Positions 1 to 33,106 of a stretch of DNA of 33,106 nt are shown in pieces. This stretch comes from a virus: IMG/VR virus record IMGVR_UViG_3300043449_000019, positions 1 to 33,106 of that record. One strand, written 5' to 3'. Numbering within the stretch: the stretch's first letter is position 1; each line of letters starts with the position of its first letter. The position numbers and the translations under genes are program-made. Under the pieces are notes generated by a model. The model saw nothing but the letters and a program-made list of their open reading frames with translations. It was not told the origin of the DNA and did not search any database.

Positions 1-163
1 TTAGGTTGTCATCAGCTTTGATGCCACGACCCTTGCCGCCACCCCAATTAGTGTGCGCCGCAACGACAGTTCCATCATCAGCCATGCAACATTGGCACGG
101 AATTAGCCTTGCGTTTTCAAGCAATTTCTTACTTCGGACGTAGTTATGCTTTGGGAACATCAT
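1..163 (-). CDS. DUF1364-like phage nuclease, 3' end outside the window
   Basis: The first 54 codons are visible and the frame stays open to the left edge. The start is the ATG-ATG pair at 163/160. The peptide has an RSKKLLENAR basic helix, then IPCQCC (Cys pair spaced like a zinc ligand), then AAHTNWGGGKGRGIKADDN, whose His and Gly-Lys run are the signature I associate with DUF1364 and related HNH-like phage nucleases near nin-type genes. It overlaps the end of the NinB-like gene by 20 bases, so translation is probably coupled. A recombination or DNA-processing nuclease role is inferred from family and neighbours. The second half, with the remaining metal ligands, cannot be seen. Confidence 0.7.
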   Translation of the reverse strand, partial: MMFPKHNYVRSKKLLENARLIPCQCCMADDGTVVAAHTNWGGGKGRGIKADDNL

Positions 164-476
164 CAATCGTCACTCCGTTTGTTGTTGCCCAATACAGCAG
201 CCATTCCGTAAAGCTGGTTGCTTGCTCTTTGGTAAACCTTCGGCTTTGATGGCCTAGCTGGACGATGCGTTCTCCATCAATGCTTGGCATGACCTTGCTG
301 ATGGTGGACATGTGACCGCTTTCATGCGCCCACTGGTCAATCAAAAATCGCTTCCACGACTCTTGATTCCAGCGTGAGCCGTGAAGCTGTGACTGCTTTG
401 CGATCTGGCCGATGATGCTGTGGTACAGCTTCTCTTGTTCACGGCTTTTCATGTCAGTCTGCATTGCCAACCCCAA
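144..476 (-). CDS. ninB: NinB-like recombination protein
   Basis: A 110-residue protein resembling lambda NinB (Orf), a single-strand-binding recombination mediator that acts with host RecF-pathway functions. The recognisable pattern is an early QEKLYHSIIGQIAKQ helix, then HGSRWNQESWKRF (lambda has WHGRWLDAESWK at this place), then QLGHQSRRFTKEQATSFTEWL and a closing GV-containing helix. Lambda NinB is about 146 residues, so this is a short version lacking most of the N-terminal strand region. The ATG at 476 overlaps the end of the upstream nuclease by 23 bases, and its own 3' end overlaps the DUF1364-like gene. The neighbours, two small nucleases, agree with a nin-like recombination block. 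Confidence 0.75.
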   Translation of the reverse strand: MGLAMQTDMKSREQEKLYHSIIGQIAKQSQLHGSRWNQESWKRFLIDQWAHESGHMSTISKVMPSIDGERIVQLGHQSRRFTKEQATSFTEWLLYWATTNGVTIDDVPKA

Positions 477-726
477 TCATGCGTAAAGCCGCTTCAGGGC
501 CATCAATTCGACATAACGTACCACCAATCCAATTTTCAAAAAAGTCTTGCTGTAGCTTTGTTAAACGCTTTTTGGGGCCATCTTTAATTTCCACCAAGTA
601 AGTGTGATTGTTGTATCCCACCAAAAGATCAACAGGTAGACCAACAATCCAAACATAAGCACCAGCGGCTCTCAATGCTGACACGATTTGCGCTTGATTA
701 GCGTCTACACGGGCTGCGTATCTCAT
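454..726 (-). CDS. Small PD-(D/E)XK (VRR-NUC/Holliday-junction type) nuclease
   Basis: A 90-residue protein with the compact core of the PD-(D/E)XK nuclease fold: an N-terminal helix (residues 10-21), PVDLLVG with the metal-binding Asp33, and YLVEIKDG with Glu46-x-Lys48 as the catalytic pair, followed by a Gln-containing helix around residues 57-62. This spacing and size are typical of phage VRR-NUC-like enzymes that cut branched or flapped DNA. The start at 726 is preceded by AGGAAATTGAC, which lies in the last codons of the upstream gene. Position between a DNA-replication operon and NinB suggests recombination-intermediate cleavage. The fold is clear from the residues; the exact DNA substrate is unknown. 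Confidence 0.75.
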   Translation of the reverse strand: MRYAARVDANQAQIVSALRAAGAYVWIVGLPVDLLVGYNNHTYLVEIKDGPKKRLTKLQQDFFENWIGGTLCRIDGPEAALRMIGVGNAD

Positions 727-727
727 G

Positions 728-1393
728 TCAATTTCCTATTTGGTAATCTTTAAAAATTGTTCCTTTGCTGGCATCACCTCGCCAACATTCTTTAACCCAT
801 CCACGCTTGCCAGATTTATATGTGCGCCAATGACCACGAGCTTGATGCCTTTTGGGGCTTGCGTGTGTGCCGCCTTGTGATTCAATCTTATGTTTTGCTG
901 GCTCAATCACTACTGTATGCCAGTCATAAAGAGGTTTTAATCCACGTTTTGCACGACTTACATTGGCCTTGTGTGGAGTTGGCACATATGCTTCTACCTT
1001 CATATCCAAAGATGCGTAAAACATTGTCACAATCGCGCACATCATTGATTGGTCTTGAGGGTCAATTGGCTTGTTTACTGGCCCAACTTTTGGTTCTCCA
1101 TTGTGTTCAGCAAACAAGAAAGAACCAAGAGCCTTATATCCCGATGGTTTCATAATCCAACCAGATACCACAGTAGCTTCTGGCTCTGCTAAAACAGACA
1201 ACATAAAGTCACCTTGTTCTGTTCGACCACAAAGCATCATATTTTTGTATGGTGCAGGATGTAGCAAATACTTGCGCTGGTCATAACCAATGTATTCTTT
1301 AATTGCACCAGTCACATCAAACCATTGCATTTGTGTCGGATCAAGACCAGAAACCAAAACCATCTTTACCATTTCTTTTATTAAAGGTGTCAT
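728..1393 (-). CDS. Conserved-looking phage protein, function unknown (221 aa)
   Basis: I do not recognise an enzyme family. The N-terminal two-thirds look like a globular alpha/beta domain with no evident catalytic motif. The C-terminal 50 residues are strongly basic and carry a distinctive pattern, RGHWRTYKSGKRGWVKEC followed by WRGDASKGTIFKDY, which I recall at the C-terminus of several unrelated phage proteins and may be a nucleic-acid-binding tail. The ATG at 1393 overlaps the stop of the preceding gene as ATGA, and GGGGAATTGAC upstream is a good ribosome-binding site. The gene sits between a 70-residue unknown and the PD-(D/E)XK nuclease in the early operon. Confidence 0.75.
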   Translation of the reverse strand: MTPLIKEMVKMVLVSGLDPTQMQWFDVTGAIKEYIGYDQRKYLLHPAPYKNMMLCGRTEQGDFMLSVLAEPEATVVSGWIMKPSGYKALGSFLFAEHNGEPKVGPVNKPIDPQDQSMMCAIVTMFYASLDMKVEAYVPTPHKANVSRAKRGLKPLYDWHTVVIEPAKHKIESQGGTHASPKRHQARGHWRTYKSGKRGWVKECWRGDASKGTIFKDYQIGN

Positions 1394-1602
1394 GTCAATT
1401 CCCCACTTTGTAGTTTCGTCATATATTCCCTGATTCGCACCACAGCACCCATGCCGTAGCGTTTCTCAAGGTATTCCATCCGTACTTTGGTCAGCACTTT
1501 TTGGCCTGTCATTTGATAGGTGCAAAGCAACACTCGGGCTTCCCCAAGTTCAATCATGTACCTATCGCCTTCATCAGATATTGTTTTTCTGCTGTACGCC
1601 AT
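1390..1602 (-). CDS. Small protein of unknown function (70 aa)
   Basis: I chose the ATG at 1602 because it is preceded by AGGAAAAC at proper spacing; an in-frame start 11 codons upstream would overlap the previous gene without a good site. The 70 residues form a mixed-charge protein with a predicted strand pair around residues 13-33 (YMIELGEARVLLCTYQ) and a C-terminal helix rich in Arg and Met. No known domain is recognised. It is followed by an ATGA overlap into the 221-residue gene, so it is very probably a real member of the early operon. Confidence 0.6.
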   Translation of the reverse strand: MAYSRKTISDEGDRYMIELGEARVLLCTYQMTGQKVLTKVRMEYLEKRYGMGAVVRIREYMTKLQSGELT

Positions 1603-1609
1603 GTTTTCC

Positions 1610-1801
1610 TCAGTACGGCATCGGGTTAAGGTCAATCAATCCCCACTTCATCTTTGGGTACTTGCGAAGGATTTTGGTTTTTTGCAACATTTGAATCGTT
1701 GCCCAAACTTGTCGTTGCGTCCAGCCGGTGATGATTTCTATTTCCTTGCTGGTCAGTTCGCCATGCTCAAGCAGGCGCTTCAGGGCATAAGTGCGGGTCA
1801 T
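1610..1801 (-). CDS. Small winged-helix DNA-binding protein (63 aa)
   Basis: The 63 residues read as a minimal winged helix: helix 1 (TYALKRLLEHG), helix 2 (TSKEIEIITG), recognition helix (TQRQVWATIQMLQKT), and a wing (ILRKYPKMKWGLIDL). This is the pattern of MarR/GntR-type or replication-linked wHTH domains, here without any effector domain. The ATG at 1801 follows AGGAAGACAGC and overlaps the stop of the replication gene as ATGA, so the two are probably made together. It may help the replication protein bind DNA or act as a small operon regulator; both are inference. Confidence 0.65.
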   Translation of the reverse strand: MTRTYALKRLLEHGELTSKEIEIITGWTQRQVWATIQMLQKTKILRKYPKMKWGLIDLNPMPY

Positions 1802-2538
1802 GCTGTCTTCCTAAGAACTTGGTTGATCTGTTGGCGAATGTGGGCAGGCATTGGAGCAGCCTTCTGTCGGTCAGCTTCAATCTTGACCAGAGCCGGGTCA
1901 GGACCAGTGTGAGCAGGAGGAACTGTCGTCCGGGCCACATCAGCGGCTTGTTGGGCAAAGGATTGCTTTGGCGCAGATTGGCGGCGTACCCAATTGCGCC
2001 ATGTTGCTGTCCAGTCGGCCTTGGTTCCTTTGCCTGCTGGCAATGCTGTCCAGTAATCCTTGAACTCTGCAAAGACCTTCTGTGGGTTCAAGTCCTTGCG
2101 CTCCTGCTGACAAAAAGCAATCCAGTCTTCTGGCAAAACAAAGTCCACTGGCAAGCGCGATCCGCGATTGCTTTTCTGTCTCTCCTCTTTCTCTGTCTCT
2201 CTCTCTGTCTCTCTCTCTGGGGTAGCAACTTGCAAGCAGTCTGCTAGCACTCCGCTAGCAACAACAAAAAAGCCGTTTGAAATCAATGGCTTAAGTCCAG
2301 ACTGTATGTCTTTGGCTGTCAGATGGAGTCGAAACTCAAGTTCCTCAGTGGAGGCATCAAAAACACCATCCTTTGACTCACATGCTAGCAACCAAAGCAA
2401 TGGTGCTAGTGCTTTGCTAGCAAGTGGCAAGCGCATGAATTCACGGTTGGTCAGCAAGTCGCGGTGGAGTTTGATCCACGGTGGGCAACGGTCCTTGTAA
2501 TGCTGGAAGGTCGCCCAGTTTTTTGGCTGTAAAAGCAT
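1798..2538 (-). CDS. DnaT/lambda-O-like replication protein
   Basis: A 246-residue two-domain protein. Residues about 15-100 (PWIKLHRDLLTNREFMRLP onwards) form the winged-helix domain seen in phage replisome organisers and O-like initiators. A charged linker with two ERET repeats (residues about 108-120) follows. Residues about 128-190 (DFVLPEDWIAFCQQE to WTATWRNWVRR) match the C-terminal DnaT-like domain that binds single strands and recruits the host helicase. The tail is proline-rich. GAGGTAAAA precedes the ATG. No phage helicase or helicase loader is visible in the window, so it probably recruits host DnaB. The gene contains clustered GCTAGC repeats and a CT-rich tract, reported separately as a possible origin. 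Confidence 0.75.
   Translation of the reverse strand: MLLQPKNWATFQHYKDRCPPWIKLHRDLLTNREFMRLPLASKALAPLLWLLACESKDGVFDASTEELEFRLHLTAKDIQSGLKPLISNGFFVVASGVLADCLQVATPERETERETEKEERQKSNRGSRLPVDFVLPEDWIAFCQQERKDLNPQKVFAEFKDYWTALPAGKGTKADWTATWRNWVRRQSAPKQSFAQQAADVARTTVPPAHTGPDPALVKIEADRQKAAPMPAHIRQQINQVLRKTA
2177..2218. repeat. Polypyrimidine/polypurine microsatellite inside the replication gene
   Basis: Nearly pure C/T on the plus strand (A/G on the coding strand). It includes two tandem copies of CTCTGTCTCTCT at 2191-2202 and 2203-2214. It encodes the charged ERETERETE linker between the two domains of the replication protein. Such tracts slip easily and can form triplex or unwound DNA. Lying next to the GCTAGC cluster, it could be the melting part of an origin (inference). 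Confidence 0.7.
2221..2421. repeat. Cluster of GCTAGC repeats, candidate origin iterons
   Basis: GCTAGC occurs at 2243-2248, 2254-2259, 2384-2389 and 2416-2421. A one-base variant GCTAGT lies at 2405-2410 and a weaker GGTAGC at 2221-2226. Three of the four perfect copies continue as GCTAGCAA. Spacings are 11, 21 and 11 bases within the two groups, one or two DNA turns. By eye I found one other GCTAGC in the window (near 8986). The cluster lies inside the DnaT/O-like gene, as lambda's iterons lie inside gene O, so these may be sites where the initiator binds its own gene. Function is inference. Confidence 0.45.
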
Positions 2539-2550
2539 TTTTACCTCACG

Positions 2551-2625
2551 TTATCGGTCAGTCGTTACTGAAGAAACAATGGCAGGACGGTAACGAATCG
2601 TCTTTTCGGGAGCTACCCTAGCCAT
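2551..2625 (-). CDS. Possible 24-residue peptide between the 32-aa membrane peptide and the replication gene
   Basis: The minus strand has an ATG at 2625 opening 24 codons (MARVAPEKTIRY...). A weak GTGAG precedes it, and the replication gene's ribosome-binding site follows the stop. It fills most of a 108-base gap. Nothing resembles a known family and the region could equally be an untranslated leader. Confidence 0.25.
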   Translation of the reverse strand: MARVAPEKTIRYRPAIVSSVTTDR

Positions 2626-2646
2626 GTCTCACAAAACTATACCAGC

Positions 2647-2745
2647 TTATCGTTCAAACAACAAGTCGGCAAGCACTTGGATTGCCAGATGGATTGCAGC
2701 CCATCCAGCCATGACAAAAAGTCCAATTGTGATGTTCTCAATCAT
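2647..2745 (-). CDS. Tiny single-span membrane peptide (32 aa)
   Basis: The ATG at 2745 overlaps the stop of the 118-residue gene as ATGA, which favours real coupled translation. The 32 residues start MIENITIGLFVMAGW, continue AAIHLAIQVLADLL and end FER: one hydrophobic helix of about 20 residues with a short acidic head and a basic end. It is made early with replication proteins. It could tether a complex to the membrane or act on a host membrane protein; no family is recognised and function is unknown. Confidence 0.5.
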   Translation of the reverse strand: MIENITIGLFVMAGWAAIHLAIQVLADLLFER

Positions 2746-3098
2746 GCTCGACTGTACACAGTGATGGGATGATTGTTGTGGTACTTTTGCTGTGCCTGAA
2801 CGATCTCTCGTTTGGTGAACAACTTGCTGTTCACGTTCTGCCAGTCAAAAGCGTTGCCCTTGGATTTTGGAGTGCCATCAGCCCAAAAAATCTCAGGCGA
2901 CTCTTGCTCAATCTGAACTTCTTCGCCTGTCAGTTTCTTGCCTGTCAACCTGAAATAGTAGTCAAGTTTGTTGTTGTCGCCACTGCGTTTGGTGTAGTCA
3001 AGTTCGATGTGACCATTCCGCAACAACTCGTTTTTGACGGCTGCTGGAGAAGTTGCAAATTTCTCTCTCATGCGGTTGGAGATACGCTTGTGGCTCAC
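2742..3098 (-). CDS. Early phage protein of unknown function (118 aa)
   Basis: Starts with GTG at 3098, with GAGA upstream; the next internal ATG (codon 10) has no ribosome-binding site. The N-terminal 35 residues (MSHKRISNRMREKFATSPAAVKNELLRNG) look helical and basic, the middle (HIELDYTKRSGDNNKLDYYFRLTGKKL) like a beta hairpin, and a following stretch reads EIFWADGTPKSKGNAFDWQN. I do not recognise the family. The gene is second in the leftward early operon and is coupled to the membrane peptide downstream. Helix plus hairpin with many Lys/Arg would fit nucleic-acid binding, but this is inference. Confidence 0.6.
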   Translation of the reverse strand: MSHKRISNRMREKFATSPAAVKNELLRNGHIELDYTKRSGDNNKLDYYFRLTGKKLTGEEVQIEQESPEIFWADGTPKSKGNAFDWQNVNSKLFTKREIVQAQQKYHNNHPITVYSRA

Positions 3099-3118
3099 AG
3101 GCGCTTTCTCAAGTTGTT

Positions 3119-3310
3119 TCAGATAGAACTCTTGTTCTTGTAGAATATTTGCACTTCCTTTTTGGTGATTAATTCGATTGCTCGGGTCAGGATAGCCACT
3201 GCTGCGGCATCCCAGTCTTGCGGGTTTTGGCAGTTGACAGCCGCCTCTTGCATAGCCCTCAAATGGAGGAACTTTGCAGAGTCTTCTTCAAGTTGGTCTG
3301 GTGTTTTCAT
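3119..3310 (-). CDS. First gene of the leftward early operon, unknown function (63 aa)
   Basis: I chose the ATG at 3310 (MKTPDQLEEDSAKFL...). A GTG at 3358 is in frame, but using it would place the start inside the inverted repeat of the control region. Neither has a clear ribosome-binding site, so a leaderless start at 3310 is possible. The protein is largely helical: an acidic first helix, then EAAVNCQNPQDWDAAAVAILTRAIELI, then a basic end. No family is recognised. As the first gene after the divergent control region it may be made earliest. Confidence 0.5.
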   Translation of the reverse strand: MKTPDQLEEDSAKFLHLRAMQEAAVNCQNPQDWDAAAVAILTRAIELITKKEVQIFYKNKSSI

Positions 3311-3344
3311 GGGTTGGAGACTATCATTGATTTTTGCTTTTTTG

Positions 3345-3363
3345 CATAGGGAAAACACCTATG
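3345..3363. promoter_or_regulatory. Operator-like inverted repeat in the divergent control region
   Basis: CATAGG (3345-3350) and CCTATG (3358-3363) form a perfect 6-bp inverted repeat around a 7-base A-rich spacer, 19 bp in all. It lies between two divergent operons, the place for a small dimeric repressor site. No repressor gene is in the window; the 63-aa winged-helix protein is one candidate. I could not pick a convincing sigma-70 promoter on either strand. Confidence 0.4.
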
Positions 3364-3374
3364 GTTTGTTGGGT

Positions 3375-3401
3375 TTGACTCAATTAAAGTTGAGGCTCAA
3401 C
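3375..3401. promoter_or_regulatory. Second palindrome group upstream of the rightward operon
   Basis: TTGACTCAA (3375-3383) and GTTGAGGCTCAAC (3389-3401, 6-bp arms around one G) are overlapping dyads with the shared half-site TTGA/TCAA. TTGACT alone would also serve as a -35 box, but no good -10 hexamer follows at 17 bases. The group ends 15 bases before the first rightward ATG, so a bound protein would block transcription or early elongation. Confidence 0.4.
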
Positions 3402-3416
3402 AAGACAGGAGTTCAT

Positions 3417-3572
3417 ATGAACATCACACTTCTCCGACACGCTCGGCAATTGTTTAAGACGTACAATGCGTCCCCCGAAGTCATTCGCAGTTACCAACGC
3501 AAGTGGGCGCGATCTGTTCACCAGCTTGGCATTAACTGGCTGTTGGCACAACCAATCGTGAGGGCAAAATAA
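3417..3572 (+). CDS. Small basic phage protein (51 aa)
   Basis: First gene of the rightward early operon. The ATG at 3417 follows AGGAG at ideal spacing. The 51 residues begin MNITLLRHARQLFKTYNAS and contain the pattern RKWARSVHQLGINWLLAQP, which resembles a small phage protein I recall from Burkholderiales phages (Trp-x-Arg-x-Val-x-x-Leu-Gly-x-x-Trp-Leu-Leu). It is mostly helical and basic. The function is unknown. Its stop overlaps the next start as TAATG. Confidence 0.6.
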   Translation: MNITLLRHARQLFKTYNASPEVIRSYQRKWARSVHQLGINWLLAQPIVRAK

Positions 3573-3721
3573 TGGGAGCTTTCATTGGTTTTGCCTGCTT
3601 TGCGGCATGGATTACACATGTCTTCACTTGCTTTGCACAAGGCTTGTGGGGCTTCTTGGTGGCTGGTGCGTTGTTGTTCCCGCTTGGGATTTTGCACGGT
3701 TTTTACCTCTGGTTTAAATAA
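3572..3721 (+). CDS. Small two-span membrane protein (49 aa)
   Basis: The ATG at 3572 overlaps the previous stop (TAATG). The 49 residues are almost entirely hydrophobic: a first span about residues 3-20 (AFIGFACFAAWITHVFTC) and a second about 24-44 (GLWGFLVAGALLFPLGIL), separated by a short polar turn, with GFYLWFK at the end. It has three cysteines. It stands immediately before a terminator-like hairpin. Early membrane peptides often alter host membrane functions or exclude other phages; that is inference. Confidence 0.6.
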   Translation: MGAFIGFACFAAWITHVFTCFAQGLWGFLVAGALLFPLGILHGFYLWFK

Positions 3722-3727
3722 GGTGTT

Positions 3728-3755
3728 CAGCCGACCTGTAACGGCTGTTTTTTTT
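3728..3755 (+). terminator. Intrinsic terminator or attenuator before the SSB-like gene
   Basis: CAGCCG (3728-3733) and CGGCTG (3742-3747) form a perfect 6-bp stem with an 8-base loop, directly followed by eight T residues (3748-3755). The next gene's GGAG site begins right after the T run. As it sits inside an operon it would cut transcription after the two tiny genes, giving attenuation or antitermination control of the replication genes downstream. Confidence 0.75.
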
Positions 3756-3765
3756 GGAGATTGAA

Positions 3766-4404
3766 ATGGGCTTTGTAGCATCTGATAGTGGCGGTGGTAA
3801 CTTCAAACGTGTGCCTTCTGGCGTTCATGTTGGTCGTTGCTATTCGTTGATTGACCTTGGCACTCAGTTGTCGTCTGGTCAGTACGGAGAAAAACTGCAA
3901 CACAAGATTCGTGTTGCTTGGGAGTTGTTTGGCGAGGACGAAGAAGGCAAACCGTTGACGGTTGAATTTGACGGCCAAGAAATGCCAATGACCATCAGCA
4001 AGTCGTACACGTTGTCTCTGAGCGAGAAAGCGTCCCTGCGTAAAGACTTGCAATCGTGGCGTGGTCGTGAGTTTACTGAAGAAGAAGCCAAGGGCTTTGA
4101 CATCAGCAAGTTGCTTGGTGCGTACTGCATGGTCAACGTGACCACCAGCGAAACCAACGGCAAGACATACGCCAACGTGGCAAACTTGACTCCATTGCCC
4201 ACAGCATTGAAGAACAGCAAGCCAGCAGGCATCCATCAGAACGTCATGTTCGACTTGGACAATCCTGATTGGGGAATCTTTGATACGTTCCATGACAAAC
4301 TTAAGGAAGCAATCAAGCGTAGCCCTGAGTTTGCTAAGGCGGCAGGCCATTCATCTGGTCATGATGACAGTGGCTTTGGCGACATGGACGATTCGGCGTT
4401 CTGA
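3766..4404 (+). CDS. Single-strand-DNA-binding-like replication protein
   Basis: I chose the ATG at 3766, eight bases after GGAG; a TTG four codons upstream would put the site inside the gene. The 212 residues read as an OB-fold-like beta domain (RVPSGVHVGRCYSLIDLG through KSYTLSLSEKASLRKDLQSWRG), then a linker, then an acidic C-terminus ending in DDSGFGDMDDSAF. An acidic tip ending in Phe is typical of single-strand-binding proteins, which use it to recruit partners. The SLSEKASLRKDLxSWRGREFT pattern is widespread in phage proteins annotated this way. Likely job: coat single strands during phage replication and pass them to recombination proteins. Confidence 0.65.
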   Translation: MGFVASDSGGGNFKRVPSGVHVGRCYSLIDLGTQLSSGQYGEKLQHKIRVAWELFGEDEEGKPLTVEFDGQEMPMTISKSYTLSLSEKASLRKDLQSWRGREFTEEEAKGFDISKLLGAYCMVNVTTSETNGKTYANVANLTPLPTALKNSKPAGIHQNVMFDLDNPDWGIFDTFHDKLKEAIKRSPEFAKAAGHSSGHDDSGFGDMDDSAF

Positions 4405-4406
4405 CC

Positions 4407-4901
4407 ATGACCAGTCTCTACCAACTTGCACACGATTTCCGTGAACAACTTGACGATCTTTTTGATCCAGAGACTGGCGAGGCTTTGCCAGCGTTTGACG
4501 AGTTCCGGGTCATGCTCGGCAACAAAGCAAACGCTGTCGCGGCCTACGTCCTCAATTGCGAATCAGATGCCGCGCAAGCAAAAGATGCCATCAAACGCAT
4601 CAAAGCCTTGCAAACGGCCTACGAGCGCAAAGCAGAAAAGTTGAGGGATTACCTTGCTGAGAACATGAAAACGGCTGGAATCCACGAAATAAAGGCTGCT
4701 GACGGGTCTTTTGTTGTCAAGCTGTATGTTGACCGCGATGAATCCGTTGTGATTGAGGAAGGCGCAAAGTTCCCTACTGAATTGTGCGGCGACCCAAAAC
4801 CTCCAGAGCCAAGCAAAACAAAAATCAAGAATGCCATTCTTGCCGGGGAGCCTGTTGCTGGAGCTTACATTGTTCGCAAGGACAGATTGACTATCAAATG
4901 A
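4407..4901 (+). CDS. Gp157-family protein
   Basis: A 164-residue protein with the full Gp157 family layout (the siphovirus Gp157 family of Pfam): an N-terminal LYQLAHDFREQLDDLFD helix, a long coiled coil about residues 40-88 (with the repeated KRIKALQTAYERKAEKLRDYLAENMKTAG helix), then the strand KLYVDRDESVVIEEGAKFP and the end PPEPSKTKIKNAILAGEPVAGAYIV. Family members were linked to phage resistance in Streptococcus and usually sit beside single-strand-binding or annealing genes, as here. It starts three bases after the SSB-like stop with no clear ribosome-binding site, so coupling is likely. The molecular role is unknown. Confidence 0.85.
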   Translation: MTSLYQLAHDFREQLDDLFDPETGEALPAFDEFRVMLGNKANAVAAYVLNCESDAAQAKDAIKRIKALQTAYERKAEKLRDYLAENMKTAGIHEIKAADGSFVVKLYVDRDESVVIEEGAKFPTELCGDPKPPEPSKTKIKNAILAGEPVAGAYIVRKDRLTIK

Positions 4902-4905
4902 TTTC

Positions 4906-4990
4906 GGGCCGAAAGCGGATGCTGGCAAGGCCAAGACCGCTGCGAGGAAATGCACCTACCAGACGCAGCGAGTAGGCCCACCCTTTTTTT
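4906..4990 (+). ncRNA. Structured intergenic RNA, possibly a branched terminator
   Basis: The 105-base gap after Gp157 folds as nested repeats: outer GGGCC (4906-4910) with GGCCC (4975-4979), inner CGCTGCG (4938-4944) with CGCAGCG (4964-4970), and seven T residues at 4984-4990 after the outer arm. An ATG at 4898 overlapping the Gp157 stop also opens a 25-codon basic peptide over the same bases. The T run suggests termination; the long interior loops also allow a riboswitch-like or control RNA. Confidence 0.4.
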
Positions 4991-5006
4991 AACCACAGGA
5001 GAAGAT

Positions 5007-5216
5007 ATGTCTCGCGTTTACATTGTTGGCTACGGCCAAGAAATCCGACTTGTTCGTGCCAATACCCGCGCACAAGCCCTTAACCACGTTGCTCATGGCA
5101 TCATCAATGTTGATGTTCCAACACAAGATCAGTTGATTGATCTTATTTCTGGCGGCAAGAAAGTTGAATCTTCTATCAAGCAAGAATCTGAAGAACTTTC
5201 GTTGGAGCAGGCATGA
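5007..5216 (+). CDS. Small early phage protein, unknown function (69 aa)
   Basis: The ATG at 5007 is preceded by AGGAGAAGAT, a strong site, so earlier in-frame starts are not used. The protein has an RVYIVGYGQEIRLVRANTRAQALNHVA pattern (strand, turn, strand, helix), then VPTQDQLIDLISGGKKVE and an acidic tail. Similar short proteins are common in Burkholderiales phages beside replication genes, but none has a known job to my knowledge. It overlaps the MazG-like start by ATGA. Confidence 0.65.
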   Translation: MSRVYIVGYGQEIRLVRANTRAQALNHVAHGIINVDVPTQDQLIDLISGGKKVESSIKQESEELSLEQA

Positions 5217-5518
5217 GCTACGCAGATGTTGAAATGAAAATCATCCAGTGGGCTGAAGCTCGGAAGATCATTCCAAACTCAACCCCTGACACACAGCTTC
5301 TCAAAGCTATGTCTGAGCTTGGCGAATTGGCCGATGCGACCATCAAGAAAGACAAAGACGGCATCATTGATGGCGTTGGCGATGTGATGATCTGTCTGGT
5401 CAACTATTGCGCTTTGCAAGACATCGATTTGGTAACTTGCATGGAAGCCGCCTATGCGGAAATAAAGCACCGCAAAGGCACTCTGATGCCCAATGGCGTA
5501 TTTGTAAAGGAGTCGTGA
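5213..5518 (+). CDS. MazG-like nucleotide pyrophosphohydrolase
   Basis: A 101-residue all-alpha protein of the MazG/dUTPase-like fold, which hydrolyses nucleoside triphosphates to monophosphates. The metal-binding Glu35-x-x-Glu38 lies in SELGELAD. The second acidic motif is DGVGD (Asp53, Asp57) in IIDGVGDVMICLVNYC, where cellular MazG has a Glu three before the Asp; phage versions often lack it. The C-terminal helix runs to KHRKGTLMPNG. Phage MazG-like enzymes are thought to tune host alarmone or nucleotide pools. It stands between the 69-aa protein and DUF3310 with overlaps at both ends, and was probably evolved to be made with the nucleotide-handling set. Confidence 0.8.
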   Translation: MSYADVEMKIIQWAEARKIIPNSTPDTQLLKAMSELGELADATIKKDKDGIIDGVGDVMICLVNYCALQDIDLVTCMEAAYAEIKHRKGTLMPNGVFVKES

Positions 5519-5814
5519 TGCTGTGCGATCAATGCCAAACAGTTGAACATTGCATGAAGCATGGATGTATTCCTCCAATCACTGTATCGGCACTCGATAC
5601 ACAAGTTGGTGGTCAGCACTACAAGGACAAGGCCATCCAGCCTGTTGAGTTCATTCACGCAAATCACCTTGGCTTTTGCGAAGGCAATGTTGTGAAGTAC
5701 ATCAGCAGGTGGCGGCAGAAGAACGGCATTGCTGACCTGCAAAAGGCCAAGCACTACCTTGAGTTGCTTATTGAGCTTGAATCATCTTCAAAGAAGCAGA
5801 TTCAACCTCGTTGA
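5518..5814 (+). CDS. DUF3310 protein
   Basis: The ATG at 5518 follows AAAGGAG and shares a base with the MazG-like stop. The 98 residues have a Cys-rich head (Cys3, Cys6, Cys12, Cys17: a possible zinc site), then the DUF3310 signature: GGQHYKDKAIQPVEFIHANHLGF, then EGNVVKYISRWRQKNGIADLQKAKHYLELLIELE. Domain members are common in phages of many hosts and sometimes fused to nucleotide kinases, though the activity is not established to my knowledge. The last 47 bases overlap the end of the oppositely oriented endolysin gene. Confidence 0.85.
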   Translation: MLCDQCQTVEHCMKHGCIPPITVSALDTQVGGQHYKDKAIQPVEFIHANHLGFCEGNVVKYISRWRQKNGIADLQKAKHYLELLIELESSSKKQIQPR

Positions 5815-6286
5815 CACGGTTGGTCCACCCTTTGCCAAAGGTGGGCCAATTCTTCAAGTCCATCATGAACGACAGACGGCGCTTTGAATAGTCTTGGATC
5901 AAATCTTTTGGGTCAAAGGCTTTCACAGCGCCCAATGTCTTGGGGCCAATGTCGCCATCTTGGTCAACGCCAACAACCCCTTGCAACAACTTGATTGCTC
6001 GTCCGGGGCCACTGTTGATGGCCGTATCGAACACGCAGTAATCAATGCCAGCAGGAAGCTCGTCAGCTTTCACTTTGTCCCAATACTTGCGCTTGTACAG
6101 TGGGGCAACATCTGAAGGCGATAATGCCCTCATTGTCTTTTCAGTGACCTGATGCCCACAGAATTCTTCCCACACTGCTTTGGTACAACCAAGATTGGTC
6201 ATGCCGCCCGGATCGTCTGGATGGTTTACAAAACCACCTTCTGACTTCAGCACATAAGCCAGCGCACGTTCAAAGTTGGTTTTCAT
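5768..6286 (-). CDS. GH108 peptidoglycan hydrolase (endolysin)
   Basis: A 172-residue endolysin. Residues 1-85 form the glycosyl hydrolase 108 domain with the catalytic Glu16 in SEGGF and the family's NHPDDPGGMTNLGCT loop; residues about 88-165 are the usual C-terminal peptidoglycan-binding domain (INSGPGRAIKLLQ, VDQDGDIGPKTLGAV). It would cut the glycan between MurNAc and GlcNAc. There is no signal peptide, so it needs the holin for release. The start overlaps the holin stop (ATGA). It is the last gene of the late operon and converges with DUF3310. Confidence 0.9.
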   Translation of the reverse strand: MKTNFERALAYVLKSEGGFVNHPDDPGGMTNLGCTKAVWEEFCGHQVTEKTMRALSPSDVAPLYKRKYWDKVKADELPAGIDYCVFDTAINSGPGRAIKLLQGVVGVDQDGDIGPKTLGAVKAFDPKDLIQDYSKRRLSFMMDLKNWPTFGKGWTNRVNEVESASLKMIQAQ

Positions 6287-6450
6287 TTGTCAGCAGTAAA
6301 AACACCAACAGCGCCAGCCAATGCAAGGCCAACAGAAATGATTGCTTCAGCCATTGCAGGAGCGATTGGAACGCCAACAGCAGTCAGCAACAAGATGATG
6401 CCGCGCCAAGTTGATGCTTCTTTTGCGCGATTGACAAGATAGTCTTTCAT
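6283..6450 (-). CDS. Holin-like membrane protein (55 aa)
   Basis: The start is the second ATG at 6450, eight bases after GGAG; the first ATG at 6456 is too close to the site. The 55 residues contain MKDYLVNRAKEASTWRG, then two hydrophobic spans (about residues 17-33 and 35-51, GIILLLTAVGVPIAPAM and AEAIISVGLALAGAVGV) and a FTADK tail. Size, two spans and position directly upstream of the endolysin fit a small phage holin. The 6456 ATG with its partner could be a dual start for holin/antiholin forms, two extra residues, as in lambda S (inference). Confidence 0.7.
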   Translation of the reverse strand: MKDYLVNRAKEASTWRGIILLLTAVGVPIAPAMAEAIISVGLALAGAVGVFTADK

Positions 6451-6452
6451 TT

Positions 6453-6545
6453 TCATCTCCAGTAAAGAACAAAAATATAGGAGCACCAAACGATGAAAGA
6501 AACCAATGCAATCGCAGAAACGAGTGCAAGGAGCCAATCAGTCAT
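6453..6545 (-). CDS. Tiny membrane protein in the lysis cassette (30 aa)
   Basis: The ATG at 6545 overlaps the upstream stop (ATGA), and its own stop overlaps the first possible holin ATG. Residues: MTDWLLALVSAIALVSFIVW, then CSYIFVLYWR, a single hydrophobic helix with a cationic end. Such a short span beside a holin could be an antiholin, holin partner or regulator. Spanin function is unlikely, as it lacks a periplasmic domain and lipobox. Confidence 0.5.
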   Translation of the reverse strand: MTDWLLALVSAIALVSFIVWCSYIFVLYWR

Positions 6546-6724
6546 TTGGAAACGTGGACCATTGATGTCCAAATGATTCCAGCCATGCTGACCAGCATCA
6601 CTCCACAGGCTTTGAGGATAATGCCCTCAAGCCGCTTCAAACGAGCGTTGATTTGGTCATAACGAAAGGCGCAAACGGCCTCATGTGAGTTTAGCCTTGC
6701 TTCGGTTTCATTGATTGTTGCCAT
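6542..6724 (-). CDS. XhlA-like coiled-coil membrane protein (60 aa)
   Basis: Sixty residues: an N-terminal amphipathic helix about 1-36 (MATINETEARLNSHEAVCAFRYDQI, NARLKRLEG), then one hydrophobic span about 37-56 (ILKACGVMLVSMAGIIWTS) and a short outer tail. A coiled coil followed by one C-terminal span is the layout of XhlA-type lysis proteins of phages, which pair with a holin. It leads the lysis cassette of three small membrane proteins plus endolysin, all overlapping. The family assignment is by layout only. Confidence 0.55.
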   Translation of the reverse strand: MATINETEARLNSHEAVCAFRYDQINARLKRLEGIILKACGVMLVSMAGIIWTSMVHVSK

Positions 6725-6743
6725 GACTGATACTGCTGTTGGG

Positions 6744-7808
6744 TTATGGGGCTGTCATATGCTGTAAGTTTGCCAGCAGGCGGCTATCTTCTGGCGCAAA
6801 TTTTAACGCCTCTTGGCACAAATTCACAGCCTCATCTTTCAATCCAAGGTTCCAAGCCGCAATAGAAGCTAAGTCCCAAGGCTTTGCACCCCAGACTTCT
6901 GGGTCCATCGTATATACAGCCTGCTTGTCAACGATCTGAAGGGCTGACTTTGCTGCGGCATAGCTCTCTGCCCACATGCTTAGACGGTATGCTTGCATGG
7001 ACAAATCAACCCAAGGCTCACGGGTTCCGGGCGCTTCAGCAACTGCCAAACGAAACCACTTTAAAGCCTGATGCGTGTCGCCAAGTTCAGCATACGATTT
7101 GCCGAGCAGTCTCATGGCATAGCAGCGTTCGTTTTGCCAAGTTGCTTCTGGCATAGCCAAGTACCTGTTCAGCGCCTCTATGGCCTCATTCCAACGGGCG
7201 TAGAACGTCAGTTCACGGGCATGATAGAACGCATTCCGTGGGCAATACGGGTCTTCTTTAATTGCCAGTTCCAGCAGTGGCATGTACTGACCACGAGACT
7301 TTGTTGGATCAGGATGATGACTTACCAACAGCATGTCTGTATGAGCATAGACCTCTTGGATGCGTCCATCAGGTTGTGGGTACTCATGAACTGGGTGATG
7401 CCAGTGATACCCATGACGATGATGGATTTTTTCGTAGAAGAAGCTGATGCCGCAGCCCCAATCAAACTTGTAACGCAAACGGGTTGTGTCGTCTTTCCAC
7501 ACTCGTTCGATTTCCTCACGCCAGCCGGGTTCAAGCACCTCGTCCAAATCTAGCGAAATACACACATCAAAGTCGCCGGGGATGAGCGCCAAAGCTGTGT
7601 CACGGGCTTTGTCAAAGCGCCAAGGCTTGATGCAAATGTCGTGGACAACAGCGCCGCAATTTATTGCCAAAGCCTGAGTGTTGTCCGTTGAGCCTGTGTC
7701 GGCAATCAGGATGAGGTCAGCGTCCTTGGCTGATTCGCAAAACCGATGAACAAACTGTTCTTCGTTTTTGCTGATGGCGTAAACAGCAATTTTTAAATGT
7801 CTTGTCAT
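6744..7808 (-). CDS. Family 2 glycosyltransferase with C-terminal TPR-like repeats
   Basis: A 354-residue enzyme. Residues 1-about 130 form a GT-A domain: IAVYAISKNEE, then ADTGSTDNT (residues 36-44), the KPWRFDKARD loop (61-70), and the DLDE nucleotide-sugar/metal motif (87-90). HRHGYHWHHPVHEYPQP (about 130-147) may form the acceptor loop. Residues about 180-350 read as TPR-like helix pairs (GKSYAELGDTHQALKWFRLAVAEAPG; AWNLGLKDEAVNLCQEALKFAPED). It stands between the fibre and lysis genes. Such phage enzymes may glycosylate virion fibres or alter the host surface against superinfection; which one is open. Confidence 0.8.
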   Translation of the reverse strand: MTRHLKIAVYAISKNEEQFVHRFCESAKDADLILIADTGSTDNTQALAINCGAVVHDICIKPWRFDKARDTALALIPGDFDVCISLDLDEVLEPGWREEIERVWKDDTTRLRYKFDWGCGISFFYEKIHHRHGYHWHHPVHEYPQPDGRIQEVYAHTDMLLVSHHPDPTKSRGQYMPLLELAIKEDPYCPRNAFYHARELTFYARWNEAIEALNRYLAMPEATWQNERCYAMRLLGKSYAELGDTHQALKWFRLAVAEAPGTREPWVDLSMQAYRLSMWAESYAAAKSALQIVDKQAVYTMDPEVWGAKPWDLASIAAWNLGLKDEAVNLCQEALKFAPEDSRLLANLQHMTAP

Positions 7809-7818
7809 ATCATTTCTT

Positions 7819-8232
7819 TCAAGGGTATCTTGCTTTGATTTCTTCTACCTTGGCAAGCCAGTCATTCATTGTTGCTTCGCCACGTTGAGCTTTAAAGAAC
7901 AATGGATCAGACTCAATACGGTAGGCTTCAGCACGAGCAGCTTTGTTTGCGACAAGCACAGCAGCTTCTTGGTCCGCAATTCTTTGTGCTTTTTCTTCAT
8001 CTGTCAATGCAATCAGTTCAGCCGTATAGACCACGCCATCCTGCAACACAGGATCAATGCCAACACGCTTGAACTGTTCTGCATCAAAGTACAAATGTTC
8101 TTCCACAGGATACACGCCTGATTGAGCCAGCCATTCAGCATTAGGACCAGTCTCAGGAAAGGACGTATCAGGAAAGAACACCTTGAGAACAGTGATTTGA
8201 AAACCGTTTTCTGTTTGTTTTGCGTAATACAT
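7819..8232 (-). CDS. Probable tail-fibre assembly/chaperone protein (137 aa)
   Basis: The start at 8232 lies just beyond the LamG gene stop. Residues 1-70 form a beta-rich domain (YYAKQTENGFQITVLKVFF, PDTSFPETGPNAEW); residues about 76-110 form a charged helix (LTDEEKAQRIADQEAAVLVANKAAR). The end, AYRIESDPLFFKAQRGEATMNDWLAKVEEI, is a common module at the C-terminus of phage proteins next to fibres. Placement directly after the receptor-binding gene and this layout suggest a fibre chaperone. No enzyme motif is seen. Confidence 0.6.
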   Translation of the reverse strand: MYYAKQTENGFQITVLKVFFPDTSFPETGPNAEWLAQSGVYPVEEHLYFDAEQFKRVGIDPVLQDGVVYTAELIALTDEEKAQRIADQEAAVLVANKAARAEAYRIESDPLFFKAQRGEATMNDWLAKVEEIKARYP

Positions 8233-8235
8233 GGT

Positions 8236-10218
8236 TTATGGTCCTGTTGGGAATGTTTGTGTTGGTGCAGTGAAACTAGAAGTGTATCGAGCTACACCTT
8301 TAGTTATGCGGATGTCATCAAGGTAGCCGTTCAATGAGTTCAAGTTGCTTCGATCTGCGCCAATCTTTAAAGCATCAGTTTGGTTAAAGTTGGTGCTATC
8401 AGTTGCAGTTGCTTCAAGGTTCCCGTTTACAAACAGTCGAGTTGTCGTGCCTGACCTTGTTACTGTTACAAAAGCCCATATTGTTGCGCCAATGGTAGTC
8501 GTGCTAGTCAAAATGTCTGTACGGTTTACTGTAAACACAAGTTGATTTGATGTGTTGACTTGAAGTAGCCAGCCAGTAGATGAAGCACCTTTGCAAGCCA
8601 GCGAATGCAAAACACCCGCAGCGTTCCTGTACACCCACATTTCGATGGTGTAGTCGCCAGTACCCAGTTGCAAGTTTGTCGCATCGCTTACGGTCTGATA
8701 AGCCGTAGCAGTGTAGCTTGCGCTTTCAGAACCGTACTTCTTGATCTGAGTCGTGACAGCCGTTGTACCAGTGTTGGCTTCAGGGTTGCCGTTGTTGCTC
8801 AAATCGTAGAAAGCACCTGTATCACCACGGATAAGCAAACTGGTGGTGGTCACGGAAGTTAATGGCGTAGTCGATGGTGTGAAATTGCTGGTGTAGAGGG
8901 CTGTGCCTTTGACAAGTCGCACATTGGAAATGCGTCCATTTAAATAACTACCAGCAGCATTTCCAGCAGAGCCAATAGTCACTCGGCTAGCAGCATAGTT
9001 ATTGCTGTCAGAATATGTCGATCCTTCTTGCACACCATTCAAAAATAACTTGGTATTTGTACCGCTTCGACAAACTGTTATGTGATACCAAGTACCTGTT
9101 GATACAGCCGTTGTTCCTGTTATCTGATCCGCACCGTTTACGTAGTAACGAACTTTTGCATCTGTACCAAGATATAGCGTTGGAATCAAAGCAGTTGCAG
9201 TACCAGAGTTTCTTTGGTCAATTAGGTATTGAGCGGCTCCTGTTGTGGAAAACCAAGCCCAACACTCAATCGTAAAATTGCCTGTTCCATATGTAAATGC
9301 AGCATTTGTCGCAACAGTCAGATATTGCGAGCTTGCGGAAACGGCATTAATGCTACCCGGATAGCTGTTGCCGAATGGACTAAGCCCAGAATACAAAGGC
9401 GATCCAGTAGCAGTCACCGTCAAAGCATTTGGCCCTTGGTCAACAAACGTACTGTTGTTGAACATTCCCTGACCTGTACCTGTGAGCAACAGTGATGTGC
9501 CAGATATTGCAGTCAGTGGCGATGTGGGCGGTGTGAAGTTGGCGGTGTAAACAGCGGTTCCCTTGACTACTCGTAAATTAGAAATAAAGCCAGACATTAT
9601 TTCACTTGTAGTAAAGTTTCCTCGTCCTATACCAATGTTTTGCGCTGGAGAAGGCGCAGAATAACTTGCGGTAACAGGTGTGCCATTTGCAACGCCATTA
9701 ACATAAATTGTATGCACATTTCCATTTCTTACAATGGCAAGGTGATACCACGCATTAGCAGTTAATGCGCCAGCGGCAGACGTTGCGCTAAAAAGTGTTG
9801 TGCCACCAGAATTAGTTACAAACCATTCAATTTGACCGTTAGTTTGCCTAAAAGCATAAGCAGAAGTTGAACCACCTCCTTGAGTTCTATAATAATTTTG
9901 AGTTCCTGATATTGAAGAATGATAAACCCAACATTCAATAGTTACATCTCCAGAACCATAACTAAAAGAAGCATTTCCGCTTGAATTAAGAACATCAAGA
10001 TAATTATTAGAAGCCCCCGGAAATCTTAAACTTCCTCCAACTTCACTACTAAAAGGAGTTCTTAGATTTGGATTTATTGAAAAACGAGCAATTTGAAAAT
10101 TGTTTGCACTTTCGTCAATAAACGACAAATTGTTTTCAAAGTTTGTCAACAAACTGACGTTGCTCCAGTATGGATCACCTGAAGTGCCAACAGCATCGGT
10201 TTTAGAAGCAGCAAACAT
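8236..10218 (-). CDS. Triple LamG (concanavalin-like) receptor-binding tail protein
   Basis: The ATG at 10218 follows GAGG; 660 residues. The N-terminal DPYWSNVSLLTNFENN leads into three tandem LamG/ConA-like sandwiches, about residues 65-225, 275-450 and 490-655. Each has the pattern YTIECWVY, AWYHLAIVRNG, LFVNG and ISNLRVVKGTAVYTANFTPPT with local changes. Between copies are short Ser/Thr-rich linkers with LLLTG. LamG domains bind sugars, so this is the best candidate for host-surface recognition. It follows the collagen-like fibre and precedes the chaperone-like gene. The first copy's DNA is clearly more A/T-rich than the others, suggesting exchange. Confidence 0.85.
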   Translation of the reverse strand: MFAASKTDAVGTSGDPYWSNVSLLTNFENNLSFIDESANNFQIARFSINPNLRTPFSSEVGGSLRFPGASNNYLDVLNSSGNASFSYGSGDVTIECWVYHSSISGTQNYYRTQGGGSTSAYAFRQTNGQIEWFVTNSGGTTLFSATSAAGALTANAWYHLAIVRNGNVHTIYVNGVANGTPVTASYSAPSPAQNIGIGRGNFTTSEIMSGFISNLRVVKGTAVYTANFTPPTSPLTAISGTSLLLTGTGQGMFNNSTFVDQGPNALTVTATGSPLYSGLSPFGNSYPGSINAVSASSQYLTVATNAAFTYGTGNFTIECWAWFSTTGAAQYLIDQRNSGTATALIPTLYLGTDAKVRYYVNGADQITGTTAVSTGTWYHITVCRSGTNTKLFLNGVQEGSTYSDSNNYAASRVTIGSAGNAAGSYLNGRISNVRLVKGTALYTSNFTPSTTPLTSVTTTSLLIRGDTGAFYDLSNNGNPEANTGTTAVTTQIKKYGSESASYTATAYQTVSDATNLQLGTGDYTIEMWVYRNAAGVLHSLACKGASSTGWLLQVNTSNQLVFTVNRTDILTSTTTIGATIWAFVTVTRSGTTTRLFVNGNLEATATDSTNFNQTDALKIGADRSNLNSLNGYLDDIRITKGVARYTSSFTAPTQTFPTGP

Positions 10219-10226
10219 CAATTACC

Positions 10227-12239
10227 TCAAGGCGTGTAGTTCTGACCAACGGTTGTACCATACCAGTTTGTGCCGTCACTAAAGAACGAATAAATGTCCA
10301 TGCGTGACGCAGTGCTGGTGATGGTTGGAGCCGTGCCAGCAGACCATTTAACTGTTGACCAAGTAACAGTAAAACTACCAGCACCTGTTTTCAGATACAT
10401 GATAAATGACTTTCCAGATACAGCAGTTGGCATTGTGATAGTTGGGCTACCAGTCAATGTCAGGATTTGAACTGTGCCGTTGGCAAGGTCAAGTGTGATG
10501 GCTGTGCTGGTGTTTGCCGTGTATGGCGTTTCAACATAGTTTGTGACCGTTGGATTGGTCAGCGTTTTGTTGGTCAACGTCTGAGTATCAGTTGTTCCAA
10601 CAATTGCACCCGATGGAGCAGTAAGCGATGCCGACCATGCCGTTCCAGTGCTAACTGCAATACCTGCCGCAGGATATGTTGTCGGTCCTGTCGGACCTGT
10701 TGGACCTGTTGGTCCAGCCACGGTTGAATCAGCACCTGTTGGGCCTGTCGGTCCAGTAGGGCCAGCAACTGTTGAATTTGCACCTGTTGGACCTGTTGGA
10801 CCTTGAACACCTTGAGCGCCAGTTGGCCCCGTGGGACCAGTCAAACCTTGAATGCCTTGTGGACCAGTAGGACCAGTTGGGCCAAGTTGCGTGTACATCA
10901 CCTGTGTTGCGGTAAAAATGACGCTTGGTGCTTGTGGATACGCTCCACTTGCCGCCAGCGTTTCCAAATAAACACTGGTGTTTGACGTTTGCCACACAAT
11001 CTCAATGTAATCATTAGCTGTCAACGCCAACGCATAATTCACCGTAACAATTTCAGATATAAAAGATGAGCCTTGTTTATCTTGAACGTCATAGTGAGAA
11101 TTGGTATCAGCTAAATTTGTGCCATTTTTTTTCAGCCAAATTTGCGTGTTTCCTAACGCATTGCTGTGATTTGTAAACTGAATGGAGAATGTCAGGCTGT
11201 ACACACCAGCATAAGCAAACGTCACACGGCTACCAGAAACAACGCTGATGCCATTGTTGGCGGCATCATAGCTGTTCAACGTGATGGAGTAAGGCGTGTT
11301 TGCTGATGGGGCTGATTGAGTTGTGGTGTCCCAAAAAGAACCCCAATAACCCAAAGCACCACCAGCACCAGTTGCGCCCGTAGAGCCTGTTGGGCCAGTC
11401 GGACCAGTATTTCCTTGGATGCCCTGAGCGCCAGTTGGACCTGTGGGTCCAGTTAAACCTGTTGCGCCTGTATTTCCTGTGGGGCCGGTCGGTCCGGTAT
11501 TGCCTTGAATACCTTGTGCGCCAGTAGGTCCAGTAGGACCAGCAACAGTTGAAGCAGCGCCGGTTGCACCAGTCGGACCAGTAGGGCCAGTGTTACCTTG
11601 AGTGCCTTGCGAACCTGTTGGGCCAGTAGGTCCAGTGTTGCCTTGAGTGCCTTGAGCGCCGGTTGGGCCAGTTGGACCAGCAACAGTAGATGCCGCACCA
11701 GTTGCACCAGTTGGACCTTGCAGACCTTGAGAACCTGTTGGCCCTGTTGGTCCTTGAACACCAGTCGGGCCAGTAGCACCAACAAAACCAATTGGGCCTT
11801 GTGCGCCTGTTGGTCCGGTAGGGCCAGCAACAGTTGATGGCGCACCAGTTGGACCAGTCGCACCTGTGTAACCAATCATGCCTGTTGGGCCAGTGGGTCC
11901 AGCAATGGTCGAAGCCGCGCCAGTTGCTCCCGTAGGTCCAGTAGGCCCGACAGCACCAGTTGGCCCTGCTACGGTAGATGCCGCGCCAGTTGCTCCAGTT
12001 GGACCTGTGGCTCCAGTAGGTCCGGCAACGGTAGATGGTGCGCCTGTTGGACCTGTTGGGCCGATTGGGCCCGTAGGACCGCCAACACCCTTGTCAACCA
12101 GCACTTCCGTGCGAGGCTGAGGGATAACTTCAAGGCTGACATTGCGATTGCCGTCAACCAACAGTTGGACATTTTGTTCGTCCGTCACAACGACTTGAAC
12201 GCCCCTATTTGCCGGGGAGACAATCACACCCTTGCTCAT
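10227..12239 (-). CDS. Collagen-like tail fibre protein (670 aa)
   Basis: The ATG overlaps the previous stop (ATGA). Order: a beta head about residues 1-52 (virion anchoring); Gly-X-Y repeats about 53-290, mainly GPTGPTG with inserts STVAGPTG and GPQGIQG; a globular C1q/TNF-like trimer domain about 295-450 ([12 protein letters not shown] to [18 protein letters not shown]); a second Gly-X-Y block about 455-525; and a C-terminal beta domain ([44 protein letters not shown]). Phage collagen-like repeats form stable triple helices without hydroxyproline. The DNA repeats may vary in length by slippage. It is a structural fibre shaft and tip. Confidence 0.85.
10682..10888. repeat. Second Gly-X-Y repeat block (short)
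   Basis: Nine-base periodic DNA encoding GPTGPTG units near the C-terminal third of the fibre. It uses many near-identical copies of CCTGTTGGACCTGTTGGACC on the plus strand with synonymous changes, and could recombine with the longer block upstream. Confidence 0.75.
11366..12088. repeat. Main Gly-X-Y repeat block in the collagen-like fibre
   Basis: About 700 bases of nine-base periodic sequence with repeated 36-to-45-base units (GPTGPTG followed by ATGAASTVA). Pairs of units share long identical runs, so length change by slippage or unequal exchange is likely. The antisense strand also has a long open frame (11878-12120, Val-Gly-Pro rich) as a by-product of this composition. Confidence 0.8.
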
Positions 12240-12724
12240 ACAACTACGATGCCGTCAGAGCGAACCAAGAACAGCAGGAAGATGATGCTGTCATCTGCTG
12301 GCGTAGTTCCAGTTGCAGGGAAAGAGACTTTGACACGGCCAGAATAGCCAACGCAGTTCTGTGCGTTGATCTCAAGCTGGACATCAGTGGACATCAAACC
12401 CCAAGCGGTTGAGTCAATCACCAAAGTGCAAGTGCCAGCCGCATCCACACGGTTGCTGATGGTCAATGTGATTGGTGTTGGTGTTGGCGTGTAATCGGCA
12501 ATGTCGAACGTCAAGCCGTAGCGAGTGTCTTGGATATTCGACACGTTGCGGCGAACGATCTGAGCAGTAATGGTTGCGCCAGTCAGGTCAAGCGGAAGAC
12601 CTGAATTGGAATTGGTGAAGGACAGATTCCAAAAGGTGTTCTGGTTGTACACCAGTTCACCAGCAAGGATTGGATTGTCAAAGCCCGAAACTTGATTGAG
12701 TACGTTCTTACTAAAAATGGCCAT
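12236..12724 (-). CDS. BppU-like N-terminal baseplate/tail protein
   Basis: I chose ATG at 12724, ten bases after GGAGG; a TTG four codons upstream lies within that site. The 162 residues are all-beta: [24 protein letters not shown], then [17 protein letters not shown] (the pattern of BppU N-terminal domains that bind the upper baseplate), then [20 protein letters not shown] and [13 protein letters not shown]-like strands. It is directly followed by the collagen-like fibre (ATGA), so it probably joins the fibre to the tail tip. The ribosome-binding site lies in the last codons of the endonuclease gene upstream. Confidence 0.6.
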
Positions 12725-12725
12725 T

Positions 12726-13469
12726 TCAGCCTCCAATTTTTTTGATTAAATATCCGTCCATTGGAGGATATGAATATTTGCCATGCGACCAACCATGAAA
12801 TCTGTTTTGAATAGATTTTACGTTATGCGCCTTAGCCGCTTCACGCAAAGTTCCAAAATTTCCTAAAGGCGTAACGTAAATTGCCCTTGGCTTCATCACT
12901 TTTGTTTTGCCAATTTGCGCTAACGAGATTTTTTCTCTAGTAGCATCTGATAAAGGTTTACGAGGCTGCTTGTTTTTAGTTGTTGCTCTATTTGCAGCAG
13001 AGACAGATGCAACGTGTTCTGCGCTTTTAGGCTTACCCTTTAAACCATTGGAAATTGCTTGCTTGTGAGTAGCACTAAGTGCAATGCCTTTTTTGGCCTT
13101 GCCGCCCGCACTAACGCCTTGCAAAGATGCTGAAATTTTTGCTTTAGTTTGTGCGCTTCTTTGTTTTCCAAACAAGGGGTGCTTGCTACCCTTTAAGCCA
13201 TTTCCACCATCGCCACCTTCCGTAAGATTGACAAGTGGATAAAATTTTTTCAATGCTGCAATTGCTAATTTTTCTGCATTGAGTGCTTGTTTATGACTTA
13301 AACCAGATGCAATAATGATTGATTCATAGCCAGCTTTAGCAACGATGTTTTGCCAATGTGGATTGCGATCTTTTTTTGATGTTGCTCGGTTTCCTGAACC
13401 TTTACCAACATAAAAAAGTTGTCCGGTGTCCAATCTTTTGTGAACATAGACATATGCGTTTACAGCCAT
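12726..13469 (-). CDS. GIY-YIG homing endonuclease with NUMOD3 repeats (HEG1)
   Basis: The ATG at 13469 follows GGGGA; 247 residues. Residues 5-24 hold the GIY-YIG core: AYVYVHKR and FYVGKG. Further active-site residues are Arg near RATSKK, Glu in NAEKLAI and Asn in LVNLTEGGDGG. A Gly/Ser/Lys-rich middle (about 95-190) has several NUMOD3-type DNA-binding repeats (HPLFGKQRSAQTKAKIS; GKPKSAEHVASVS; PLSDATREKISLAQIGK). The end has a helix-turn-helix-like YVTPLGNFGTLREAAKAHNV. No intron surrounds it, so it is free-standing. It sits between two fibre genes; its final codons supply the GGAGG of the BppU-like gene. Confidence 0.9.
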   Translation of the reverse strand: MAVNAYVYVHKRLDTGQLFYVGKGSGNRATSKKDRNPHWQNIVAKAGYESIIIASGLSHKQALNAEKLAIAALKKFYPLVNLTEGGDGGNGLKGSKHPLFGKQRSAQTKAKISASLQGVSAGGKAKKGIALSATHKQAISNGLKGKPKSAEHVASVSAANRATTKNKQPRKPLSDATREKISLAQIGKTKVMKPRAIYVTPLGNFGTLREAAKAHNVKSIQNRFHGWSHGKYSYPPMDGYLIKKIGG

Positions 13470-13555
13470 TTGGTTCCCCAAGTCTCGGGTGGTGACGCTC
13501 CCTATGTACTCACAGGGCTACGGATGCTGTCTTGTAATGCCTAAATTATGCCTTA
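13470..13555 (-). promoter_or_regulatory. Hairpin leader of the HEG1 gene
   Basis: On the transcribed RNA a 7-bp hairpin (13517-13500, CCCUGUG and CAUAGGG, one G-U pair, AGUA loop) is followed by CCCGA/UUGGG (13489-13477), which masks part of the GGGGA ribosome-binding site of the endonuclease. A direct repeat, AGGCATAA/AGGCATTA, lies at its 5' end. Sequestered sites are known to keep phage-T4 homing endonucleases such as I-TevI poorly translated, so a similar brake is plausible here. Confidence 0.5.
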
Positions 13556-14149
13556 TCAGGCCATTCGTCTCCACATGTAAACAGTAACATATGGGGGTAA
13601 ATTTGCATTGGTTCCGCTTGAGCCCTGATTTGCTGTTGTCCCGCTAAAACTGTGAGTGTGATCGCCAACGCCATTGGTATATCTGTCAGCTACTTGATAG
13701 TTTGTATATGCTTGACTTGTAAATTGATCTGTACCACCACCTGCGCCAGTTGGAATTGAATGGCTGTGCGCTCCAGCGCCATTGGTATTTCCGCTAAATG
13801 TGTGGCTGTGAGATACAACAATAGCATCTTTTGAACCGCCAGTCTCACCAAGAACATCAAACGCAGAGTCTGCTGAATCAACGCCAATCAATACACGACC
13901 AGTTCCAAAAGAAACCCATGTTCCGAAGCCAAGCAAAGTTGCGGGGTTAGTTGAGACTGCCGCATTGATATAAATTGAACCAACGGGATAAATTGATGCC
14001 GAAAGATTTGAAACAGCAGCGGCAACAGAAGATGCGCCAGTACCACCGTTGGTAACAGGAACTGCGTTTACCAATCCATCGGTTGCATCAAGACGGCCAG
14101 ATGAATCAAGATTGTTGGCAAGTTGTGAAAGGTTGTAGGCTTGTGTCAT
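13556..14149 (-). CDS. Phage tail collar-domain fibre protein
   Basis: The ATG at 14149 follows AAGGA; 197 residues. After a short N-terminal linker (with VPVTNGGTGAS, a common fibre module) comes SIYPVGSIYINAAVSTNPATLLGFGTW, the signature of collar/gp10-type folds, then GRVLIGVD and ETGGSKDAI. Three His pairs (114/116, 128/130, 164/166) in VSHSHTF, GAHSHS and GDHTHS match the metal-binding HxH repeats of T4 gp37-type needle tips. It ends LPPYVTVYMWRRMA, typical. It probably forms a trimeric tip or short fibre next to the hub. Confidence 0.8.
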   Translation of the reverse strand: MTQAYNLSQLANNLDSSGRLDATDGLVNAVPVTNGGTGASSVAAAVSNLSASIYPVGSIYINAAVSTNPATLLGFGTWVSFGTGRVLIGVDSADSAFDVLGETGGSKDAIVVSHSHTFSGNTNGAGAHSHSIPTGAGGGTDQFTSQAYTNYQVADRYTNGVGDHTHSFSGTTANQGSSGTNANLPPYVTVYMWRRMA

Positions 14150-14158
14150 GGTAAATCC

Positions 14159-17100
14159 TTATGCCGCGCCAACTCTAGCAAATGTTTGCTGGTTAAGCAA
14201 CGTGAAGTTGTTGTTGAAAGCTGTTGTCAGGTTGTAGCCTGAAGATGTTGCTGTGTAGTCGTACCCAGAACCTTTTGCCAAAAGCGCACCATTGGCATAA
14301 ACCTCCATAGACAAAGGATTGTTCGGAAAGACATATGAAAGTGCGCCATCAATCGAATACGCCACGTTGTTTGTGACGTTTGAGGCTGGAACTCCAAAGT
14401 TGTTGCTGGAATACATGATGACGCTCATACGCCCAGTCAAAGCGGCAGGGAAACCATTAATGTTGTTACCAGTAAGGTCATAGTCCACCTCGCTGAATTG
14501 AACACCGTTGACATAGATGGATTCAAAGCCGTTTTGAAATGCAAAGTCGGTAGGCGTATATGAGCTTGAGGCTGTCAAGTCAAACGTGTACCGGCTGAAT
14601 GGCGCATATGTTGAGCCAGCCGCCCGTTTGCGATACACGCCAAAACCAGTAGTTGCGCCTGAAATGGTCGTTGTAAACACGATGGTCTTAGTTGTTGTGT
14701 TTACTGACTGAACCGTGAATGTCGTTGGAGTGGCCGTTGGATCAGGCTGCGCCGCCGCAAAGCAAAGCAAATCACCCACGTTGATGATTTGGTAAGTTGG
14801 GTCATTGAAGACAATTGAATTGGTTGTGCTGGATGCAATGTTGGTTCCAAGCACTTCATAGTATTGGTCAGTGCTGACCGCCCTCATGGTGATAATGACA
14901 ACGATTTCACCAACGGAGCAAGCGTTTGCCATCACAATCGTTGTAGATGTTTCCGTGTATTCGCTTGGGTCAAGCAACAAGCCATCGCGGAACACTAATG
15001 CAGTTCCAACTGTGTGCGTTGATGCAAAGGATGTTTGGCCTGCTGTTGCGCTGGAAACGACCTCGGTGTAATAAAACGAATCAGGCTGTGTAAAACCCAC
15101 AACACGCCCATACACATCAATAGTCAATGTTGCGGCATTGAACGTCTTTGAATACACGCCCGAACCAAAGTTCAGGAATTTTTCAAGCGATACCACCATT
15201 GCGCCGCCAGTGTTGTTAGTCACACTCAACAAACCGTCTGCACTACTGACTGACGTTGTGCCAGCTTTTGTCAACTGACCAGTACGAGAATCAAGGTCAA
15301 TGTAAATTGAGCCGTCTTGCAATGCGCTCCAGATTGATGAGTCATACACCGATGTTTCAGTTGGGACAAATTCACCACCAAGGTTTGAGAACCCGGCATT
15401 GCCAACAGCAAAACTGAATTTGCGGTTTGTGCGATTGCAAATTAGCAAATAGTTGTCCGTTCCAAAACTTCCAGCATACCAAGTGTAGTCAGCCGGGTTT
15501 GTGCTTCCGTTGGCAGTTGTGTTGTTGAACAATCCATAGTAACTTTTGCCTCGTGGATTAAGACTGAACCCTGATGTCCCAGTTGCATTGTCAGCATAGG
15601 CAACAGCAATCCAACGATTGACGTATTGGAAAGTAGTCGGCCTCCATGTCACAACTGACGAGGCGGCTGAGAATTGACTTGTAGCAATACCGTTGACAAT
15701 TCGAGAAAACAAATACCAATCACCAGCAGGAATTGCCAGATTTACAGTTGGCAATGATTGACCAACAACGTAAGGAACGCCATTGCTTGGCAAAGAAGTT
15801 GTACCACCAAGATACATTTGCGAAGCAGTAGGTGTCGCAAATGCTGAATACCAAATTTCAGCATAAGACGCAAAACTGGCTGTGCTCATGTATGGCTGAA
15901 CAACAAATGATGGAACAGCAGCAGTTGGATACAAAGCAAATACTGTTGGCGGCGTAATAGTTCCGAAATACGATGGATCGGGAAGGTCTGTGTTTGGCGC
16001 TGGCGTGTACTTTGTGATGTCTCGGTCATCATAAACCTGAGCGTTGTATTCATTCAACTCAAAGGTTGCACCAAGGTTGCCATCGGGCAATGAAATTTCA
16101 GACACCTTCATCACACGGAAAAGTTTTGCCGTCCAACCATACGATGAGTTGGTGATGGAAATGACATCGCCAGCATCTACCTGAATGCCGACATAAGCTG
16201 TGCTGATCGTGACAATCAAATCTTCACGGGCTTGCTCAAGAATGCGTGATGCCAAATACTGCGCTTGCACAGAATCATTAGTCATCGAAATTTGAATTGA
16301 CTGCTTGTTGACTGGCTCGTTGGGATACAGCAATCCAGCAGGAGTTTCATAGTAAACAAAATCAGATTGGTCGCGATTTTGCTTGCTTGGGAACTCTGCT
16401 TCAATCTGGTTGACACTGCTTGTGATGTCAAAAGCACTTACCCTGATTTCACCAATGATGTTGCTGTCATCAAACGCATAAGCAGTTGTTTCAGACTTGT
16501 TGATGACAATGCTCCACTGACCCAATGCTGCGTTGTATTGATTCCAAGAATCACATGCGGTCATGATGGCGTTAATGTTGTTCAGGCAACTCTGCCCTGT
16601 ATCAACAATGCCATTGATGCGATAGCGTGGCTGTGTGTATGAAATTCCATCTTCTGTGTATGGAATCAAGCCATCAGAATACGAGTTCAAAGCAGTGGCA
16701 GATGACGCATTCACAATGTCAGTTGCCATAGCTGCGCCATACAACTCATTGGTCATGTAGTCATACCAGACATCGCCGGGCTTTGCTGCGCCAGTTCCAT
16801 TCAGATATTGACTGGCCTTAAATGTCACCGTTTGCATCGAAGTTGTCTCAGCATCACGGTTGTAATTCAGCTTCACAATCGCAAATGCCAAGCCATTCAT
16901 TTGACGACCAGAAGATGCCCAACGTGTTTCGGAAGGAATATCACTGCCGCCCATAAATGTGGATGGCAAGGAGGCTCCATTAGTGGAAACAATAGCCCCA
17001 GACAAATTTGATGTGTACAGTGCAATGTACAAATTGCCAGAAATTTTTGTGTCCACATTGCCTGCGCCATCTGTCAAGCTCACAACTTTTGTCTGGTCAG

Positions 17101-17479
17101 TACCATCAAAAGTCATCTTGCGATCACCCCAGTACATATCAGAGGTGTCAAATCCGAATTGACCATTAGGACTGATATGCGATGCCACCATGACGTAATA
17201 CATGGTTTTTGCATCAGTGCTCAAAACAGCGTCAACGAATCGACCTCCGCAATACACATCACCATAAATCATGGGGATGCTGTTTGTGGATGATGGCGGA
17301 ACTTGCTGGCGAACCCCGTTATCAATTGCTTGATTTGAACTTGCATCAGGCGCAAAAGCACGAGACACAATAGAAGACACAGCAAAGTTAATTGCAAATG
17401 CAACTGCCAATTGACCAGCGGTCATCAATCCAGCAGTTGCAAGGCCATAATAGGCCATAACAATCATTGACCCAACCAT
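14159..17479 (-). CDS. Tail hub/host-specificity protein (J-like)
   Basis: A 1106-residue protein; the ATG at 17479 follows AAGGA. The N-terminal hydrophobic region (about 1-42) resembles the membrane-like start of many J-type proteins. Residues about 270-490 (from IDTGQSCLNNINAIMTAC to FELNEYN) match the putative phage tail family PF13550, including QYLASRILEQAREDLIVTIST, DAGDVISITNSSYGWTAKLFRVMKV. The rest is beta-rich, with immunoglobulin-like and fibre-like modules (for example FRDGLLLDPSEYTET) that resemble lambda J tail regions. It would form the tail tip and touch the receptor. Next to the GNAT and collar genes. Confidence 0.85.
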   Translation of the reverse strand: MVGSMIVMAYYGLATAGLMTAGQLAVAFAINFAVSSIVSRAFAPDASSNQAIDNGVRQQVPPSSTNSIPMIYGDVYCGGRFVDAVLSTDAKTMYYVMVASHISPNGQFGFDTSDMYWGDRKMTFDGTDQTKVVSLTDGAGNVDTKISGNLYIALYTSNLSGAIVSTNGASLPSTFMGGSDIPSETRWASSGRQMNGLAFAIVKLNYNRDAETTSMQTVTFKASQYLNGTGAAKPGDVWYDYMTNELYGAAMATDIVNASSATALNSYSDGLIPYTEDGISYTQPRYRINGIVDTGQSCLNNINAIMTACDSWNQYNAALGQWSIVINKSETTAYAFDDSNIIGEIRVSAFDITSSVNQIEAEFPSKQNRDQSDFVYYETPAGLLYPNEPVNKQSIQISMTNDSVQAQYLASRILEQAREDLIVTISTAYVGIQVDAGDVISITNSSYGWTAKLFRVMKVSEISLPDGNLGATFELNEYNAQVYDDRDITKYTPAPNTDLPDPSYFGTITPPTVFALYPTAAVPSFVVQPYMSTASFASYAEIWYSAFATPTASQMYLGGTTSLPSNGVPYVVGQSLPTVNLAIPAGDWYLFSRIVNGIATSQFSAASSVVTWRPTTFQYVNRWIAVAYADNATGTSGFSLNPRGKSYYGLFNNTTANGSTNPADYTWYAGSFGTDNYLLICNRTNRKFSFAVGNAGFSNLGGEFVPTETSVYDSSIWSALQDGSIYIDLDSRTGQLTKAGTTSVSSADGLLSVTNNTGGAMVVSLEKFLNFGSGVYSKTFNAATLTIDVYGRVVGFTQPDSFYYTEVVSSATAGQTSFASTHTVGTALVFRDGLLLDPSEYTETSTTIVMANACSVGEIVVIITMRAVSTDQYYEVLGTNIASSTTNSIVFNDPTYQIINVGDLLCFAAAQPDPTATPTTFTVQSVNTTTKTIVFTTTISGATTGFGVYRKRAAGSTYAPFSRYTFDLTASSSYTPTDFAFQNGFESIYVNGVQFSEVDYDLTGNNINGFPAALTGRMSVIMYSSNNFGVPASNVTNNVAYSIDGALSYVFPNNPLSMEVYANGALLAKGSGYDYTATSSGYNLTTAFNNNFTLLNQQTFARVGAA

Positions 17480-17481
17480 AT

Positions 17482-17928
17482 CTATTCCTTCACAAAACTT
17501 GCGCCAACTGGCTTGTAGCCACGCTTGGTGTAATCAATCAATGGGCCTGACGCTGATATGGAAGTGATGGCACAATGAACTTCACCGCGCTCCAGCATTT
17601 CATTCGCCTCTTGGTCAAAGGCTTTCCACAATCTTCCGCCAATTGTGCCATCCCTATATTCAGGCTCGACCCACCAAAGCAACTCGTTCAATTCTCTCAC
17701 TTTTGGACACCAGATATTCTGGTTCTTGACGGCAATGATTGCCCCACGCATGTGATTGTCAATGTAGATAAACCCTCTACCCATGATGATGCCAAACAAC
17801 AGGCTCTCAACATATTTGTAGTCGTGGTTGACCTGCTTTCCAAGCACAGTGATGGGATTCTCAAAGGCATACGCCTCAACAATTTCCATCAATCGTGGGA
17901 TGTCGTATCTTGTAGCTTTTCTTATCAT
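17482..17928 (-). CDS. GNAT-family acetyltransferase in the tail cluster
   Basis: A 148-residue protein with the GNAT fold: N-terminal MIRKATRYDIPRLMEIVEAYA (alpha1), beta strands with AIIAVKNQNIW, and motif A at residues 89-100 (PEYRDGTIGGRLW, giving the Arg-x-Gly-x-x-Gly acetyl-CoA loop), then DQEANEML and the closing YTKRGYKP. It is overlapped at both ends by tail genes (ATGA with the minor tail protein, three bases from the hub), so it belongs to the late module. Phages often carry such an enzyme near tail genes; whether it modifies the virion or host proteins is unknown. Confidence 0.8.
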   Translation of the reverse strand: MIRKATRYDIPRLMEIVEAYAFENPITVLGKQVNHDYKYVESLLFGIIMGRGFIYIDNHMRGAIIAVKNQNIWCPKVRELNELLWWVEPEYRDGTIGGRLWKAFDQEANEMLERGEVHCAITSISASGPLIDYTKRGYKPVGASFVKE

Positions 17929-18563
17929 CGTCCAAAGATTCGTTGTGATGGAGCGTTTGAGGTTGCTTGTGTTCCGCTTGAATTTGGCTGACCACCAAAG
18001 TCAAAATAGGAGCCAGCAATTGCCGGAACACGATTCATGCTTGTGTCACCGGGATAGTACACCTGCCAAATCTTTGGAGTGGTCCGAATGCCGCCAACAC
18101 GGTTTTCAAGAATGGTCCTAAAAGAAGCACAAGACAATCCAACAGTTGCAATACGAGTTCTGGCTTGCTCGTTCCAATCTTCCGTAATGGAGTAATTGGA
18201 AACAATACCTTGATAACGCTTGAAGAACTGTTGCGTTGGGCTTGTGATGATCTGGTTGTTAGAGTCCAAGAAACCACGCCAAACTTCAATCCGAGAACCT
18301 TTGATGTCCGAACCCAAAACAATTGCCACGTTTGTCCCATCAACACCAGTCAGCGAGATAGACAAGTCAGAGCTTGTTGCCTTCACATCCCGCTTGATGT
18401 CGCTCAATTGAAGCAGGCTTCCAAGGTTTGTAAACGTAATACCATTTACCGTGATTGGTGAAGCTGCATTGCAAAACGTATAGGTGTTAGACGGCATGGT
18501 TAGCCGAATAAATTCTGCTTGCCGAATAGATGAACTATTCAGCGCGGTCATTGTTGTGGTCAT
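17925..18563 (-). CDS. Minor tail protein, DUF2163/BR0599-like
   Basis: A 212-residue beta-rich protein. The pattern AEFIRLTM, then ITVNGITFTNLGSLLQLSDIKR, then SDLSISLTGVDGTNVAIVLG and SRIEVWRGFLDSNN resembles phage tail-hub components of the DUF2163/phage_BR0599 group (found also in gene transfer agents). The ATG overlaps the previous gene (ATGA), and its own end overlaps the GNAT. It likely forms part of the distal tail below the tape-measure tip. The family name is by pattern only. Confidence 0.6.
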   Translation of the reverse strand: MTTTMTALNSSSIRQAEFIRLTMPSNTYTFCNAASPITVNGITFTNLGSLLQLSDIKRDVKATSSDLSISLTGVDGTNVAIVLGSDIKGSRIEVWRGFLDSNNQIITSPTQQFFKRYQGIVSNYSITEDWNEQARTRIATVGLSCASFRTILENRVGGIRTTPKIWQVYYPGDTSMNRVPAIAGSYFDFGGQPNSSGTQATSNAPSQRIFGR

Positions 18564-19198
18564 CCTGTAATATCCTCACGAAACACAAATGCTTCATCCC
18601 ACTGGACAAATGCTCCACCGGGCGCTGGCATGAGTGTATAGGTTGGGCACTTTTCTGCCAAGAGGTTGAATGTGCAATTGTTGCCGCAAGCCACAGCAGC
18701 CCCAGACACTGGAGAACCAATAATTGGGCGATGAATGCTCACAGTAGCCGTAGCTCCTGTGTATGGCACATCAGCAGTGATTTTGTAAGTGTAGCCACCA
18801 ATCATGATGAAATCACCAGCCTTGAAGATTGCGCCTGTGGAAGAAGGCAGTCCAGCAAGTGAGATTGTCTGAGAGTTGGCGGCAGGAGTAGCGCCCAATG
18901 TCACAGTCGTGGGAGTTGTAGCCGCACCGCCTTTGTAAGCCGTGAACCAAGACAAGATGGAACTGTTGAACTGAATAACTTCAGGCAACTGGCGGTCTTT
19001 GTTGTCAATCGCTTGGATAATGTCGCGGGATGTCGCATACGACAAATAGGCATGAGGCATCACAGTGAACACCCAAGGCACAGAGGTCAGATATTGAGCC
19101 ACACGCACCTGACCAGAACGGCTGACCTGCTGGCCTACCGTCCTGCGGTTGTTGACAGTCATCGATTGCTGAATTTCAAAGATTGTCTGAAAAGACAT
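18560..19198 (-). CDS. Minor tail protein, function unknown (212 aa)
   Basis: Begins with MSFQTIFEIQQSMTVNNRRTVGQQVSRSGQVRVAQYL, a conserved start in phage proteins that follow the tape measure; residues about 40-95 follow with VPWVFTVMPHAYLSYATSRD. Then come beta strands with SIHRPIIGSP and CFN-like Cys pairs. It starts by TAATG overlap with the tape-measure stop; GGGAG precedes the ATG. Position right after the tape measure is that of the distal tail (Dit-type) protein, which is the best guess. Confidence 0.55.
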   Translation of the reverse strand: MSFQTIFEIQQSMTVNNRRTVGQQVSRSGQVRVAQYLTSVPWVFTVMPHAYLSYATSRDIIQAIDNKDRQLPEVIQFNSSILSWFTAYKGGAATTPTTVTLGATPAANSQTISLAGLPSSTGAIFKAGDFIMIGGYTYKITADVPYTGATATVSIHRPIIGSPVSGAAVACGNNCTFNLLAEKCPTYTLMPAPGGAFVQWDEAFVFREDITG

Positions 19199-21621
19199 TA
19201 GGTTCTCCCGAAATTGGTGGCGAGGTTCTTGCCAGCATATTGATTTGCCGCCCAGATCGCATTAGAACTGCCCAGAAGGCGGTCTTCAAACGATTTGGTG
19301 TCGATGGCATTGATGTAGTTGTTTGTGACGTTGGTGGTCCCGCCCATGCCGCCAACTTGACCATTCGGAATGATTGTCCCAGAACCGCTTGGCACAAACA
19401 ATTCAGGACCACGCTCTCCAACAAGATATGGCGTGTTATTGGTTACAGAGCCGCCTGCTGCTTTTGCACCAAGTCGAGCGCCAGTAAAATTTAAAGCATA
19501 TTGAGAAGGATCAGCAGAGGCAACACTACCGCCGGGCGTATATCCCAAAAACATTCTGAATGCAGTGCGAAGCAAAGTCATTGCTTGCAACTTCATTTCC
19601 ATTGCAATCATTTCTTGAGTCATGCTTCTAGCCAAATCTTTGATCGACAACTTTCCAGTCTTCACAAAGTTATCAATTGCAGCAGACAAACTTCCAAACA
19701 CTGTGTCAAACACTTGCTGTGTTCTTTTCATGGATGTTTGAATTTCCAGATTGAACTTTTCAATAGCTTCTTGCTTGTTCAAGTTTTCAATGATTGCTGC
19801 ACTGCCTGCTTTGGTTGCGGCTTCTTCACGTTCACGGTCGTACTTCAACTTCAACTCAGCCAATCGTTGCTCTCTTTCGGTTGCAAACATGACTTCATTT
19901 TTAAGCTGCAATTCTTCCTTGGCAAGCTCCATTGAACGAGTCTTTTCTCTGGTTGCCCACTCATTGGTAGCAATCATTTTTGCGTACTCATCATTCATAT
20001 CTTTGAGCCGCTGTTCTTCTTCAATTTGAGCTTTGCTCAAAGCAATTTTGTCTTTGGAATTGAGTTGTCTGATTTTTTCGGCAGTCTCTGAAGCAATGGC
20101 AATAGCTTTATTTTTGTAAATTTCCAAGTTTTGAGCCGTAGCTCTGCCATCTTCTTTTATGTTGTTCTGACGCATTTCATTTTGCGCCTCAGAGATTTTT
20201 CTTGCAGACTCAAGCTGCAATTTTTCCATTTCACTTGCACCAATTTCAGCCAACTTGAAATCAGCATCAATTCTTGATTTCTCTAATTCAGAACCTTTTG
20301 CCTTGAGCATTTCTTTGTATTTGTCATATTCGGAAATGCCACCTTTTGAGCCTTCAGGAGTTTCTGCTGCTTTTTGAGCAGCCAACAGTTCTTCAAACTT
20401 CTTCTTTCTTTGCTGAAGTTGGTCAAGTCTTTCTTGGAATGTCTTTCTTTCATTGCCAGACATTCCTTTGCTCATCGCAAATTCAACGGCTGTAATTTCA
20501 TCAACAGTCTTTTTGAGTACGCCTTCTGCTGTGCTTGGGCCATAAATGGCTTCTTTCAAAGAAGACCAATACTTGCTCATGGCCCTTTCTGTTTTGGCCC
20601 ACACGCCTTCCATTTCATCAAGGATTTCTTTTTGTGCCTTGAGTTTTTTATTTAAGGTTTCCGCAACAAGTTGAGCAGCTTCCTGTTTTTTGCCTGCCTT
20701 TTCAAGAGCTTCAATTTGCTTGTATTCAGCAAGCGTCAAGAAGTTCAATTTTTCATTCAAAGATTTGGCACTTGCAGCGGTTCCATCAAGGCCAGAAGTC
20801 AATGCATCGGCAGCAGCTTGAGCATCAACTCTTGCAACTCTTGAATATGTAAGAACTGCTTTTGCAACAGAGTCAAGGGATGTACTTGTAAACTTGCCAG
20901 AAGAAACAAGAGAATTGAGAACATCTGTTGCAGCGCCAACTGTTGTGCCAACGCTGGATGCCAAACTCTTTGACATGTCAACAAGTTGAGTGGCAGTCAT
21001 TCCAGCGTAATTTCCAGTAGCAGCCAAAGATGCTTGGAACTGTTTAAATTCTTTGTCTGCTTCGTATGTGGCATAAGCAAGCGCACCAATAACAGAAACA
21101 GTACCACCAAGGGCCAAATTGAATGGCGTAAGCAAAGTTCCAATAGCTCGAAACATGCCGCCAACACCACCCATTGCATCCTTCAACTGACCACCTTGCT
21201 GGATCAAGGCGATCATTGGGTTCTGACCAGAGGCAATCTGCGTGAACAAGTCAGTGGTCTGATATGTCAGAGCCATTTTTTGTTGTTCCGTCAGTTCGCC
21301 TGTGATTTTCTTTTGGCTGGCAGCAATCTTGTCATAGGCAGCAGCCTGATCGAGAAGACGTTGCTTCATTTCAGACGTTGCGCTCATGAACTTACCAGAG
21401 GTAATTTCACGCTGGATTAGTTCTACCTTGGACAGAGCTTTCCCATAGTCTTCTGTCGCATGGATAAGGCTTTTCAACTCGCCAGCAGCGGCATTCGTAT
21501 CACGCTTGATTGCGTTTGCCATCTTCTGATTTGCAGAAATGGCCTTATCAATTTCAGCGGTAAATTCTGATGTGTCCAGCCCGAGGACAACACCAAGTCG
21601 AGCAATGTTATTTGATGCCAT
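19198..21621 (-). CDS. Tail tape measure protein (lambda H-like)
   Basis: An 807-residue protein. N-terminal NNIARLGVVLGLDTSEFTAEIDKA and residues about 1-140 are helical; about 150-200 are hydrophobic and Gly-rich (membrane-active segment GMFRAIGTLLTPFNLALGGTV); about 240-620 are long coiled coils rich in Lys, Glu and Ala; then MKRTQQVFDTVFGSLSAAIDNFVKTGKLSIKDLARSMTQEM, and near the end PYLVGERGPELFVPSGSGTIIPN, typical of lambda-type tape measures. It sets tail length, about 0.15 nm per residue by the known rule, giving near 120 nm if uncut. Preceded by GAGGAATAAAT and a TAATG overlap. Confidence 0.9.
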   Translation of the reverse strand: MASNNIARLGVVLGLDTSEFTAEIDKAISANQKMANAIKRDTNAAAGELKSLIHATEDYGKALSKVELIQREITSGKFMSATSEMKQRLLDQAAAYDKIAASQKKITGELTEQQKMALTYQTTDLFTQIASGQNPMIALIQQGGQLKDAMGGVGGMFRAIGTLLTPFNLALGGTVSVIGALAYATYEADKEFKQFQASLAATGNYAGMTATQLVDMSKSLASSVGTTVGAATDVLNSLVSSGKFTSTSLDSVAKAVLTYSRVARVDAQAAADALTSGLDGTAASAKSLNEKLNFLTLAEYKQIEALEKAGKKQEAAQLVAETLNKKLKAQKEILDEMEGVWAKTERAMSKYWSSLKEAIYGPSTAEGVLKKTVDEITAVEFAMSKGMSGNERKTFQERLDQLQQRKKKFEELLAAQKAAETPEGSKGGISEYDKYKEMLKAKGSELEKSRIDADFKLAEIGASEMEKLQLESARKISEAQNEMRQNNIKEDGRATAQNLEIYKNKAIAIASETAEKIRQLNSKDKIALSKAQIEEEQRLKDMNDEYAKMIATNEWATREKTRSMELAKEELQLKNEVMFATEREQRLAELKLKYDREREEAATKAGSAAIIENLNKQEAIEKFNLEIQTSMKRTQQVFDTVFGSLSAAIDNFVKTGKLSIKDLARSMTQEMIAMEMKLQAMTLLRTAFRMFLGYTPGGSVASADPSQYALNFTGARLGAKAAGGSVTNNTPYLVGERGPELFVPSGSGTIIPNGQVGGMGGTTNVTNNYINAIDTKSFEDRLLGSSNAIWAANQYAGKNLATNFGRT

Positions 21622-22112
21622 TATTTATTCCTCTTAGCCAGTTTCCGGGCGTACTCTGGGATGATTCTTGCCAACTCGTCTTTGAGAATTGTCAGAACTT
21701 GAGACACATTATTATCTAATGCAGGACGCAAGAATGGATGTCCCGCAATCTTTTTCGTGCCAAACTCTTGAGCCAAAGAGACAGCACTTTTCTTTACGGA
21801 AACAACAGCAATTGCCGCATCCGTGTCATGAACGTAATAGCTTTGCTTATCTCGCTCAGAAGGAATCCTTGCATCCAAACGCAAAGTATCAGCCATGTGA
21901 ATTGGATTGCGCTCATCACGAGGCTTTGTCCCAACTGGGGCCATTGCCTTCGCTTCGTTCAAAACAGGCTCCATCGCTGTTTTTGCAGCCTTCACAAGGG
22001 TGTTCCTTGCGACCAAATCAGCACGATAGCCTTGGGCCATATCCCGCAATTGCTGTTCAAATTCAGCAAAGCCTTCAAGCTGAATTGCGCGATTGTTCGG
22101 GATATAGGCCAT
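21621..22112 (-). CDS. HK97 gp10-like tail/neck protein
   Basis: A 163-residue protein of the HK97 gp10 group. Its helical core EGFAEFEQQLRDMAQGYRADL, then TLVKAAKTAMEPVLNEAKAMAPVGTKPRD, and the family's closing AQEFGTKKIAGHPFLRPALDN are clear. In most phages gp10 lies between the head-closure and tail-terminator genes and helps head-tail joining. Here it stands between the T chaperone and the tape measure, an unusual place. It overlaps the tape-measure start by one base. Confidence 0.8.
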   Translation of the reverse strand: MAYIPNNRAIQLEGFAEFEQQLRDMAQGYRADLVARNTLVKAAKTAMEPVLNEAKAMAPVGTKPRDERNPIHMADTLRLDARIPSERDKQSYYVHDTDAAIAVVSVKKSAVSLAQEFGTKKIAGHPFLRPALDNNVSQVLTILKDELARIIPEYARKLAKRNK

Positions 22113-22113
22113 G

Positions 22114-22458
22114 CTACTCTTTCAGGTAAGCCTCCGAACCCGGTCTAGTAGCCAAGAACGCCATCAACTGACTGTTGACTTGCTCTCGCTGTTGTTCCTT
22201 TGTCAGCGGCGGGACAATGTATTCATGCGTTGATGGAAGAACATCTTTCATCGTGAACGGTTTTGTCGTCTTTTGTATTTTCGAGTTTAAGTTGCCCGTG
22301 GTCAAGGAACTTAAAGCCAAGAGGATGGCTTTAGAACCAATCATGCCATCAGACAGCATAATCTCGATATTCCGCATGTCATCCACAGGAACATCATCTG
22401 GACACCCGCCATGAGCGTATATGTACGCTCTGGCTTGCAGGCGAATGTCCTGAATTAG
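22114..22458 (-). CDS. Tail assembly chaperone T part, made by -1 frameshift
   Basis: In the -1 frame relative to gene G an uninterrupted frame runs from the slippery heptamer to the stop at 22114, with no good start of its own: the first GTG (22386) and ATG lack ribosome-binding sites. A shift at 22458-22464 joins the first 151 codons of G to 114 further residues (LIQDIRLQARAYIYAHGG, then CPDDVPVDDMRNIEIMLSDG, and so on), giving a 265-residue G-T fusion. In lambda the G and G-T proteins bind the tape measure and tail-tube subunits during tail assembly, and this sits just upstream of the same genes. Confidence 0.8.
   Translation of the reverse strand, partial: LIQDIRLQARAYIYAHGGCPDDVPVDDMRNIEIMLSDGMIGSKAILLALSSLTTGNLNSKIQKTTKPFTMKDVLPSTHEYIVPPLTKEQQREQVNSQLMAFLATRPGSEAYLKE
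22413..22430 (-). other. Strong RNA hairpin downstream of the frameshift site
   Basis: GAGCGTA and TACGCTC form a perfect 7-bp stem with a CATA loop on the transcribed strand, 27 bases after the slippery site. A weaker 4-bp stem (CAGG 22452-22449, CCTG 22441-22438) lies at the usual 5-base distance. One or both may stimulate the frameshift. Confidence 0.45.
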
Positions 22459-22910
22459 TTTTTTCGGGAATCCTTGTAGCCGGGCTGGATGGCCTCAGAG
22501 ATTTTGGCAAGGATTTCCAATTGAACGGCCATAGGCCACTCAGCTTCAACATCTTCGTAGGTGATGCCATCCAAAGTGCCGTTTTCGGGAATCAGCAACT
22601 TGATGTACTCGACCATTCGGTTCTCCATCTGCAAGATGGTTTCAACCAAGTCTTTGGTGGATCGGCCTTCAACAACCACATCGTCTTCAGTGACCACGAT
22701 GCCTTCAATAGCACCGGATTCACGGAAAGATGATGTCATCTTGTCGAAACGCTTTTTGAATTCTGCTTGGTCAATCTTTGTCACACGCTCCTGCAATGCA
22801 TCAAGCTCTTTGGACAAAGGGATGCGAACTTTGAATGTGTGACCACCAAGTTCAAATGTCTTGGTGCGGAGATTGGTGGTTTCGCCAAAAGCGGATGAGA
22901 GTCGTGTCAT
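22455..22910 (-). CDS. Tail assembly chaperone G
   Basis: The 151-residue zero-frame product; the ATG at 22910 follows AAGGCAAACC. Pattern: MTRLSSAFGETTNLRTKTFELGGHTFKVRIPLSKELDAL, helical middle (KIDQAEFKKRFDKMTSSF), beta element VEGIVVTEDDVVVEG-like, and a helical end (VQLEILAKISEAIQPGYKD). The beta-then-helix layout and the position before the tape measure with a frameshift partner fit the lambda G family. It binds tail tube and tape measure and is absent from the virion in relatives. No enzyme motif. Confidence 0.75.
   Translation of the reverse strand: MTRLSSAFGETTNLRTKTFELGGHTFKVRIPLSKELDALQERVTKIDQAEFKKRFDKMTSSFRESGAIEGIVVTEDDVVVEGRSTKDLVETILQMENRMVEYIKLLIPENGTLDGITYEDVEAEWPMAVQLEILAKISEAIQPGYKDSRKN
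22458..22464 (-). promoter_or_regulatory. Slippery heptamer A AAA AAC (programmed -1 frameshift)
   Basis: The zero frame of G reads CGA AAA AAC TAA; both tRNAs can re-pair one base back on the six A residues. The sequence follows the X-XXY-YYZ rule. It lies just before the G stop, and the -1 frame is open through to gene T. This is the position of the lambda G-T shift, although lambda uses another heptamer. Confidence 0.8.
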
Positions 22911-22918
22911 GGTTTGCC

Positions 22919-23140
22919 TTATCGTGTAGTACGGATGATTTTTTGATATACAGCTTCGTTCAGAGCAATGGCGTAATCCACCGCTTGATCTGGCGAAATT
23001 GTATCTGCATGGTTACGCGCAATTTCATGCGCCAACGCAATTGCAGTGATGCGTTGTTGAGTGAACCCAAACCAGTCTTTTCTTTCACTGGCTTGGGTTA
23101 TCAGGTAACTCAGAAGGTCGCTCGTGTCTTGTATTTTCAT
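22919..23140 (-). CDS. Small tail-region protein, unknown function (73 aa)
   Basis: Begins at ATG 23140, MKIQDTSDLLSYLITQASERKDWFG, followed by helical FTQQRITAIALAHEIARNHADTISPDQAVDYAIALNE. No known domain. It lies between the tail-tube pair and chaperone G, where small assembly factors often stand. Largely helical, possibly binding as a dimer (inference). Confidence 0.6.
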   Translation of the reverse strand: MKIQDTSDLLSYLITQASERKDWFGFTQQRITAIALAHEIARNHADTISPDQAVDYAIALNEAVYQKIIRTTR

Positions 23141-23142
23141 GT

Positions 23143-23337
23143 TTAGTCTTTTGTTGTCGCCTTCGGAGCAGTGTACGGGTTGTATTTTTTCAGAAGGGCC
23201 AAAGCCACTGCTTCAGCCGTATCGGCCTCGGCAGTAGCGCCAGCAACTTCAGCAGCATCAACAGGCAAAGTACGAGCGACAGATTCAATGTCGCCGTAAG
23301 TGCCAACGATGATTTCAATGGCTTCTGAGACTTTCAT
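23143..23337 (-). CDS. Small tail-region protein, unknown function (64 aa)
   Basis: The ATG at 23337 overlaps the stop of the first tail-tube gene (TGATG), so it is translated with it. Sequence features: VSEAIEIIVGTYGDIESVARTLPVDAAEV, an Ala-rich helical middle and a Lys/Tyr/Pro end (KKYNPYTAPKATTKD). No family recognised. With the 73-residue protein it forms a small pair before the chaperones. Confidence 0.55.
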   Translation of the reverse strand: MKVSEAIEIIVGTYGDIESVARTLPVDAAEVAGATAEADTAEAVALALLKKYNPYTAPKATTKD

Positions 23338-23855
23338 CAGGTGTTCGACCAGCCGTACTGGTTGCCTCGTGGATGAACAGTGAATGTGCATTTGGCTTCA
23401 GCACCGGGAGCAGCGTCAATCTGGAACTGGCCCACGCGACCATTGAAGGCATAAGCGACAGTGGTAGCACCATCAACAGCAGCCACAACGAAAGTGCGGT
23501 CAGTAACACCAGAAGCGGCATCGGCACGGATTTGCAACAATGCGGCATCAGAAGGGTTCCAAGCAGCCGTGATGGTCATGCTCGTAGGAGCCGCCTGCAC
23601 GGGAATCTTGTCGCTCTGACGCGAACCTGCCACGCTGAAGCTGGCGACAGCATCGTCTTGACCGAAGGCTGGAACGGCTTCAACAGGCAACAGAACACCA
23701 GCAGCGCCAGTACCGTTTGCGGCAGTGCCAACAATCGTGGCAACTTGACCAGTCCAGACGGAAAGGTTGGCAGTCGTGAAAGCCGTAGGAGTAGCGCCAG
23801 ATTGCATCCAAAGCGATGCAGCAAAGCCGGGAAGGATTTTGTTAGGTGCAGCCAT
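23337..23855 (-). CDS. Tail tube protein, copy A
   Basis: A 172-residue tail-tube subunit; the ATG follows AAGGAGTCATC. The N-terminal 55 residues (PNKILPGFAASLWMQSGA...) differ from copy B and include a Gly/Ala-rich loop (GTAANGTGAAGV). From LLPVEAVPAFGQDDAVAS onward it is nearly the same as copy B. It lies between copy B and the chaperone genes, the standard place. One subunit of a hexameric-ring tube is expected. Whether both copies are used in each tube is unknown. Confidence 0.75.
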   Translation of the reverse strand: MAAPNKILPGFAASLWMQSGATPTAFTTANLSVWTGQVATIVGTAANGTGAAGVLLPVEAVPAFGQDDAVASFSVAGSRQSDKIPVQAAPTSMTITAAWNPSDAALLQIRADAASGVTDRTFVVAAVDGATTVAYAFNGRVGQFQIDAAPGAEAKCTFTVHPRGNQYGWSNT

Positions 23856-23864
23856 GATGACTCC

Positions 23865-24359
23865 TTATGCGTTGTTGGACCAGCCGTACTGGTTGCCGCG
23901 GGGGTGAACAGTGAACGTGCATTTTGCTTCAGCGCCGGGGGCTGCATCAATTTGGAATTGACCAACACGACCGTTGAAAGCGTAATACACAATGTTTGAG
24001 CCTTCAGTGGCCGAAACCACAAAAGTGCGGTCAATCACGCCAGAAGCAGCATCGCCGCGCATCAACAGCAAGTTGGCATCCGAAGGATTCCAAGCGGCAG
24101 TAATGGTCATGCTGGTAGGTGCGGCTTGAACTGGAATCTTGTCAGACTGACGCGAACCAGCGACCGAGTAAGACGCAACAGCGTCATCTTGGCCGAAAGC
24201 AGGCACAGCTTCAACTGGCAGCAAATTGCCAGAGACAGCGATTGGGGCCACGCTTGCAACCAAAGACAATTGAGCAGTTGTCAAAGGGGTAGGCGAAGAA
24301 GTGGGCTGGCAGTAGAGGGCTGCACTAAAACCCGGCAAGACTTTGTTTGGGAGAGCCAT
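23865..24359 (-). CDS. Tail tube protein, copy B (paralogue)
   Basis: A 164-residue protein, first of the tandem pair; the ATG follows AAGGAACTCAAA. From LLPVEAVPAFGQDDAVAS to NQYGWSN I counted about 104 of 117 positions identical to copy A, while the first 47 residues are quite different and lack the Ala/Gly insertion. The DNA of the shared part has many synonymous changes, so the duplication is not recent and the protein is under strong selection. Order: tail terminator, then B, then A. Confidence 0.75.
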   Translation of the reverse strand: MALPNKVLPGFSAALYCQPTSSPTPLTTAQLSLVASVAPIAVSGNLLPVEAVPAFGQDDAVASYSVAGSRQSDKIPVQAAPTSMTITAAWNPSDANLLLMRGDAASGVIDRTFVVSATEGSNIVYYAFNGRVGQFQIDAAPGAEAKCTFTVHPRGNQYGWSNNA

Positions 24360-24390
24360 TTTGAGTTCCTTAAAGAGTTAAACAAGTGTC

Positions 24391-24810
24391 TTATGTTGGG
24401 ATGTCCAAAGTGCAATCCAAAAAGATTTGCGCCATTTTTTCTTCGTTGTTATAGGAGTTGTAGAGCCACAATACATCAGCTTTCGAGATTTGAAAGCCGT
24501 TTGTAGCGCCGCCGAACAGCCCACTATAACCGTGCAGAGATTGTAATATCTGATTCGAGATTGTGAAACCATCTTCTATCTCTTGAGTGAAGATGGAAAT
24601 CTGGAATACAGGTCGATCAATCCCTTTGACACTTTGGACAGGCCCGGTATAGACCGGCTGGTGTACGTTACGCAGCATCCAGACAACGAACTTTGGCTGT
24701 GTGGCAAAGTTACGGTTGAAAGCCGCATATACAGGAACAGGATTGACAATTTGACTCAGTTGATACTGAATCGCCTTGCCATACTGAACCACGTTTTGTT
24801 GTGTTGCCAT
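24391..24810 (-). CDS. Tail terminator/completion protein (DUF3168-like)
   Basis: A 139-residue protein between the head-closure and tail-tube genes. It has the expected alpha/beta layout: an N-terminal helix with QYGKAIQYQLSQIVNPVPVYAAF, FVVWMLRNVHQPVYTG, a strand VFQISIFTQE, then a helix (FTISNQILQSLHG) and C-terminal strands (KMAQIFLDCTLDIPT). This is the pattern of gp17-type proteins that cap the tail tube. No clear ribosome-binding site stands before the ATG; the previous stop is one base upstream. Confidence 0.7.
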   Translation of the reverse strand: MATQQNVVQYGKAIQYQLSQIVNPVPVYAAFNRNFATQPKFVVWMLRNVHQPVYTGPVQSVKGIDRPVFQISIFTQEIEDGFTISNQILQSLHGYSGLFGGATNGFQISKADVLWLYNSYNNEEKMAQIFLDCTLDIPT

Positions 24811-25155
24811 TTAGACCGCCGTTACTGGATCGGAGCGATAGCACATGAAAATCACATTCATGCGGTCATCAGACTCACGAGCATTGTCGATGCGCCAATC
24901 TTTGCCGCGCCATGTGATGGAATAGAGGTTTTGGTTATCCACTATTGTTTTCATGTTTGGCGTGTAGTTCAGCGTGAAATTGGTCAAGTCTTGGTACAGC
25001 CGGTACTTGTCTGCAATCTTCAAACTGTTTGCAACAGATGAGACTCGTGCGCGAGTTTCAAACCACAACGTCTGTGTCGTGGATTGCTCACCAAAATCAG
25101 ACTTTCCAAAAGTCAGATTGTTAATTTTGACGTTCTCAAACCGTGCAATTGCCAT
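24811..25155 (-). CDS. Head closure protein (SPP1 gp16-like)
   Basis: A 114-residue beta-rich protein. The pattern FETRARVSSVANSLKIADKYRLYQDLTNFTLNYT then LYSITWRGKDWRIDNARESDDRMNVIFMCYR is the beta-barrel of head-tail joining proteins (PF05521 type). In SPP1 the relative, gp16, closes the head after packaging. It stands directly after the connector gene as expected. The ribosome-binding site is weak; coupling is likely. Confidence 0.65.
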   Translation of the reverse strand: MAIARFENVKINNLTFGKSDFGEQSTTQTLWFETRARVSSVANSLKIADKYRLYQDLTNFTLNYTPNMKTIVDNQNLYSITWRGKDWRIDNARESDDRMNVIFMCYRSDPVTAV

Positions 25156-25166
25156 AATATTTTAGT

Positions 25167-25838
25167 TCACATTATTAGGGGTTTATACGGGCGAAGAAGA
25201 ACCTGTGCGCTGTATGGAATGGGCTTGAGCTTTGTCTCTGTCGAGTTTGCACGGTTGTTGTACAAGTCGGTCAAGATCAGCAGCGCAGCCTGCTTAATGA
25301 CAGGATACGAACTCAAAGGATTCGCCACAGCCGTGTATTCCACGATGATGGGCGCAGTCATGGACGTATTGATGTTTGTTGGCAGACTCGCAACAATCAC
25401 CTTGTTGCCGCTGGCATCGTAGTAATACTGGTTTGAAGGCACAAGCGTCAAAACAGACGGGGTGCTGTCATTCCAATATGCCACTTTGCCAATGGTCACA
25501 CCAGCCTGCGTTGGCGACTGATTCTGGCTCACTTCTGGCAAGTCCAAAGAGACTGGCGAAGCAGCCAAACTCTCAGGACCATACCAGACCCGATACGAGG
25601 TCGGGAAGATGGACATGCCAAGGAAATCCTCAACATGCATCCGTGTTGCCACTTCCAAGTTGTTCAGATAGCCGTCTTGGCTCTCGTCATCAAACAAGTT
25701 CAGGTGGTCAGTGATTTCGGAGGTCGTAATCCAATTGGTAACTACGTCACGGCTGATTTGCTCAACCTTGACATAGTTAAAAGGATTGCGCGTTTGAGCG
25801 CCAAACGGCAATCCAGAAAGAGCTTCGTTGGAAGACAT
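25167..25838 (-). CDS. Head-tail connector (gp6/phiE125 gp8-like)
   Basis: A 223-residue protein; the ATG at 25838 follows AAAGGCGTAAAAG. Helical part: WITTSEITDHLNLFDDESQDGYLNNLEVATRMHVEDFLGMSIFPTSY, the signature of gp6-type connectors that sit below the portal ring. The middle is beta, and the end (PVIKQAALLILTDLYNNR) is the closing helix of the phiE125 gp8 group. It follows the second capsid gene after a short gap. Larger than HK97 gp6 (about 110 residues), with the added beta domain. Confidence 0.75.
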   Translation of the reverse strand: MSSNEALSGLPFGAQTRNPFNYVKVEQISRDVVTNWITTSEITDHLNLFDDESQDGYLNNLEVATRMHVEDFLGMSIFPTSYRVWYGPESLAASPVSLDLPEVSQNQSPTQAGVTIGKVAYWNDSTPSVLTLVPSNQYYYDASGNKVIVASLPTNINTSMTAPIIVEYTAVANPLSSYPVIKQAALLILTDLYNNRANSTETKLKPIPYSAQVLLRPYKPLIM

Positions 25839-25850
25839 CTTTTACGCCTT

Positions 25851-26864
25851 TCAGGCACTCATCCGAGCGCCAGCAAACGGGTCGCGCACAGTGCTGACCA
25901 CTCGTTTCTCAGCATACAGTGTAACGAAGCCGGGCGTAGTTTGTTCCATCATTTGAATGGACATTTGCTCGGTATCGCCAATGGTCAAGAAACGGGGCCA
26001 GTTTGCCAGATAGATCGGGAAGGCGCTAGACAGGTATGGGTTTGGAATCACAGGGAAACCAAACATGCGGCCAACAGCAGCGCCGTCTTCATCGCCAATT
26101 TCCAAGAACAATGGCAGACCTTGCGTATCCTTCAGGTTACGCAGGCTTTGAATCATTGTGGGGCTGATGTGCCAAGCATTGCCGGGCAAAGACCAGTATT
26201 GCGATGGGAAGGCATTCACCACGCTAACGATGTTGGCGTAAGTCACACCACCACCAGTTTGAGCAACTGTCGCCAAAGTGTGCAAGCCATTAGTGATAGC
26301 CGTGCCAGAAGTGCCGTAAGCGGCAGTCGAGCCAGAAGTATACGAATCCAAGCCGCGCAAGCCAGAAGTTGCGCCAGTTGTGGTTGTCGTAGAACCTGCT
26401 TGGTCGTTGTTGATAGCCATAGAAGCAGCCTCTTGCTGGCTGAATTCCAAGGCAATATCTTCAACAATGGTAGCTTCAAGGCCGTTCACATCTGACAAGA
26501 CAGCTTCGCGGATTGGCAATTGAGCCGTCACAACACGCACTGGCAAGGACCAAACCGTGGTGTTGGTGTTTGGAGTACCAGTGTTGTCTTGAACTGGATA
26601 GCCCCAAGGGTTTGTTTGGTATGTTGCGTTACCAGTCTTGGCAACGAACTGAGCGTCAGAACCAGCAACTGGAATGACACGAGAACCCATACGGAATGGG
26701 TTGGCGTAACGCAAAGCTGCGAACGCATCATCGAACACTGCACGACCACCCACACCAGAACCAGAGCCAGTGATTGCAGAGGCTTCTTTCAGGTCGATGT
26801 TGACTGTGCCGCCTTCGGTAATGGCTTGCTTAATTCCAGAGAGGATTTTTTCAGTGATGGTCAT
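25851..26864 (-). CDS. Second major-capsid paralogue, without scaffold domain (MCP2)
   Basis: I chose ATG 26864, six bases after AAGGAG. The 337 residues share the full capsid fold with MCP1: residue 26 (KEASA) aligns with MCP1 residue 104, with about 19 of 31 identities in the first block, then NNDQ, SGLRGLD, FPxY, EKR and VRDPFAG at the end. It lacks the first 78 or so residues of MCP1 that form the coiled-coil delta/scaffold domain, so it begins about where MCP1 would be cut by the protease. It may mix into the shell or form special vertices (as T4 gp24 does beside gp23); it could also be a decorative shell protein. Confidence 0.85.
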   Translation of the reverse strand: MTITEKILSGIKQAITEGGTVNIDLKEASAITGSGSGVGGRAVFDDAFAALRYANPFRMGSRVIPVAGSDAQFVAKTGNATYQTNPWGYPVQDNTGTPNTNTTVWSLPVRVVTAQLPIREAVLSDVNGLEATIVEDIALEFSQQEAASMAINNDQAGSTTTTTGATSGLRGLDSYTSGSTAAYGTSGTAITNGLHTLATVAQTGGGVTYANIVSVVNAFPSQYWSLPGNAWHISPTMIQSLRNLKDTQGLPLFLEIGDEDGAAVGRMFGFPVIPNPYLSSAFPIYLANWPRFLTIGDTEQMSIQMMEQTTPGFVTLYAEKRVVSTVRDPFAGARMSA

Positions 26865-27403
26865 GACGACTCCTTGATTGATGATTTCTTTAGCGCCCAA
26901 TACGCCTTTAAAGATTCCGATCTTCTTGAATTTGATTCTATTGTATTTTTCATTCCAGAGCGACTTTTGTTCCCAGACGAAGCCCTGCCAATGTTCGCTT
27001 TATGAGATTCAGAAAGTGGTTTACCAAGAATTGTTTTCTTCCTTTTTTCCTTTGATGCTTCATTCAGCATAGGATTGACGAAATTCAATTTTTGAAAATT
27101 ACTTTTTTTATTTCTCCAGCTTTCCGATGGAATCCATCCAGAAGTTCCTTCGCCGCCATCAGTCATGTTGACTAATTCAACATTCATATCTCTAAAGCAT
27201 TGGATTAAAAACTTTTCATGTTCCAAAGCATCATGTTCGGTTTCCCATCTTGATAAGATTTCCGATTTAAAACCATGCTTCGCAACAACATTATTCCAAT
27301 GATTATTTCTTTTTGATTTGATGAGATGTCTTCGACCTTTTCCTTTCCCTACATAGAAAGGAATTCCATCATCCTGTCGAAAATGAATGTATGTGTAAAA
27401 CAT
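26861..27403 (-). CDS. GIY-YIG homing endonuclease between the capsid paralogues (HEG2)
   Basis: A 180-residue free-standing homing endonuclease. GIY-YIG core: FYTYIHF (residues 2-8) and FYVGKGKGRR (16-25); further HWNNVVAKHG, Glu in ALEHEKFLI, and ELVNMTDGGEGTSG with the active Asn. Then a short NUMOD3-like region (GKPLSESHKANIGRASSG; SRRSESLKAYWALKKS). Its DNA is more A/T-rich than the capsid genes on both sides, a sign of acquisition. The last codons carry AAGGAG for MCP2, and the stop overlaps its start (ATGA). The ATG directly follows the T run of a terminator. Confidence 0.9.
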   Translation of the reverse strand: MFYTYIHFRQDDGIPFYVGKGKGRRHLIKSKRNNHWNNVVAKHGFKSEILSRWETEHDALEHEKFLIQCFRDMNVELVNMTDGGEGTSGWIPSESWRNKKSNFQKLNFVNPMLNEASKEKRKKTILGKPLSESHKANIGRASSGNKSRSGMKNTIESNSRRSESLKAYWALKKSSIKESS

Positions 27404-27434
27404 AAAAAAAGGGAGAGGTTCCCCCCTCCCTTTT
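27404..27434 (-). terminator. Intrinsic terminator after MCP1, overlapping the HEG2 leader
   Basis: AAAAGGGAG (27434-27426) and CTCCCTTTT (27415-27407) form a 9-bp stem with a G-rich 10-base loop; seven U follow (27410-27404), then the HEG2 ATG. It comes five bases after the MCP1 stop codon. It should limit transcription into HEG2, MCP2 and the tail genes and also hide the only purine-rich candidate ribosome-binding site of HEG2. Confidence 0.8.
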
Positions 27435-27438
27435 AATT

Positions 27439-28785
27439 TTAGGTCGCTGTCCCGGTGGAGCGATAGCGAACGCCAGCGAAAGGATCGCGCACCGAAGTTG
27501 CCAAACGCTTCTCACCGAAGAAGGTGATGTAGCCGGGCAGGGTTTGGTCGTAGCGGCGCATGACCATGTTCAGGCGCGACACGATGGTGTGGAAGCGGCT
27601 CCAGTCAGCGAAATACATAGGGTACAGGCTGTTAGTGCCAGCAGTGCCAGTAGTGGACTGACTTGGGTTGTCCAAGTACTTGTTCACCACCACATCGAAG
27701 CCCAACAGGCGACCAACGATACCGTTGGTTTCCAGAGGCGACATGCGCTCAAACACTGGAGTGCCGTTGTCGTCCACCAAGCCACGGATTTGGGCCAGCA
27801 AAACAGGACTCACGACAAACTTTGCGCTTTCAGTCCAATACTGCTGTGGCAGTGCATAGATGAAATTCACAACGTCTTTGTAAGTGATGTTTGCAGCGCC
27901 GACAGTGTTGGCGTTGGAGGTGATTTGGTCATAGGTAGCCAAGCTGTGCAGGCCAGAGCTAGAGCCAGTACCGGACGAGCCGAACGCAGCAGTGGAGGTA
28001 GTGCCACCAGTGTAGGTGGAGTTAGCGCCAGCGTACTGGTCCAAACCACGCAGGCCATCAGCACCGCCAGTAGCAGTGTCAGAGCCAGTGCCAGTCTGGT
28101 CGTTGTTTTGGATCATCGACAGAGCTTCGTTTTGAGCGAATTCCATCAGCATGTCGTCAACCACGTTGGCTTCCAAGCCATCAATGTCGTCCAAAGCCGC
28201 AGTACGGATAGGGAACTGCACGTTGATGTCCTTCAACACCACTTGCCAGATGGAAGTGTTTTCAGTTGTAGGAGTGCCGTTGTTCTGGATGCCGTAGCCC
28301 CACTGTGCGCCAGCGTTGCCGGTCTTCACACGGAACTGGTAGCTCGAACCATCGGTGGCAACGGTACGAGACACGCCGCGCAGAGGGTTGCCCAGACGCA
28401 GAGCAGCAAACACGGGATCGTAAGCAGTACGACCACCCTTGCCATCACCGCCAGCGGTCAGAGCAGAGGCTTCTTTCATGTACGCTTCGGCTTGAGCTTC
28501 GTCAGCAAAGATTTGCAGTTCTTTCTGGAAGTTGGACTTGCCAGCAACAATTGCTTTCAGTTGCTCACGAACCGACTTGTTCACATCGCCGCGGACAGTC
28601 TTTTCAGGCTTGATGACAGCAGGAGCTTGCACGGAGGCAACTTTGGCTTCCAGAGCAGCAACCATTTCGCTGAATTCGGCCTTGACGGCTTCAACAGCAG
28701 CGGGAATTTTGGCCTCAACAGCCACAATGCTCTCAGCCTGTTTGGCTTCGATAGCATCCAGTTTTTCGATGATTTCTTTAGACAT
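27439..28785 (-). CDS. Major capsid protein with N-terminal scaffold domain (MCP1)
   Basis: A 448-residue HK97-fold capsid protein; the ATG follows AAAGGCTAATC. Residues 1-60 form an Ala/Glu/Lys coiled coil (the delta or scaffold domain) and residues 60-103 a linker likely removed by the prohead protease. From residue 104 (KEASALTAGGDG) comes the mature shell protein, with the N-arm, the E-loop zone around VKTGNAGAQWGYG, the spine helix (EANVVDDMLMEFAQNEALSMIQNNDQ), and the P-domain and A-domain strands to the closing VRDPFAG. The adjacent protease and terminator fit the highest-expressed head gene. Confidence 0.9.
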   Translation of the reverse strand: MSKEIIEKLDAIEAKQAESIVAVEAKIPAAVEAVKAEFSEMVAALEAKVASVQAPAVIKPEKTVRGDVNKSVREQLKAIVAGKSNFQKELQIFADEAQAEAYMKEASALTAGGDGKGGRTAYDPVFAALRLGNPLRGVSRTVATDGSSYQFRVKTGNAGAQWGYGIQNNGTPTTENTSIWQVVLKDINVQFPIRTAALDDIDGLEANVVDDMLMEFAQNEALSMIQNNDQTGTGSDTATGGADGLRGLDQYAGANSTYTGGTTSTAAFGSSGTGSSSGLHSLATYDQITSNANTVGAANITYKDVVNFIYALPQQYWTESAKFVVSPVLLAQIRGLVDDNGTPVFERMSPLETNGIVGRLLGFDVVVNKYLDNPSQSTTGTAGTNSLYPMYFADWSRFHTIVSRLNMVMRRYDQTLPGYITFFGEKRLATSVRDPFAGVRYRSTGTAT

Positions 28786-28787
28786 GA

Positions 28788-29588
28788 TTAGCCTTTCAAG
28801 CGTTTGTCTAGGAGTTTAAGAAGTTCGCGTTGCTCAAGAGCCACGAGAATTTCCGCTTCGGTTGCCTCCGCATCAGAATCACTCTGAGTTGGCGCAGTTT
28901 CAATAGGCTCTTTCACAGCATCACGCTGTTCAATCACCGACTTGAATACAGATGCGGCGGCAACCGACATCTGCTTGGACAGACCTGCATCCCGCAGGGC
29001 TTCTTCCAATACTTTGAGGTCAGCCGAACCATCCTCACGGAAGTATTCGAGCTTCTTGACCTCTGCTTTGGGGTTGTTTGGGTACATCACCACGCTGGTT
29101 TCACGCAGGCCACCTTTGGTGATCTGGAAATAGCCATCTTCGTAGTAATCGCCTGAACCAGCAGGAAATGGAGTGCCGTCTTCTTTGACCCACTGATATT
29201 CATCAGCGTATGCGCCAACAGACACGCCGCCAAACATGTTGGGCGACTCGCACATGACTTGATAGAGGTCAGAACCAGCAGAAGTGTTCAGGAACAACCG
29301 ACCTTTGGCGCTCATGCCTTCGTCATCCATTTCCAACTCTGTCCATTCCCCAACAGGCATGGAATCAGCATTGTGGTTCAGGAACATTGGCAAAGGACGA
29401 CCGGACTTAGCAAACTCATTTGCCCAATCCATAAAACCTTCTGGCTGGTAATTGAATTTGCGACCGTCAGCGCCTTCACGAGCGCCCCAAGTGGTAATGC
29501 GAGCTTCAATCTTGCCTGTCGGTTCGCCGTTTGCGGCCTTTTCGGACAGGTTCAGCTTTGCTTCGCAGATGAGATTCAGTTGCTTCAT
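28788..29588 (-). CDS. Prohead maturation protease (S78, HK97-type)
   Basis: A 266-residue protease of HK97 prohead type. The triad is visible: His72 in FLNHN, Ser123 in GGVSVG, and Glu163 in LRETSVV, spaced as in HK97 gp4 (65, 115, 147). The C-terminal 70 residues are charged and helical, probably a packing tail for the prohead. It would cut the scaffold domain of MCP1 and then itself. The ATG at 29588 follows AGGGGCAATCA. It stands between portal and capsid in the usual order. Confidence 0.9.
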   Translation of the reverse strand: MKQLNLICEAKLNLSEKAANGEPTGKIEARITTWGAREGADGRKFNYQPEGFMDWANEFAKSGRPLPMFLNHNADSMPVGEWTELEMDDEGMSAKGRLFLNTSAGSDLYQVMCESPNMFGGVSVGAYADEYQWVKEDGTPFPAGSGDYYEDGYFQITKGGLRETSVVMYPNNPKAEVKKLEYFREDGSADLKVLEEALRDAGLSKQMSVAAASVFKSVIEQRDAVKEPIETAPTQSDSDAEATEAEILVALEQRELLKLLDKRLKG

Positions 29589-29721
29589 TGATTGCCCCTA
29601 AAGCAATGGATTGGTTATTGTCCTGTATTTTAGGGGATTGCCCCTTAGATACGGGCAACTCTATTGGAGGTCGAATGACCTGTTTTGCTAATGCTACCAG
29701 ATATTTTGAATCAGTACGCAT
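29506..29721 (-). CDS. Small gene overlapping the protease start (71 aa), uncertain
   Basis: Between portal and protease (139-base gap) an ATG at 29721 opens 71 codons. The first 44 residues (MRTDSKYLVALAKQV... SPKIQDNNQSIALGA) look protein-like, but the last 27 overlap the protease start in another frame and are very basic. There is no clear ribosome-binding site. Small genes do occur here in other phages. It could be a leader peptide for the protease or chance. Confidence 0.35.
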   Translation of the reverse strand: MRTDSKYLVALAKQVIRPPIELPVSKGQSPKIQDNNQSIALGAINEATESHLRSKAEPVRKGRKRRTDRQD

Positions 29722-29727
29722 TTTTAA

Positions 29728-31143
29728 TCAAGTCTTGGAACCGATGTTCATCTTCTTGGTTTGGCTACCGCCACCACCGCCAGTGTCTTGTGCGCTACTG
29801 CCCGGCACAGGTTCAGCCTTGGCATCAGGCGATGCAAGTTCATCGCCGCCTTCCATGCTGGACATGCCCATGTAGGCCCGTGCTTCGTTCGGGGTCATGA
29901 TGCCGCCCTTCACGCCAGCCGTAGCAAAGTTCATCTGGTCAAGCGGAGCGCCCTTCAGGAAATCCTTGGTATCAAACTCGATACACAGCGATGGATAGCC
30001 TGCCAGCAGATGTTGCTTCATCTTCTCCTGAGTGTTCACCAAAATCGGGTACATAGCCGACTTGTAGAACTCATCCATTGCGGTTTGGCTGTTGTTGAAC
30101 TTGCCATCATGGATGCCGATCATGGAAGGAGGAACACCAAACAGACCGCAGATGCGGCGCATGGTTTGCAACTTCAAAGCGGCAGCATCAGCGTCTTGCA
30201 AGGTCAGCATTTCCAGCTTCTGGTACTTCATGCCTTGGTCCAGCAGCATTCCCTGACCGGGCTTGCTTGGGTCGGACTGACGAGAGCCGACCATGTTGGA
30301 CCACGCCTCTTTCAGACGAGCAGCAATCTCTTTGTACTTGCCATCAGGCACAACTTGGTCGGTCACAAACATGCCAGAAGGCTTTGCGCCGTTTTGCATG
30401 ACGTAGTTGGCGTACAGGTCGATGTCCTGATCCAGTGCCACCAGTTCAGCAGCCAAGATGCCCTTGTTGAAACCAGCCGAACCCTGCCACGCCATTTCCT
30501 TAACGTGCATGACCTGATGAGCCTTCAACGGCTCGTCTTTGCTGAAGCCATAGGATGGGGTCGAAATGCGGTAGGACGGATAGCGAGTTGGCGTGATGGT
30601 CACGGCAATCAGGGTCGAGTCCAGAATGTACATTTCAAGCGGAGTCTCGGTCGAGCTATTCTGGTCTTTTCTCCACCACAGGGTAAAGGCTTCGCCAGCC
30701 AGTTCGTACCACATCAACCACTGGAACCAGAACTCGTATTTGCTCTGGAAGTTGTTGGGGTTGTTCAGCAGCTTGGCGACTTGCTTGGCCTTGGCCTTGT
30801 CACGAGCGCCAACAGACTTGTCCTTGACGGCATCCAGCATCTTGCCATCTTCATCTTCGTACTTGATGCAGATTGGCAGTTGAGCCAAAGCACGAGCCTT
30901 CAAGCCAATGCAGGACATCACGGTGCTGTTCCGTGTGAGCATCGACATGTCCACCGGACGACCAGCATTTGTCGTGCTGGAGGTGGTGACATACAAAATC
31001 TGGGTATTGACGTTCGGGCGCTGATTAGAGCCTTGGTAAATGACATTGTTACCCAATGCCGTCTGACCAAAGAGCGAATTGCTCTCATTTTGAGGCACTT
31101 GTGGGGCGTTGTTTTTACCCTTGAAAACGTCAAAAAGTCCCAT
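29728..31143 (-). CDS. Portal protein (HK97-type)
   Basis: A 471-residue portal (PF04860 type); the ATG at 31143 follows AGGAGTGAATC. Signature: MLTRNSTVMSCIGLKARALAQLPICI (clip/stem start), the QWLMWYELAGEAFTLWWR strand, LKAHQVMHVKEMAW, the long helix GFNKGILAAELVALDQDIDLYANYVMQNGAKPSGMF, and RRICGLFGVPPSMIGIHDGKFNNSQTAMDEFYKSAMYPIL. The C-terminus is flexible and Gly-rich. The portal is the 12-subunit ring through which TerL packs DNA. Confidence 0.9.
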   Translation of the reverse strand: MGLFDVFKGKNNAPQVPQNESNSLFGQTALGNNVIYQGSNQRPNVNTQILYVTTSSTTNAGRPVDMSMLTRNSTVMSCIGLKARALAQLPICIKYEDEDGKMLDAVKDKSVGARDKAKAKQVAKLLNNPNNFQSKYEFWFQWLMWYELAGEAFTLWWRKDQNSSTETPLEMYILDSTLIAVTITPTRYPSYRISTPSYGFSKDEPLKAHQVMHVKEMAWQGSAGFNKGILAAELVALDQDIDLYANYVMQNGAKPSGMFVTDQVVPDGKYKEIAARLKEAWSNMVGSRQSDPSKPGQGMLLDQGMKYQKLEMLTLQDADAAALKLQTMRRICGLFGVPPSMIGIHDGKFNNSQTAMDEFYKSAMYPILVNTQEKMKQHLLAGYPSLCIEFDTKDFLKGAPLDQMNFATAGVKGGIMTPNEARAYMGMSSMEGGDELASPDAKAEPVPGSSAQDTGGGGGSQTKKMNIGSKT

Positions 31144-31167
31144 GATTCACTCCTGTTTCCGCATACT

Positions 31168-32847
31168 TTACCACTCTAACGCCCTAAAGCCAAATGAATC
31201 GCTGACAAATACGTTATCCAAATGGCAGTGCAGAGCCATAATCATGGCAATAATGCCGTCAACCTTGGCGCTTGGGTCCGCTTCGTTCTTGCGAACCTTC
31301 ACGTTCCCGTTCACATCAATGTAAACCTCGCAGTTTCCAAGCTGCCAGCCCACAAAAGGATTGCCGTCATGCTTGATGGCCTTCTTCAAAATCAATTGCT
31401 CAGTGGTCTTGGATGGGTTCGACAGCACAGCCATGCCCTGACCCACCTTCTTTACAGGCAAACCTTCGGCATACAAGTTCGCCACCAGCGCCGCAGCGTT
31501 ATACGGGTCGTAGCCAATTTCCTTGACATCGAACTTCTCGCATTGCTGCTTGATGAACGACTCAATCTCGTTCAGGTCCGTCACGTTGCCCGGAGTCAGT
31601 CGCAAAATGCCAGTCCTGTGCGCTTCCATGTAAACCGACTTGTAGTGGTTTGGCACAAAGTCCAAGGATTCTTCCGGTAGAAAGAATTGGAACTGAGCAT
31701 AGAAATCTTCTTCGCCGTAACGGTGCAAAGTCACCACAGCATTCAAGTCTCGCGTGTGCGCCAAGTCAAAGCCAATGAACGTGGACTCAGGCTTGTCGGT
31801 CGGCAGCTTATCAACAGACTCATCCCAGAACCTGCGGTCAACCCACGCAGAATTGGCCGACACATAGATGTTCAACTGTTTACACAAGAACTCGTTCAAA
31901 GAAGCAGGCTTGGCAGCAGCTTCCTCGGCCATGTGCTGGATGTGTTCAGTCGTGACCGACACGCCAAGCATTGGGTTAGCCTTGCCCCAGACATCAGGGT
32001 TGCTCCACTCATCACCGGGGTCGATGCTGTACAGCAGGCCAAACCATCGGAAGTTATCAGGAGCCGCGCCACGCAACACCTGTCGGAAGTGCGACAAGTC
32101 TTCGTAGAACTTGGTTTCCTTGGTAAAGCTGGCAGTCGTCAAGTACATCCGCATCGGGTTCTTCCGTGCGCCCATACCCGAGTGCAACACCTCAATAGAC
32201 CCGCGCTCAGTAATCTGAGCCGCCTCATCAATCATGGCGCAGGATGGGTTTTTGCCGTCACCAGTCTTGCGGTTCTCGCGGGACAGCGCCTTGTAGGTGG
32301 ATGTCGAGTCGCCTGCCTTTTTCAGTTCGCCGCGGTAGGCAATGAACTTGGATGCCAACTCGGGCTTCATGCCTTCCACAATGGCCTTGGACGAATCAAA
32401 GCAAATTGATGCCTGTTCTCGATTGGTCGCCAGAGTGAAGACTTCAGCGCCAGCATCCCCAAACTGCAACTCGTACAGCGCAATGATGGATGCAATTGTG
32501 GTCTTGCCAGACTTGCGCGGCACAAACAAAATGATGTCTGTCACCCACCGGAATGAATGGTCGCGTCTGTCACGAAAGCCGTAGATCGCGGCCAAGTACA
32601 TGACCTGAAAGCCTTGCAACTCAATAGACTTGCCAGCCTCTGGACCTTTGACATGGCGGCAGAACTTGACGAACTTCAGGATGTGTTCGGCTTTGGCCGG
32701 GACAAATTCGTAGGGCGCATCCTTGCGCTCCACCATATCCAAGAACCGTTGGCAGGCAAGTTTCACATCCTCGCAAGCCTTGATGTCTCCCCGAACTACC
32801 CCAATGGCGTAAGCAAATGCAGGCTCAAGCAGTGGCGAATAGCTCAT
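31168..32847 (-). CDS. terL: Terminase large subunit
   Basis: A 559-residue ATPase-nuclease of the HK97 terminase-1 group. Walker A: PRKSGKTT (residues 110-117); Walker B: AMIDEA (204-209, Glu208 catalytic). C-terminal nuclease: Asp361 in FIGFDLAHTRD, Asp447 in EIGYDPYN and Asp530 in KVDGIIAM, three metal ligands of the RNase H fold. The start overlaps the end of the small subunit by 23 bases; no good ribosome-binding site precedes it, so coupling is likely. It drives DNA into the prohead and cuts the concatemer. Confidence 0.95.
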   Translation of the reverse strand: MSYSPLLEPAFAYAIGVVRGDIKACEDVKLACQRFLDMVERKDAPYEFVPAKAEHILKFVKFCRHVKGPEAGKSIELQGFQVMYLAAIYGFRDRRDHSFRWVTDIILFVPRKSGKTTIASIIALYELQFGDAGAEVFTLATNREQASICFDSSKAIVEGMKPELASKFIAYRGELKKAGDSTSTYKALSRENRKTGDGKNPSCAMIDEAAQITERGSIEVLHSGMGARKNPMRMYLTTASFTKETKFYEDLSHFRQVLRGAAPDNFRWFGLLYSIDPGDEWSNPDVWGKANPMLGVSVTTEHIQHMAEEAAAKPASLNEFLCKQLNIYVSANSAWVDRRFWDESVDKLPTDKPESTFIGFDLAHTRDLNAVVTLHRYGEEDFYAQFQFFLPEESLDFVPNHYKSVYMEAHRTGILRLTPGNVTDLNEIESFIKQQCEKFDVKEIGYDPYNAAALVANLYAEGLPVKKVGQGMAVLSNPSKTTEQLILKKAIKHDGNPFVGWQLGNCEVYIDVNGNVKVRKNEADPSAKVDGIIAMIMALHCHLDNVFVSDSFGFRALEW

Positions 32848-33106
32848 CTACATCACTCACTTTTGCTGTCAACTTTGGACGACCACGGGCAACAAGGCCC
32901 AACTCCGCAAGAATCTTGATAGCCTTATCGGCCATCTCGGTGCGAATCTTGTACCAAGGACTTGCCGCTTCACCAGAGTTGTACTGGTAAAGATGGCCCA
33001 TCTCGCGGATGTTGATTTCAGCCGTCAGCAGGCTGTCAACCGTAATCACCAATGAGCCAATCAAGAACTCATCGCTGGCCGTGAGTGTGCCAGTCGAGCC
33101 TTCTAC
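32825..33106 (-). CDS. terS: Terminase small subunit (P27-like), 5' end outside the window
   Basis: The frame is open to the right edge, 93 residues visible. The end SPWYKIRTEMADKAIKILAELGLVARGRPKLTAKVSDVDEL matches the P27-family small terminase, which recognises packaging sites. The upstream part (VEGSTGTLTASDEFLIGSLVITVDSL) is helical. The start lies outside the window. Confidence 0.75.
   Translation of the reverse strand, partial: VEGSTGTLTASDEFLIGSLVITVDSLLTAEINIREMGHLYQYNSGEAASPWYKIRTEMADKAIKILAELGLVARGRPKLTAKVSDVDELFATA

Follow-up and report, generated by a model that had tools for sequence, protein, structure and literature searches.

We report that a family of small aquatic phages carries two adjacent genes for HK97-type major capsid proteins, MCP1 and MCP2, which descend from one old duplication and have been retained together under purifying selection. 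MCP1 has a fused N-terminal scaffold region that is absent from MCP2, as well as a consistently longer A-domain region. Judging from these sequence features, we somewhat favor a division of the shell into hexons and pentons, in which MCP2 would be a dedicated vertex subunit similar in role to gp24 of phage T4 but of independent origin.

The pair was analyzed in a 33,106-nucleotide stretch of viral DNA (the window), where the head genes lie on the minus strand and run from the terminase large subunit to the head-tail connector as follows:

31168-32847, minus strand: terminase large subunit (phrog_9, E 8e-133)
29728-31143, minus strand: portal protein (PF04860, E 2e-60)
28788-29588, minus strand: S78 prohead protease (PF04586, E 1.5e-8)
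27439-28785, minus strand: MCP1, 448 aa, major capsid protein with an N-terminal scaffold-like region, likely the hexon subunit (PF05065, E 5.7e-26; TIGR01554, 8-381/385)
28489-28785, minus strand: scaffold-like N-terminal region of MCP1, residues 1-99, without counterpart in MCP2 (TIGR01554 coverage; low-confidence model helices 2-50 and 64-80; length excess in every pair)
27404-27434, minus strand: terminator-like hairpin and T run 3′ of MCP1 (sequence folding)
26861-27403, minus strand: GIY-YIG homing endonuclease gene, 180 aa, between the hairpin and MCP2 (phrog_314, E 5e-15)
26870-26875, minus strand: AAGGAG, ribosome-binding-site-like motif for MCP2, within the 3′ end of the endonuclease gene (sequence)
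25851-26864, minus strand: MCP2, 337 aa, capsid paralogue without scaffold, likely the vertex (penton) subunit (PF05065, E 7.3e-24; TIGR01554, 127-378/385; retention in relatives)
26802-26864, minus strand: conserved N-terminal peptide of MCP2, residues 1-21, with a helix at 3-17 in the model (conservation, model)
25167-25838, minus strand: head-tail connector directly 3′ of MCP2 (phrog_40, E 6e-9)

An earlier, sequence-only reading of this DNA had placed both capsid open reading frames exactly where we find them, with a terminator between them, but had overlooked the GIY-YIG gene.

On profile evidence, MCP1 and MCP2 are both HK97-type major capsid proteins. They have matches to PF05065, phrog_10 and TIGR01554 in common, with scores of 92 bits (PF05065) and 93 bits (TIGR01554) for MCP1 and of 85.1 and 74.9 bits, respectively, for MCP2, compared to curated cut-offs of 24.2 and 27.5. 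The two proteins are 42% identical across 343 aligned columns, and their shell parts are colinear, with K26 of MCP2 equivalent to K104 of MCP1 (an offset of 78 residues), in agreement with the equal block order described earlier. The motif VRDPFAG, which had been said to end both proteins, is present in each, but near the C-terminus rather than at it. Seven positions are fixed differently between the paralogues (e.g., L405 in MCP1 and E299 in MCP2). Structure models were poor (mean pLDDT 42 for MCP1 and 55 for MCP2), probably because the alignments contain close relatives only; the best fold matches of the MCP2 model are HK97-fold capsids (E 2e-6), but with a TM of only about 0.35-0.4. The Rhodobacter capsulatus gene transfer agent capsid (6tb9, 6tba) is the closest solved structure to both proteins by sequence profile and the top fold match of the MCP2 model, although the match is remote (about 19% identity) and only one capsid protein is known for that agent.

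Searches of viral contigs with both capsid proteins, together with the window and the record of phage P19250A, gave 259 loci, some overlapping on one contig. Both genes are found in 245 of these; 13 loci with one gene end at a contig edge, and one has neither gene in the stretch kept. Because these searches used the capsid proteins themselves, the retention test was repeated with the portal protein, which returned 76 further loci (a few from contigs already found): 58 have both genes, and the remainder end before a full MCP2 could appear. MCP1 and MCP2 are side by side in all judgeable loci. The sequence-only reading had called for a search of related genomes for the same pair, and had regarded relatives with MCP1 only and a decayed MCP2 as the finding that would count against it; instead, all relatives that allow a judgement have kept MCP2. 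Broken frames were seen for MCP2 in one contig (L085, again as L325) and for MCP1 in L113, L324 and perhaps L278, and there is no sign of decay particular to MCP2. Contigs of relatives usually span 36-41 kb. The contig of one relative (L093 / L246) reaches 75,987 bases, about twice the usual size, and is possibly a doubled assembly. At 9049-11452 of L311, both strands show the capsid pair at identical coordinates, which is probably an artefact of palindromic assembly.

Among the relatives found, only Methylophilaceae phage P19250A (KX815270) is named, and it is also the sole match in the phage collection. It resembles the window in the pair itself (58-61% identical), in a similar spacing and in the hairpin. 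Its MCP1 is annotated as ‘gene transfer agent capsid protein’ and its MCP2 as ‘hypothetical protein’; the latter, P19250A_0006 (L150, 6066-7124), is a capsid paralogue. P19250A is a described isolate with the pair, its MCP2 unrecognised in the annotation. No other phage in the collection matched MCP1 or MCP2 better than E = 1e-3, and the two proteins are thus mutual nearest kin within it; bacterial genome contigs gave no match to MCP2.

In a tree taken from 52 pairs, MCP1 and MCP2 form two clades that never intermix and are separated by a single branch (support 98, length 1.56), which indicates one duplication older than the diversification of the sampled family. Branching order is not the same in the MCP1 and MCP2 halves of the tree, suggestive of exchange between lineages; Marinobacter phage AS1 has a very long branch and was for this reason an unreliable root. 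Purifying selection on MCP2 (median dN/dS 0.098) is strong, and as strong as that on MCP1 (0.106). A specific co-divergence of MCP1 with MCP2 was looked for and not found: their correlation (0.71) is no stronger than that of either protein with the portal or protease.

The clearest differences between the paralogues are in the N-terminal and A-domain regions. The TIGR01554 match runs over model positions 8-381 of 385 in MCP1 and only 127-378 in MCP2, and the scaffold part of MCP2 is therefore truly missing; together with the offset of 78, the later start of this match (127 vs. 8) bears out the earlier statement that MCP2 is without roughly the first 78 residues. MCP1 exceeds MCP2 at the N-terminus by 66-82 residues in every pair, and the fused-scaffold layout, with an N-terminal scaffold region before the shell domain, is found in MCP1 only. 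This region had been described as a coiled-coil scaffold domain: profile coverage supports a scaffold region, while its helical nature is weakly supported by the structure model (mean pLDDT 42), which places helices at 2-50 and 64-80. At its N-terminus, MCP2 has a conserved peptide of its own, about 20 residues long (MTITEKILSGIKQAITEGG), in which most members have the pattern I-L-x-G-I-K-x-A and which has no significant alignment to MCP1. Sliding profiles gave no significant support for a derivation of this peptide from the MCP1 scaffold, the best score (11.9, at MCP1 63-78) being below the 95% null (12.2). The description of MCP2 as ‘pre-matured’ is thus only half right: the scaffold is absent, but MCP2 is not simply a matured MCP1, because it has a conserved N-terminal peptide of its own.

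Within the shell domain, regions were delimited from the HK97 fold order, and boundaries are approximate, both structure models being poor. By this division, the spine and C-terminal regions show a length difference of 0 between MCP1 and MCP2 and the N-arm one of 0.4 on average, and the N-arm and spine are 52% identical between the paralogues of one genome. In every pair, the A-domain region is 17-37 residues longer in MCP1; within either paralogue taken alone, too, no other part of the shell domain varies as much.

All 153 distinct complete pairs have a hairpin after MCP1, in a gap whose sequence varies widely. These gap hairpins have a mean of -20.6 kcal/mol (weakest -14.6), compared to a mean of -11.2 for base-shuffled copies, and a simple pattern for a T-rich tail is matched in 140 of the 153; comparison foldings of 60 bases each gave means of -9.8 after the portal gene and -13.3 after MCP2. 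Little sequence remains between the hairpin and the MCP2 start for a promoter of its own, and MCP2 is therefore most likely expressed by read-through. It had been argued from the terminator that MCP2 is made in smaller amounts. The hairpin proved universal in the family, but the argument is weaker than stated, because a hairpin here would lower everything downstream (MCP2, connectors and tail) and because a strong hairpin (-19.7 kcal/mol) likewise stands immediately after the one annotated capsid gene of phage AS1 (L261, 5947-5999).

The endonuclease gene is an optional passenger, outside the capsid arrangement. In the window, the MCP2 start overlaps it by ATGA, while the gap between MCP1 and MCP2 measures 50-94 bases, without room for an endonuclease, in 149 of the 153 distinct pairs; the other four have a gap of 573-642 bases, each holding an endonuclease gene. 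Related GIY-YIG genes occur at the same site, between the hairpin and MCP2, in L022, L024 and L101, and at other sites in L198, L057 and L138.

We propose that an HK97-type capsid gene was duplicated once, long ago, into MCP1 and MCP2, which would now divide the shell. MCP1, the one with a fused scaffold region and the longer of the two in the A-domain region, would be made in large amounts and form the hexons, and MCP2, encoded behind a hairpin that would limit read-through, would be produced at lower dosage and form the pentons at the vertices. MCP2 could join the MCP1 lattice by the common N-arm, E-loop and P-domain surfaces and pack around the five-fold axis with its shorter A-domain, and scaffold guidance would be supplied by MCP1 only. 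Such a division, as in T4, fits the strict co-retention, the shared lattice regions, the shorter A-domain region, the lack of a scaffold and the place after the hairpin. The sequence-only reading had offered three roles for MCP2 (co-assembly at chosen positions as gp24 does at vertices, setting of shell size, or a cleavage-independent subunit), and the gp24-like vertex subunit is the best supported of these, by anatomy. Against a vertex role, the shell of a ~38 kb genome needs no separate vertex protein, the A-domain region also varies most within each paralogue, and the MCP1-MCP2 divergence correlation is not above that with the portal or protease.

There are other readings of the pair. MCP2 could be in the shell without being the sole vertex protein, mixed with MCP1 in hexons or at chosen lattice positions and tuning size or stability. 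The lattice-forming N-arm and spine are indeed the regions most alike, and nothing directly places MCP2 at five-fold sites; mixed hexamers, however, would be expected to favor equal A-domain lengths, against the constant excess in MCP1, and we consider this reading unlikely. The conservation of the entire MCP2 shell domain, together with the strict position of the gene within the head operon, after MCP1 and before the connector, argues against a function outside the mature shell (e.g., as an assembly factor or a decoy for capsid-sensing host defenses), which we consider improbable: nothing specific favors it beyond the point that a selected capsid-like protein need not be structural. A whole shell domain would also allow MCP2 to be an alternative capsid under some condition, or to replace MCP1 fully in some particles, but it is without a scaffold region of its own and behind a hairpin in every genome, and we hold this to be quite improbable. 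The endonuclease gene adjoining MCP2 in the window would fit a further reading, in which MCP2 is a duplicate that is redundant or in decay and perhaps persists through gene conversion or through the homing endonuclease next to it. This is extremely improbable and already contradicted by relatives: almost all pairs have no room for an endonuclease, the paralogues never intermix in the tree, dN/dS is about 0.1, and MCP2 has a broken frame in one contig, compared to two or three contigs for MCP1.

The vertex assignment invites comparison with known capsids. In T4, genes 23 and 24 are adjacent and downstream of the portal and protease. At the level of the genes alone, the likeness extends to adjacent paralogous capsid genes of which the second has a short N-terminal extension. 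However, the sequence families differ (PF05065 matched in Pfam scans, and T4-type capsid families did not), the scaffold of T4 is encoded by a gene of its own, T4 has a ~170 kb genome and a prolate head compared to a ~38 kb genome here, and gp23 and gp24 are about 20% identical vs. 42% for MCP1 and MCP2. MCP2 may work like gp24 by analogy, but it is not a member of the gp24 family. T4 gp24 forms 11 vertices and probably arose by duplication of gp23; it loses 10 residues by N-terminal cleavage vs. 65 for gp23, and some gp24-bypass mutations map to the A domain of gp23 (PMC9958956). MCP1 itself has the layout of HK97 gp5-type fused-scaffold capsids (TIGR01554 / PF05065), with the S78 protease gene directly upstream, but in HK97 and most gp5-type phages a single protein makes up both hexons and pentons, compared to two here.

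According to a 2026 review, ~40 kb phages build hexons and pentons from one protein, saving genome space, and a penton gene apart from the hexon gene is rare, T4 being the example given (PMC13185644). Our literature searches on two capsid genes, paralogous capsid proteins and dedicated vertex proteins returned nothing on this phage family, virion protein and structure data included. Here, the capsid pair is a constant trait of a widespread family of small aquatic phages, while such a division of labor is best known from the much larger T4. We see an even balance for and against the broader proposal that this ~38 kb HK97-type family independently evolved a penton subunit through duplication and scaffold loss, with the scaffold on the hexon protein only and pentons added without one. 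If true, the second capsid gene would be an independent case of a separate penton gene, and would offer a direct route to asking how pentons are placed when the scaffold sits on hexon subunits only.

Elsewhere in the window, a second GIY-YIG-like open reading frame (12726-13481) resembles the first (70 bits) and has a weak match, below cut-off, to TIGR01453 (group I intron endonucleases). Positions 2562-2628, on the minus strand, match the Rfam int-alpA RNA with 37.5 bits, compared to a gathering score of 35.8.
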